Of a stretch of 64,000 bases of DNA, positions 1 through 64,000 are shown in pieces. The notes beneath the pieces were generated by a model. That model saw only the letters and a program-made list of their open reading frames with translations, made no database searches and was not told the DNA's origin. This DNA comes from Eurosta solidaginis (taxonomy: Eukaryota; Arthropoda; Insecta; Diptera; Tephritidae), in assembly GCF_040869045.1 (NCBI RefSeq), contig NC_090319.1, positions 343,770,302 through 343,834,301 of the forward strand, given 5' to 3'. Both the position numbers and the translations under genes were made by a program. Position 1 is the first letter of the stretch, and the number at the start of each line of letters is the position of its first letter.

Positions 1-1
1 T

Positions 2-190
2 GGTTGTCGGGCCACAGTTGTAACATCGAAGCTACACGATGATGTATCGGCTATACGAGTCACCGGCGCACCACATACACACGAACAAGAAATAAAAACA
101 GACAACCTTGTAGAATTAACACCGGATTTCATTGATGAACCTAAAGAAAGCTTCTTACGAATGGTGACATTGTTGAATGATCTTAAATAA
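2..190 (+). CDS. mod(mdg4): Terminal exon, C-terminal half of a FLYWCH zinc finger (mod(mdg4)-like), 5' partial
   Basis: The frame starting at base 2 is open from the window edge to TAA at 188-190, about 62 codons. It begins GCRATVVTS and continues to APHTHEQ, which is the second half of a FLYWCH finger: the third Cys in a C-R-A-x-V context, then the closing H-x-H. An acidic C-terminal tail ending LLNDLK follows. The first two Cys and the Y/W-x-C core must lie upstream of the window. FLYWCH fingers of this length at the very C-terminus are the hallmark of alternative 3' exons of the BTB chromatin/insulator gene mod(mdg4), where they provide isoform-specific protein contacts. The assignment to that gene is inferred from this exon plus the neighbouring finger exons. 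The common BTB part is not in the window. Confidence 0.6.
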   Translation, partial: GCRATVVTSKLHDDVSAIRVTGAPHTHEQEIKTDNLVELTPDFIDEPKESFLRMVTLLNDLK

Positions 191-393
191 GAATAAAGAA
201 CATGCAATATTGTATCTAAACATACAGGCTAATTTCTTTTAGTTGAATTTAGTAAACAAAAAAAAAATAATTATAAAAAGAAACAAATAAAATGTAGGGT
301 TTAGTTTGTTACTTTACTTTTTACGCTTATACTTTTTGAAAACTACATTAACTAATTCTCTGCCGTTTTTCATTTTCATTTAAATATTTGCAG

Positions 394-989
394 CTAAAAG
401 GACAACGGCATTGCCAAAAATCTTGGATGGCAAATACTATAACAACGTTCAACCAAATCGTAATACTATCGGTGGCATACAAGCTACATGTACCACGTGT
501 TTGGGCACCATATCCGGCACCACCAAGTCTACAGGCAATTTTCTTAGTCATATAAAACGTCGTCACAAGCAAATATTAAAAGCGTGTCAGTGGTATTGTC
601 AAACAAAAGTTCCACCGGCAAAGTTTACTGGCATATCAACAAGCGGTAGCATCGCTGATGCTACTTGTGGTGTGAGTCATAAACAATTGTCCGTATATCC
701 ATACAATGAAAATGCAAAGCAATTTCCTAAAAAAGAATTGCATAGTCATCATCATGACCAGTTCCATGCATCAATACCACCACCTGTACAACCGCTGCCG
801 CCGCCACCACCACATAATCGTAACATTCACGAACAATATGTAACAGCCGCATCTACTATATGGCCAACATCTTTGGCCGAAGCTTCAACAAATTGTATTA
901 ACGCGTCAACAGGTGGCATGCTTTATAGAAAAACAAAGGGTGACCAGGGGAGCGACCAACCGAATGGCCGTTTAATAAATAAAAAATAA
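394..989 (+). CDS. Alternative terminal exon encoding a BED-like zinc finger and a low-complexity tail
   Basis: A good acceptor (pyrimidine-rich tract, then CAG at 391-393) opens the frame with two bases (CT) completing a split codon; the frame then runs to TAA at 987-989, about 198 residues. Near the start is CTTC, and after about 23 residues comes HIKRRH, a Cys2-His2 pattern spaced like a BED finger, a DNA-binding fold also used by hAT transposases. The middle has a His-rich stretch and a PPPPPP run, and the end is basic. No ATG lies at the start, so it is read as a splice-in exon rather than a separate gene. AATAAATAAA overlaps the 3' end at 974-983 and another AATAAA lies near 1037. The acceptor phase equals that of the two minus-strand finger exons at 5477 and 6423. 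Membership of the mod(mdg4)-like locus is inferred; a standalone BED protein is the alternative. Confidence 0.5.
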
Positions 990-1146
990 AAGTAAATGGC
1001 AGCGTTCCGAAAACATAAAAAAACCAAAAGTTTCATAATAAACTTATTCGGTGTCAATGGTAAGAATGCAAGTTTATTTTAAGCTTTTGTATCGTAAATG
1101 AAGTAGGGCAATTAGCACGTTTCAGAAGTAGAATTTAGTAACTTTT

Positions 1147-1257
1147 AGATATATATAAAAATCAAATTCTGTGTGTGCTCGCTATGGAAACGTATTTCCC
1201 ACACTTCAAGCATCACCAAATTTTGGCTATAGGTTCCTTCGATCAACACGAAGGTTT
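1147..1257 (+). repeat. Copy of a Helitron-type 5' end
   Basis: About 110 bases starting ATATATATAAAAATCAAATT and ending in the GAAGG of 'CACGAAGGTTT' repeat almost base for base at 1739-1852. The AT run followed by AAAATCAAATT and a GTGTG block resembles the 5' end of insect Helitrons. No coding sequence follows directly. Confidence 0.5.
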
Positions 1258-1720
1258 CAGGCTAAAAATAATTTCGATATATAAAAGGGGTGTGGCACTT
1301 CCCATTCAAATGTAATCTTTGTTACTGCATAACTCTGAAGGTATACAAGTCATAACATTAAAATTCAGTAAGGAGTTATATGAGGTCAATCCCTAACACC
1401 ACCAAGAAAATGTGGAATTAGGAAAAAGGGGGCGTGGCACCTGCCATACAAATGGAATATTCATACTGCATATCTCTGGATGTAATAATGGTAGGATAAT
1501 GAAAACTGGTAAGGAGCTATATGACGTTAAGTCATAACACGCCCTTGGGAAAAAAGGGGCGTGACCGCTTCCCTACAAATGGGATTTTTCAGAACTATAG
1601 CTGCCGTACAAACTTAGGTTATTTTAACACCTAAAGTTTGACTGCATTGTTGAGTTTGGATGTTATTCCTTTTGGATGTTTAGTAATCTGCCGCCGTTAA
1701 AAAAATTTGTTAGCTTCAGT
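1258..1720. repeat. Non-coding dispersed repeat with GGCGTGG motifs
   Basis: No gene is visible. GGGGTGTGGCACTTCCC, GGGGGCGTGGCACCTGCC and GGGGCGTGACCGCTTCCC recur about every 130 bases, each followed by CATAACTCTG-like text. The same style of sequence recurs at 2690-2990 and 55670-56110. It looks like the interior of an old dispersed element of unknown class. Confidence 0.45.
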
Positions 1721-1728
1721 CTATCTAT

Positions 1729-2343
1729 ATCTACATATATATATATTTATAAAAATCAAATTATGTGTGTGTGTTCCCTATGGAAACGTATTTCCCACAC
1801 TTCAATCATCACCAAATTTCGGCTTTAGGTTCCTTCAATCAAGACGAAGGTTTTTCATATTTCAGAATTAAGAATTTTAAATTTAATTTTTTTTGCTAGC
1901 TCCCAAAAATGATCATGTTAACAAAATCAACGATCGCATTCAAAAGCAAATTCCTGGTACCATTCAATTTTAAGCACTTACAATTTCATGTACGCCTCGC
2001 TTTTCCACTTACAATGAACAAAGCACAAGGACAATCGCTTACTGTTGCAGGATTAAATTTAGAGAGTCCATGCTTTTCTCATGGGCCATGACCAGTTATA
2101 TGTTGCTTGCTCTAGAGTTGGAACGCCAAAAAATTTGTTTATCTTTGCACCGAACGAAAAAACCAAAAATATTGTGTACCCACATGCATTACAATAAGAT
2201 ACAATAATAAAATGTTTTAAACGAAAATTTCACCAAATATGCGTACAAAATTCAACTCAATTTACAGAACAATAAACTAAACAGAAAAATAACGCAACAT
2301 TCATTCGATATCGGGCGGTACAACGTATGCCGGGTAAAGCTAG
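1729..2343 (+). mobile_element. Degenerate Helitron remnant
   Basis: The left part (about 1729-1852) carries the 5'-end-like block that also occurs at 1147-1257. The middle holds the last ~95 codons of a Pif1-like helicase. The right side ends in a G/C-rich stem-like stretch and CGGGTAAAGCTAG at 2331-2343, consistent with the CTAG-type 3' terminus of rolling-circle Helitrons. Helitrons insert without target duplication, and none is seen. Most of the Rep/helicase body is missing, so this copy is non-autonomous. Confidence 0.6.
1909..2197 (+). pseudogene. Helitron Pif1-like helicase, C-terminal fragment, frameshifted
   Basis: From 1909 the translation contains VRLAFPLTMNKAQGQSL and AGLNLESPCFSHG, the conserved C-terminal helicase motif of Helitron RepHel proteins in the SF1/Pif1 family. 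Near 2085 the frame shifts; the next frame resumes with DQLYVACSRVGTPKNL and continues to VYPHALQ before TAA at 2195-2197. Residue order across the shift is right, so it is one decayed gene end. The upstream Walker motifs and Rep domain are absent. Confidence 0.75.
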
Positions 2344-2974
2344 TATGTATAACATAAATCTAGTTCTGGGTATACTTTTTCAGTTTGGTCGCCGAACAAA
2401 CTTCTGCCAATACTTTATGTGAGGTGATTAAACCAGATTTCTCCATGCAACCACCCTATTATTAATTGTATGGGCTATATTTTATTGGCCTTTTTGGCAT
2501 ATAAATACAACTTTTTAAACGCTCCAATTTATAAGGAGCTGTCGTTATTTGCCCATAAGAATACTACAGAAATCCTTACCATATTAATCTAATTGAAATA
2601 CGTGAATACCGTAAATATAACTGAAATAAATGAAGTCGAGTTGTGGCTCCAGAAACGTTGGGAAATGCATTGTAAGAAAGGGGCAGTGTAACGCCCATTT
2701 TTAAAGATATGATTTTTTTCCCAGGAATTTTATAATGGCACAAAATACGATTCGTACAAAACTATTTTTCGCTAAGATTTAACTTATTATTTTTGCCTAC
2801 GACCCTTTTAAAAATCTTTTATATAAAAGTGGGCGTGGTCTTTAACCGATCTCGTCCATTTTTTCTAGAAATATTTCCTGCTATAGGGAAAATTTGTGTA
2901 CCCAATTTTATTACCGTTAATTTTTCTTCGAGTTATGGCTCCCGAAACTTAGAAAATTGCTTAGTCATAAAAGG
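2344..2974. repeat. Unassigned AT-rich DNA, ending in a dispersed repeat shared with 56008-56100
   Basis: No gene is visible. Bases 2890-2982 (GTGTACCCAATTTTATTACC, then CTTCGAGTTATGGCTCCCG and GTCATAAAAGGGGC) match the reverse complement of 56008-56100 closely, so one dispersed element is present in both places in opposite orientation. AGTGGGCGTGGTC at about 2827 is the same motif family as at 1260-1720. Confidence 0.5.
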
Positions 2975-2975
2975 G

Positions 2976-3336
2976 GCGGTAGGTATGCCTGTGTAAGAGG
3001 CGACTAAAATACCAAATAGATTCAAGAGGTTGTGCAGCGCAACCCTTTCAAGGGGTTGCCAGCGCAATATATAGCTTCTCCAAACCCAATTGTCAACCTC
3101 ACCTATCCGTGGCGAATCATGTTTCATTAACAACCGAGTCTGGGGACCCGGAACTCCTCATGGGTCTAGGGGGTGGGATGGCGGTATGGCCTAGAAGGTC
3201 GAATGTGGTCATATCACATCATTCCCGAGATGGTCGGGCTTGGTACCGGATCTGCATCCGGTGAAGAACCATCAACATCGATAACCCTCTCCAAGACCTT
3301 CGGGGAGTGTCCTTATCGCTACAACTACAACAAAAA
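2976..3336 (+). mobile_element. SINE-like retroposon family 1, 5'-truncated copy
   Basis: It begins at GGTAGGTATGCCTG and runs through GAGGCGACTAAAATACC, GCTTCTCCAAACCCAATTG, CCCGAGATGGTCGGGCTTGG and CGGGGAGTGTCCTTATCGC into a (CAA)-type tail. The same unit is found at 3894-4292, 4526-4729, 52264-52682 and, reversed, 56355-56769. It is non-coding and about 400 bp when full length. The first ~45 bases of the family are missing here. Similar length, shared 3' end and dispersed copies argue for a SINE; an RNA polymerase III promoter is not clearly recognisable. Confidence 0.7.
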
Positions 3337-3893
3337 CATCGAATCCTTTCCAAACCTTATTATAAACAAGAATAAAGATATGTGGGATATGTCATTCGCC
3401 ATGGTGATGGTAGCATGCTCCGCCTACCACACCGAAGCTCTTAGGTTCTTCAACTCCCGGGCAAAGTAACATCAAAAATTTGTTCAATTAGAATACAGTT
3501 TTTCTAAGCGGGGTAGCAGTGATTTGGCACCAACTCCGAGTGTTTTGCTGCCGTGAAGAGCTTATCAGTAAAATTTCATCTGCCTTGCAGATGCCGTCCG
3601 GAGTCGGCATAACACATGTAGGTCCCGTCACTCTAGTTCGTAGGGAAACGTAAAAAGGAGCACGGCACAAGCCGGAATAGAAGCTCGGCCTAAATCTCTT
3701 TGGAAGTAAATCGCGCAAAGTATGTATTTCGCATGTCGATACATGTGTGTAGCATACCAAACTAGATCAATATTTATGCTAGAATAAATCCGAAAAATTA
3801 GCATCGAATTTCATAACATGCTTCAAGATTTTCAACGCAATTTCAGGCTCGTAATAAAAAAATTTAAAGTCACTAATGCTACCAGGGAGCATA
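3337..3893. other. Unassigned stretch between two SINE copies
   Basis: No recognised gene. A minus-strand open frame of 90 codons (3488-3760) contains a Cys-rich segment and ends QITATPLRKTVF, but matches no domain I know. The sequence has the look of transposon untranslated DNA. The stretch separates two direct copies of the family-1 SINE. Confidence 0.35.
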
Positions 3894-4292
3894 CCCACAG
3901 CGGGTTAGGGGGTTAGAATATACCCGCGGTAGGTATGGCTGTCGTAAGAGGCGACTAAAATACCGGATTCAAGGGGTTTGTGTAGCGCAGCCCTTTCAGG
4001 TTGCCAGCGCAAAACATAGCTTCTCCAAACCCAATTGTCAACCTCGCCTACCAGTGGCGAATCCTGTTTCATTAACAGCCGAGGCTTGGCGACCCTGAAC
4101 TCCTCATGGATCTAGGAGGTGGGATGGCCTAGAAGGTCGCATGTGGTCATAAGAAATCGTTCCCGAGATGGTCGGGCTTGGTAGCGGAACGTACCGGATC
4201 TGCGTCCGGCAAAGGACCATCAACTCAATAACACTCCCCAAGACCTACGGGGAGTGTCCTTATCGCTACAACAACAACAACAAACAGGGACC
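3894..4292 (+). mobile_element. SINE-like retroposon family 1, near full-length copy
   Basis: It starts at the family 5' end (CAGCGGGTTAGGGGGTTAG, then AATATACCCGCGG) and finishes CTACAACAACAACAACAA. CAGGGA occurs just before the start and again just after the tail, a possible short target duplication. It keeps all internal blocks of the family, with point differences from the 2976 and 52264 copies. Confidence 0.75.
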
Positions 4293-4525
4293 ATAGAAAA
4301 CAAATCAAATGGTATTGTACAAAATGATGGAAAAGATTGAAAATTTGATGGCATTCTTGTGAAACATTTTAGAATTGATATGGACATTAGTCAGACTGGT
4401 TTTCGTACTTCGAATGTCGGACTTTTGAATGAATACGACGTCACCAAATTAAACGATTCAGCATAATAAAATATATACAAATATCTATTCTTGTGTCAAA
4501 ATAAATGATAGATACAAAACAGATT
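4293..4525. other. Short AT-rich spacer between SINE copies
   Basis: Nothing recognisable. It is AT-rich sequence without a convincing coding frame. Confidence 0.3.
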
Positions 4526-4729
4526 TAAAAACTCCCGTGAGGGGGTCTGAATATACCCGCGGTAGGTATGCCTGTTGTAAATCGTCCCCGAGATGGTCGG
4601 GCTAGCACCTTAATGGTGCTGTGTTACCGGAGCGTACCGGATCTGTATCCGGCAAAGGACCATCACATCGATAACACTCCCCAAAGCCTTCGGGGGGTAA
4701 CCATATCGGTACAACAACAACAACAGCTT
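4526..4729 (+). mobile_element. SINE-like retroposon family 1, internally deleted copy
   Basis: The 5' end (GAGGGGGTCTGAATATACCC) and the 3' half (CCCGAGATGGTCGGGCTAGC to ACAACAACAACAAC) are joined directly after CCTGTTGTAAATCGTC. About 200 bases of the middle are missing compared with the copies at 3894 and 52264. It could be a short subfamily or a single deletion. Confidence 0.7.
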
Positions 4730-5062
4730 TTAAAACTTATAAAAGTATTGCCTGAATAACAAAACAATTTAAATATTAAGGATTCGCTTTTGCTTTGATT
4801 GAGTATGAGTTTGCAAAAACGATATCGTCTTTCTTCTTTTTGTTAAGAAAACTGTCATCTGAACTCTGGTTTGTTTATAGTCTTGAATTTTCATAACTTA
4901 TTGGTTTATAAAAAAATATGGTTTTCTCTGATGGCTTGCAACAAATAGTTACTGATTATCGAAGTTAGTAAAAATGTGACCACATTAAAACTTCTAGGCC
5001 AAACCAGGAACTATTAAAGTAAAATTTAAAATTCTCTTTGTTGAAATGTATAATAAATTGAT
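4730..5062. other. Spacer 3' of the minus-strand FLYWCH exon
   Basis: AT-rich, with no gene or repeat recognised. It should hold the 3' untranslated region and polyadenylation site of the minus-strand exon ending at 5063. No canonical AATAAA stands out on the minus strand just after the stop. Confidence 0.3.
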
Positions 5063-5477
5063 TTAAACAGGATCTGTTGGCTCGCATTGTAATTTACCAA
5101 CATTTTGACCTATTGAACTGAATTTTTTGTAAATTAACAAACCAGCATGTCGCGCCACAGCAATACGCTGACCGTCTCCATTATGATTGTGAACATCTTG
5201 AAATAAAAAGAAAAACGTAAATCCATTAATTACAAAACTATAAGATAATATAAATGTATCTTACCATTCGTTACGTATAGATCATCACCGATAGTCTTTA
5301 ATCGACTACGACATTTTTTGGAACGGTTATGTATACATTCCCAATACACCTTGTCAGAGTTTCTACCATAACGCTTTAAATTTGAGCGATATATAAAATC
5401 GTTAATCGCTAGCAGCGTACCACCCTTACGGCTGATAATAAATAATTGTGGGCCACAATTTCGCACATGCTGCATAA
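5063..5477 (-). CDS. mod(mdg4): Antisense terminal exon pair encoding a complete FLYWCH zinc finger (mod(mdg4)-like)
   Basis: On the minus strand an acceptor (TTCTTACAG) ends at 5478, and the exon opens with two bases (TT) of a split codon. The first part reads MQHVRNCGPQLFIISRKGG, then DFIYRSN, VYWEC, KCRSRL and LYVTN: the F-L-Y-W-C portion of a FLYWCH finger. It stops at a GTAAGA donor (exon end 5265). A 68-base intron (5264-5197) ends TTTTTATTTCAAG, and the second exon begins in phase with VHNHNGDG, supplying the two closing His; translation ends at TAA 5065-5063. So the finger is complete only when spliced. The strand is opposite to the finger exons at 1-989, while the acceptor phase is the same. 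Function inferred: isoform-specific C-terminus of a BTB-FLYWCH chromatin protein. Confidence 0.72.
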
Positions 5478-5761
5478 CTGTAAGAACATTTTGTGAAAAG
5501 CATATTTATCATAAATTATGCAACAATAATTACATACATAGATACTGCTGTAAAAGTAACAAATATCCTGAATTTAAATTTTTTTTCATGATTATTATTG
5601 AAAAAAAAAGAAACATAAATAGTACTACAGTTTTATTCACGACTCTTTTGTTAAAGGCACTATATGATCATTCAATTCACATATTTAATTATTGATAAAA
5701 ACAGGATTTGTTTTAAGCTAATTTAATTCAATTTCCACATATAATAGTGTTTAATAGAATA
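5478..5761. other. Spacer between the two antisense finger exons
   Basis: AT-rich. It contains the acceptor region of the exon at 5477 and the 3' flank of the exon ending at 5762, where the minus strand has ATTAAA near 5750 as a possible polyadenylation signal. No other gene is seen. Confidence 0.4.
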
Positions 5762-6423
5762 CTATTTATTTTTGCCTAAAAGCGCTTTCTGTAAGCGTCT
5801 TTTAATTTTTTCACGAAAATCATGTGTGTCTGCTACACTTGCTCCATCCTCCGTCTCAATTTGATCTACCGTATATTCTTGTAAATCATTTATTTCCGCA
5901 GCAGATTCTGACACTTGTACCTCATACTCATCAATTACAGTTTCTTCATCTATATCATCAGCCGGCTCAAACACTACAGATGTTACACTTTTATCTGTAG
6001 CTTGCATGAAATGTATATGATCTCCATCCAAAGGATAAACACGCTTTTGATCACATACAACACGAACCTTGCATTCTTGCATATTTTCCTTAAAACAACA
6101 TTGGAATATTGAGTATTGTCCACGTCGAAATATAAAACGGAAATGATGGCTTTCATATATGAGCTTCATACCACCTTTTGTTGTTGAAGCGTATATTACT
6201 GGTTCGCCGGGTCCATTTTGTAAGGCCAACAAGATTTTGTCAATCAATTTTTTATCATCCTTCTTCGGGAGCTTAGGGCGTGGACCACGTTTGCGTGGTA
6301 CTTCAAGTTTTGCCTGCTCGTTCTTGGTAGTTGCTTCAATCTGGCTACCACTGGCTTGTGGCTCATTATAAGCTGGAGAAGCATGAAGTAGTCCCCCTGG
6401 TGACTGCCCGGAACTTGTCGTTG
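5762..6423 (-). CDS. mod(mdg4): Antisense terminal exon encoding a basic linker and a divergent FLYWCH finger (mod(mdg4)-like)
   Basis: A minus-strand acceptor (GTACTTTTGCAG) ends at 6424. The exon starts with two bases (CA) of a split codon and stays open for about 219 codons to TAA at 5764-5762. Order: Ser/Gly/Pro-rich start; a basic proline-containing patch (VPRKRGPRPKLPKKDDKK) like an AT-hook or NLS; then a FLYWCH-type module with TTKGGMKLI, FRFIFRRGQY, FQCC, CKVRVVC and DHIHFM; then an acidic tail. The usual YW-x-C is IFQCC, so the finger is diverged although the metal ligands are present. There is no ATG near the front, as expected for an exon spliced to upstream coding sequence. It lies upstream, on the same strand, of the 5063-5477 exon pair. 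Confidence 0.7.
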
Positions 6424-6750
6424 CTGCAAAAGTACAGACCAGTTTTAGTTTTAAACGTATATATTTTGCTGATAAACAAATAGTACAAAATGGAAATAAA
6501 ACAACAGAAATCGCAATTGTGAGAAAAATATAAGTTTATTTATTTTAATGAGAAATGGTTGAAAATATGTGCAAAGATGATGTTTGTGCTTGTATCACGC
6601 GTCATACGTAATCGAATATTATTGCACATCCTTAAGAAATTTCAACCACTTAGCCGCTGTTTATATACAAATACTTTTGTTGCTCAAACTCGTTACTTAC
6701 AAGAAAAGCAGACGCGTATCGAGTTTATTATGCTCGGGGACTTGCTTCTA
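6424..6750. other. Spacer upstream of the antisense exon
   Basis: It contains the acceptor and branch region of the exon starting at 6423, then AT-rich DNA with no recognised gene. Short plus-strand frames here lack codon structure or domain similarity. Confidence 0.35.
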
Positions 6751-8199
6751 CCTATATGACACTACTTTGTTTTGTCGTGGATTCCAAACTGACCTTGTCG
6801 GAGCGTCAAATTACAGGAACAATATTGCACAAGAGAAAGCGAGGCCAATATTCCCCAAAAATTAATGATTTTGGCAAGTTATTAGCTGTGTTTTTTTTAT
6901 AGCTATAGACGTTTACGCTTAAACTTTATATGGACTGCTAAGCGTCAAACGTTAATTACACCTCTGAAATTGCTGTGCATAAAATTTGTCCTACTAAAGC
7001 CAGAGTCATTGGTGCCGTATGTCGTATCGCTGTATCCCTAACGTAATCAGCTGTCAATGTCTCCAGCTTAAAGCCGGAGTCATTGGTGCCGTATGTCGTA
7101 TCGCTGTATCCGTATCGCTAACGTAATCAGCTGTTTATCGTTACGACGGTAAACCAAAACCCAATTGGTTGGCTACGATACGGTTACGATCTTAGCGGCA
7201 CCAATAATCGATTGCATTGATTCTCATAAGGTTGGTCAAATCAGCTGTTATAAGGTTACCGATACGGTTACCGATAAAGGACCAATGTCTCCAGCTTAAA
7301 TTTCAATACGAATTATACTCAGATGTAACTGAAATATGTGTCTATGTTCCACCTCAACATTAATTATATGTTTCACCTCTAAAAATTGTGTGTATCCACT
7401 ATTAATCGTAACCGGTTCAGCTATATATTATACATTTTGGTCACCAGAAGTTTGTGTCTCCGATTTTAGGTACACCCTGTTCTGTAGCTAGTTATTTAAC
7501 CATTGCCACTAAATGGGACTCCTAAGCATTATATAAACGAGGATAAGCGTTTTTTTACGCGCAAACGTAAACGTAAACGAGTGTAAAAAAACAAGGCTAT
7601 TGATTACATTTAGAAATTTATTTTCCATACATTACTTTTTCACAATAGAAACAATGCATATAACACAGGAGCATTATATTGCGCTCTCCTAGTTCACATA
7701 TTTCACAAAAGTGAGGAGTTTATTTGTATATGTCCACAAAATTTTCAACCTAAAAACAAAATTTTCATTTGTCCGAAAAAATTAATAAAAAACAGCCAAA
7801 TGGAATGTCAGAAAAAATGGCCAGTTTGTATTTCGATAGGTTTTTTTGACATTCGGCTGTATTTTCTTTATTTTTTTCTGACAAATGAAAATTTTGTTTT
7901 TAGTTTGATAATTTTGTACATAATAACACAACTGAATTCAATTTTCTTGTGAAAAAGGTGAATCTTCGGAGACCGAAATCGTTTTTCCTTGTTACTTGCA
8001 TTGTTTTTTTTGTCGAAAATGTTAATAAAAAATAAAATGTTAAATGTAAACAAAAACTTGTCAAACTTACTAATTTTGGGGGGGAATAGTGGTCTCGTTT
8101 TCTCATGGTAGAAATAGTTTTTGTATTTTGAAGTCCCGATAAAGTTTCGTCAGTTTTTTAGTTTGGAATGCAATACAAAATAAAGTAGTGTCATATAGG
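6751..8199. mobile_element. TIR element family T1, copy 1 (TA target duplication)
   Basis: The left end CCTATATGACACTACTTTG (6751) matches the reverse complement of the right end (AAAGTAGTGTCATATAGG, ending 8199). A longer imperfect TIR of about 45 bases carries CCAAACTGAC inside. TA flanks both ends (6749-6750, 8200-8201), pointing to a TA-inserting DNA transposon class such as Tc1/mariner. No transposase is encoded. The right half (GCCAGTTTGTATTTCGATAG to CAGTTTTTTAGTTTGG) recurs at 10800-11180 and 23607-23850. A smaller inverted-repeat element lies inside at about 6998-7301. Confidence 0.65.
6998..7301. mobile_element. MITE nested in the T1 element, with an internal direct repeat
   Basis: The ends TAAAGCCAGAGTCATTGGT and ACCAATGTCTCCAGCTTA are inverted copies of each other. 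Inside, GAGTCATTGGTGCCGTATGT and the following CGTATCGCTGTATCC occur twice about 70 bases apart, and CAGCTGATTACG-type text recurs in both orientations. No ORF is present. Confidence 0.5.
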
Positions 8200-8367
8200 T
8201 ATAAAGGGCCCATTACTGATACTTAGCATAGACTTGACTGACTTGGCAACTTAGCCACGATATACTCCACTTAGCGCATACAATCTGGCATCATAATCAG
8301 CTGTTTTCCAGCTGTTATTTTATTGTGAAATTTTTGCTACAAAGTGGTGGTTTTTAAACTTAAGTTA

Positions 8368-10492
8368 CACCCCTATTATAAACTCATACGATACGCGATA
8401 AACGCTTGCAATCTGTTGTACCTGTTATGAAATAAACTCTGGCGTGTGAAATCCGATCGTTAGCGTTTATCGTTTATCGTGGTATTGCCATACGCTAACT
8501 ACCGCACCAGCTGTTCAATTTTCTACGCTAGCTATCGTTGATAAATTTTTGCACGGTACGTTGGGAGCTATTTAAATAAAAGTAAATTTAAAATTATTAA
8601 AAAATCCAACTAAAGCCTCAACACTCTGTTGCAACACCCTGGGCAAGAAACCTTAAAGTGGCACAAACCTTCAAAATATTTGGGATGGATGACCTATTTG
8701 TACGGGCGCCCAAACTGCCTTCTACTTCCGTTAATACATACTCTGAAATCTATTTTTTTTATTCAACTTTTTTATTCTTCCTTTTAGTATGTCAAGTACT
8801 TACAGTGTAGAGTTCATTCCAAGAAGATTGGAAGCATCTCTCAATTTTCTTCTTTCTATGACCTCTATGCAAGTTTCGTCAATTTGTTCATTTGAGTTTA
8901 TAAAAAAGGTAACAGAGGTTGCAGAAAACATTTTATTATTACAGGTTTTTTTTTTTTTGGTTTAAGCTTGGTATTTCTCTTAGTGTGAGTTCATAAATAT
9001 CTGGATTGAACATCCAGTGTCAATTTAGTGTGTCCTTGGGACCACTAGCACACGATGGTAGTACCTTAGAGGCCAAACCATGTGTAGCAGTCCCCTTCAT
9101 GATTTGTGGTTTCAATTGTAGATTGTATTTTTAGTGTATTTGGTATATAAATGGCACCACGCCAATAACAAAGTCCTTTATATTGTTTTCCAATTACGTC
9201 TTTTAAACTGTTCTATTCTTTGTGTGTTTAGTTTTTTCAATGGCACCACGCCAAGCACAAAATCTTTTACATTGCATTCTTAGTGTCAGTATTTTAATAA
9301 TTCATTTTCAAGATTGTTGTCGTAAAATTTGGTTTTTTAAGGGCACCACGCCACTCACAAAGTCCTTTCTCTATATATCTATATATATATTTTTTTTTTT
9401 TAATTCTTTTCGTTTAATTTTTATTTGTTGTTTCGTTTTTAGCCGTAAAATTGAAATTATGTATATCCACTCTTCAGTTTTTTCGTTGTTTAATTTTGGT
9501 AGGAAGGTTTTTGTCGTGTTAGGTATTATAGTTGTGTATTGTCAGTAAAGCTGTCTTTGTGCAGTATTTATACTGGTTTAGAAAAAGCCGAATGTCTACT
9601 CTTTCCAAAAATTCTTTTTTTTTTTTTTATTATTTAATTATTTTCCTTTTCTTTCCGATTATCTGTAGTCTACCATTTATGTTGTATTGAGTTATTAGTT
9701 TTCAATCCCGTTATTTGTTCTTTTTGTCCTTGGTGGAGTTATATGTATATTATCGCCATTTATATCTAGGGTAATCTCTACCCCGTTATATGTTCCGTTA
9801 ATCATATATATGTGAATTTATGTAAAACGAAAGTTTTACTTATATTTTTGTATTTCACATAATTTTTGATTTAATGTTGACAATATTTTTTTAACATTTT
9901 AATAATGTTATTTGATTTTCATTGCTCCGTATTTTTGCCCGTTTGCAGTTTATATGTTGAACGCACTCATCAACATTTTGATGCCAAAACCGATTTTGCC
10001 CGATAGCAATTGAATCTTTTTGCACAATTTGCATATTTTTACGACGAAAATTATTTAGTAATGTTATTCATTGAAAAAGTTTCACTTTTTTGTTATTTAA
10101 CGCGAAACACGTTTTACTTACGCATAACGCTGTGAAATTCCTTGCGGTCTGGATTGGTACTCAACAACATGTTATAAAGTCCAATTTTTCATATGGTTGA
10201 GCTGCAAGGAATTTCAGCGAACCGTTCACGACGAGATTGAAAACGCGAATGGATATTACAGGTTTTAAAAACTTTTGCCACTTTTACGTACAAAACAATT
10301 GAATTGTTAGTATTTACCTTTTGTTTTGCTATCTGTTTCGTATAGATTCACAAAAATTTGTAAACAAAACTCTGCTGTCATTCACAATAGTACATCTATC
10401 GGGCGTGTGGAAATCGCAATTTGAAAGCTGATTTTTTACGATATGCTAGCAAGCGTTTATCGTCTATCGTATGAAAATTCATAATAGGGGTG
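8368..10492. mobile_element. 2.1-kb TIR element with TTA target duplication, non-autonomous Harbinger-like
   Basis: The left end CACCCCTATTATAAACTC (8368) and right end AATAGGGGTG (10492) are inverted; the TIR continues imperfectly for about 45 bases through CATACGATA and CGATAAACGCTTGC. TTA flanks both sides (8365-8367, 10493-10495), the target-duplication size and sequence preferred by PIF/Harbinger. No transposase domain is seen in the interior, which is AT-rich with T runs. The TIRs differ from those of the Harbinger at 12877-19253, so it would need a different or related helper. Confidence 0.6.
9148..9375 (+). repeat. Three imperfect direct repeats with GGCACCACGCCA
   Basis: AATGGCACCACGCCAATAAC (about 9151), AATGGCACCACGCCAAGCAC (about 9240) and AGGGCACCACGCCACTCAC (about 9340) are each followed by AAA(A/G)TC(T/C)TTTA-like text. 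Spacing is about 90-100 bases. It lies in the interior of the TTA-flanked element. Confidence 0.6.
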
Positions 10493-10636
10493 TTAATATT
10501 GAGTACTACAATTAATTTATTAGTGTAAAAATGGTTTAAAACAATTAGTAAATGTCAATTTGTATAACAAAATGTCAAAATGAAATGGAAACAAACAAAT
10601 GGCATCTCAAAATGTAAACGTCACTTAGAACTTATA

Positions 10637-11182
10637 CCTATATGACACTATTTTCGTGTATTTTTTCTTGTATTTTATCTTCAATTTTTTGTCGCACTCC
10701 CTCCTAATACGGTTTCAGTACTGGTGTAAGTGTGTAAACTATATTTCAAAAAACTAACGAAATACAAGGAAAATACAATCTAGTTCATTAAAAACAAAGG
10801 AGCCAGTTTGTATTTCGATAGGTTTTTTTTTGACATTCGGCCGTTTTTTCTTTATTTTTTTCTGACACATGAAAATTTTGTTTTTAGATTGAAAATTTGG
10901 TGCATAAAAACACAATAAAATCAACTTTCTTGTGAAAAAAGTGAACCATTAGAGACCGAAATAATTTTCGTGTGTTATTTGCATTGTTTTTATGGTTAAA
11001 AGTGTTAATGTAAAAATTAAATGTAAAACATAAGCAAAAACATGTCAAACTCGCTTATTTTCGGGGAATAGGGGTCTCGCTTTTTCATGATAGAAATTGT
11101 TTTTGTGTTTTGAAGTTCCGATAAAGTTTCGTCAGTTTTTTTAGCTTGGCATCCAAGCAAAAATAAAGTAGTGTCATATATG
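10637..11182. mobile_element. TIR element family T1, copy 2 (short)
   Basis: It begins TA then CCTATATGACACTATTTTCG, and ends AAATAAAGTAGTGTCATATA near 11182. The interior repeats the right half of copy 1 (GACATTCGG, GACACATGAAAATTTTG, CTTTCTTGTGAAAAAAGTG, GTTCCGATAAAGTTTCGTC). It lacks about 900 bases present in copy 1, so it is an internally deleted relative. The rightmost TIR bases are diverged. Confidence 0.6.
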
Positions 11183-11218
11183 CTTTACATAGAAAATCCA
11201 AAGTTCAACAGACTTCTA

Positions 11219-11830
11219 AAGGGCGAATTTATGGTGTTTTATAACCATAAAACCATAACCAGATAAAACAGCTGATCGAACCAACCTTATGGAAATCAAT
11301 GTAATCGATTAAAGGGAAAATTAATGGTGACTTATAACCATAAAGCCATAACCAGATAAATCAGCTGATCGAACCTACCTTATGGAAAGGAATGTAATCG
11401 ATTAATGGTGCCATACCATAACGCTAACGCCATAGCCAATCAATTGGTTTTTGGTTTCTCGCCATATCCATAACCTAAAAATATTTGAGTTGGTGAATTT
11501 AATAACTTTTTTTAGATTTTCTTCATTGTTTTGGATACGTTATGACTAAGATACTTATTTTTTGTGGAATATGTGTGTAATTTTTTGCGTTTTCATCATT
11601 TTTATGAAATGTTCACGATTTTTAGGTTAAGGCACCAGTAATCGATCACATTGAGATGGTTATGGATATGGGTATGGTTACGACTATGGCGTTAGGGTTA
11701 AGGAAGTTTAATTTGGCTTTAATAGTGACATACCATAACGCCATAACCATACCATAACCAACCAATAGGTTTCTCGCCATATCCATAACTTAAAAATATT
11801 TGAGTTGGTGAATTTAAAAACTTTTTGTAG
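11219..11830. mobile_element. Cluster of palindromic MITEs, family M1
   Basis: Repeated half-sites: AGGGCGAATTTATGGTG (11219) and AGGGAAAATTAATGGTGAC (about 11312), each followed by CATAACCAGATAA, CAGCTGATCGAAC and ACCTTATGGAAA. GCCATAGCCAATCAATTGG and TTTCTCGCCATATCCATAAC occur at about 11430 and again at 11750. The family also occurs at 23866-24290 and 35855-36264. Large inverted repeats and no ORF fit MITEs; the copies here look partly tandem or nested. Confidence 0.6.
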
Positions 11831-12011
11831 ATTTTATTCATTGTTTTGGATACGTTATGACTAAGAGACTTCTTTTTTGCCACATTGAACAGCTGATTAT
11901 GACCTTTTTTTATTTGATTTGATACATCAACTTCCGGCGCAGTACGATTTTGGCATTTGTCAATCGAATTTACAAAAACAAAGTACATGGAATTCTTATT
12001 TATGTATGTGG

Positions 12012-12655
12012 TAGAGTTGGGTCGTTTCGTTCTGAACTTGTTCAATTGACCGGGTCTCTCAACTGAACAAGTGAACTAGATCTTCGATTTCGGTTCTTTT
12101 TGTTCCTTTAGTTCGTTTTATCTAATGTTATTCTTTCTCTCTTCTCGTTCGCGAACATTGTAAATTCATACATACAAACGCAGAAATTCACAGTGAGCAC
12201 GAATGTCGATGATGCCACTTACACTAAAGATATGTGTGGTCATCTTTGTGTGTGGCACTGCTACAACAATATATGTATGTACTTTTTATGAAAAACATGC
12301 TTTGTAAGAAACTAATTATTACATTTATTAAACTTGAAAAGTTCATATCTACAAGTTGTGTCTGTACTCATTCAATTTCCTGGATCTTCCGAAATTTGTA
12401 ACTTTTTTTGAAGTTAATTATACATATATATATTAACTTATTTATTCATTACTCACTGAAATATACCTACACAAAGCATTGCTGCATACACACCCCCATC
12501 TATACTTGTTGGCTTTTTTCGCGGGTGCGAGCAGCAGTGATCAAATTTGCTTGAAAAAAAAAAAGAACAGATGAACAAAAAGACCAACTTGTTCGTTCAT
12601 CAGAAAAAGAACGAAAGATTCGAATATCTGAAATGAACGAAAAAGCACAACTCTA
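12012..12655. mobile_element. hAT-like MITE with 8-bp target duplication
   Basis: Ends TAGAGTTGGG (12012) and CAACTCTA (12655) are inverted repeats that continue through GTCGTTTCGTTC on the left and GAACGAAAAAGC on the right. GTATGTGG is duplicated exactly at 12004-12011 and 12656-12663. An 8-bp target duplication is typical of hAT elements. At 644 bp with no ORF it is non-autonomous. Confidence 0.75.
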
Positions 12656-12689
12656 GTATGTGGGTATGTCACCATGCTGCCACCTTGTA

Positions 12690-12873
12690 TCGTTCCGCAA
12701 TGGATTGCATCACCTGATTTGTAATTGACTATCGTGTCTCATTCTGTATCTCTTTCTATCACCTGCTAAAGATAGCCGGTCCTATGCGCCGCCATATAGA
12801 ACACCCTGTCAAAACGCTTATACGTAGCCATATTGAACATCCTGTCAGGCAGTTGACAGATAAGATATTACAC
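12690..12873. mobile_element. MITE family M2, copy interrupted by the Harbinger insertion
   Basis: Reading the minus strand, this matches the interior of the intact M2 copy at 24016-24253 (CTGCCTGACAGG, CAATATGGCGGCG-like text, GATAGAAAGAG, AAATCAGGTGAT). It reaches ATATTACACTTA, where the Harbinger element begins. The rest of its terminal repeat (GTTTGATTCACAATGG) continues at 19257, on the far side of the Harbinger. Its outer left end is diverged or lost. Confidence 0.65.
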
Positions 12874-13113
12874 TTAAAGCTTGGTTTTCTCGAAAGCGGT
12901 GCCGCTATATAGCACCCGTTACATAGCGGTAGAGAACGTTGTCAAAAATCTTGTAATGTAAAAGTTATTATGTGGAAACTAAGAAGACGGTGAAGTTCAC
13001 CGTAACGTAATATAGAGTAACTATGAGTTTTGAAATGTACATTTTTCTTTCATACAAATTATATGAAGAAAAAGTGTACATTTTAAAACTCACAGTTACT
13101 GAATAGGGCCCCA

Positions 13114-13569
13114 GTGCATCATTCTGAAAATACCACCAACATTATAATATCAGAAATGGAAGAACAATATTTGGATGAAATTGAAAATGGATCAATTGCT
13201 GACGACAACTACAGCGATTGTGCCCCCACGAAGACAGGGTCTTTGATCTGCAACAACCTAGAATTACATCCAGCCAAAGAAAGCAATTTTGCATTTAGTG
13301 CCAAGAAAAGAAAGAAAACAGCCCGAGATGAAGTCGATGTGGCGGTGCTAAATTACCTTAAAACAAAAAAGGGAAATACAACTTCGGAAGATCCAAAAAA
13401 AATGTTTCTAATGAGCTTACTTCCCGACGTAAGAAGCCTTTCTCTCGAGAATTTGCGGACATTTAAAATTCGATCTATGATGCTGCTAGAGGAGCTTTTA
13501 AATGAACAAAGGGCACAATCTGTCAGGCGGGAACTGTTTGATCCAGCAACGTCTTATGGCAAAATATAG
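13114..13569 (+). pseudogene. Harbinger accessory protein (BESS motif), C-terminal part
   Basis: The frame is open to TAG at 13567-13569 and encodes about 150 residues. An acidic front, a KKRKK basic patch (likely NLS) at about residue 65, then a BESS motif with FLMSLLPDVRSLS and an amphipathic RTFKIRSMMLLEELL helix. BESS pairs with an N-terminal MADF DNA-binding domain in the second protein of many insect Harbingers, which helps the transposase bind TIRs. No MADF domain is seen upstream and no ATG begins the frame, so the first part is missing or in an unrecognised exon; an acceptor-like CACAG at about 13089 could start this exon. It converges with the transposase on the other strand. Confidence 0.65.
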
Positions 13570-14304
13570 AAGTATGCACCCCAGCTCCTTCGCCCGATGA
13601 TACTCTAACCTATACTCCAGTACTATTGGAAACAATTGACTGTGAAAATGAAAGAGCCTTTTACACAAACGAGTAAACTTGCGTTTTTGTATATTATTTG
13701 TTATATAATTATACTATTATTTAGTTATAAACAGATGTTAGAATGGGTATGTTTTCAGTGGGCTGATCTCATAAGTATCTTACTACATAGAAGTAGTCAT
13801 GTATTAGACGATACAATAGTGAACGAAAAAAGTACCAGTGTTACAAGTGGATGCTAGTTTGAATACATGTACACCCAGGGAAGTAAGTATTGGCACAAGG
13901 CCTTTTTGCGGTTTTCATCTAGTTTTGCTTTAGAAAAATAATTATATAAATATATATATAAATAAGATGGACTAAAAAATCACATGCTTAAAATGTTTCC
14001 CAAAATTTAGAACATGTTTTTGAAATCGGTTTGCATAGTTTTCGTTCTGCAATTCATTTAAGTTTTATTTAAAAATAGTGAAAACAAAAAAGGAAGTAGC
14101 TGAAACAACTTGCAATTAATTTTTGCTGCTATAATTTTATTCGCATGTGTACACATTGTTCAAACTAGCCTCATTCACAGAACAGATCGAGTACTATTCG
14201 TAATATTATTTGATATGAATTATTATTCACCTTTTTTCAACTATTTGAATTAAATTTATTGCAATAAATGTTGCTAAATGGAAAGTAAAACATTCTAACA
14301 GTTT

Positions 14305-15197
14305 TTATAAACAATAATTCCACTGCCAGGGCAAAGAAACATTTGGTAATAAAAAATAATTGCTTAAATAGTGTCGTAAGTTTTGTGGGTCAGAATTTTC
14401 CATTATGTTTACATTATCGAACTCTGGCAGAGTACTTGGGTTCCGTTGAACTGGTTGCTGGTTTTCGATATCGGGAAGGAAGGTCGTGTATGATATGCCA
14501 TCTTTTTTCCTTATAAAGTTATGTAGGATACAAGCACTTTGTATAATTGAAATTATTGTTTCGTACTTTTGGCATCGTATAGGTGTTGAGAAAACTCCAA
14601 ATTTGTTTACCATCATCCCGAAACTGCACTCTATGTTCTTCCTACCGCGACTTAGTCTATAATTAAATATGCGCATCTTGTTGGCAATGTTTCTTTCCGG
14701 ATAAGGCCGCATAACATTTTTCCTTAAAGGAAAGGCGTTATCTGCTACGAAATAATATGGCAACTTATTTCCACTGTCGTCATGCGGTAGTTCCTTTGGG
14801 GATGGTAAATTATTGTAACTTTCTAACCAACGTCCAAACGTCGAAATTTTAAAAACTCCCCCGTCGCTATTTCGTCCTGCAAATACGCATCGCAACAGGC
14901 AAGTAATATTACTGAATGGTAGTTTTTGTAATTGAAATTAGCTGAGCTCCAATTTGGATATTTTTGAATTCGCACATGCTTTCCGTCGATAGCTCCTAAG
15001 CATTTGGCAGCTGCCATAGATCAGAGAACCGTCCCGCAATACTCTTCCAACGCTCCTCATTTGGCAACGTCATATAACAATCTTTTAATGAATTCCATAT
15101 AGCTTTTGTTGTTTCTTCAACAATTACTCCGATTGTACATTCTCCTCTTTGAAAATATAAAGCAAGCGCATTGAACGTGCATCCTGTAGCCAGATAC
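14305..15197 (-). pseudogene. HARBI1-like Harbinger transposase, catalytic part, two frameshifts
   Basis: Minus-strand exon opening at an acceptor (TTTTTGTTTAG, exon from 15197) with YLATGCTFNALALYF. Then CLGAIDGKH holds the first catalytic Asp, [11 protein letters not shown] the second Asp, and [15 protein letters not shown] the Glu, so the DDE triad is present in order. The reading frame changes near 15005 and again near 14885, where a few residues between CDAYL and GRNSDGG are lost. Last residues LPWQWNYCL, stop at 14305. DDE_Tnp_4 nucleases cut at TIRs and duplicate TTA/TAA. This copy cannot make an intact enzyme. Its N-terminal exon is displaced to 17621-17878. Confidence 0.8.
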
Positions 15198-15359
15198 CTA
15201 AACAAAAAGTTATAAAGAATTTAGACCACGCACATACACAACAACATGTTCGCCACCAACTCAGTAGTGGCCTCAATTCAAAGAGACTCATATCTAATGA
15301 AAAGCTCCGACTCAGAAAATATTCCTATAACAAATCGAATTTGTCATCAGAACAGGGTA

Positions 15360-16085
15360 GCTGTTGTTGTAGCAACACCTAATACTAGGATTTTCAACAG
15401 AGTTGGACGACAAAGAAATTACTGCTAGAGTTGTTGGTTCTACATTACAATAGACTCGGTGGTGTATGTCACGCGGATTACATGACGCATGCCGGGGTGA
15501 TTCTGGATAAGTAAGAATTTACTCTGTAACAATATCGAAGCTGAGCAAGTGACAAGGTAACAAGGAACTCACTGGGAAGTGTTTAATTACCCCAGGTCCC
15601 GGAAGGTTTTGGAGGTAATAAGCACTATTGAAAGTACTTTAACCAGATTATGAAAGGCGAGATGGTATCGGGCTCTGGAAATGTGCGTACTTATCTGCAA
15701 CGTATGGAAATGCGGTTTAAGCCAACTGTGTTTAGAAACCTTTGCGGGCCAGCGCGTATTTATCTGGATAAAACGGTTTTCGGTCGGGAAATCCCGGCTT
15801 AGAAAATTTCAGAAGCAGCTTGTTTAGCATATCATTTCGATCTTCAACAAGGAGGAGTTCGTGTTATTCAGATGTCATAACCAAGCATTCCATAGCAGTT
15901 ATGAGTGTAGAATTATGGTAGGCCTGCAACTGTATCCAGTGGAGGTTATGTAGATCGGAAGACCATACTGGTGGTTCACAAAAAAGATCGGTCGGCCAAT
16001 TCCGTTCTACATCGTCAAAGGTGTTGCTTTGTACTTTCCCCCAGGTGCTGCAAGTGATTTTGTGTCGCATCTCTACGCAGCAGTT
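15360..16085 (-). mobile_element. CAA-tailed LINE fragment (3' part), degenerate
   Basis: The left end GTTGTTGTAGCAACACC is the reversed tail. On the minus strand the sequence resembles the 3' part of the LINE at 59071-62714: GGTGATTCTGGATAAGTAAG and GCTGAGCAAGTGACAAGG match the C-terminal RT region there, and near 16040 STWGK is followed by a diverged copy of the same protein. It carries several stops. It sits inside the Harbinger between the transposase exons. Confidence 0.6.
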
Positions 16086-16174
16086 TAAATGGCCTAGGCG
16101 GTTATGTGCAATTTAGTGATAACGGCAGCTCATAGCTTTCACCACAATCAAATCCAATCGCTCGCTCAATAGTT

Positions 16175-17620
16175 GAATACAGCAATTGTGTAGGTCAGGG
16201 AAACAGACTCTTAGTCCCTACCTCCCTTTGCACCGTTTGCCAGCACAGAATATATACGTTTCCGACATCCGCCAAATGCAGCTCCTGCCATGGACGGTGC
16301 CACTTTCCTAGATGTTCTGGTGTCCGCGACGATCTGCACTGCAGACGTTTTTTGGGTATAATGTCCACAGAAAAGATAGTGAGAGCGGAAATGGAGGCGG
16401 CCTCGAGTTTATCATACACCACTCTGTGCAATATCATATATTTGATCCCGGTATCGACCGCAGGGACAGTGTTTTAGAACGTCAAGGCTTATTTGTCCGG
16501 TCAGGCGATGCAAACCTAGAAATCATCAACATCTATATCCCTCCTGCCACCTGTTGGCCCAGTAGATACCGCCCTAATATCAGCGACTTACTCACTGGCA
16601 ACAATCGCATTATCTTATGCGATTTCAATGCCCATCACGATCTATAGCGTTCAAACTTGCGGGCGGACAGTAGGGGTGAGATGTTGGTGGATCAAATAGA
16701 AGAAACGACGTTCTGCACAATAAACGGAGACGCCCCCACACGTATAGTAGGAAGCTGTCTCAGTTCGTCGGACATATCAATCGTGAGCGCAGGACTAGTA
16801 AACTGCGTCAACTTGCAGCCGATGGTAACATTGGCATCCGACCACCTGCCTATACTTATTTCGCTCGAGCGTTCAGCTGACTTCATCGTCACAGAAAAAC
16901 GCACTTTCATTAACTTTAAAAAAGGAAAGTGGGACGAATACAAATCCTTTACAGACAACCGCTTTGTTGCCCTCCTTATCCCGACTGATGCCCGCCTCGG
17001 CTCGTTTAACTCCCGCCGGTAGAATTCCCGAAATTCGGCCCCACTTCCCGGCGGAGGCCGCAAGTTTAGCGAGAGAACGTGACCTTATAAGACAGCTCGA
17101 TCCCGGCGACCCCCAATTAAGGAATATAAACCAACTCATCAGATTGCTTGTGGATGAACACAAGCGGGCGAAATGGGAGGAGCATTTAAGCGGTTGTAAC
17201 CTCTCTGCCGTTGTAGGTAAACTTTAGTCCACCGTAAAGTTCCTATCGAATCCGTCTAGGCACAATGACAAAGTTTCCATCGCCTTTGGTGATAAAGTGC
17301 TGTCGGATGCGAAAAAATGCGCGAGCGCTTTCTGCCGACAATATATAATGCATTCTACGGTCGACAAGTATAGACGGAGAGCCAACAGACACGCACATAA
17401 ACATAAATTCAGCGCGCCACCAATTACCATCACCGCCAAAAAGGTTGGCGATGCCATCGGTCATGCTAAACCATCCAAAGCAGTGGGCTCAGATGGCATA
17501 GGCATGCCGATGCTTAAAAGCCTAGGGAAAGAGGGTTTTAAATATTTAGTGCATGTCTTCAACCTGTCTCTTTCCACCTTTGTCATACCCGAAAAATGGA
17601 AAATGGCCAACGTGGTCCCG
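16175..17620 (+). mobile_element. CAA-tailed LINE fragment (endonuclease to early RT), inverted relative to the neighbouring fragment
   Basis: The plus strand reproduces the 5' part of the minus-strand LINE at 59071-62714: ACTCTTAGTCCCTACC, the apurinic endonuclease segments GYNVHRKD, IIHHSVQYHIFDPGIDRRD and NIYIPPATCW, DFNAHHDL, SDHLPILISLE, then RT lead-in HKRAKWEEHL and KAVGSDGIGMPML. It stops abruptly after AACGTGGTCCCG at 17620, where Harbinger sequence resumes. A block of the early endonuclease region is missing near 16330, and stops interrupt the frame (e.g. 16646, 17226). Together with 15360-16085 it looks like one LINE insertion with an inverted 5' part. Confidence 0.7.
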
Positions 17621-17878
17621 CACACTTTCACGCATATTGGTGTTTTCTTTCTGTATGGAAGCACCAACGAGCATAACCAAATCCTTGAATGTAGCTTTTG
17701 ACATGCGATAAAATGTCCGGAACTTTGTATCATCCTGAGACAACTCCTTTGCACATACAAACAGTCTACAATTAACATTTTTCTGAATATATGGATGTGC
17801 CCAATATTTTCTCTTTGCTTTCTTTTCCTTTCTGCGACGAAGGAAATTTAGCAATACCAATTCTTCGTCGCTGGACAT
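17621..17878 (-). pseudogene. Harbinger transposase, N-terminal exon
   Basis: Starts at ATG 17878 with MSSDEELVLLNFLRRRKEKK, then YWAHPYI, FRTFYRMSKATFKDLVMLVG and KENTNMRES. This is the usual N-terminal helix region of HARBI1-type transposases, and the next expected segment (to YLATGCTF) is at 15197 on the same strand. The exon is cut at 17621 by the LINE fragment ending 17620. About ten residues between the two parts are not found. Confidence 0.75.
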
Positions 17879-18301
17879 GTTTATGTTGACCGATACAAAC
17901 AAAAATTGTTATTGAAAACCGTTTTGTTTTGATTTTGATTTTTCTCTTATGCGCGGTGGTGAAAACTTTTGTTTTTAATTTTATACAAAATCAACTTTTG
18001 TATAATGGCAATTATACAGCATAAATAAATTTTTGTAGCGACGCTTGTAAGTAGCTACGTATGCAGATCTTGAAGCGTAGAGGAATTGTAGCTACATAAA
18101 ATATCTTGTACGCGTCTATGACGCGTAGCCTCGTGTGCACCTTGCCTTCGATTGCAGAGTCCTAAATGCGACAACGCTAGCCCGTGTGCATCAAATTTAT
18201 ATGTACGCACTATTTATATATATATATATATATATTATGAATGTGTGTAAATAATAATTCAGGCGGTTTTGATAAGAATATATTTCTTTAGATTATATTG
18301 T

Positions 18302-18556
18302 CTACTTTGCTTCATTGCACATTTCTATAGCAGCAATCTCAAATACTTTTTCGTTTAAGCACACGCGAGGTACCAGCACGTCAGACCTGATCAATATCAC
18401 TTCACCGAATATCTTCTTGACTTTTTCGCGCAAAAAAAATGTCCATCCACGCCATGGTATTGTGGAAAACTTTCGTTCCATTATTGCGACTGCGCAGTGG
18501 AACAGCGCCGTTAAATCGCATGATTTAACTGTGGTTGCCATGGTAGAACCATACAA
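18302..18556 (-). other. Unassigned open frame inside the Harbinger element
   Basis: 84 codons on the minus strand between the transposase start and the right TIR. No domain is recognised. A plus-strand frame overlaps it. It could be transposon non-coding DNA read by chance; a (TA)n run lies upstream at about 18214-18236. Confidence 0.2.
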
Positions 18557-19503
18557 GGTGGTAGTCGCGGTGACAATCCTGCAGCCATCATTAAAAGTTC
18601 GATATATTTCCGTTGTGTGAACCGATGGACTAATGTCAAAATCATACTGCGCTGAAAGTTAATGTGTCAATTCGTACGAACCTACTAGTCAGCTGTCACC
18701 TTGTATAGTTACGCCATGGTGGTTGCCGTTATTGGTAATTTTCCCACATCGTTGGATTATTTCGTGATGCCACCTGCGCGAAATTAACAAAATTTTGTTT
18801 CATCCACCTCAGGCAGACATGAGTGAGGGTGAATCCTATCTTTTCCCTAACACTAGCCAACTGGTACGTTCTAAGGTTGGATCTCCCAAGTGGACCATAA
18901 CATATTACGGTCGTCATGACGGTACAAACTCGTTCGTCACCGTTTTTCTCACCGCCTCACTCAAAGCGGTGAGCAATCTGTCAAATTTTTTCAAATCTGT
19001 CAGATTTCTTTGAATAAATAAATAAAAACAAAAACAGTTTTTAATTAAAAATTTTTAAGAAAACGTATACAATTAAAAAACAAAACTAAAGAAAGCCAAA
19101 AAATGTGGAAAATGGTGAAATCAGATTGTCAGGCATTGGCTGCGACGGTGGACACTCTTTACAACGAAGCGGTGCCGCTGATGACGGTAGGTAAAGCGGG
19201 TGATAATTGACTCCCGTAATTGAGCGGCACCGCTTTTTGAGGAAACCAAGCCTTTAGTTTGATTCACAATGGTTGCTAAGTTTTGAGTAATCAGTAACAT
19301 GCAATGTTCATTTAACAGAACTGTATGTGACAGTTCTCAAGCCAAGTCTACGTTAAGTATGATTAATAGGCCCTTAAGGGCACCTAACTCAGTTTAGGAA
19401 GCGTAGTGAAAATATTCCGCGTTTTCTATGTAATATCTTATAGCTCTGCCACATAAGCACTTTTTCATATAGATGAGTTTAACACAAGCTTATGCATTAT
19501 GAG

Positions 19504-19525
19504 TAGGTTAGGTTAGGTTAGGTTA
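19504..19525. repeat. Telomere-like TTAGG run forming the LINE tail
   Basis: TAGGTTAGGTTAGGTTAGG on the plus strand, just beyond the LINE 3' UTR (read as AACCT repeats in LINE orientation). Its position exactly at the 3' end of the LINE makes a retrotransposon tail more likely than a telomere remnant. Confidence 0.75.
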
Positions 19526-19614
19526 AACTGGCCGGTCCATGAGGACCTCACATAGACTGATTGAGTCCGTAGTGTTACCAGAAGTTTTTTTAACGACCAA
19601 ACTGAAAAACCCTA

Positions 19615-20505
19615 TCAAAAACCAGGACCTATGTTATAAAATAACTCCGTCCTCTTGGCAAATACTAGAAGCTTCCTAGGACTTAAGCCACTTGCTGCTT
19701 CTAGATCTGACAGCTGTATCACTCCTAATAGCTGTAGTCTTAGCCTGGCAAGTGCAGGGCACGAGCACAGAACGTGCTCGATCGTTTCCTCCTCCAACCC
19801 GCACTTCCTACATCTGCTATCACTGACCAAGCCTAATTTAAAGGCATGTGACGCCAGAAGGCAGAGTCCAGTCAGAATACCCGTCATGAGTCTACAGTCC
19901 TCTCTTTTTAATGATAGAAGCAACTGTGTTAGTCTAAGGTTGTAAGATCTACACATAATCTTCGACACTTTACAGGCCCGCGCTTGAACCCACGCCTTTC
20001 CCGTTTGGTCGATCATGCGCACCTCTCGCCTTCCCTTAATCTCGACCAATCTAATTGGGACGTCTACGGAGCAAGCTTCAAGGGATGCGTCCTTTTTAAC
20101 TAGTTCGTCTGCTTTTTCATTCCCATCTATTCCCATATGCCCTGGGACCCAATATAGATGTATGCTTCTCCCTGTCCCGATTCTCTCCAGAGACTGCTTA
20201 CACTCTAACACGCGTTTAGATGCTGTGCTATGCGAGATTATTGCCTTAATTGCTGCTTGACTGTCAATATAAAAGTTAGCACGGTTGCAGCTTAAGCTAT
20301 TCTCATCCAGGGTTTCTAGTGCCTTGGTTATGGCTAATATTTCCGCTTGGAAAATTCTACAGTAATCCGGCAGCCTGTAGGATCTGCTTATTTCCAGATC
20401 AGCGTAGTATACCGCAGACCCTACTCCTTCCACTACTTTGGAACCATCGGTGTACACATGTATCGCCTCGTCCGCCATTTGCGCACTCTTGCGCCAATTG
20501 TCCAC
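19615..20505 (-). pseudogene. LOA-type LINE RNase H domain and C-terminal zinc-binding tail
   Basis: Begins in the linker (DNWRKSAQMADEAI). RNase HI motifs are all present: VYTDGSK (Asp), FQAEILAI (Glu), NFYIDSQAA (Asp) and GNEKADELVKK (Asp), with WVPGHMGIDGN as the basic loop. A Cys/His segment CRKCGLEEETIEHVLCSC follows, typical of LINE C-termini. RNase H removes template RNA during target-primed reverse transcription. This domain is intact for about 296 codons but separated from the RT by a stop at about 20583. Confidence 0.8.
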
Positions 20506-20582
20506 CTCTATTGTGGCCTTAAGATCTCCCTCGAAGCGCAGATAGGGAATCAGGTAGTCTGTTCTTCATGTGATTGATGACG

Positions 20583-21947
20583 CTATACTACTATGGCCAT
20601 ATGGTCGGCGCTCAAGCTGCCCGAAGCACCGAGCCTGGTTGCGGTCGTTAATGCTTTGTTCTTTGCTACCAGGTCTACCGGTGGAATGTGCAGAATGGCA
20701 TACAGTGCAGCCGTCGGGGTTGTTTTCAGCGCTCCCGTAATGCTAAGCATCGATAGTCTGCATACCCCCTCTAATTTTTTGAGGTATGTTGTTTTTTGTG
20801 TGGTTTTCCACCAAACAAGAACTCCATAGTATAGAATAGGGCTTACAGTCGCTGTAAAAACCCAATGAGAAAGAGAGGGCGATAGGCCCCACGTACACCC
20901 CAGCATTCTTTTACATGCATAGAGTGCCGTTGAGGCCTTCTTAACCATCTCCTCCACGTTGAGCTTCCATGACAGCTTACTGTCTAGGATGATTCCTAGA
21001 TATTTTGTGAAAGGTTTCTCCTTTAAGGTCACCCCTCCTAACTTAGGCCTGGTCCAATTTGGGACCTTGAACCTCTTTGTAAACAAGACCATATCAGTCT
21101 TCTCCGTATTGACTTTCAACCCGACATTAGATGCCCAGGTATGAATATCCCGAAGCGCCCGATCCATCAAAGAACTAATCGTTGGACGGCACTTTCCACT
21201 TATGACAATTGCAACGTCATCTGCGTAAGCCGTAAGTTTTACGGGTCCCTCATCGAATTGCCTGAGCAGTTGGTTGATGACCAGCGTCCACAGCAGAGGT
21301 GATAGCACCTCTCCCTGCGGTGTGCCCCTGTCCACTGATTTCGTGGCCTCGTACAATCCCCATTGTGATGTAATCTTTCTGCAATTTAGCATGCAGCCGA
21401 TCCATCTGATTAAGGCAGGATGTACTTTAATGTAATTAAGACCATCCATAATCGCCCATGTTGCAAAATTATTGAAAGCCCCGGCAATGTCCAAGAAGAC
21501 TCCTAGAGCATACTCCTTATATTCCAGGGATTTCTCTATGCTTATTACCACCCTATGCAATGCGGTGTCTACCGACTTGCCTTTGGTGTACGCACGCTGT
21601 GTTGTGGAGAGCAGCTTTTCATCCACGTTGGACTTTATGTACACATCTATCAGCCTATCAAAGGTTTTGAGCAGAAATGATGTTAAGATAATGGGTCTAT
21701 AGTCTTTGGGATACACGTGACCGATCTTCCCCGCCTTTGATAGAAAAGCTACACGAGCAGTTCTCCAAGAGTGCGGTACATGATTCAATCTTATGCACCC
21801 ATCGAATATTATTTTAAGCCATTCCACGACCGCCCTACTTGAGACTTGCAGCATGGCCGGGAATATACCATCTGGGCCCGGCGATTTAAACTTAGAAAAC
21901 GTCTTCACTGCCCACTCGATCTTGGTATCGGTCACCAAGCCCGGCAC
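20583..21947 (-). pseudogene. LOA-type LINE reverse transcriptase
   Basis: 454 codons. RT signatures in order: KFKSPGPDGIFPAML (block 1), DYRPIILTSFLLKTFDRLID, GVFLDIAGAFNN (motif A), GTPQGEVLSPLLW (motif B), LTAYADDVAIVI (motif C with the YADD box) and VNTEKTDMVLF. Thumb-region text follows to DHMAIVV. Upstream, LKVLLDTHFPSGHG (about 22025) lies in another frame, so a frameshift separates the RT from its N-terminal extension. Catalytic Asp residues are all kept. Confidence 0.8.
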
Positions 21948-22456
21948 TACTAGCTCCGTGATCGAATGATGTCTGTTGGCTCTTCTAAACCGTGTCCCGA
22001 TGGGAAATGTGTATCGAGAAGCACCTTAAGGGATGTCTCACTATTACGTGACCATTCCCCGTTCTCTTTCTTTATTAGTCCCTGGACTATGTTTCCCTTT
22101 GCTAGGACTTTTTTCAACCGTGCTGTTTCGCTGGAGCACTCTATGTCCGTACAGAAACTTCTCCATGAGTTTCTCTTCGCCCTGGTAATTTCACGCTTGT
22201 AGATCCTCAGTAGATCCCTTTACTCGTCCCGACACGCTTCGCTTTCCGCGGTCTTTGCGAGCTTAAACATTTCTTTTACCTGTCTTCTTAGAAGACTCAG
22301 CTCATTACTCCACCATGGCGGCTTTGCATTTTGCTCTGAATCTTCTTAGAGGGCAAGCTTTGTTATACGCAGTCATAAGCGTCCTTATTAGGAGTTCATT
22401 CGACTCCTCCAGTTCCTCTACATTAGCAACCTCTTTGGGTTGTCCCAGTTTTGTTT

Positions 22457-23418
22457 CTATATGTTTCTAAAATTTAGTCCAGTTCGTTGCCCTAGGGTTT
22501 CTAAAGGTTCCTCCTTCTCTACTCTCTTTAGGGGGATGGTGAAGCTGATATACGCATGGTCGGAGAGGGATGGTCTATCAAGAACCATAAAATCATACCT
22601 TGATATATCACGCTCGGAGCTGAATGTAATATCCAGAACATTACTAGAATGTATATAGGGACATTTCCCCTGTTGGCTATCTGCAAATTGGTTTGCAGGA
22701 TGTAACAAAATAGAGATTCGCCTCTCTCGTTCGTATCTGCTCCTCCTCACGCATTGTGGTTCGCATTTGCATTTGCGCCTATGAACAACCGCCCTTTGCG
22801 CCCTTCCTCTTGTATTAGCCTTTTGCACTTCATCGGTGGAGCCTCCGCAGCATGGGCCATGTAGCAGGACGCCAGGATAAATGCCTGCTTATTCTTTTGC
22901 TCAACGGCCACCGCTACGAGATCCTTAGTGGTGTAATTAGGCAGCATATATGAATGCAGCTGTTTCCTTACCATTACTACAGCTCGCACCCGTCCTTCCG
23001 TTTGCGCGTAGTAAACGCCAAACCCGCGCGCGCTAAGTCCGGAAACCTTTCCTGCCGATGAGAGCCACGGCTCCTGGATCAGCGCCACGTCAAACGAACC
23101 GTCCTCAAGGGTTAGGAGGAGTTCGCTCGACGCCACTTTACTGTGTTGGAGGTTTATCTGTAGGACTCGCACCACCATTGGGCTGTTTGTCCCCCTCCAG
23201 CACCTTCGCCTTGACGTCGTCGTCCTCCCCTTGCCCTTTTGGTTTAGAGTATTCGAGGCCCCTTCAGCCTCTCGTGACTGTTGTGCCGGGTGTTCCTCTG
23301 TGCGAGTCACAGCACCATTTAGCGGTTGGTCCTCTTCTAGCACGTTCGTGGTGACGTCAGGGACCTCCATTTGTCTTTTTTCCCTTAGGCTTTTGAGGTC
23401 CTTTTCGACTTCGCCCAC
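22457..23418 (-). pseudogene. LOA-type LINE apurinic-like endonuclease
   Basis: Two overlapping frames. The first (to 22747) has a hydrophilic lead, then VRVLQINLQHSK, DVALIQEPWL (catalytic Glu), and ILASCYMAHAAEAPP. The second (from 22828) gives NVLDITFSS, SRYDFMVLDRPSLSDHAYISF (SDHxxI). The GDFN-equivalent reads GANANANHNA. The frameshift lies near 22760-22820. The endonuclease nicks target DNA for retrotransposition; this copy is dead by frameshift. Confidence 0.7.
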
Positions 23419-23595
23419 CTCTGGCGTGTTAGGGTTTTTATCCTCGGGACTTTTTTCCTGAGTCGCATGTAAATTTTGCCAGCGCCAAAGGACATTTTGC
23501 CAAGCTGCGTGTATAAAATATCCCCCGCCTGCTTGTTTATTTGGAAGATGTAGAACTGACCATCCTCGGTAAGTACTGTATCGAGGTCGATTACA

Positions 23596-23850
23596 ACTTA
23601 GTTAATTAAAAACACACGAGCCAGTTTGTATTTCGATAGGTTTTTTTGACATTCGGCCGATTTTTCTTTATTTTTTCTGACAAATGAAAATTTTGTTTTT
23701 AGTTTGAAAATTTTGTGCATAAAACACAACTAAATTCAACTTTCTTGTGAAAAAAATGAACCTTCAGAGACCGAAATCGTTTTTCCGTGTTATTTGCATT
23801 GTTTTTAATGTCAAAAATGTTATAAAAATAAAATTTAAAACATTGAATCA
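23596..23850. repeat. TIR element family T1, truncated copy 3
   Basis: GAGCCAGTTTGTATTTCGAT to AAATGTTATAAAAATAAAAT repeats the middle of T1 copies 1 and 2. Neither terminal repeat is present. It abuts the 5' side of the LOA-type LINE. Confidence 0.6.
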
Positions 23851-23865
23851 CTAAACTGGTCGATT

Positions 23866-24290
23866 ACATCGATTTCCATAAGGTAGGTTCGATCAGCTGT
23901 CTTATCTGGTTATGGCTTTATGGTTATAAGTCACCATTAATTGGCCCTTTAATCGATTACATTGATTTCCATAAGGTAGGTTCGATCAGCTGTTTTATCT
24001 GGTTATGGTTATATGCATTGTGAATGATGACTAAGTGTGTTATCTTATCTCTCAACTGCCTGACAGGCTGTTCAATATGGCTACTTTTCAGCGTTTTGAC
24101 GGGCTGTTCAATATGGCGGCGCCTATCTTCAGCGGGTGATAGAAAGAGAGACAAAATGAGACAGCGATAGTCAAATACAAATCAGGTGATCCAATCACTT
24201 TGGAATTTTGACGTTTATGCAGAAGATATCACACTTAGTCATCATTCACAATGGTTATATGGTTCTAAGTCACCATTAAGTGGCCCTTAA
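23866..24290. mobile_element. MITE family M1, copy interrupted by MITE M2
   Basis: CGATTACATCGATTTCC, AAGGTAGGTTCGATCAGCTG, GGTTATAAGTCACCATTAAT and TGGCCCT occur twice in this interval in the orientation opposite to 11219. The right end GTCACCATTAAGTGGCCCTT (about 24290) is separated from its inner part by the M2 element at 24016-24253. Confidence 0.6.
24016..24253. mobile_element. MITE family M2, intact copy with 8-bp target duplication
   Basis: Ends CATTGTGAATGATGACTAAG and its inverse (CTTAGTCATCATTCACAATG) form TIRs of about 30 bases. GTTATATG is duplicated at 24008-24015 and 24254-24261. It is 238 bp and non-coding, and lies inside MITE M1. A second copy, cut by the Harbinger, is at 12690-12873 plus 19257-19275. 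An 8-bp duplication suggests a hAT or P-type helper. Confidence 0.8.
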
Positions 24291-24416
24291 GTTTGGTCAT
24301 TTCCTTAATGGAAACAGTCTGTAACTAATCCCTGAATCGCACCCTACCAATCGCCATGGCAAAAAAACTAAAAAAAATGTGTTTCTTATATTTTACACTA
24401 TTCGTTTTTCTTCCTG

Positions 24417-24596
24417 GTTGCGTCCGGTTAATACCCTCCCTATTGATGAAAAAATTATGGAAACAGTGGTGAAGAAGCAACTAGTAACATACCTAGACGA
24501 TCATAATATAATCATACCAGAGCAATCAGGCTTCAGGAAAGCCACTCCTGCGAAACAGCATTGAAAACGGTAGTGGTATCTTGCTTCTTAGACTTA
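24417..24596 (+). pseudogene. Jockey-family LINE (type A) RT fragment, left part
   Basis: The plus strand encodes RPVNTLPIDEKIMETVVKKQ, NIIIPEQSGFRK and, after a shift, CFLDLK. It is closely related to the RT of the Jockey element at 40424-45046 (RPINTLPTDEKNMETVVKDQ there). Motif A is cut at FLDLK, where LINE B begins. The other end of this copy resumes at about 35085. Confidence 0.8.
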
Positions 24597-24599
24597 AAA

Positions 24600-25173
24600 T
24601 AGAGTGGGCGGTGGCGTGTTGATTGCCGTGCATACCAGGTTCTCTGCGGAGGAAATGTATTTCGCAGACTCTAATGATGTTGAGTTCCTTTGCGTGAGAG
24701 TAAAACTCTCTTCTATTTACAAATTTTTTTTAGCATTATATATTCCCCCCAGTCAGATATTTCTATATATATAAAACATGCTTCCCTGGTGAGGTTGGTA
24801 TTTTCTTTGGCTAGGTCTGTTGATTCTGTCATCGTGGCTGGTGATTTTAATTTGCCTTGTGTGTCTTGGAATATTATTTATGGTTTATTATTTCCCACAT
24901 CATCTCGCGATATATTCTACGAATTTCTAAATGCCTTTACAGAATAGGATTTATAATGAATTTGGTTAATGCTTAGACTTAATTTTTTCAGATGACTCGT
25001 CGAATTGTTCAGTGAGTCGATGCGATCCAATAGTTCTGCCCGAATATGTATACCATCCCGCTTTGGCTTTATATATGGATTATCTCCATGCACCGGAGCG
25101 TAGAACTATTAGGAATGTGTTTTCTGGCCGGTTTCTTTTCAGGAAGGCAAATTTGTCTGTGCTTATTGAGGAG
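24600..25173 (+). pseudogene. LINE B endonuclease fragment, left part
   Basis: The plus strand reads GGGVLIAVHTRFSAEEMYFA, FLCVRVK, QISIYIKHASLVRLVFSLA and SVIVAGDFNLPCVSW (GDFN catalytic motif), then a decayed region to LSVLIEE at the BEL insertion point. These are middle-to-late endonuclease segments of a Jockey/CR1-like LINE; 5' parts are missing. The element continues at 32518 beyond the BEL/Pao insertion. Frameshifts and stops are present. Confidence 0.7.
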
Positions 25174-25580
25174 TGTCGCGTAGCAAATAATTCGGATTTG
25201 GGATGAACATGAATTGCCAGAAGATTGAAACTATGTTCAAGTTTGTATATTCAAGCTTATCCCAGCTTATTCAAGCATATTCAAGTTTATTTCTGTGTAA
25301 AAAAGGTTATGTAACATTCAAGTTGACAATAAATTAGACACATTACTTACCCCAGTATCTTTCTCCGTCCGTTCGCTACGCGTGGTAATTTTCCAATGAC
25401 GGAATTTTGTAGATCAATTTATACCGCTCAACGTAACGGAATATGCGAATGACGGAACAAAGAAGAAAGAAATGGGGTGAGCAAAGGACAACTAAACAGA
25501 GATGCATTTGTGGTGAAGTATGCATTTGGTAACTTAAGGTTGCCATCTAGTTTACATTTCAAATAATTCAATCTATTACA
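25174..25580 (-). repeat. BEL/Pao 3' LTR
   Basis: Begins TGTCGCGTAGC and ends ATCTATTACA on the plus strand; in element orientation this is the downstream LTR. Differences from the other LTR seen by eye lie near 25217, 25261 and 25423. Confidence 0.9.
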
Positions 25581-25592
25581 TCCCCGCCCCCG
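25581..25592 (-). other. BEL/Pao polypurine tract
   Basis: On the minus strand GGGGGCGGGGA directly precedes the 3' LTR. Purine tracts in this place prime plus-strand DNA synthesis in LTR elements. Confidence 0.7.
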
Positions 25593-25596
25593 TGAA

Positions 25597-28500
25597 TCAC
25601 GCTGGATTCACCACCATGTCGAGCTTGGCCAGCTTTGATGCAGGACGCTGAACCGAACCAGTAGGTGTCAGAACGTCTGCCCTCCGAACTTGACCATCCT
25701 TGCCAGGGTATGTCCTTTGGATCCTGCCACGACGCCACTCTTTCCTTGGCTCGTTGGGGTCACAAATTAGTACCAAGTCCCCTTCTCGCAGCGGGTCTGT
25801 AGGCGAACACCACTTTGACCGCCTGGTCAGTGTTGGCAAGTATTCCTCTACCCATCTCTTCCAGAATCGATCTCGCATCTGCCTGACGATATGCCACTGC
25901 TTACGTAGGGAACAGTACTTCTCCGGCGGCTCCATGCAGCTTGGAGTTTGCGCTGTGTTGGCGCTACCCAACAAAAAATGGTTGGGGGTTAAAGGCTCCT
26001 CTTATTGTGGGTCAACAGGTAAATGCGTTAGTGGCCGAGAGTTCACTGTATTCTCAGCATCAATCAACAAACTCTGAAACGCGTGCTCTTTTGGATGTAT
26101 CTCTTTCATTGTATGACGTAGCACCTTCTTCACGCGTTGCACCATGCGTTCCCAAGCACCCCCTGCCGATGGATTTTCAGGACAGTTAAATACCCACTCA
26201 ACGCTCTTACTTGACAGCTCGCTCTGTAATTCATAGTAATCAAACACATCTTTGAAGCGCTTTAACTCGCCGTCCACACCGACGAAATTTTTCCCATTAT
26301 CCGATCGTATCCGCTTTGGAACCCCTCTTCTATTCATAAAGTTGCGTAACGCAAGGATACATGCGTCCGTTGAAAGGTCATGTGCAACCTCAAGGTGGAT
26401 AGCCCTCATCGTCAGGCATGTGAACAAGGCCACCCATCTCTTCTCTGTGCGTCTCCCAACTGTGACGCTTACGGGCCCAAAGTAGTCCAAGCCGGTGTAC
26501 GTGAACGGTTTCACATATGGAGTTACTCGATCCTCCGGAAGTTGTCCCATCTGCGGTGCCTGCGGCTTCGCCCTCTTAATTTTGCATGTATTACACCCTG
26601 CTATGACTCCACGAAGGACTTTTCTTAGATTCAGGATCCAAAACCTTTGTCGTATCATACAAATTGTCGCCTCGGTGTTCAAGTGCTTCATACGGCTATG
26701 CTCATGGGAGACGATAAGCTTTGTTACGGGATGTTTTGGCGGTAGGATTATCGGATGTTTTGCGTCGTATGCCAACCAGCTGGCTTCATTCAAGCGACCA
26801 CTGACCCGCAGGAGTCCATGAACGTCTATGGACGGCGAAAGAGCGTACAGTGAACTGTTAGCTGGCACGGCGACGCCATTCTTCAACCGACTTATCTCGT
26901 CGGCAAAGGCTTCGTTCTGCACTTGGCGGCACAATAACTGCTCTGCTGATTCAAGTTCTGAAGCAGTCAACCCGTATTGCAATGTACTGCTGGCTTGTCG
27001 GGTGGTTATTTTGCAATTATTAATGAAGCGTAGGACCCAGGCGACGGCTCTTTTCAGTTTTATATACGCTGAAAACCTTTCAAAGTCAATACCGATTTGT
27101 TTAATAGCCAAAAGTGTAAATTTAGGGCGCAGTTCTTCATGATCCTCTGTAGCTATATCATTGGAAGTACCTGTTGGCCACTGACTCTCACGCCGATGCA
27201 AAAACGCTGGACCCGTATACCATCGAGAGGACGGGCCCACATTTACGTCTTTGTGAACTCGAGTGGCCTCGTCGGCAACGTTTTCCTTTGTGGGTACCCA
27301 TCTCCAATCCGACGGCTTTGACACACTCAGAATTTCGGCGATTCGATGGGCTACGAAAGGTTTATAGCGGCAATGCTCACTGGCTATCCACTTGAGGACC
27401 GTCCTCGAGTCGCTCCAAAAGACAATTTTGTTTACTCGCGCTGTATGTTCCTCCACTATTGTCGACATCATGCGCGATCCCAGTAATGCCGCCTGCAACT
27501 CGAGTCTGGGTATGGAGAGCGGCTTCAGAGGTGCACTTCTAGTTTTGGCAAATACGATTGCAACGGCTACATCACCCGATGAGGTCTCCGACCTCCAATA
27601 CGCTACAGCCGCAAAGGCATCCTCACTAGCGTCAACAAATACATGTAGTTGCAAGGACTCTGGCTTTCCTTTGTAGAAGTAGTGACGTGGAATTTGGCAG
27701 TCTGATACATTCAACATTTGTCTACGAAATTGGAACCAAATGGCGCTAACTTCCGGTGTAACTGGCTCATCCCACCCTAGATCTCGCTTCCATATCTCAC
27801 GCATCATAAGCTTAGCTGTTATAGTTAAGTGACTCAAGAGTCCCAATGTATCGAAAATGGACATTATTACACTCAACAGCAATCGTTTCGTTGGCGTAAT
27901 ATCACCACTGATTACAGATGCACAATATCCATGAAATTCCGGCCGGTACGTAAATGTATCGCTTTGTGGTAGCCACGCCATCCCCAGAACCTTCTCCCAT
28001 GTGTTGGATTCCTTTGACTTGATTGACAATGCTGTGGTTTCACCATCCAATGCAGCAACAACTTCACGGGCGTTAGACCTAAATTTCCGCAACTGAAAAC
28101 TTGCACCTTTATGTATTTGACGAACCTGTTCCGAGATGTGTATGGCTTCGGAGACGGTATCGAAACTATCAACATAGTCATCAACGTAGTGGCGTTCGAT
28201 TATAGCTTTAACTGCACGTCGATCATGATTTGTATGTTCTAAAGCATTCCTCACTTTAACATAGTTGGCCGAACACGGGGAGCATGCCGCACCGAACGTC
28301 ATGGCTATCATTTCGTAAACATCGGGAGCCTTCTGACCATCACCATCGCGCCACAAAAACCTCTGTGAGCAACGATCTTCCGGGCGCATTACGACTTGGT
28401 GAAACATCTCCTGAATATCTGCGCATACTGCGACAGCACCTTCTCTTAAATGAAATAGAATTGACACCAGAGAGCGATACTGCTGAGGACCCTTAAGCAA

Positions 28501-31026
28501 TTGGGAATTTAGCGAAACTCCATTTGATGTCGCTGCTGCGTCGAACACCAATCGCAGTTTACCTGGCTTTTGGGGGTTTACCACCCCAAAGTGCGGAAGA
28601 TACCAAGTCCTTGCCGTTGTTTCCGCGGCTTCACGTGGCAGCAGCTTACGCGCATAATTTTTGACGACATACGTTTCGATGATATTTTGGTAGGCCTTGC
28701 CAAATTCGTTATCCTTAGCCATACGTCGTTCGATGCCCACAAGGCGTCTCAATGCCATGCTGTCTGGTAGCTCGATCCTGTCGTACTTCCACAACAACCC
28801 GGTTTGAAATCTATCATTCAACTTCAATGTAGTTTCTTCAAGAATACGTTTTGCCCGCATATCATCTGCGCTTTCAATCGGCGGTGCAGCTCTTACTCCA
28901 AATGAATCGACGCTGAAATAGTCCTTTATCATATTGTGCATCTGGCAGTCTGATGCGTTGACGTGAAGGCAAGACAGCTTCCTTGGGGGCGGGGTGGTCG
29001 ACGGTCCAAATATGACACAACCGAGATCTGTAAACGCTGCGTATGGTCCCTCATGGTTCGTCGTCGTGGCCCGGATAGGCAGACCGAGATGGCAGTGGTC
29101 TAGTCCAATTAAAACTTTAGGCGTTACGTTTTGATACGGCTGTACCGGCATTTTACCTTGATACCTTTCGACATTACGGATATCACTCTGACTGAGGCTT
29201 TGCATTGGCAAGTTTAAATTGGCTACACCATGGACGTTCCGTAGCATATGACGTTTCTGCATTCCCAAACCACTGACAAACAAATCAACCAAGGCGACGG
29301 GCTGATTTACGGCGTTACCTCCAAACCATTGAATTTCAAGTTCCTTTACTAAAGAGTCGTCCATCATCGTAATCGATGATCCTTCATCGAGTAGTGCATA
29401 CGTATTGAGTCGCTTATTTGGTCCATAGAGCGTAACAGGAATCACTCTAAATAGCAGATTTGCATTAGCGCGTGCGGAGCAGTTGAGGACCGGATTGTTA
29501 GGGCTTGGTGATTCAGGCGCTTGAGATTTGGCTGGCTGATCACCCTGACACTCATGCAACAAACGATTGTGGAACTTAGAGCAACCTTTCACTGAACAAG
29601 GTTTGCGGCGGAGGCAGTCGCGAGTAGAGTGACCAGGCCACAGACAGCTAAAACAAAGACGTAATCGTTTTACCAGTTTCCAGCGCTCCGGTACATTGGC
29701 TTCGAGCAGACGTCGACACTCAGTAGATTTATGATCACCTTGACAAACGATGCATTTGGTAGTACGTTGTTCGCCGGCTGTATGCAATACTGCGCGTCGT
29801 TTAGATTCTTTTGCATCACTAGTCTGGACCATCTGTACGAAGCTCGCAACCTCAGTTAACCATTCACTAAAATTTACTATGGTTGGAAATGGCCGAATAG
29901 AAGAAGAATGACGAGCCCAATCCAAACGTTTATTAAGAGGAAGCTTCGCTACTAGTTCGTCCAATAAGGTTGGATTGGCCAAATGTTTATCTTCACCTAT
30001 AGACTGAAGGAAAACTGTAAGGTTCTTAGTTGTGGTTGCGAACGAGACTAATTTGCCAATATTAGCTTCTGAGATAGGTGGTACCTCTCGTATAACTTTG
30101 AGTTGGCTCCGAATGAGCTGCTCAGGACGACCGAACCTAAAGCGTAGTTGCTCAATAATAAAATTCACATTGCTTGGGTGTATTAATAGGGACTTAACTA
30201 CCTCCCTAGCTTCCCCTTTAAGGCATTTGTTAAGACGCTGGTTATTTTCAAAACTGGAATAATTATAGACCGCCGTCGACTCTGTGAATGCTGCATAAAA
30301 TATGGGCCAGTCCTCCGCTTGACCTGAAAGCAATGGTAAATCTAACAATTTCCTGGGTGGTGGCATGTAATTTATTGGCGGGGTATGGCTTGACAAGTTC
30401 GCTCGTAAGTTATGAGCGGAGGTGACGACCGGTGCGTTGGTATTGGATACACCATAATGTTGAGCCATGCTAGGTGACCAGGATGACCGACCATAGCACG
30501 ACGTGGAGCTCGACGAAACGGTATGCGGGGCTTCATGTGAGGCGCTATATGACTCGCCTACTAATTGGGTCAGGGTACCATCAGGAGTAGCAATGTAGCT
30601 GGGCTGAATAATTGTTGCATAGTTGGCTGGCTGCTCATTCAACGAAGCTGTTGAATTCACTATATATGGCTGCTCATTTGCTGGCGATGCACTCGTCGAT
30701 ACTGGTTGCCCGACGTGAGGCCTATGCAACCCCATGGTACCACTGCCCGATACTATACTACCGATCGACGCAATGAATTTATTGTGCGTTGGAGTGGCTA
30801 CCTGCGCAGCCGGCGTCACGACACATTGGTGATGCGTATATGTATTTAACCTAACAGGAGACGTGGCTGGTGGCATTAAATGTGATGATGCTGCTACTGT
30901 ACGTTGGCGTTCGGTATCTGCGATTTTAACTTCTGCTTGCCTAAGTTGCAGCTCCAATCTAGAAATTTGTTGTTGCATTGCTAAAAGAATATTAACTTGC
31001 GATGCATTATACGTATTTGTGCACAC
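25597..31026 (-). pseudogene. BEL/Pao Gag-Pol polyprotein (knuckle, protease, RT, RNase H, integrase) with one in-frame stop
   Basis: Open 31026-26002 (1674 codons), then TAA at 26001-25999, then the same frame continues to 25597. Approximate residues: coiled-coil-like front; UBN2/DUF1759-type Gag region 220-390; zinc knuckles around 423-475 (CIVCQGDHKSTEC, CFSCLWPGHSTRDC); aspartic protease with LLDEGSS at ~542; RT with YVDDYVDSF at ~945; RNase H with FWSDSRTVLKW at ~1199; integrase His/Cys segment at ~1440 and DDE residues in GLDYFGPV, RSDNGKNF and GGAWERM to ~1620. The part after the stop is the integrase C-terminus (DPLREGDLVLI). The stop would remove the integrase tail. The Gag N-terminus is in a different frame upstream. 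All catalytic motifs seen are preserved, in keeping with the young LTRs. Confidence 0.9.
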
Positions 31027-31115
31027 TGCTGTAGCGGCACTGCTGGCGTTCCACGGCGCAGAGACGTTGGCAGAGGATTCTACGGATTGGGCGGCGGCAT
31101 TGGAGTTGACAAATG

Positions 31116-32066
31116 TTAGTTGGCAATGTTAGCGTTAACAGAAGTGGCAGTGTTTCCATTAACAGAGGCGGCGGCGTTGATGTTGGTAACAGCGCTAGCA
31201 TCGGCAGAGGCGGCGGCGTTGATGTTGGCAAAGCTGGCAGCGTTTCCATTGGCAGAGGCGGCGGCGTATATATTGGCAGAGCTGGCAGCGTTTCTATTGG
31301 CAGAGGCGGCGGCGTATATGTTGGCAGAGCTGGCAGCGTTTCCATTGGCAGAGGCGGCGGCGTATATGTTGGCAGAGGTGGCAGCGTCAGACAAGGAGAC
31401 GATCTTATGTACGTCGACTATGACCGGGGTGGTGATACCCGGACCAACACTGACATGGGCATTATTATAATTAGTGGAAAGTTCGCTTACCTTGTAAATC
31501 GGGCTAGGACTTGGTTCAAAAATATTAACATTCATATGTGATGTACTTGTTGTTGTTGGCATGGCGGCAAATATACTGGTTGGCTGAGCGTTATATGGCG
31601 GCGCGCTTGTGGGAGCACTAGGTGGCGACATAGTAGCAGTGGACGGCGGCGCACTGGATGGCATTTTGTTGGAAACAATTGACATATTTGACTGGACACA
31701 TGACGTCACTACAAACGGTGTACTGATAGGTGGAGTACACGACGCATGTGAAGACGTATTACATGACGAGACATTTACGGGTACACTGGGCACGACAATC
31801 AAAGTTCCGGCGGCTAGTACACATGACTGATTCAACGACATATTACTTGGCACATCTAGTGGAGCGCTATGTAGGGGCGCGCTTACCGATATACTTTGAG
31901 TACTAGATTGTGTCACATTTGATTGTGCAGTCGGTGCATTTAATTTAGACATAGCATTTGACTTAGACGATACAGTCTCAACTTTAGTAGTGGCGGCACT
32001 CTTCATTTTGTTGCCTTCTGGCTGAAGGCGCGGACTTCGGCGTACCGGTGACCTCTGCACATACAT
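31116..32066 (-). CDS. BEL/Pao Gag N-terminal region with Ala-rich tandem repeats
   Basis: Starts at ATG 32066 with MYVQRSPVRRSPRLQPEGN, a BEL/Pao Gag-like opening. A long Ser/Thr/Pro-rich low-complexity stretch follows, then tandem 16-residue units of the type AAASANGNAASSANIY. It ends at TAA 31118-31116. The next frame, open from the same place and leading into the 1674-codon Gag-Pol, is reached by a -1 shift. It may be a real programmed shift, but an indel in the repeat is simpler, because BEL/Pao elements usually have a single ORF. Confidence 0.7.
   Translation of the reverse strand: MYVQRSPVRRSPRLQPEGNKMKSAATTKVETVSSKSNAMSKLNAPTAQSNVTQSSTQSISVSAPLHSAPLDVPSNMSLNQSCVLAAGTLIVVPSVPVNVSSCNTSSHASCTPPISTPFVVTSCVQSNMSIVSNKMPSSAPPSTATMSPPSAPTSAPPYNAQPTSIFAAMPTTTSTSHMNVNIFEPSPSPIYKVSELSTNYNNAHVSVGPGITTPVIVDVHKIVSLSDAATSANIYAAASANGNAASSANIYAAASANRNAASSANIYAAASANGNAASFANINAAASADASAVTNINAAASVNGNTATSVNANIAN
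31140..31390 (-). repeat. 48-bp coding minisatellite in the BEL/Pao gag
   Basis: About five imperfect units of 48 bases; on the plus strand each contains GGCAGAGGCGGCGGCGTATA and GGCAGCGTTTCCATTGGCAG. Each unit keeps the frame and encodes about 16 Ala/Ser/Asn-rich residues. Confidence 0.85.
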
Positions 32067-32110
32067 ACACAGGCAATTTATGTGTTATCCAATAGATTGG
32101 GAAATAAAGA

Positions 32111-32517
32111 TGTCGCGTAGCAAATAATTCGGATTTGGGATGAACACGAATTGCCAGAAGATTGAAACTATGTTCAAGTTTGTATATTCAAGCTTATTCC
32201 AGCTTATTCAAGCATATTCAAGTTTATTTCTGTGTAAAAAAGGTTATGTAACATTCAAGTTGACAATAAATTAGACACATTACTTACCCCAGTATCTTTC
32301 TCCGTCCGTTCGCTACGCGTGGTAATTTTCCAATGACGGAATTTTGTAGATCAATTTGTACCGCTCAACGTAACGGAATATGCGAATGACGGAACAAAGA
32401 AGAAAGAAATGGGGTGAGCAAAGGACAACTAAACAGAGATGCATTTGTGGTGAAGTATGCATTTGGTAACTTAAGGTTGCCATCTAGTTTACATTTCAAA
32501 TAATTCAATCTATTACA
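32111..32517 (-). repeat. BEL/Pao 5' LTR
   Basis: Matches 25174-25580 over its whole length. In element orientation it is the upstream LTR carrying the promoter. I could not identify the tRNA primer site next to it with confidence. Confidence 0.9.
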
Positions 32518-35060
32518 AGGAGTTTTCCAAAATTTCTTGGCCCGCCTACGATGGAGATGTCGAATGGAGTTGTACACACTTTAACAATGCTTTGTATGCG
32601 ATATTTCACAAATGCGTACCTATATCTTACACCTCTTCAGCAACTCCAACTTCTGCTTGGAGCTCTAAGGAACTCAAATATCTTAAAAATCGAAAAACGC
32701 GTTCTTTTAAGAGATTCAAATTATCCGGATCAAGAAGTAACTATGGGGCATACTCTATTCTGCGCCACAGGTACAATAGGCTAAGAGAAGATGTTATGCA
32801 GATTACTTAAAAAGATTAAGCATAAAATTTCCTCTAATCCAAAGTCGTTTTATTCGTTCGTCAACTCGAAAAGAAAAATCAAGAGTTTTCCAACCGTAAT
32901 GAAGTTTAACGGTCTAAGTTCTAAAGATGACAATAAAATTGCCAATATGTTTGCCACCTTCTTTAAATCTAATTACTCCACTGCCTATGATTCCCCGCCA
33001 TTGAACTATCCATTCAAACTGTCCTCGCTTAATTCAGCATTTGTTCTGTATATTCATACGGAAGACATACTAAGACATCTGGAAGGCCTAAAAATTTCCT
33101 ATTCTAGCGGACCTGATGAAATTCCATCTCTTGTGCTAAACAACGTGTGCTGAATTCCTGCACAAACGTTTTACATGCCTTTTTAACGCATCCCTAAAGC
33201 AAGGGATATTTCCCAGAAAGTGGAGAGTCTTTTATAATACCACTTTACAAAAATGGGAATAGATAATGTGTTTCAAATTATCGAAGAATAGCAAAGCTTA
33301 GTGCCATACAAAAACTTTTTCAATCGATCGTCACAAAGCAACTAGATCATAGGGTATCCTCAATCATTGACTTGTCTCAACATGGTTTTTGCTCGGGTAA
33401 ATCTACCGTGACTAACTTGCTTGAGATCACAACTCATGTGCTGAACGGATTTAAGGTTAATAGCGAAATTGATGTAATTTATACTGATTTTAGTAAAGCT
33501 TTTGATAAAGTTTCCCATTCACTTCTGTTCAAACTCAATCGTTTTGGCTTCCCGCCTTTGTTTCTATCTTGGATATCTTCATAATTGAAGGATAGAAAAC
33601 AAACAGTTATACTTAATAACTGTAGGTCAGAAGCTATAAATGTTACTTCTGGTGTTCCTCAAGGCAACCACCTTGGTCCAGTGCTGTTTCTGCTGTTCAT
33701 TAACGACTTTCCAAATGTTTTGAAGTACTGCAAGCCGCTAATGTACGCTGATGATGTCAAACTTCTTATGCCTATCCGCTCACCTGTGGATAGATCAAAT
33801 CTACAATCGGATCTGAATAGCCTAGTCGAATGGTGTAGTGTAAATGTTATGTCACTAAACATTCCGAAGTGCAAGTTCATGTGCTTTACAAGGAAATCAT
33901 ATCAATCCTACGAGTATATGATTGATGATTACACAATTAACCAAGTCATTAGTTTTGTAGACCTTGGGGTTACGATGGACCCTAAACTCGACTTTAAATT
34001 GCACATAGAAGGTTGCGTGAACAGAGCCAAAGGGAATTTGGCGTTCGTCAAACGATGGTCTAAAGAATTCGTTGATCCATATATTACTAAAACTCTCTTT
34101 ATATCTTTGGTGCGGCCAATATTAGAATACGCTTCGATAATCTGAACCCTCGTTACCAGACGCACTGCGACAAATTATAGTCGGTTTAAAATCAATTTCT
34201 GATAATTGCGCTAAGGGACTTACGATGGGACCCCTCAAGGATTCTACCTCCCTACTCCTGCCGTTTAAAACTTTTTCAGCTCCCTACGTTACGGAGTCGA
34301 AGGGGGATGGTAGGTGTATTATTTGTAATAAAACTTATTAGAGGGGTGGTAAATAGCCCTTTTCTGCTCGGTGAAATTTTATTTAATGTTCCCTTTCGAC
34401 CATCTAGACTTTTTCAACCGCTTCATATAAGCACATGCAGATCGAATTTTGAAATGCACGAACCGTTCGTTGTCTGTGTACTGACCTCAATAAGCACTGC
34501 AAAAACATTGATACGTGTAACACACTCTACGTAATAAAAAATATCTGCTGACTACATTAAATACGCAATGATTTGGGTGGGTTGCATGGAATCACGTCCT
34601 TTCCAACCTCCCACTCTTATCACCAGCTCCAGTAACTTTGGGCGGGTGGCTTGGAATCACGTCCTTTCCAGCCTCCCACACATTGCATCCCTACTTGTTG
34701 TGTGTCAAATATACATAAGCTTCTCGAAATCACGTCTTATCACCAGCTGCAGTAACTTTGGGCGGGTGGCTTGGAATCACGTCCTTTCCAACCTCCCACA
34801 CATCGCAACCCTACTTGTTATGTGTCAAATATACATCAGCTGCTCGAAATCACGTCCATTCCGACAGCACTAATAATCAATTCCCGTTGCTCGGCATCAC
34901 AGTCCATCCCGGCAACTGATTTAATAATGTATATACATATTTTATAATATAATTTTGTTCAATTTGAATGCTTCTGTAATTTATCTATAATCCGTACTAT
35001 ATTTAGTCTGATTAATTGTTAAATTTGTAGACTAATAAATAAATAATAAATAAATAAATA
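32518..35060 (+). pseudogene. LINE B, RT to 3' end, degenerate
   Basis: It continues LINE B after the BEL/Pao insertion. Plus strand: a linker (KELKYLKNRKTRSFKRFKLS), the pre-RT region (NPKSFYSFVNSKRKIKSF), SSGPDEIPSLVL, then HGFCSGKSTVTNLLEITTHV, VIYTDFSKAFDKVSHS (motif A), SGVPQGNHLGPVLF (motif B) and LMYADDVKLL (motif C). A C-terminal FEMHEPFVV segment lies at about 34450. Stops and shifts occur near 33150, 33240-33300, 33582 and 34143. The 3' end is an AATAAATAAATAA run at about 35033-35060 in Jockey/CR1 style, after a 120-bp tandem repeat. Confidence 0.8.
34570..34870 (+). repeat. 120-bp tandem repeat in the LINE B 3' region
   Basis: GCAGTAACTTTGGGCGGGTG and GGAATCACGTCCTTTCCA recur with a period of about 120 bases (starts about 34626 and 34746), plus a partial unit before the first. 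Each carries CCCTACTTGTT and GTGTCAAATATACAT. About 2.3 copies. Confidence 0.8.
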
Positions 35061-35084
35061 TAAAAACTTGTTTGAGAAATTGTA

Positions 35085-35853
35085 AAATAAGTCTTTTTGT
35101 GGATGATGCATTAGTTAGCATTAGTGGCTGTGCAGCAGAAAGCTAAAACTTAATATTGATAAAACTAAGTATATGATATTTCACAAGAACCACAACGTTA
35201 TAAACCATAATAACTAATCCAATCTAGTCTGAAATTAAAAACCAATGCAATTGAAAGAGTAGATCAAATGAAGTACCTAGGTGTAATAATTGATGAGAAA
35301 CTAAGTTTCACAGAACATATGAATCATTTAGAGAAAAAAATTGCACAGAAAATAGGATTTATGTAACGAACATGTAAGCATATTAGCCAACATCACAAAA
35401 TATTAGTATATAGATCAATTGTAGAACCACATTTTATTTATTGCCCAACAATACTACGATTAACAAATGATACTTTAATTAGTAAGCTCGAACTACAGCA
35501 AAACAAAGCCATGCGCTTGATACTAAAAGGCTCTTATAGAACATCAAAAAGTATTATGCTTCCTATGTTGAATTGGCCTAATATTAAACAATTAATTTGT
35601 TATTACTCTTTGAAGTTTATACATTACATAACACAGGGAATGTTACCAAATTATCTGAGTGATAGGATACAGTACAATTATGTGATCCATAACTATGGAA
35701 CTAGGAGTAGCAGAAATTTAAGACTGCCCAAAGTAAGAACCGAGTTCGCAAAAAAGACCTTAGAATACGTAGGCTATAAAATGTATAATGAACTACCAGC
35801 AGAGATAGAAGACTGTGAAAACGTTGTTAAGTTGAAAGAAAATCAATTTCTAT
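35085..35853 (+). pseudogene. Jockey-family LINE (type A) RT fragment, right part
   Basis: Resumes the type A LINE after LINE B. Motif C is VDDAL in decayed context; then KYLGVIIDEKLSFTEHM-like text, and a cleaner segment from 35511 with MLPMLNWPNIKQL, HNYGTRSSRNLRLPK and LEYVGYKMYNELPAE. It matches the Jockey copy at 40503-42320 in order. About 80 residues between motif A and motif C are absent compared with that copy. MITE M1 interrupts at 35855, and the AT-rich 3' UTR continues at 36271. Confidence 0.8.
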
Positions 35854-35854
35854 A

Positions 35855-36264
35855 GGGCGAATTAATGGTGACTTATAACCATAAAGCCATAACCAGATAA
35901 ATCAGCTGATCGAACCTACCTTATGGAAAGGAATGTAATCGATTAATGGTGCCATACCATAACGCTAACGCCATAGCCAATCAATTGGTTTTTGGTTTCT
36001 CGCCATATCCATAACCTAAAAATATTTGAGTTGGTGAATTTAATAACTTTTTTTTAGATTTTCTTCATTGTTTTGGATACGTTATGACCAAGATACTTAT
36101 TTTTTGTGTAATATGTTTGTAATTTTTTGCGTTTTCATAATTTTTATGAAATTTTCACGATTTTTAGGTTAAGGCACCATTAATGGATCACATTGAGATG
36201 GTCATGAATATGGGTATGGTTACGGATATGGCGTTAGGGTTAAGGAAGTTTAATTTGGCTTTAT
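35855..36264. mobile_element. MITE family M1, near-complete copy
   Basis: Left end GGGCGAATTAATGGTGAC, right end TTTAATTTGGCTT, with inner inverted parts CCATAACGCTAACGCCATAG and its relatives (ATATGGCGTTAGGG). TATA lies at both junctions and could be the target duplication. It is almost the same as 11330-11715. It lies in the type A Jockey end. Confidence 0.7.
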
Positions 36265-36270
36265 ATTGTA

Positions 36271-36425
36271 AAAATTTATATAGGTAATATTAGTTAAACA
36301 ATGAATTTACTCATTTCTTTTTAATGAAATAGTTTTAAGAAACAATTATGAATTTTGTAAATTATACTATACAATAAATTAGGCTTTTTTGGGCGTAATA
36401 AATAAAATAATAATAATAATAACCC
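36271..36425 (+). other. Type A Jockey 3' UTR and (TAA)n tail
   Basis: AT-rich, and ends GGGCGTAATAAATAAAATAA then TAA repeats to about 36421. The sequence before MITE M1 and this block join to give the same order as the 3' end of the Jockey copy at 40424. Confidence 0.55.
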
Positions 36426-37059
36426 TCAAATAACAATTGCCGTAACGACATGTAATAATGATTTATGTCAAAAAATTCCAGACGTAAGATTCCTTGCGGC
36501 GTTTTATATAATGAGCCCTTAAAAGTATCACGCCACCCTTTAAACTCCTACTATTTTTTGCATTTGTGTTGTTCGAAACGCCATTTTGAAAAATGTTTCG
36601 CAATTATAGCTGGGTGATATTCGCCGCATTTTCTACATTTATAAAAGATCTAAAATTTTGTGTTCCACCAAAGAGAGTAAATTAATCTTTGGTTCCACTA
36701 ATGCTAAAAAATATAAACATACTTTGCGTCTAAACTGGTAAATGCATGTTAAAATAACACATCGCAAGAAAACTATGAATTGTGCAGTGTCTAAAAGGTG
36801 TAATTTATACAAAAGTACAGTGTGCAGCGCATTATTTCGATTGAATTACATTGACTGCTACATAAATAAAATGCGAATGGTAATGCATATTTGTTTTTAT
36901 CGTAAATGTATTAATAAATTGGATCAAAGTTTACTGTATGAAAATACCTAATTATGGGTTATATAGGGGTAAGTAGATTCATTATTTCTTTACCATTTCT
37001 TTAAACTTGACTAATAGTTCAACATTGTAAAAATAAATAAATAGAAGTGTGTATCTTAT
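36426..37059. other. Unassigned AT-rich DNA
   Basis: No gene or known repeat recognised. Small open frames (e.g. 36742-36951) have no domain and typical chance composition. Confidence 0.3.
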
Positions 37060-37209
37060 ATGTACAAATTTTCACACGTCTTGCCAATAACCGAAAGCAA
37101 ATGCATCCGTCCTAGAACCTGTCAGGCACGTCGCTGTGCAGATTGCCTGAGCAATACCATCAGATCGTGTGAGTTATTGGGAGGGACGTCTCCAAGCCGT
37201 TCGAAACTA

Positions 37210-37475
37210 AACGAGGTTTCATACAGAGTGACCCCCCTATCATGCGATTTATTTAATTTGATGCTGGAGAAAATTATACTAGCTGCAGGACTTCACCACT
37301 CTGAAACAATGCTCTCTAAAAGCTTGTAATTACTGGCATATGTTGACATTGATATCATCGTTCCGAACACCGTGCTGTAAGTTCTGTTTACTCCAAACTA
37401 GATAAAGAAGCGGAAAAGGTGGGTTTATGGTGAATGAGGACAAAACCAAGTACCTGCTGTCATGTAAAGAGTGCT
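37210..37475 (+). pseudogene. Small non-LTR reverse transcriptase fragment
   Basis: The plus strand gives TPLSCDLFNLMLEKII, SETMLSK, then LLAYVDIDII in place of the YADD box, and after a shift KLDKEAEKVG and MVNEDKTKYLL. This order (block B, motif C, block D) is RT. The family differs from the other LINEs here. It runs into the duplicated block described at 37418. Confidence 0.65.
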
Positions 37476-38604
37476 AAAGTCCTACTTAATTGAAGGAATG
37501 TTGCTGAATATTACTGCAATGGCACAGTGAAAATTTTAAAGTTGAGTTTGTTTTACTAAAGCTGACTAATAGATTGTCAACATTTTATTCAAAGAACGCG
37601 CGACGTCGTCACAGCTGCTGAAATTTTACCGAAGAACGTTATGATCTTTAACACTGCTGCAACACAACCTGGTTTTATACCTGGTCCTTCAAGCGGATTG
37701 GGGGCGACCCACTTCCTTTGCTTCTATAGGCCCCAGACGATAACTTTTTCTGTGTAAAGCTCGTACTGCTCAATATTAAACCTTCGGTACTCACCAACGT
37801 GTAGAGGTTAGTAGATCTTTCGTAAAGTAGTTTGTTATCAACTAGCGCCTGTTAGCCAACAAAGTACGTAAATGAGAAATTTGAATTTTAATTATATTTT
37901 AATGGTCTAAAAACGTATTAATATACAAATGTAATGTAAATATAACACATTTATTTATTTTTTTAGCTATATTTGGGTTTACAAAGATATTAATCATCAA
38001 TTTCAACTAAGTCTCAAGTCATAGCCTCAATATATGTGCAGAGTTTGTTATTATAAGCAGAACTGGTTGATTACTTTGAGCATGACTCGATTTCAATTTG
38101 CTAGAAAGTGGTTTCTAGCCTGCTTTCACTAGTATTCCTTGTTTAGAATATTCCGTAGTACTTGTTATTTGGACCTGCGAGGAATGTTTAGTTGGCTTTG
38201 TAGCTTGTATATAACGCTGTCAGAAAGTTAGAGATTCAGAATAACAGAACATCTGGGCTAGCTTTTATTATACTGTAGACAAAGTGCAAACAATTGTCAA
38301 CTTTCCAAAGCCACAAACAATTTCCGATTTGCGACGGTTTATTTTTATGCTGAATTTTTATCGACGTTTTCTACCTCAAGCAGCACAACATCAAGCCCCA
38401 TTTAATGAATACTTAAAAGGTGCAGTAAAAAAGGACAAGCGACTCGTTCAGTGGGCAATTGACCCTGAAGATACTTTTAACAAATGCAAAAATTTGATTG
38501 CAAATGCTACCTTTCTCGCTCATCCAGTTAGAGATGCAAAATTAGCACACTCACGAAATCGCTCAAAAAGAATTCTCAAATGTTGCAAATGTTGGTGGGT
38601 TTTA
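37418..38604. repeat. Tandem duplication, unit 1 (D1 + X1)
   Basis: Bases 37418-38107 match 38605-39279 (for example AACGCGCGACGTCGTCACAG and CAAGTCATAGCCTCAATATA in both), and 38108-38604 match 50704-51188 (GTTTCTAGCCTGCTTTCACT in both). So an about 1.19-kb unit is present twice in a row, the second interrupted by the Gypsy insertion. X1 contains an inverted piece of Gypsy-2 pol at 38284-38560 (DFRRF-like SDLRRFIFMLNFYRRFLPQA). Confidence 0.8.
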
Positions 38605-39279
38605 TGGTGAATGAGGACAAAACCAAGTATCTGCTGTCATCATGTAAAGAGTGCTAAAGTCCTACTTAATTGAAGGAATGTTGCTGACTATTACTGCAAT
38701 GGTACAGTGAAAATTTTAAAGTTGAGTTTGTTTTACTAAAGCTGACTAACAGATTGTCAACATTTTATTCAAAGAACGCGCGACGTCGTCACAGCTGCTG
38801 CAATTTTGCCGAAGAACGTTATGATCTTTAACACTGCTGCAACACAACCTGGTTTTCTACCTGGTCCTTCAAGCAGATTGGGGGCGACCCACTTCCTTTG
38901 CTTCTATAGGCCCCAGACGATATCTTTTTCTGCATAAAGCTCGTACTGCTCAATATTAAACCTTCGGTACACACCAACGTGTAGAGGTTAGTAGATCTTT
39001 CGTAAAGTAGTTTATATCAACTAGCGCCTGTTAGCCAACGAAGTACGTAAATGAGAAATTTGAATTTTAATAGTCTAAAAACGTATTAATATACAAATGT
39101 AATGTAAATATAACACATTTATTTATTTATTTAGCTATATTTGGGTTTACAAAGATATTAATCATCAATTTCAACTAAGTCTCAAGTCATAGCCTCAATA
39201 TATGTGCAGAATTTGTTATTATAAGCAGAACTGGTTGATTGCTTTGAGCATGACTCGATTTTAATTTGCTAGAAAGTGG
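38605..39279. repeat. Tandem duplication, unit 2 left part (D2)
   Basis: A copy of 37418-38107 with a few indels, such as a missing TTATATTTTAATGG-like stretch near 39070. It ends in GTGG, the target duplication of the Gypsy element at 39280; its right part (X2) continues at 50708. Confidence 0.8.
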
Positions 39280-40423
39280 TGTAACGAAGCTTTTTCGTGC
39301 CCCGTTGCTTCTTTGATATTTGCTGGGGTATACTCGCCGTGCCCAGGGTTCCTTTACAATAAATTTGTATTAAAGGGGCACCTTGCAAATCGATTTAATA
39401 TAAAAAAACTTCACTCTCTTTATTGGTTCTAAATTCTATAATATAAAATAAAACGTGTTTGTATACTTCATTTTCAATTTCACTTATATTATCTTGCGGT
39501 ATCCTTGATTGCGGTGGCGGGCCTTAGCGGTCCGGCCGTATTCCGTTAGCTGGCTCCCGTTAGTATGTGGCGTCGGTGCCTTGACGCGCCTTATGACGGC
39601 GTCTCTCTCTGCTGCGGTGCTCTGTCGCGCCTTACGTCGGCGTCTACTTGTATTGCTGAGGCGATGCTCTGTCGCCGTGTTCCGTTAGACGGATCCCGTT
39701 AGTATGTGGCGTCGGTGCCTTGACGCGCCTTACGTCGGCGTTTACTTGTATTACTCTGCTGCGCCTTGCGTCGGCGTCTATTTGTATTGCTGGTTGCTGG
39801 GTGATTCTCCGCCACGCCTTGCGTCGGCGTCTACTCGTATTTGCTGGGCGATACTCTGTCGCGCCCTACGTCGGCGTTTACTTGTATTGCTGAGGCGATG
39901 CTCTGTCGCGCCCTACGTCGGCGCTTACTTGTATTACTCTGCTGCGCCTTGCGTCGGCGTCTATTTGTATTGCTGGTTGCTGGGTGATTCTCCGCCACGC
40001 CTTGCGTCGGCGTCTACTCGTATTTGCTGGGCGATACTCTGTCGCGCCCTACGTCGGCGTTTACTTGTATTGCTGAGGCGATGCTCTGTCGCGCCCTACG
40101 TCGGCGCTTACTTGTATTACTCTGTCGGTGTACCTCTGCTGCGCTCTGCCGCCGCGCTTGGCGCTGGCTTACCCTGGCTGCGCTATGCGTCGCCGCGTTG
40201 ACGTGACCTCTGTCGGCGTACCTCTGCTGCCGCGGTTCGCGCTGGCTTACCCTGGTTACGTTGTGCGTCGGCGGACCTCTGCTGCGCTTTGCTGCCGCGC
40301 TATGCGCTGGTTTACGTGCGTTGCCGCTCTGTTGCGGCCTCTGCCGGCGTACTTCTACTGACGGAGGTGAGCGGGTGTCACCTGTCGCGGTTGCGCGTTA
40401 CTGTGGCGGGGTCTTTGGTCTTT
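39280..40423 (-). repeat. Gypsy-1 3' LTR, outer part, expanded
   Basis: Matches the right LTR from 49528, but about 415 bases longer because of GC-rich repeats. It ends in GGTCTTT at the Jockey insertion; the rest of the LTR is at 45052-45495. Open plus-strand frames here (e.g. 39704-40201) are repeat artefacts. Confidence 0.85.
39680..40130 (-). repeat. GC-rich tandem repeats in the Gypsy-1 left LTR
   Basis: The block starting GCGATACTCTGTCGCGCCC at 39848 returns at 40031, a 183-bp period. Shorter units with CGTCGGCGTCTACTTGTATT recur inside. The right LTR (49811-49950) has only one short version. Confidence 0.85.
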
Positions 40424-40502
40424 ATTTTATTTTTTTTATTTATTTATTATTACGGTCTTTAAGACCTAGTTTAGGATAAAATAAGAGATTAAACATAAAT
40501 AC

Positions 40503-42320
40503 TCATGTCACATTTAGTGACGTACAATATAAAAACAATTTTTCTTTGAACTTACTAATATTTTCACAGTCTTTCAAATCAGAAGGTAACTCATTATACA
40601 TTTTATACCCTAAATATTCAAGAGACCTTTTGGCGAACTCAGTTCTTATTCTAGGCAGTTTTATATTATTGCAATTTCTTGTTCCATAATTGTGGATTTC
40701 ATGATTATAATGTATTTTACTACTCAGGTAATTCGGTAACATTCCTAACCTAAGTTGGTGTATAAATTTCAATGTGAAATAACTAACTGACTGTTTAATA
40801 CTAAGCCAGTTTAATCTATTGAGCATTACAATTTTTGGCGTTCTTGGATGACATTTTAAAATAAATCGCATTGCCTTGTTTTGCTGTATTTGAAGTTTCT
40901 TCATATATATATCATTACTTAATAGCAGAATAGTAGGACAATAAATAAAGTGTGGTTCAATAATTGAACGATATACCAATATTTTATGACTTTGACTGAT
41001 ATGTTTACATGTTCTATACATGAAGCCTATTTTCTGTGCAATTTTCCTTTCCAGATAAGTTACATGCTCTCCAAAATTTAGATTATCATCAATCAAAACT
41101 CCTAAATACTTAATTTTGTCTACTCTTTGGATTTCCATGTTTTTTACCTTCAGCGTAATATTATTTAAACTATTGTTACTTATGATATTAGTGTTTTTAC
41201 AAAATATCATGAACTTAGTTTTTTCGACATTTAATTTCAGTTTTCTAAGGCATAACCATTTGTATAGCGAGTCCAGGTCTTCTTGTACTTTCAGCATGGC
41301 ACATTCTGCATATTTTTCACTTATGATAAGCAATGCATCATCCGCAAATAGACGTATTTTACAATATTTTAAGCATCTTTTGATATCATTGATATACAAT
41401 GTAAACAATATTGGCGCCAAGACCGAGCCTTGTGGTAAACCAATGTTAACATCCACCACTGATGAAACCTCCTTTCCAATTATCGTTCTCTGTTTTCTGT
41501 CACCCAAATAACTCCGGAACCATTCCAAAGCCTTTCCTCTTATACCAATTTTAAACATAACGTCCAATAGCTCAGATCTATCGACAGTTTCAAAAGCCCG
41601 TTTTAAATCCAAGAAGACAGACACCGTAAATTTTTTGTCCGCCATGTCTTCTTTCCAATCTGCAATTACCATATTCAACGCTGTTTCACAAGAATGGCTC
41701 TTCCTGAATCCCGATTGTTCTGGGATAATCACATTGTGCTTCTCTAAGTATGCCACAAGTTGATCCTTCACCACTGTCTCCATATTTTTTTCATCTGTAG
41801 GTAACGTGTTAATTGGACGTAGTTCCTCAGGTTTCATTGTATTTTTTACTTTTTCAACAGGTATTATTGTTGAAATTTTCCAGTAACTAGGTACAATACC
41901 GCTGTTTAAGGATTCGTTAATTATGTCTTTGTAGAAATTAGCAGTATATGTCATGGCATCTTTAACGACACCCTCCGAAAAAAGCTTGTCGCCGCCATAT
42001 TTGTTTTTAAGTGATTTTGTGATAATAATAATATCGTCCACTACAATGTCAGTAAATTTAAATGTTTCAAATGGATTACTATGATTTGCGCTTATTTCAT
42101 CCCCATTTACAATTTCTTCGATGCTATCATTAATTTCAACAATACTTTGTATAAAAAAGTTATTTAGGGCATTAGCTATATCATAATCATTTTCCAGGCA
42201 TTCACCGTTAATTACAATTTTAGTGATATGTTTTTTAACATCATTAAGCTCGACGAGGTCTTTTAGACACTTCCACATACGTTTCATATCGCCATTGTTA
42301 TGATTTACTCTATCTTCCAT
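40503..42320 (-). pseudogene. Jockey LINE ORF2, reverse transcriptase part
   Basis: 605 codons to TGA at 40503. Motifs in order: RPINTLPTDEKNMETVV, IPEQSGFRKSHSCETALN, VFLDLKRAFETVDR (motif A), GLPQGSVLAPILFTLYIND (motif B), RLFADDALLI (motif C, FADD instead of YADD), KLNVEKTKFMIF, IKYLGVLIDDNL, and a C-terminal segment HNYGTRNCNNIKLP found in Jockey-type RTs. It is separated from the endonuclease by a frame change in the 42310-42320 overlap. The RT domain itself looks complete. Confidence 0.85.
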
Positions 42321-43317
42321 GTATTTCTTTTTTTTTATAAATTATGGTTCTTTTATATATTTTCTTAATGACGTTATATTCGTCCCAAAATCCAGTATTT
42401 CGAGCAGTTTTATAAGATTCTATTTTTGTTTTATGCAGGTTTGTTAATTCTCGGTCGTGCCACTTATTTCTTATCTGTATTTGGGTCCTCTTTATATAAG
42501 TCAGTGCTTGCATAGCCACAGTTACAACTTCGTTTAGGGCTTTAGTTTTAGTTTCTACTCCGGAAATTGACATAAAGCTGAAATCGCATGTTCGTAGCAA
42601 AGTTAAAAGATTTTCAGCACTATAGTACTCCCAACATGTAACAGTAGCATACCTTCTCATTTTACAAAGCTTTGTTGTTGGCACTTCGAAGTGGATTGTG
42701 TCATGGTCAGAAATGCGATGTTCACCTATATTTACTGCTTTAACTTTATCATTGTTACTGAATAGCAAATCAATTCTTGTAGACGAGTACTCTGTTATCC
42801 TTGTGTCGAAGTTTATCCTTTGTATCATTGCCATTTGTGCAAATAAACTTGTTAGCTGGTTTGAGTATGTTGACGATACATTTACATTGATATTAAAATC
42901 ACCAATTATTAAATTATTATCCGCCTCCTTGAGATGTTCAGTGATGATTTCATTTAGATAAGTAATAAAGGTGGAGTCACTGCTACTTGGTGAGTGATAT
43001 AGTACACCGATTTTCCATTTTAACGCGCATTTGTTTATTTTTACAATAATGCACCACACCTTCATGTTGATAGCTTTATTACAAACTATGCTAAATTGTA
43101 TATTTTCATTCACATACATGACAACACCGCCAGTGTGCCTCAAGTAGTCGCAACGAATGCATTTGTATGTCGGAATACTAAGTTCAGAATCCAAGATATG
43201 TTCTGTTGTACACGTTTCCGTACATAACACAATACTTGGTCTTCTTATTTCAATAAGACGTTCCAGCTCGATTTTATTCGCTATGATACTACTAATATTA
43301 AGATAAATGCATTCCAA
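42310..43317 (-). pseudogene. Jockey LINE ORF2, endonuclease part
   Basis: Opens MECIYLNISSIIANKIELE; then VLCTETC (catalytic Glu), GGVVMYVN, IGVLYHSPSS, NLIIGDFNINVNVSS (GDFN), RIDLLFSN and RISDHDTIHFEV (SDH). All active-site blocks of an APE-type LINE endonuclease are present. A linker toward the RT ends at the frame change near 42310. No earlier ATG with coding potential is needed: a short non-coding gap separates it from ORF1. Confidence 0.85.
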
Positions 43318-43389
43318 GTTGTATATATTGCTATCTCGATTTAAATAATATTTTGACTTTTGCGCTGCTGTAAGGATTTTCTTTGGTTG

Positions 43390-44759
43390 CTAATAAACAA
43401 CTTTCCTTTTCCTTGCATCTAGCTTTTGTTGGTATACGGGACAAGTTCTATCCAGAGTATCATGGTTTTCGTCAAGTCCTAGATTCAGCTCCTTATTTGC
43501 TCGTATGCAGTTAATGCACTTGTTTACTGCATCCTTTATGCATTGTGTATGTTTATGCTCACCCAAGCATTTTGTGCATACTTCCTTTTCCTTGCAGTCA
43601 GCCGCTTTGTGATTGAAGCCTTTGCATTTAAAACAACACAATACCTGCACTGCATCATATACTCGGCAACGTTCCCAACCTACATTAAGCCTCTCTCCAG
43701 CTAGTACATTGCGAACGCTTCAACATTCATTTCTATCACAGCATTATAATAGTTTTTCGCGTTCTTTTTCACTTCATATTGCTTAACAATTTTGATGTCC
43801 GTTTCACTTAAACAAATGTTTTGTCGTTTAATTCTTTGCACCAGTTCCTCGTCGCTATATTTAAAATTTATACCAGTCACCATGACTGCTGGTTTCACTT
43901 TTTTGGGAATCTTAACCTCATAGTTATTTCCCAGATTGTTCTCAATGGCATTTTTTATTTTGTCACGCTCATGGTCATTTTCGCTTTCAACAATAACAAC
44001 TCCGCTTTGCCTTGCTACTATATTAGTTATTTGCAGCCCTTTAGGATCAACTTTCGAGTTTAGATCAGTTTTGGTTATTTCTATATTTTGCATTTTATTC
44101 GGCTTGACAATTAGAGGATGATTCTTTCTAATGTCTGGTAACACTTCTTTTTTTGTCCATCATTTTTTGTTATCGCTGCGTATGACACTTTGGCTTCAAC
44201 ACTATTAACATTTTTCTTTATTTCATTGCACATTTTTTTTATTCTCTTTACTTATTTCTTCAATCATTTTCTTATTGTCATCCTTGTTTGTTTTCAACTC
44301 ATCACAGACCTGCTCGCTGCTTCGCTTGAAGCCTTCAGCAATTTCCCGTATTTTGTTCACTTCTACAACACTCTTTTCGCATGATTCTTGCGCTTTTTGC
44401 ATTGCCTTAATTCTGTCGCTAAATGCAACTTCCACTGCTTTTAAAACTTGCTTTATTTCTCTTTCATGTTTCTTGAGAGCATTATCAAATTCAGTCCTGT
44501 ACTCAGATAGTTGTTTGCCATTTTTGCTCACTACCATCTGCATATCTTTTAGAATGTCATCTACGTTATGCACATACTGCACACAATCATTACACATAAA
44601 TCTAAGCATTTCACATTCGTCTAATTTATTAACACTGTATTGGTCTATGCCAGAGCATTTTGGTGCTAAATGATAATATCTCCCACATACCCCTTCGCAA
44701 CGAATTTTTGACACTTCTCCACGTATTGTACTTTTGCACTTGTCGCATTTACTCTCCAT
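43390..44759 (-). pseudogene. Jockey LINE ORF1 with PHD-like finger and zinc knuckles, broken
   Basis: Three successive minus-strand frames. 44759-44223 starts MESKCDKCKST and has a C-x2-C, C-x3-C, H, C, C-x2-C set like a PHD finger (residues ~5-60), then a long charged coiled coil. 44144-43701 is an RRM-like/pre-knuckle region (VMVTGINFKYSDEELVQRI). 43650-43390 has CFKCKGFNHKAADC and CTKCLGEHKHTQC, two knuckles. Shifts or stops lie near 44222, 44150 and 43700. ORF1 proteins bind LINE RNA; the PHD-like finger could help find chromatin, which is inference. Confidence 0.8.
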
Positions 44760-45051
44760 TTTTTATATAGAATGAATATATGTATATATATGTATCAAAC
44801 TTTGTAAGTGTATGCGTTTTGCTTTCTTTATTTAGAGTCACTTTCTCGCAAATATATTAAATTTAAAAAATCAAACTTTATTTGGTATAATATTCTTGAA
44901 ACCAATTTCTGCTTCCGCTTTTTGAGTCTCTGTCTCACACATTATTTATTCTTAAAAAGTATTTGTATATAGTTTTACCATTTTAAAATGTAAAATTCAA
45001 GGAGCAGAAATAAACACAACCGTACCGTTTTACCGTTTTCAGCGTTTCTTT

Positions 45052-45495
45052 GGGGGTGATGCGTAGAGAAGGTCAACTGCAATCACCATTCCACGACTCG
45101 CTCCTACGAAGTGGATTCCTATTGCATAGAGAAGGTCAACTGCAATAGGGATATACTTCGCTAGTAGCTCTGGTCACGACCACAGCTCCGTGCTGACTGA
45201 CTGCTGTGCTGCTGTGTCGCTCCTTTTATGGCTGTTGTGTTTGGTGTTGCTAGCTCAAATGGTTGCGTTGCCATGGTCACCGTGTTGCTGTTGAATGTTG
45301 CGAGCGCTCGTTGTGTTGCTGAGATTTGTTGGTTGGCCGTGTTGCTGTTAAATGTTGCGACCGCTCGTTGTGTTGCTGAGACTGGTTGGTTGATCGTATG
45401 CTAGAGCCTTTTGTGGCCACTTGTTGTGTTAATGTCGTGTCAAATATGTTGTGGGGTCGTTTTGTATGGGCTAAATTAATGAGGATTTATTTGGT
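45052..45495 (-). repeat. Gypsy-1 3' LTR, inner part
   Basis: Matches right LTR 50257-50696 (GGTGATGCGTAGAGAAGGTC to GAGGATTTATTTGGT). It stops 7 bases short of the LTR end, where pol coding sequence joins directly, so a deletion removed the LTR boundary and the end of pol. Confidence 0.85.
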
Positions 45496-46540
45496 GATAC
45501 ATATCCTAGGATCTGGTAGGGTCCGTCATATTTGCGGGCCAACTTTGCCGCGAAATTTTCGCCGGCCTTGGAGAGATGGTGTTCCTTTGCGAGCACTAGT
45601 TCGCCGACTACGGGGGTCCATTTTCTCCGCCGTAAATTGTAGTGCCGTGCTTGATCTGCCGCCGCTCGTTCCATGTTCTGCCTCACTATTCTGAATGCCT
45701 CTTGCATTCTGTCAGATTTCTCTTCTGCCGTTGTGGTAGCTGTGCCCGTCCCCAGGTTGACCTCGTCAAACAATGCCCCTGGTAGTCGCGGTTCCCGTCC
45801 TTGTACGAGGAAGGTTGGACTGTTACCTGTGGACGCGGTCACACTGGTGTTGATGGCCAGCTCGATTTCTGGGAGACGGTCGTCCCATCTGTTGTGCTGT
45901 GATCTGGTGAGTTGTGCTATGATTCTCTTGATTGTCCTGTTCGCCCGTTCCGTCGGGTTTTCTTGCGGAGTGTAGGGCGCTTGGTATATTGTGATTTTCT
46001 TCTAATACTCGTTGTCGCAGTGGTGTGGGTACAAAAAGTTTCCAAGGTACCGCTTCCTCATCTTGTGACCGGCAGGGAATATGGCGGTACAGTTGTCCAT
46101 CTTGTATCATGTAGTCAGAATATTTCTCGGGGTTAGTGCGCACTTCATTCACGCGCTTGTGCCACCACTTGCATGGTCGCTCTGTTGTCGTTGCCAGTCG
46201 TAGGGTCTCCAGTGGCTGTCGTGATAGTGCATCCGCTACCAGGTTCAGCTTTCCTTTCCTGTACTCAATGTCGAAGGTGTGCTGCTGAAATTCCAAGGCC
46301 CATCGTGCTATACGGCCGGAGGGGTTTTCGATGGAGTTCAGCCACTTTAGAGACATATGGTCCGTGATTACCCTGAATCGGTACCCTTCCAAGTATGGCC
46401 TCATCTTGCGTATTCCCCGGACGATCGCGAGGCATTCCTTCTCGGTAGGCGAGTAGTTGGTTTCCGCCTTGTTGAGTTTCCTGCTGGCGTAGGCGATCCC
46501 TGCCGTTCCCCGCCTTCCAAATCCTGTGTCAATACGGCGC
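45496..46540 (-). pseudogene. Gypsy-1 RNase H end and integrase remnant (core deleted)
   Basis: RNase H: GIAYASRKLNKAETNYSPTE, VITDHMSLKWL, LVADALSR. The integrase lead (FVPTPLRQRVLEENH) is followed directly by YTPQENPTERANRTIKRII in another frame, so the His/Cys finger and the Asp-Asp part of the catalytic core, about 200 residues, are missing. Then come the C-terminal FLVQGREPRLPGALFDE and LRRRKWTPVVGELVLAKEHH, truncated at KYDGPYQILGYVS. The integrase cannot work. Frames change near 46520 and 45830. Confidence 0.8.
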
Positions 46541-47099
46541 CTAGCCCGAAATTGCTTGCGCCCGTTTGCAAGGTGAAGGTCTTGGTGAAGTCCGGACAGG
46601 CAAGTATCGGTGCTTCCGTTAGTTTTTGCTTTAAGACCTCGAAGGCTTCCTGTTGTTCGGCTCCCCACTTCCAGTGTTTGCCCTTTTTCAGCAGGGTTGT
46701 GAGTGGCTGGCTGATCGTCGCGAAGTCGGGCACAAATCGTCGGTACCAAGATGCTATACCGAGATATTGACGCACCTCTTTCGCGTTCGTTGGTGGTTTC
46801 AGGTCTTTGATGGCTGCAACTTTCTCGGGGTCGGTGTGAATTCCCCTGTCGCTTACTACGTGTCCTAGGTATCGAATTTCTTTCTTGAAAAACTCGCATT
46901 TCTCCGGATTTATTCTGAGGTTGGCGCGCTGTAGTCGTAGCATCACTTCTTTCAGGTTGAGAATGTGCTCCTCCAAGGTGGATCCTATGATGATTATGTC
47001 ATCGAGGTAATCGAAAGCGTAGGGTTCCATCTCCGGTCCAATAACCTGATCTAGTGCTCTTTGAAACGTTGCAGGTGCGGAGTGTAGGCCGAACGGCAT
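46401..47099 (-). pseudogene. Gypsy-1 reverse transcriptase second half and RNase H start
   Basis: MPFGLHSAPATFQRALDQVI, then FDYLDDIIIIG (catalytic YLDD box), ANLRINPEKCEFFKKEIRYL, LGHVVSD, VRQYLGIASWYRRFVPDFA and an RNase H start with CPDFTKTFTLQTGASNFGLG (usual D-A-S is G-A-S). It is in frame with the block ending 47145, separated only by TAA at 47147-47145. A frame change near 46520 leads to the RNase H end. Confidence 0.82.
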
Positions 47100-47144
47100 A
47101 ACGCGCCACTGGAATAACCCGCGTCCCGGTACCGTGAAAACTGT

Positions 47145-48581
47145 TTAGGGACGGCTCTGGGGCTCCAGTGGTATTTGCCAGTAGCCATTTTTCAAATCCA
47201 AACTGCTGATATACTTCGCCCGTCGTAGCTTGTCCAATATATGTTGTATTCTGGGTAAGGGGTACGCGTCGGGTACGGATCGGGCGTTAAGCTGCCGATA
47301 GTCCACGCATAACCTCCACTTCCCGTTTTTCTTCTTGGCTAGTACGATTTGTGCGCTGTGTGGGCTACAGGATGGCTCGATGCATCCTTTCTGAAGTAAT
47401 TCGTCAATTTCGTTGTTGATGATGGTCTGCATAGCTGGGTTGCGTGGGAAGTAACGTTGCTTGATAGGGCGGTCGTCCGTCAGGATAATCCTGTGCTCGG
47501 CTATTGTCGTCACCCCACTCATGCTCTCAAATTTTCGGAGTTCTTCTGCCAGAAAACTGTGCACTCGTTCCGCCTCGTCCTCATCGTAGGCCCCATTGAT
47601 CCTGTTGATCCTATCATCTATGTTATTGCTGTTCTCACCTGGTGGCGATACCTCCTCCGTGATCTGTGTCGGCTCGGCTGATGGCAATGTATGCCGTGTG
47701 ACTGGCCTGGATAGCGCGAGGTGACCTCCGCAGGATATAGTGGCTCCCATGCTCCCTAGTGTATCTAGGCCCAGTATTATGTCGTCGATTGCTCCGGGCA
47801 TGACGTGTAAAACCGTGTGGTGTGACGCTTCTCCGAGGCGTACCTCAGTCCTTATGGCGTCGAAGGTTGTGGTGCTAGTCCCGTTTGCCATCGTTATTTT
47901 GATGGCCACTCTCACCATTTCTCCGCTCCCAGAATTTACCACACATTCTGCAAGGCTGCTCGAAACGAAACTTCTCGACGCCGCTGTATCGATGACTGCC
48001 TCGGCTGATTTCGCGCCGAGCCTGGCTACGGCGTAAAGGCGGCCGTGCCCTTGGTACATGGTTACTGCCGATTCGGCGCTGGGTTCCTTGGGCTCACTGC
48101 GCCTTGTTCTTTGTGAAGCCCTCTGACGTCGACGGCAGCATTCGATTGTGCGTATATCACTGCGGCCACACTCCCAGCAAAAAATTTTCCGTGGGTTTCG
48201 GCATCTATACGCGTAGTGTCCTTGTTCACCACATCTCCTACATACGTTGTTGGGGTCGAACCTCTGATTGCCTGGAGGCGAGTGGTGCGGTATGTTCGGT
48301 GGTTGTGGCGGTGATGGGGTTACAGGTTGCGGTGGTGGAACCAAAGTTGTGTCGCCTACGACGTGTCGCGTAACTTCGCGGCGATGTCCCTCTGATGGCC
48401 GTCGATAGCCCTCATGTATGCTCTCGAATTCCTCAGCAAGGGTTAAGAGTTCTGCGAGATTGGTGAAATCCCTCCGCCGGATATAAAGTAGGTAATCGGG
48501 GTGGCTGTTACGGAAGATTCGTTCCAGCCGCTGTTCGCTGGTGTACCCTGCGTGTCTCATCAAGCTCTGTATAGCTAGCAC
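47145..48581 (-). pseudogene. Gypsy-1 Gag end, zinc knuckles, protease and RT start
   Basis: Gag C-part (HPDYLLYIRRRDFTNLAELL), CCHC knuckles CRRCGEQGHYAYRC and CWECGR (second one diverged), protease with AEAVIDTAASRSFVS (D-T-A) and ILGLDTLGSMGA, then RT: IVLAKKKNGKWRLCVDYRQL, AYPLPRIQHILDKL, SSLDLKNGYWQIPL (motif A). It ends in TAA within the same frame as the following RT block. About 15 residues later MPFGL begins. Confidence 0.82.
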
Positions 48582-48614
48582 GTAATCCTTGTACTTTTCC
48601 TTGTTATGCTGCCT

Positions 48615-49451
48615 TCATTGGCGTATGTCGTCCTCGAGACGCTCGAAATACCTGACTGGCAGGAAGAAACATAAAAAATCCTGTTTGAAGCTTGTCCACC
48701 TTTCCCAGTGCGCATTGTTATTCCGATACCATTGTAGCGCGGTGCCCCCTAGTAGCTCTGGCATGGTTTTTGGTAGGAGATCCACGTTTAGCGCGTACAC
48801 TTCGGCTAACTCCTCTAGCCGCTCGATGAACGCTAACGGATCCCGTCCACCGTCGTACTTTACTGACCACTTCCGCACTTGGTCGATGATGGGTGCGAAC
48901 ACAACGGTCGGTGCTTGAGTTACCTGAGACGTATAATTTATGGCTGATGCCCTTGTCCCTGATGGTAAGTACGGTTGGGCGCGTTGCGTATTCCGTGGAG
49001 GAAATTCCAGTGGGTTCTGCTGTGGTTGACCCCCGGTCGTGGTTCCTTCTGCGGCCGGAGGGATTGGTGTCTGGGGGGGGCCGTTGGCTGGTGCTGCTAT
49101 TACTGATGATAAGTTCTTTTGTGGGGGTGCTGTGTTCCTGGGAGGAAACGCGAACTGGTCTCGTCCTGCTGGTCTATCAGTGTTGTTCATGGTTTCCCCT
49201 CCGTTTGACGGAATCGGTGTCTTAACCTCATTTAAGTCACTCGTGTCTGTAGTTCCCTTATAAGCGGCTTCTATGGATAAAAATTTTTTCTGTATTTCCG
49301 CGTCAACATTTGCTTTCGAAAACAGAGCTGCTATGCGCTTTCGGATCTCCCGGGTGGTGCCTGTGTGCTCAATACCCAATTCCTGTGCGATGGATATCAG
49401 CTGCTCCTTTGAAATGTTGTCTAACCACGTGGTATCAGTCTGGTCGGCCAT
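48615..49451 (-). pseudogene. Gypsy-1 Gag with N-terminal SAP domain
   Basis: ATG at 49451. Residues ~9-45: LDNISKEQLISIAQELGIEH and TTREIRKRIAALF, a SAP helix-extension-helix (DNA/RNA-binding) motif. A Pro/Gln-rich linker follows, then the retrotransposon Gag core: YDGGRDPLAFIERLEELAEV, LGGTALQWYRNN, FKQDFLCFFLPVRYFERLED. It stops at 48615; the next frame begins at 48581, so a frame change breaks Gag. Start context just follows the primer site region by about 55 bases. Confidence 0.82.
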
Positions 49452-49507
49452 TTTACGGTTAGGTTTCTAGTCAGGAATGTTCCTTCTGACGTTGTACGAT
49501 TTGCAGG

Positions 49508-49525
49508 GTCCCTGCTCGGGCGCCA
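49508..49525 (-). other. Gypsy-1 primer binding site, tRNA-Lys type
   Basis: Minus strand TGGCGCCCGAGCAGGGAC lies two bases after the 5' LTR. It pairs with the 3' end of a lysine tRNA of the type used by several retroelements. The tRNA identity is from memory of other elements. Confidence 0.75.
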
Positions 49526-49527
49526 AT

Positions 49528-50703
49528 TGTAACGAAGCTTTTTCGTGCCCCGTTGCTTCTTTGATATTTGCTGGGGTATACTCGCCGTGCCCAGGGTTCG
49601 TTTACAATAAATTTGTATTAAAGAGGCACCTTGCAAATCGATTTAATATAAAAAAACTTCACTCTTTATTGGTTCTAAATTCTATAATATAAAATAAAAC
49701 GTGTTTGTATACTTCATTTTCAATTTCACTTGGATTATCTTGCGGTATCCTTGATTGCGGTGGCGGGCCTTAGCGGTCCGGCCGTATTCCGTTAGCTGGG
49801 TCCCGTTAGTATGTGGCGTCGGTGCCTTGACGCGCCTTATGACGGCGTCTCTCTCTGCTGCGGTGCTCTGTCGCGCCTTACGTCGGCGTCTACTTGTATT
49901 GCTGAGGTGATGCTCTGTCGCGCCCTACGTCGGCGCTTACTTGTATTACTCTGTCGGTGTACCTCTGCTGCGCTCTGCCGCCGCGCTTGGCGCTGGCTTA
50001 CCCTGGCTGCGCTATGCGTCGCCGCGTTGACGTGACCTCTGTCGGCGTACCTCTGCTGCCGCGGTTCGCGCTGGCTTACCCTGGTTACGTTGTGCGTCGG
50101 CGGACCTCTGATGCGCTTTGCTGCCGCGCTCTGCGCTGGTTTACGTGCGTTGCCGCTCTGTTGCGGCCTCTGCCGGCGTACTTCTACTGACGGAGGTGAG
50201 CGGGTGTCACCTGTCGCGGTTGCGCGTTACTGTGGTGGGGCCTTTGGTCTTTAGGGGTGATGCGTAGAGAAGGTCAACCGCAATCACCATTCCACGACTC
50301 GCTCCTATGAAGTGGATTCCTATTGCATAGAGAAGGTCAACTGCAATAGGGATATACTTCGCTAGTAGCTCTGGTCACGACCACAGCTCCGTGCTGACTG
50401 ACTGCTGTGCTGCTGTGTCGCTCCTTTTATGGCTGTTGTGTTTGGTGTTGCTAGCTCAAATGGTTGCGTTGCCATGGTCACCGTGTTGCTGTTGAATGTT
50501 GCGAGCGCTCGTTGTGTTGCTGAGATTTGTTGGTTGGCCGTGTTGCTGTTAAATGTTGCGACCGCTCGCTGTGTTGCTGAGACTGGTTGGTTGATCGTGT
50601 TGCTAGAGCCTTTTGTGGCCACTTGTTGTGTTAATGTCGTGTCAAATATGTGTGGGGTCGTTTTGTGTGGGCCAAATTAATGAGGATTTATTTGGTCCTC
50701 ACA
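49528..50703 (-). repeat. Gypsy-1 5' LTR (1176 bp)
   Basis: From TGTAACGAAGC to GGTCCTCACA. It holds a GC-rich repeat segment (49800-50170) and a CATTCCACGACTCGCTCCTA region. Upstream LTR in element orientation. It is uninterrupted, unlike its partner. Confidence 0.88.
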
Positions 50704-50707
50704 GTGG

Positions 50708-51188
50708 TTTCTAGCCTGCTTTCACTAGTTTTCCTTGTTTAGAATATTCCGTAGTACTTGTTATCTGGACATGCGAGGAATGTTTTGTTGGCTTTGTAGC
50801 TTGTATATAACGCTGTCAGAAAGTTAGAGATTCAGAATAACAGAATATCTGGGGTAGCTTTTATTATACTGTAGACAAAGTGCAAACAATTGTCAACTTT
50901 CCAAAGCCACAAACAATTTCCGATTTGCGACGGTTTATTTGTATGCTGAATTTTTATCGACGTTTTCTACCTCAAGCAGCACAAAATCAAGCCCCATTTA
51001 ATGAATACTTAAAAGGTGCAGTAAAAAAGGACAAGCGACTCGTTCGGTGGGCAATTGACCCTGAAGATACTTTTAACAAATGCAAAAATTTGATTGCAAA
51101 TGCTACCTTTCTCGCTCATCCAGTTAGAGATGCAAAATTAGCACACTCACGAAATCGCTCAAAAAGTATTCTCAAATGTTGCAAATGT
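50708..51188. repeat. Tandem duplication, unit 2 right part (X2), with inverted Gypsy-2 pol piece
   Basis: Matches 38108-38604. On the plus strand, 50875-51140 encodes KVQTIVNFPKPQTISDL, FYRRFLPQAAQ and FLAHPVRDAKL, the RT-end/RNase H-start of the same Gypsy-2 pol that runs on the minus strand from 51150 upward. The two pieces face each other, so an inversion breakpoint lies at about 51140-51146. Confidence 0.8.
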
Positions 51189-51852
51189 TGCTCTTCGTTG
51201 TCAGACGTAATTAAGACGTCGTCAATATATACGAAAACGGAGTCTAAACCACGACATTCCTCATACATCAAGCGTTGGAAACTTTGTGCAGCATTCCTCA
51301 ATCCAAAGGGCATTTTGAGAAATTCAAATAAACCAAACGGCGTAAAAATAGCCGTTTTCTCTATATCCTGTGAATTTTCATTCACTTGATGGAATGCCGA
51401 ATAAGATCTAACTTCGAGAAAACATTGCGTCCATGAAGACAGTGTAAGTAATCTGTGATGAAGGGAATAGGATACCGATCTGGAACGGTTATCTTATTCA
51501 ACAAACGATAGTCGCCACATGGTCTCCACTCTCCTTTTGCTTTTGGAGCCATATGAAGAGTATTGGACAAACTGCTTATTGATGCTTGAATAATATGATT
51601 GTCTAACATAAACTTAAACTCCTTTTTTGCAATGGCTAAACGTTTTGGATCCAGTGGTCTTACTTTTGCCCGAACTGGAGGACATGTAGCCTCAATATGA
51701 TGAAAAACGTTATTATTTTTACTGCACTGCGAAAGTGCTACCTTGTGAATCTCAGGAAATTCTTTTAATAATTTATGATAGACACTGTTGTCCTTTAAAA
51801 TTGTTGTTATACCAAATGATGGCTCAACAGAAATTTTAGCAGGTGCTGGCAA
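51143..51852 (-). pseudogene. Gypsy-2 reverse transcriptase
   Basis: Minus strand. 51852 on: FPEIHKVALSQC, HHIEATCPPVRAKVRPLDPK, LAIAKKEFKFMLDNHIIQ, WRPCGDYRLLNKITVPDRYP, FSKLDLIR (motif A start). After a frame change at about 51383: TPFGLFEFLKMPFGLRNAAQ, VFVYIDDVLITSDNEEQHLQ (YIDD box) and ILFERFRE, where the inversion begins. RNase H and integrase are not seen in order. Confidence 0.82.
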
Positions 51853-51881
51853 AGTGTCTTTCCGTCAACTAATTTGCAATT

Positions 51882-52214
51882 TTAAAAAACCGGCAAAAAA
51901 AGAAAATGGTTGAGGAAATCAGACCCAATGATGCATTTAGTAACGTCTGCTACAACAAACAACAAAGAAAACGATTTGCGAAGTCCAAGATCGAGTTGAA
52001 GTATTTTGGTACAAAAAGATTTAATTTGCGTACCATTTGCAGCAAAAAGCTGGATGCCACCTTCTACACATTTTTTTGATAAAGATTTATCTATGGGAAT
52101 TACAGAGATATCAGCTCCAGTGTCAATCAAAAAGTTTTTCCTAGTTGATTTATCATAAACGAATAAGCGGCCATACGTAGAATATGTGATATCGGTGGCC
52201 GCGAGATCCGACAC
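51882..52214 (-). pseudogene. Gypsy-2 aspartic protease
   Basis: RLFVYDKSTRKNFLIDTGAD holds the active-site D-T-G, followed by ISVIPIDKS, LFAANGTQIKSF (flap-like), LLFVVADVTKCIIGSDFLNHF (conserved second-half I-x-G-x-D). Typical Gypsy-type pepsin-fold protease, about 110 codons. Stop before the RT at 51882. Confidence 0.82.
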
Positions 52215-52263
52215 GCTATTTAGTTTTTGTTACAAAACTACAAGGTGCTATGCACTTTGAAGC

Positions 52264-52682
52264 CTCCCCCAGCGGGTCAGGGGGTCAGAATATACCCGCG
52301 GTAGGTATGCCTATCGTAAGAGGCGACTAAAATACCAGATTCAAGGGGCTGTGTAGCGCAACCCTTTAGGTTGCCAGCGCAATATATAGCTTCTCCAAAC
52401 CCAATTGTCAACCTCACCTATCCGCGGCAAATCCTGTTTCACTAACAGACGAGGCTCTGGCGACCCAAAGTTCCTGATGGAACTTGGGGGTGGGGATGGA
52501 GGGATAGCCTGAAGGTTTAATGTGGCCACATAAATCGTTCCCGAGATGATCGGGCTTGCACCTTAACGGTGCTGTGGTACCGGAGCGTACCGGATCTGTA
52601 TCCGGCAAAGGACCATCACATCGATAACACTCCCCAAAGCCTTCGGGGAGGAACCTTATCGCTACAACAACAACAACAACAA
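52264..52682 (+). mobile_element. SINE-like retroposon family 1, full-length copy in Gypsy-2
   Basis: Starts CCCCCAGCGGGTCAGGG and ends CTACAACAACAACAACAAC. It contains every family block. It splits Gypsy-2 between the protease and gag, so it is younger than that element. No clear target duplication. Confidence 0.82.
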
Positions 52683-53290
52683 ACCGTATTACCAAACCGA
52701 TAGTGATACCAACAGGAGTTCGGATTGTTACTCCGACTTGCAGATCGATGGCTTGATCGAGATCTTTCAGGAAATTCCTTTTACTACGATTAAGAGCTGA
52801 AAACCGGTTTTCAAGCGCTTCAATTTGCTTTGAAATGTTTTCTAAAAGCGATTCACCCTGTGATTTGTCTAAAGTGGCAATATTTGCTGGACGAGCCATG
52901 TCCATAATTTTGTCAGCTTGGTCCGCAAGTTTATTAATATCTTGCTAATCACTGATGTTGAGAATTTCTCGTACGTTTTTCACTGAAAGCAGCAATGATA
53001 CGTGCCTTCAAAGCTTCATACTTCATCCCAGGGGATGCAGATTCCAACACATCACTTACTAAATCTAACGTACCTGGATCAATACTAGCAACGAGGTGTT
53101 TAAACTTTGTATCATCCGCAGTTATGCCATGTAATGAGAAAATGGTCTCAACTTGAAAAAACCATACTGCTGGGTTTTGGTCCAAAACGGTGGGAATTTC
53201 TGTATAGTCGCTGCATGTGCATTCAATGATGATGGTGTATCCGAATCCATCAAACAATCTGCGGATGGTGAAATTTGAATTGGTGTTGGA
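52683..53290 (-). pseudogene. Gypsy-2 Gag
   Basis: Minus strand, two frames. 53257-52949: QNPAVWFFQVETIFSLHGI, DDTKFKHLVASIDPGTLDL and YEALKARIIAAFSEKR, the conserved Gag front of a common insect Gypsy group. 52905-52683: ARPANIATLDKSQGESLLEN, then ALNRSKRNFLKDLD before the SINE. The chance frame running on into the SINE is not real. Confidence 0.72.
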
Positions 53291-53335
53291 GGTGCAAGAC
53301 CTGGTACGATCTGTTCTGATGTTCTATATTATCAT

Positions 53336-53964
53336 TGCGGGTTGGTGATCTAAATAATGTCATATTTTAAAAGAACTTGTACACAAATTTACAAACAATT
53401 TATTTAATTTCGTCTTCCGTATGCGTAGTGTTTCGTGATGCGTATGCGATAATGACCGCTCCGTGTTTAAAACGTTTTTAAATAGCGTATACAACTTTTT
53501 CGGGTCACCATCGAGTTGTTTAGATTAAAAAACAAGCCCGATTTATAAAAAATATTTTTTTAATTTCTTAAACGTTTTAAAAATTTCACGAATAATTATT
53601 TAATTGTAATATGACAATATAAAGAAAAAATTTGATGGCAAGAAAAAATATTACAATTAAAAATCAATGCCAACTAACTATAATTATGAAAGAATTGAAA
53701 GGCAGTGTTGTTCCTACAATACAATGCGAAGTGCGTACTTGATTTTTCAACAGATATATGTAGTTTTATTATTTTTATTAAGAATATTTTAGATGGTGCT
53801 ATCGGAAAGGACAAAATGCCGAGTAATAGAATACACATTTTTTTTTTTTATTTTAGTGTTGTTTAGCAATGTTAGTGGTACTGTCGGAATGGATTAGATG
53901 CCGAGCATCAGAATTTAAGGTTTACATGAAGGGTTGAAAGGTCTAGATATCACTCGCCAATGTA
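53336..53964. other. Unassigned AT-rich DNA
   Basis: No coding frame or recognised repeat. T and A runs and no clear inverted ends. It may hold the lost 5' end of Gypsy-2. Confidence 0.3.
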
Positions 53965-53965
53965 C

Positions 53966-54133
53966 TCCTGTTGTTGTTGTTGTTGTTGCAGCAGTGCTTC
54001 GCCCCATCCAAAAGGTGCGACCAAGGACGCAACAAATTGAATGGGGTTACACTGAAATAACAGCCCTGGTCGGGAAAAATTCCGAGTCGCTCCTGTACAT
54101 AGAACCGGCTGCCTTGGGAATGTGACATGCGTT
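53966..54133 (-). mobile_element. SINE family 2, copy 1
   Basis: Minus strand: AGGCAGCCGGTTCTATGTAC, AGCGACTCGGAATTTTTCCC, TTTCAGTGTAACCCC, TTGCGTCCTTGGTCGCACC and GGCGAAGCACTGCTGC, then a long (CAA)n tail. It corresponds to 54490-54635. Confidence 0.75.
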
Positions 54134-54176
54134 GTTGTTGTTGTAGCGATAAGGACACTCCCCGAAGGCCTTGCGT
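54134..54176 (-). mobile_element. SINE family 1, 3' stub
   Basis: GTTGTTGTTGTTGTAGCGAT followed by AAGGACACTCCCCGAAGGCC is only the last ~40 bases of the family-1 SINE, reversed. Extreme 5' truncation of a retroposed copy. Confidence 0.65.
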
Positions 54177-54179
54177 ACT

Positions 54180-54980
54180 TAAGTTGATACAGAAAAACTT
54201 GCAGGACTGTCAAAATGCTGCAACCAGAACTGCCTAGGAATGTTTTTCTATGACGCCATAAAACCACCTACATAGTAAGGCCGAATCGCTCAACGTTAAA
54301 GAGTACAACGAAATGCTGAACAGGCAGTTCTTGCTAAACTGTAACGAACCAGGACACGCTAGCAAACAAATGCTTGATCTAGCCCGCCTCCAAGAAGGTT
54401 AAGGGATCATCTCCATAAGCACTATGATAACACAGCCGTTTGATCCAGCAAGCCTAAGAAGGCCTTAAACGCTTTTGACAGGACGCGCCGCTTCCCAAAG
54501 CAGCCGGTTCTATGTACCGGAGCGACTCGGGATTTTTCCGACCAAGGGCTGTCATTTCAGTGTAACCCCATTTAATTTGTTGCGTCCTTGGTCGCACCTA
54601 TTGAATGGGGCGAAGCACTGCTACAACAACAAACCCAGGACGCGCCCGGTAAACCCTGTTATCAATATTAAATATCATACTCTTGCAGAAGAAGAAAGCA
54701 CACTATCAAAGGGAGACACTAGTCACTCTGGCCCAACTATGTTCTGGATACTGTAACCAGTCCTGCATGTCGTAATATCTGTCCCGATCGGTCCTCACAT
54801 GACGCCAATCATCTTTTCAATTGCAATGTGAATCATACGCCTCTAAGAACAATCTCCCTAATGTTCCACTGTTGAAACTGCCACACTCCTGCTACTCCCG
54901 TTAGAGGACTTTGTAGACAATTTGTGAGTGGCCGTGCCAATTGAATGGGGCGAATGACTCCTAACACAACAACAACAACC
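54180..54980 (+). mobile_element. CAA-tailed LINE 3' fragment, plus strand
   Basis: The plus strand is a decayed version of the LINE C-terminus seen at 59121-59822: QKNLQDCQNAATRTA, EYNEMLNRQFLLN, then after SINE 2, RPVNPVINIKYHTLAEEEST and LEDFVDNL, 3' UTR and (CAA)n tail at about 54965-54979. Several stops. A family-2 SINE sits at 54490-54635. Confidence 0.7.
54490..54635 (+). mobile_element. SINE family 2, copy 2, with 11-bp target duplication
   Basis: 146 bp, GCTTCCCAAAGCAGCCGG to CTACAACAACAAA. CAGGACGCGCC is duplicated at 54479-54489 and 54636-54646. Its last ~25 bases (GGGGCGAAGCACTGCTACAA) closely resemble the 3' end of the CAA-tailed LINE (GGGGCGAGCATTGCTACAA). That sharing is the usual sign that the LINE enzyme mobilises the SINE. 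Confidence 0.85.
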
Positions 54981-56177
54981 TAATTAAAAATATAATATTA
55001 TTCTCCAAGCGGGCGTCTGCTTATTCCGCTCGGCAGCCACTTCTTGGCCTTTCCGTCACTGTGCTACCTCAACGTCATTTTGCACAGCCGTATAAGTTTT
55101 GCAGGGGAAAAAAATTCAGACCTAGCTGCAGATAGGCAGATAGTTTTCGAAGGTGGGTTTAAAATCGACGAAGAGGGGGTGTGTGTCAAATCTTTTTTGC
55201 GGGTTTTTTTCCAAGCAGAGTGGAAATCTGGTCGGTGGTAGATTTACCAGGTCTGAAGCAGCACTGCGAGCTTTGCACACAGAGTATATTAACTTTGGTA
55301 ACATAACGGTTGATCGTAACGGCATAAACGAATCCATATACATATCAAAATGCTCATGATGAAAAAAGGAATTCGTTTAGCCATGTCCGTCCGACCGTCT
55401 GCCCGTCTGTGCGTCCGTCCGTTTGTCCGCCTATCCGCCTGTCTGTCTGTCTGTGCACACGATAACTTGAGTAAATATTGAGATACCTTATTGAAATTTG
55501 GTATATGGGTTCCTTGGCACTCATCTCCCATCCATTTTTAAAATGAGCGAAATTGAATAACTACGTACACTTTTTACATATATATAACAAATTTGTAACA
55601 CGAAAAATCAGTAAATAATACACCTAGAATGTTGAAGTTTGATGTGTGGACTTATATTGAGACTCTTGATAAAAATTTGAAAAAAATGTTTGAAAATGTG
55701 CGTGGCACTTCCCACTTATGATAAAACCAAGAGTACAGATATTACTTATCATAAATCAAAACCCGTTAAAACTATCATAATAAAATTCGGTAGAGAAGTT
55801 ACCTTTACTATAAGGAATGCTTCGTAAAAAAATTAACGAAATCGATTAAGGAACTTTAATATAAAAGATTTATAAAAGGGTCGTGGACGAATAAATAAGC
55901 TATATATTCGCAACCAAGAGCTTTATATCAATGTTATTTCATTTCCCAAGTGGATTTATAACAATAAATAGGAAAAACTTAAAATAAAAAAAAATAGGCG
56001 TGGCACTGCCCCTTTTATGACTAGGCAATTTTCTATGTTTCGGGAGCCATAACTCGAAGAAAAATTAACGGATCGTAATAATATTGGGTACACATTAGGG
56101 TCGGTAAAATTTATTGTTGAAAAGGCATATCCAGTCTCTGAATCTATGGGTCATACTGAGTAATGTTGTCCATGGAA
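54981..56177. repeat. Dispersed non-coding repeat with CCGTCCGTC run and GGCGTGG motifs
   Basis: It holds a (GTCC/GTCT)n-like tract at about 55386-55455, then ACGATAACTTGAGTAAATAT, GAAATTTGGTATATGGG, CTTGGCACTCATCTCCC, and GTGGCACTTCCC, GGGTCGTGG and GGCGTGGCACTGCCCC. I recall this style of sequence from other fly genomes but cannot name the family. 56008-56100 matches 2890-2982 reversed. No gene. Confidence 0.55.
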
Positions 56178-56181
56178 CCAT

Positions 56182-56346
56182 ACGTCTGAAATGAATTTCG
56201 AGCCTCCCTAATTTTGTTAGAAAATTTTATATCCCAATCCGAATAGCGGCTCTCACAAATAAAATACATGAAAATAAATGTCAAATTCGGAATCGGATAT
56301 ACAATTTTCTAACAAAATTAGGGAGGCTCGGAATTCATTTCAGACC
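56182..56346. mobile_element. Small palindromic MITE, TA-flanked
   Basis: Left GTCTGAAATGAATTTCGAGC and CTCCCTAATTTTGTTAGAAA are repeated inverted on the right (GAGGCTCGGAATTCATTTC). TIRs of about 50 bases, a 165-bp element, TA on both sides. Mariner-like MITE by size and target. Confidence 0.7.
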
Positions 56347-56354
56347 TATGGTCT

Positions 56355-56769
56355 CTTGTTGTTGTTGTTGTAGCGATAAGGTTGCTCCCCGAAGGATTTA
56401 GGGAGTGCTATCGATGTGATGGTCCTTTGTCAGATACAGATCCGGTACGCTCCGGTAACAGCACCATTTAGGTGCTAGCCCGACCATCTCGGGAACGATT
56501 TATATGGCCACATTAAACCTTCAGGCCATCATCTCTCCCTCCCCACCCCCAAGTTCCATGAGGAGCTTGGGTCGCCAGAGCCTCGTCTGTTAGTGAAACA
56601 GGATTCGCCGGGGATAGGTGAGGTTGACAATTGGGTTTGGAGAAGCTGTATATTGCGCTGGCAACCTGAAGGGTTGCGCTGCACAGCCGCTTGAATCTGG
56701 TATTTTAGTAGCCTCTTACGACAGGCATACCTACCGCGGGTATATTCTGACCCCTAACCCGCTGGGGGT
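56355..56769 (-). mobile_element. SINE-like retroposon family 1, full-length reversed copy
   Basis: The plus strand begins with the reversed tail (TTGTTGTTGTTGTAGCG) and ends with the reversed 5' end (GACCCCTAACCCGCTGGGGG). Same blocks as the other copies, a few small indels. It lies just after the small MITE. Confidence 0.8.
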
Positions 56770-56850
56770 TCTTTAACATCAATAACTGATAATGTAAAGG
56801 CAATTAAGACATATAGAAAGCGCAAATAGTATATGTACACATAAACATAT

Positions 56851-57404
56851 TGTAACGAATTTTGGGAAATTCCACTTATTCCAAACCTTCTGCTAACGTT
56901 CGAATCGCTTAACCGTTGAATAAACAACTCCAATATTCAATAGTGCAAAATGGTCTTTATTAGACTACTTTGAGAGTAGTTCACAATAACTCTTACTTCA
57001 CAACTAATTGCGTGTTTAAATCTAACTGCTTAGTCATGCCTCAACTTGCGCTGCTTTTATACTGTCGGTTTCCTCGTTGACCCATTCCTCCTAAGGTCTA
57101 GTAATTTCATGAACTTCATGCTTGGTTACCACCCATATACATGTATATTTGTAGTTTGTAGCCATATGCGTATGTATATGTGAGTACTATTTCGGCTGAT
57201 GGTGAGTATCTCTCTGTTGCCTAGTATGTACATGTGTAAATGATGATTGATTTGCTTACGTACATACAAGCGGCTGCTTAGTATCGGCTTAGGGATGCTA
57301 GTATCCCTTAGTGATGTTAATATTCGTCACAATATGTTGGTTGTATATTTCAAGCGCTTCAAAGCTACGCATTTCGTCGAGTTAGTTCTGGTGGAGTATT
57401 TATT
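56851..57404 (-). mobile_element. Possible solo LTR (Gypsy-like)
   Basis: Starts TGTAACGAATTTTGGGAAAT in plus orientation; contains TTGAATAAACAACTCC, an R-region-like polyadenylation block. CATAT occurs directly before (56846-56850) and at 57405-57409. The right end is not a clean CA, so the limits are uncertain. No internal region. Confidence 0.45.
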
Positions 57405-57664
57405 CATATATTTTTTTTTCGGGAACCAATATTTCATTTCATTTATTTATTGACATTATTAGCACAATAAGATCTTGTATGATCTTTTATAGTGCAACAA
57501 TGGTTACATAATAATGAGTATAATTTTTTAAAACTTAAAACTTAAAAATGTATATATTATTCCATAAAGTAATAAAAGTGATAATATATAAGTTTCACAA
57601 GAATTGTGACAAGGACATTTAGCAACAATGATTGACTAGATTAATAAGTAGCTAAACTCAGATT

Positions 57665-59070
57665 CTAATTTGTATAAACTTTACCAAAGCAAGAAAATAT
57701 AACATTCTTAAGGTTGCTTCTACTTAAGCTATTGCGAACCGAGTTGGGGATAGAGTTCCAAATGCGGATAGCATTGACAAAGAAAAGTCTTGCAGAGTTT
57801 AGATAATTGTAGCTGGGCACGATCAAGTCATTTATGCGAGCAGATCTAGAGAATGTTAGCTTGTTATATAAATAAGTAGGCATTTTATCAGTAATCACAC
57901 GACACAAACATATACAGTTCCTTGCCTTAAGATACTCAGATATTTCACAACCCAAGAGACTCGTTCGCCACGCTGATATATGATCATACCTAGCCAACCC
58001 GAAGACATACCGCGTGATATGATTAAAGGCGACATCAATCTTATGTGCCGATTTTGAATCTAATTTGCTGTATATACAATCCGAATAGCAGATAATTGGT
58101 AGCATTAGTTGTATAGCAAGCAGCTTCCTAATTCCAAGTGGGGTGAAGGGGGCAGACATTTGTAGATTACGTAGAGTGTAGTAAACTTTACTGATAACAG
58201 CGTTAATATGATTATCACAAGAGAGACTAAAGTTAATAACAACCCCCAGATTCCTTACTTTAGACACGTACTTAAGGCACTTATAATTGATATATAAAGC
58301 TGGTAGATTTGATGAGTTAATTTGCCTTTTAGATATAGGTAGCACATACGATTTATCACTATTATGGGAAAGATAATTTTTTTGCGCCCAAGACGAAATA
58401 GCTGACAAATCACTATTAAACTTGGCACAAAGTTCAGAAACTTGCGCATGTGTTCCAGACATATAAAGTTGAATATCATCTGCATAAGCATGCATTTGAG
58501 CATACCTGCAGGTTGTAAATATGTCATTAATAAATAGGCTAAATAATAACGGTCCAAGTATAGAACCTTGGTGGACACCATTAGATAACATCTTAAGACT
58601 AGAGACTTGCGATCCCACCTTCACTCGTTGCGCTCTACCACCCAAGTAACTCCTCATGAGACCTAAGGCAGAGTCCCCAAAACCAAAATAAGACTTTAGC
58701 TTCATGCACAACAACGTGTGGTTGACAGAATCAAACGCTTTGGAAAAGTCGAGCAGACACAACATAGTTATCTTGTTACTGTCATAGGGCGCCCGAATAT
58801 CATCCAAGATTTTGATTATTGCAGTTGAACAGCTATTCTTTGTTCTAAATCCAGACTGGAATGGGGAAAGTAGATTGAAATTGTCAATATAAGCATGGAT
58901 CTGTTCTGATAACAAGCTCTCAAAGGTCTTCGACAACGCAGGAAGGATGCTAATGGGACGAAAATCACTTAGACGGCAGGCGGACTTATTTTTAGCCACA
59001 GGAAGGACAGATGCGACCTTCCAGACATCAGGAAAGCACGAGGTTGTGATGCAGTGGTTGATAATGTGGG
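57665..59070 (-). pseudogene. LINE C reverse transcriptase, main part
   Basis: Open through about 465 codons to TAA at 57665. Motifs: WKVASVLPVAKN, DFRPISILPALSKTFESLL, SPFQSGFRTKNSCSTAI, CLLDFSKAFDSVNHTLL (motif A), NGVHQGSILGPLLFSLFIND (motif B, usual VPQG is VHQG), MHAYADDIQLYM (motif C), VRNLGVVINFSL, then the C-terminal RIWNSIPNSVRNS. Complete across this segment; the front end is at 62715. Only the insertion and upstream damage disable it. Confidence 0.85.
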
Positions 59071-59120
59071 TTGTTGTTGTTGTTGTAGCAATGCTCGCCC
59101 CACCTAATAGCCGCGACCGA

Positions 59121-60570
59121 TCACAAATTGTCATCAATATCCTCTAACGAAAGTCCAAGGAAACTTGCCGTTTCAACAGGGGTGGACCATAAGGAAAAGG
59201 GTGTTAGAGGCGTTGATTCCACATTACAATTGAAGAGATGGTTGGTGTCATGTGGGGACACATTGCAAGCGGGGCATACATTTTGTATGTCGGGGTTGAT
59301 TCTGGATAGGTAAGAGTTTAACCTGTTACAGTATCCAGAACGAAGTTGAGCAAGAGTGACACGCGTTTCCCTGGGGAGTATGCGTTCCTCTTCCGCAAGT
59401 TTTGGATAATTTTCGTTAAGTACTGGATTCACCGGTCAATTCCCGGCATAAAGGTCCGACGCCTGTTTTTGGAGTTCACCAAGGACCTGCTTGTGTTTTT
59501 TCACTTCATACGGCTGGGTTCTCAGGTGCCGTATTTCCTCAAAATGCTTACGGAGATGACTCCTTAAGCCCCTAGGCGGTGCTGGTTCATCAATCAGATG
59601 TCTGTTGGGATGCCCAGGTTTCTGGGTATTCAACAGGAACTGTTTGGTCAGCATCTCATTTCTCTCCCTGATGGGGAGTATTCTCGCCTCATTATGCAGA
59701 TGGTGTTCTGGGGACATAAGAAGACAGCCCGTGGCGATTCTGAGAGCAGTATTTTGGCAGGCCTGTAGTTTCTTCCAGTGGTGATTTTTAGGTTTGGCGA
59801 CCATATGGGTGACGCGTAGCACGTAATCGGCTGGCTAATTGCTTTGTATGTAGTCATGAGCGTTTCTTTATCTTTTCCCCAAGTACTCCCAGCGAGGGAT
59901 TTGAGGATTTTGTTACGGCTCTGAATTCTCGGAACAATTGCGGCTGCGTGCTCACCAAAATGTAGATCCTGATCAAACGTCATACCCAAGATTTTGGGGT
60001 GTAGGACAGTCGGTAGCGTAGTGCCATCGACGTGGATGTTCAAAATGGTCGACATTTGGGGCGTCCATGTTGTAAATAAGGTCGCGGAAGATTTAGTCGG
60101 TGATAATGCCAGGTTTCGCGAGGCGAAAAAACTGGAGAGATCAGGGAGGTAGCCGTTTATTTTATTGCATAGCGCATCGATCTTTGGGCCTGGGCCTGTG
60201 GCCATTATTGTGCAGTCATCGGCGTAGGAAACGATTGTGACTCCTTCCGGTGGTGAAGGTAGCTTAGATATGTAGAAATTAAACAAAAGTGGGGATAGGA
60301 CACCACCCTGTGGCACCCCTTGTTTAATTCTCCTTGGTTTTGATGTTTCGTTTCTAAATTGCACCGATGCCTGCCGACCACTCAGATAATTTGCGGTCCA
60401 CCTTTTAAGACATGGGGGAAGGGTAGACCCTTCCAGGTCCTGCAGTAACGAGCCATGGTTGACCGTATCAAAAGCTTTTGATAGGTCTAGCGCTACGAGT
60501 ACTGTTCTATGGTGGGGGTATTGATTTAAACCGCAATTTATCTGGGTGCTAATGGCATTTAGCGCGGTGG
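59121..60570 (-). pseudogene. CAA-tailed LINE RT, second half and C-terminus
   Basis: Minus strand from 60570 down: the segment with motif A (ALDLSKAFDTVNH-like) precedes 60364, then IKQGVPQGGVLSPLLFNFYI (motif B), TIVSYADDCTIMA (motif C), NLALSPTKSSATLF and LGMTFDQDLHFGEH. Frame changes near 59780 and 59430, giving LQACQNTALRIATGCLLMSP, RNEMLTKQFLLNTQ and finally EERILPRETRVTLAQLRSGY, VCPACNVSPHDTNHLFNC (Cys/His motif) and SLEDIDDNL, stop 59121. Confidence 0.82.
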
Positions 60571-60718
60571 AACCAACGCCTCTAACACCCCTTTCTTATG
60601 GTCCACCCCTGTTGAAACGGCAAGTTTCCTTGGACTCCCGTTAGAGGATATTGATGACAATTTGTGATCGGTCGCGGCTATTAGGTGGGGCGAGCATTGC
60701 TACAACAACAACAACAAC
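60571..60718 (+). mobile_element. 5'-truncated copy of the CAA-tailed LINE inserted in its own family
   Basis: 148 bp, AACCAACGCCTCTAACACCC to GGGGCGAGCATTGCTACAAC and tail. AGCGCGGTGG is duplicated at 60561-60570 and 60719-60728. Orientation is opposite to the host LINE. It interrupts the RT just before motif A. Confidence 0.88.
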
Positions 60719-60728
60719 AGCGCGGTGG

Positions 60729-61617
60729 TAGTGCTATGGAGTTTTCTGAAGCCATGCTGATGAGGGGCTAGCTGCAAATTTGCTTGGAAATAAGGGAGCA
60801 AAATGGCTTCAAGCGTCTTTGCCACTGGCAATAGGAGAGATATCGGACGATACGACTCACCTATGTTAGCTGGTTTCCCAGGCTTTAGTAGCGGGACCAC
60901 CTTGGCCATTTTCCATTTCTCAGGTATGACAAAGGTGGAAAGAGACAGATTGAAGACATGCGCTAAATATTTGAAACCCTCTTTCCCTAGGTTTTTAAGC
61001 ATCGGCATGGCTATGCCGTCTGGGCCCACTGCTTTGGATGGTTTAGCACGACCAATGGCGTCCTCAACCTCTTTAGCGGTGATGGTGATTGGTGACGCGC
61101 TGAATTTGTGTTTATGTGCGCGTCTATTGGCTCTCCGTCTATCTTTGTCGACCGTAGGATGCATTATATATTGTCGGCAGTAAGCGCTCACGCATTTTTT
61201 CGCGTCCGACAGCACTTTGTCGCCAAAGGCGATGGAAACTTTGTCTTTGTGTTTAGTCGGATTCGATAGGGACTTTACGGTGGACCAAAGTTTACCCACA
61301 CCGGTAGAGAGGTTACAACCTCTTAGGTGCTCCTCCCATTTCGCCCGCTTGTGTTCATCCACAAGCAATCTGATGCGTTGGTTTATATCCCTTATTTGGG
61401 GGTCGCCTGGATCAAGCTGTCTTATAAGGTCACGTTCTCTCGCTAAGTTTGCGGCCTCCGCCGGGAAGTGGGGCCGGATTTCGGGAATTCTCCGGGCGGG
61501 AATGAAATGTGCCGAGGCGGATTTAATGACCTTACGGAAGGCACGCTCCCCTTGGCGGGCATCAGTCGGGATAGGGAGGGCAGCTAGGCGGCTGTCTGTA
61601 AAGGATTTATATTCTTC
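60729..61617 (-). pseudogene. CAA-tailed LINE RT, first half
   Basis: After the TAG at about 61620: LPIPTDARQGERAFRKV and IPEIRPHFPAEAANLARERD, then IRLLVDEHKRAKWEEHL, VGKLWSTVKSLSN, GRAKPSKAVGPDGIAMPML (block 1), VIPEKWKMAKVVPLLKPGKP, SYRPISLLLPVAKTLEAILL and HQHGFRKLHSTTTAL. It stops at the nested insertion. Single stop between the endonuclease and this part. Confidence 0.82.
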
Positions 61618-62601
61618 CTACTTTCCTTTTTTGAAGTTTATGAAAGTGCGTTTTTTAGTGACGATGAAGTCGGCGGTACGCTCAAGCGAAATAAGTATGG
61701 GCAGGTGGTCGGATGCCAATGTTACCATCGGCTGCCAGTTGACGCAGTTTACGAGTTCTGCGCTCACGATTGAGATATCGGGCGAGATGTGACAGCTTCC
61801 TACCATACGTGTGGGGGCGTCTCCGTTTATTGTGCAGAACGTCGTTTCTTCTATTTGATTCGCCAACATCTCACCCCTACTGTCCGCGCGCAAGTTTGAA
61901 TGCCATAGATCATGATGGGCATTGAAATCGCCTAAGATAATGCGATTGTTGCCAGTGAGTAAGGCCCTGATATTAGGGCGGTATCCACTGAAGCAACAGG
62001 TGGCAGGAGGGATGTAGATGTTGATGATTTCTAGGTTTGCATTGCCTGACCGGACAGATAGGCCTTGACGTTCTAAGACATTGTCCCTGCGGTCGATGCC
62101 AGGATCAAATATATAATATTGCACAGAGTGGTGTATGATAAACGCGAGACCGCCTCCATTTCCGCTCTCGCGGTCTTTCCTGTGGACGTTATACCCAGAG
62201 CAGGTCTGCAATGCAGATCTTGCTGTGAGTTTAGTCTCTTGAATCGCAGCAATGCGGATGTTGTGCCGCTTCATGAAATCGACTATCTCCGTAATCTTCC
62301 CAGTTAGTCCATTACAGTTTAACTGCAGAATTCTGAAGTGCATAAGGGGAGACGTCGCCACTCTGGGGGTAAGTGACGGGTGACTACGCCTGGGTTGGGG
62401 AAGGCCAGGACGCAATTGCTGTTGTGGCCCTAGGACTGGGCCTCCTTGGGCAAGCATTGGGGTACCCGGATGATTTGGGTTTGCGACCTGGCAATATGGC
62501 GCGATGAAACCCGTCAGGGGGTTGCCGTCGCGGAGACCAGAACATCTAGGAAAGTGGCACCACCCAAGGCAGGAGCTGCATTGGGCGGATGTCGCAAACA
62601 T
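61618..62601 (-). pseudogene. CAA-tailed LINE endonuclease with Cys-rich lead
   Basis: Starts with QCSSCLGWCHFPRCSGLRDG, a Cys/His cluster typical of this family, then a Pro/Gln-rich linker, FRILQLNCNGLTGK, IAAIQETKL (catalytic Glu), GGGLAFIIHHSVQYYIFD, IINIYIPPATC, RIILGDFNAHHDLW (GDFN), and LASDHLPILISLE (SDH). Active-site blocks are complete. It ends at a TAG where KGK is followed by EEYKSF in the same frame. No upstream ATG is seen; the true start may be lost by 5' truncation. Confidence 0.85.
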
Positions 62602-62714
62602 ATATATTCTGTGCTGGCAAACGGAGGTAGGGACTAAGAGTCTGTTTCCCTGACCTACACGATTGCTGCCGGAAAAGAGGGGGGAGAAGACGGGGGCAGG
62701 GGCTGTTGCTCAGC

Positions 62715-63604
62715 ATAATGTGGGTCAGGGCTGGCAGTATCTGTGGAAGAACAATTTTTATAAATTTTACAGGAATACCATCTTCACCAATAGCATTTGA
62801 GCGTACCTTATAAATGCATCTCACCACATCATGCTCCGATACAGCACAAAATTCAAATTTCTGGGAAAAATTCACAGGACAATGTATCGGGTGGGTGATT
62901 GGGACATTGGAAGAGGTAGCATAATTAAGGAATACTGCATTCAGATCTTCAGGGTCGAGCGAGCAATCAGGATTGTCTTTAACATGTACACGAAGACTTT
63001 TCAAGTTACGCCACAACACATTATTAGGAAGTTCACAATTTAACATTTTTCGAAAGTATACCTGCTTCTCATGTTTTATAGTAGCAGTAGCTTCATTCCG
63101 TATATTCGTATATGAACGCCAGTTTATATCAGTGCGATTCCGTTTCCATACTGCATAGGCTTTGTTACGTTTACATATTATGTCACGAGCAGTTTTGTTG
63201 AACCATGGGCACGATGGAGACTTTCGCTGAACTGTGCGTATCGGTACATGAGCATTATAAAAAGATAACAATATATTATTTAAAAAGTTCAGCTTGTCAT
63301 TTACCGTTGGCAAGCTCCAGCAATAAGTCCAGTCTACCCTAGACATCTCAGTACTCAAATTGTTAAAATTGATCGAGCGATAGTCAGGAAAACTTGAAGG
63401 AACCGAAACTAAATTGCCATGATCAAAAGTAATGTCAAAGGAACAGAAAATTAAATCATGGTCAGACACAAACGAAATTTGGTCGAACTTTAAGATAGAA
63501 GACAAATCAGACACAATGAAATAATCTAGTAGACTAGGACAACAATTATTCCCATATCTAGTCGGTACAGAGGAATTTACTAAAGAAAGACCAACACCAT
63601 ACAT
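62715..63604 (-). pseudogene. LINE C, endonuclease end and RT front
   Basis: LVNSSVPTRYGNNCCPSLLD, FIVSDLSSILKFDQISFVSD and HDLIFCSFDI (endonuclease C-part, SDH), then CPWFNKTARDIICKRNKAYA, HEKQVYFRKMLNCELPNN, NAIGEDGIPVKFIKIVLPQI (RT block 1), to LPALTHIML, where the CAA LINE begins. The frame that continues into the inserted LINE is accidental. Confidence 0.82.
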
Positions 63605-63660
63605 GTCATCTAACAGCTACTACAGACAACGTATTAAAGAAATCATTTACACTAAAACAT

Positions 63661-63966
63661 CTATTGGGATTGTACACACATTACTCCTGCATGGGATACC
63701 ATGCTCGATTTTAAATATTTTTTGCAGTAAATGGCTACCCCACCACCCTTTTTATTCATTCGATCATTTCGATACATCGTATACCCATCTATCTCAAAGT
63801 GCGCATCCTTTATCTCATGCCTGAGCCATGTCTCCGACACACATATAACATCCACCGAAGATTGCTCGAATGTTCTCCTAGCCTGATCCATTTTCTCAAT
63901 ATTTAGGCTTCTCGCATTAAAGTGTACGACATTAAAACCCTTTTGACGACTGCATAAAATATTCAT
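63661..63966 (-). pseudogene. LINE C, endonuclease front
   Basis: Starts within the window at MNILCSRQKGFNVVHFNARS, then VICVSETWL (catalytic Glu), GYTMYRNDRMNKKGGGVAIY, up to SHAGVMC. The middle of the endonuclease, including the GDFN motif, is missing between 63661 and 63604, so a deletion and a stop separate the two endonuclease pieces. Confidence 0.78.
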
Positions 63967-64000
63967 AAGTACAAGACTACAAGACTATTATCGCCAATGC

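Follow-up and report, generated by a model that had tools for sequence, protein, structure and literature searches.

A mod(mdg4) locus with terminal exons on both strands in the fly Eurosta solidaginis, predicted to be trans-spliced

Terminal exons in the window

The window is a stretch of 64,000 nucleotides of Eurosta solidaginis DNA (contig NC_090319.1, forward-strand positions 343,770,302 to 343,834,301; genome of ~1.9 Gb), and its first 6,423 bases hold four terminal exons that very probably belong, with a distant plus-strand BTB donor, to one mod(mdg4) locus. An earlier note had read them as four finger-coding stretches, all of the FLYWCH type; they lie on the strands it gave, but the limits of two and the finger label of one had to be revised. 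The first (1-190, plus strand) is the FLYWCH-encoding 3' portion of the terminal exon for isoform AB and not, as supposed, an exon of 2-190, since the acceptor falls 157 bp short of the window, at genome 343770145. Its stop codon (188-190) is followed a few bases later by AATAAA, and the AB tail matches P0156 at 61% over 103 aa and D. melanogaster AB (P0066) at 54% over 107 aa. The isoform E terminal exon (394-989, plus strand) has the proposed acceptor at 393/394 (..TTTGCAG/CTAAAAGG, intron phase 1) and a finger that is BED-like rather than FLYWCH, with a Pfam BED match below threshold (E 0.0032, 17.9 bits vs a cut-off of 20.6). Its relatives include P0052, named pre-mod(mdg4)-E, and P0122 (77% over 66 aa).

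The switch from plus to minus exons falls inside the window, as the earlier note had it, between E and isoform 59.0, in a spacer at 1001-4760 that is repeat-rich by its matches to other DNA read. From 1001 onward, four 1-kb bins have 86, 71, 78, and 49% of their length matched elsewhere in the DNA read, and the bins at 1 and 5001 have 0% (~330 kb compared, window included).

On the minus strand, the 59.0 tail had been taken for a single exon at 5063-5477; its strand, FLYWCH finger, and acceptor at 5478/5477 (..TTCTTACAG/TTATGCAG, intron phase 1) stand, but splice sites and translation divide it into a first coding exon (5265-5477), a GT-AG intron of 68 nt (5197-5264, GTAAGA...TTTCAAG), and a second coding exon with the stop codon (5063-5196), and it is removal of this intron that completes the HNH end of the finger. 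A phase-0 AG eight bases beyond the acceptor scores equally. The tail matches a relative at 76% over 71 aa in an alignment that starts at the junction residue, and the product matches the second half of the Teleopsis model P0021 at 56% over 98 aa; neither AATAAA nor ATTAAA occurs within 400 nt of the stop codon.

The isoform T terminal exon (5762-6423, minus strand, FLYWCH) is as originally drawn, with its acceptor at 6424/6423 (..TTTTGCAG/CAACGACA, intron phase 1); this is the third-best scored site, and both better-scored ones are also phase 1. Among the 40 T relatives listed, one is the window's own, many are named modifier of mdg4, and two are named pre-mod(mdg4)-T. FLYWCH scores of 45.9 and 49.6 bits for the two minus exons, vs a cut-off of 23.6, are far beyond chance. 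That the minus exons are decaying remnants out of use is scarcely credible, as their frames and splice sites are intact and T has been kept, with 60-70% identity to four tephritids and 41 invariant columns, finger and C-terminus included, in an alignment of ten flies. The rest of the window, on the 5' side of T (6424-64000), is laden with repeats (repeat matches, DDE transposase, RNase H), and no FLYWCH match was found there or onward to genome 343888426. Beyond T, the next mapped mod tail (genome 343888388) is a plus-strand one; the 112 kb between the two may be unusual for a fly.

The common BTB part and the tail cluster

The common BTB exon that the earlier note expected in the flanking genome was found on the plus strand of the same chromosome, 213-221 kb to the left of the window, and the phase of its donor is compatible with each of the four window exons. 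The donor has three coding exons (genome 343549386-343557065, plus strand): the BTB exons, at 343549386 and 343549654 (plus strand), are 90% identical to Drosophila (91% both for residues 1-70 and for residues 72-118 in the Mod(mdg4) BTB comparison), and the last common exon (343556234-343557064, plus strand) is 55% identical and the only match listed by that search. The last donor exon ends in a phase-1 G (..GACGCACAAG/GTTTGT; donor end 343557065). The best match to the U1-like motif CAGGTAAGTAT in the first 335 nt of the last donor intron is 8 of 11; Gao reportedly described, in 2015, a motif bound by U1 in the final donor intron of known mod(mdg4) loci. For the same intron of known loci, the available text of PMC11727487 describes a structured terminator.

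In eight copies of the donor that lack introns (L034-L041), the 5'UTR and BTB exons, already spliced, run into the first part of the last common exon and then into unrelated sequence, and these retrocopies suggest a 5'UTR exon upstream of the donor coding exons. Tail sequence had no match in the 3.2-3.3 kb of each copy, and the copies are thus silent on trans-splicing.

The tail cluster begins 64 kb beyond the donor and spans 348 kb (343.62-343.97 Mb); the start codon and the last tail read are ~419 kb apart. It holds 29 of the 146 FLYWCH matches listed genome-wide, counts that are lower bounds from the scoring of 150 of 262 candidates; 21 of the 29 are on the plus strand and eight, in two blocks, on the minus strand, antisense to the donor. 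The cluster parts read contain 30 FLYWCH stretches (27 fingers). Elsewhere in the genome, many of the at least 146 matches are scattered and some contain stop codons.

Outside the window, the tails 62.3, AD, N, 60.1, AA, P, I, and AC have Drosophila orthologues, several others (e.g. 343701034, 343750786, 343888388) are without a clear orthologue among the 119 compared, and seven of the 119 relatives' tails are without a match in the cluster parts read. The relatives listed include no tail that carries the D. melanogaster designation K. Tail order is conserved, a Teleopsis model fusing T with 59.0 and a Glossina model fusing AB with E. FLYWCH sequence of transposon origin was considered and is ruled out by the mod(mdg4) orthologues of the window exons.

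The switch at 1001-4760 is flanked by repeats, where assemblies fail, and the antisense blocks could in principle be an assembly or local inversion artefact, with all tails in fact on the donor strand and joined in cis. There are, however, two separate minus blocks with eight exons, and in D. melanogaster the available text of PMC12692577 describes a bidirectional promoter between T and K, so that a T pointing away from its neighbour on the plus strand is what is expected; an artefact is accordingly most improbable.

A minus-strand tail might instead be served by a minus-strand donor. The BTB matches on the donor chromosome number 19 of the 87 listed, with one right of the cluster, 28 Mb off and on the plus strand; no minus-strand BTB donor right of the minus tails is among the matches listed for this chromosome, a lower bound (150 candidates scored) that such a donor could escape. 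Since the minus exons point away from the donor, and the BTB matches listed for this chromosome include none upstream of them on their own strand, they would give the known proteins only through joining in trans.

Junction phase and joined products

The acceptors pointed to phase 1 before the donor was found, and the donor then ended in a phase-1 G. With scoring weights that are approximations made for this analysis, 26 of 28 exons have a phase-1 site as their best-scored acceptor, vs 98 of 279 control ORFs (binomial P 2.5e-10), and the remaining two exons have a phase-1 AG within 0.1 bit; for the minus exons alone the count is six of eight (P 0.026). In T and 343930408 the acceptor backed by orthology differs from the best-scored one. 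The junction was recognised in 119 of 120 relatives (the best 120 of 2145, many being near-duplicates between Drosophila species), and the residue after it is D, V, G, A, or E (a GNN codon) in 119 of the 119 with the junction. Four donor-tail joins made in silico have no internal stop. Joined T, 59.0, and AB match D. melanogaster at 51%, 61%, and 57%, respectively, in alignments of nearly full length, and joined E matches D. yakuba at 57% over the first 469 of 595 residues.

The minus tails could alternatively be separate small FLYWCH genes with local starts, unjoined to the BTB part. Several fly gene models present T as a stand-alone protein that lacks BTB (P0003, P0005, P0006, P0012, P0014), the available text of PMC12692577 describes D. 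melanogaster acceptor RNAs with promoters of their own, and the second codon of the 59.0 tail is ATG, which makes a local start conceivable. The T frame (ORF 5762-6535), however, has no ATG before the finger and its first ATG is inside it, the acceptor phase of the minus tails fits the donor, and these tails are orthologous to Drosophila isoforms that bear BTB; stand-alone T models would be the expected output of gene prediction for exons beyond any cis path. Separate genes are therefore very unlikely. The proposal that the minus exons reach a plus-strand common exon only in trans is favoured by donor strand, phase, and orthology, and the orthology of the minus exons to Drosophila tails that are joined to the same common part supports the earlier interpretation as a mod(mdg4)-like locus.

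We infer separate transcription, trans-splicing, and protein function from this arrangement as follows. A plus-strand donor RNA would bear the common part with BTB, and separate RNAs from both strands of the 348 kb cluster would bear the tails, every one supplying an acceptor and a stop codon of its own. The spliceosome would link the last donor exon to the acceptor of one tail, and for the minus-strand tails the donor RNA and the tail RNA would have to be separate molecules. The predicted Mod(mdg4) products would share a single BTB domain and differ in their tails.

Relation to other loci and significance

In D. melanogaster, mod(mdg4) is trans-spliced and has more than 30 isoforms. The E. 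solidaginis locus resembles it in its BTB donor, which is confined to one strand, its many FLYWCH tails, which are spread over both strands, its phase-1 G junction, and its orthologous tails (T, 59.0, AB, 62.3, AD, N, 60.1, P, I, AC), the orthology of E being seen via D. yakuba and D. tropicalis. The strand split is also similar, with at least 21 plus and at least eight minus FLYWCH matches here and, in the available text of PMC4667647, 22 isoforms on one strand and nine on the opposite strand in Drosophila; the opposite-strand isoforms form two clusters there (PMC4528330, available text). The two loci differ in that the E. solidaginis locus extends over ~419 kb with repeats between exons, has T and its plus neighbour 112 kb apart where Drosophila has the T/K promoter, and contains a duplicated tail pair (343955131/343955768 and 343967982/343968625, about 90% identical).

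As described in the available text of PMC4667647, the mosquitoes Anopheles gambiae and Aedes aegypti likewise have a BTB donor and FLYWCH acceptors, at a donor-acceptor distance of 950 kb to 1.28 Mb, apparently for A. aegypti, and the Lepidoptera Danaus and Bombyx have acceptors on both strands, with 24 acceptor genes over 550 kb in Danaus, where the opposite strand supplies 33 of 40 isoforms. Mosquito tails are apparently on the donor strand (PMC4667647; PMC4528330, both as available), whereas eight here are opposite. The Lepidoptera are distant relatives, and the likeness is one of arrangement. The size of the locus has precedent in Danaus and Aedes.

The lola locus of Drosophila also combines a BTB donor with alternative finger tails, which are C2H2 fingers. 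A lola locus was rejected, as the fingers of the window tails are of the FLYWCH or a BED-like type and the donor is 90% identical to Mod(mdg4). One lola isoform has evidence of trans-splicing (PMC4528330, available text).

Trans-splicing of this kind is rare and already known in Diptera and Lepidoptera, and a locus predicted to use it is now mapped in another fly; a literature search for tephritid work on it found no mention of trans-splicing in the ten papers listed of 1,517, which is weak evidence. T lies opposite the donor strand in a fly outside Drosophila, and the both-strands arrangement of higher flies is thus not specific to Drosophila. Isoform T corresponds to 67.2. According to the available text of PMC5666082, the insulator protein Su(Hw) recruits the isoform Mod(mdg4)-67.2.

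It is possible, if doubtful, that repeats stretched the locus ~15-fold, parted T from its plus neighbour, and broke the promoter pair, bidirectional in Drosophila, with T still joined in trans over 220 kb to the opposite-strand donor; this presupposes that the plus neighbour is the K orthologue and that T is still expressed. The ~15-fold figure is based on the size of the Drosophila mod(mdg4) locus. If this is true, back-to-back tails need no shared promoter for trans-splicing in higher flies. With the intervening DNA filled with repeats and tail order, strand, and phase kept, the locus offers a natural experiment on the distances and shared promoters that trans-splicing requires.

The common donor and the terminal exons of the window

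The BTB exon for which the earlier note advised searching the flanking genome lies on the plus strand to the left of the window, as two BTB-coding exons (donor coding exons 1 and 2, 343549386-343549599 and 343549658-343549797). They are followed by the last common exon (343556228-343557065, plus), the sole match among those listed for the remainder of the common region, the first ~66 residues of which are also carried by retrocopies. The donor ends in ..GACGCACAAG|GTTTGT, splitting a codon after one base, G. The 5' splice site at 343557066 (DNA piece L043), GTTTGT, differs strongly from the common GTAAGT, and from base 10 the intron reads ATACTTAC, which resembles the start of U1 snRNA.

All four finger exons are on the strands proposed earlier, but the E tail (394-989, plus; with a D. 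tropicalis relative called 'pre-mod(mdg4)-E') has a BED-like finger under the Pfam cut-off and is thus not a FLYWCH exon. The AB tail, an orthologue of isoform AB (plus), ends in the window as described (2-190), but its exon begins before it, at 343770145. The 59.0 tail (5063-5477, minus; 76% identity to isoform 59.0 over the first 71 residues) is a minus-strand tail as claimed, but consists of two exons around a 68-nt intron rather than one; ATG is its second codon, and a polyA signal was not seen within 400 nt of the stop codon. The T tail (5762-6423, minus) matches the proteins P0077 and P0081 'mod2.2', and isoform T is presumably the same as 67.2. At least 40 relatives of T were listed, one being the window's own protein and the named ones all from flies, including 'modifier of mdg4' of Rhagoletis, Ceratitis, Bactrocera and Anastrepha and 'pre-mod(mdg4)-T' of Glossina and D. 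busckii. T shares 60-70% identity with four tephritids that are 73-81% identical among themselves, so the source fly probably falls just outside the four compared. A weak match to the Drosophila tails P0118 and P0141, which are without FLYWCH in the Pfam column, lies 2.7 kb left of AB (343767207-343767410, plus).

Acceptor phase and predicted joining in trans

For 28 terminal exons (E and 27 with FLYWCH), every AG that might serve as the acceptor was scored using approximate weights of our own, blind to phase and with the donor still undiscovered; the FLYWCH matches at 343937840 and 343945061, outside the DNA read, were left out of the count. The best-scored acceptor was in phase 1 in 26 exons (20/20 plus; 6/8 minus, P 0.026), and the two exceptions, both on the minus strand, each have a phase-1 AG equal or at most 0.1 bit off, against a control of 98 of 279 other ORFs from the same DNA (chance P = 2.5e-10). 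For T and the exon at 343930408 the orthology-supported acceptor is not the top-scored one, yet it is in phase 1 too. The phase predicted from the acceptors before the donor was known agreed with the donor end. Among the best 120 of 2145 common-region relatives, the junction was recognizable in 119, and the next residue needs a G-initial codon in all 119.

Because minus-strand RNA cannot contain the plus-strand donor, 59.0 and T would be reachable only in trans. A minus-strand donor would need to lie to the right of these tails, and among the best BTB candidates listed (at least 87, 19 on the same contig) none on that contig is both on the minus strand and in that position; one lies right of the cluster, 28 Mb off and on the plus strand. 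Donor-tail joins made in silico have no internal stops, with T, 59.0 and AB aligning near full length to Drosophila isoforms and E over 469 of 595 residues. The plus donor, minus tails, phase fit and clean joins uphold the earlier note's reading of a candidate trans-spliced mod(mdg4)-like locus, in which the minus-strand tails would be joined to the plus donor in trans.

Cluster extent, repeats and related copies

A six-frame scan gave at least 146 FLYWCH matches in the 1.9 Gb genome and at least 29 inside 343.62-343.97 Mb, both lower bounds with 150 of 262 candidates scored. The window covers 343770302-343834301 of contig C1, and its four finger stretches lie at its left edge, mid-cluster. 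The minus strand carries eight of the 29: one block of six at 343701-343751 kb and a second made up of 59.0 and T, the plus-strand tails AB and E lying between the blocks. The donor start codon and the last tail read are about 419 kb apart; outside the DNA read were 343864302-343885301, 343895302-343901301, 343916302-343917301, 343924302-343928301, 343932302-343953668, 343957480-343966519 and all beyond 343969702. In the cluster parts read, the tail search gave no partner for 7 of 119 tails. Another small FLYWCH cluster lies on the same contig at 60561463-60579500 (plus), with two matches in one 404-aa frame.

Compared with the about 330 kb read, the E-59.0 spacer, where orientation switches, is mostly repeats; DNA surrounding the window exons is without matches elsewhere in it. 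On the 5' side of T, 112 kb are without a mapped tail, 57.6 kb of this being the remaining window, where domain matches mark transposon remains: a DDE transposase (14305-14937, minus), presumably of PIF/Harbinger type, a weak sub-threshold match to a LINE endonuclease (16312-16647, plus) and an RNase H of the kind that LINEs carry (19615-20565, minus).

A pair of tail exons is present twice in tandem, at 343955131-343956009 and 343967982-343968842 (pieces L007, L008 and L002), the copies lying about 12.9 kb apart with about 90% identity across 1.5 kb, so that tails seem to be still joining the set. An isoform-S-like tail without a FLYWCH finger occurs in two copies, at 343658253 and 343675472 (plus). 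A dispersed repeat of at least eight copies (L034-L041; C3:128723210, C3:119535859, C6:43398681, C2:99731054, C6:37272884, C365:67434, C6:130571311 and C1:128592907), 88-99% alike across 2.1-3.3 kb, carries a piece of spliced donor cDNA (5'UTR exon, BTB exons and start of the last common exon); in all eight the reading frame is broken close to BTB residue 97. Three ORFs of one copy gave no Pfam match at E 0.01, and the cDNA piece seems to have been captured by a mobile element. About 0.9 Mb to the left (C1:342607590-342762534, minus), BTB halves at 342762337 and 342696877, split near the same residue as the donor's, precede three FLYWCH matches (342679876, 342672737 and 342607590) in ordinary cis order, possibly a cis-spliced paralogue.

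Comparison with other insects

T leads directly into 59.0 in a Teleopsis gene model, and AB into E in models of Glossina and, by eye, D. gunungcola; this adjacency in other flies argues that both pairs are old. Labrador et al. in 2001 reportedly found T antisense in D. melanogaster. An antisense T fits the bidirectional promoter flanked by T and K in that species, as described in PMC12692577. The same group reports all D. melanogaster mod(mdg4) mRNAs as trans-spliced, PMC4528330 gives the FlyBase curators' count as at least 18, and nine isoforms are on the opposite strand (PMC4667647 and PMC4528330). Loci comparably large to this fly's 419 kb are already known, with 550 kb in Danaus and donor-acceptor distances of 950 kb to 1.28 Mb, apparently in Aedes (PMC4667647). 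The E. solidaginis locus is a further case of an already known arrangement.
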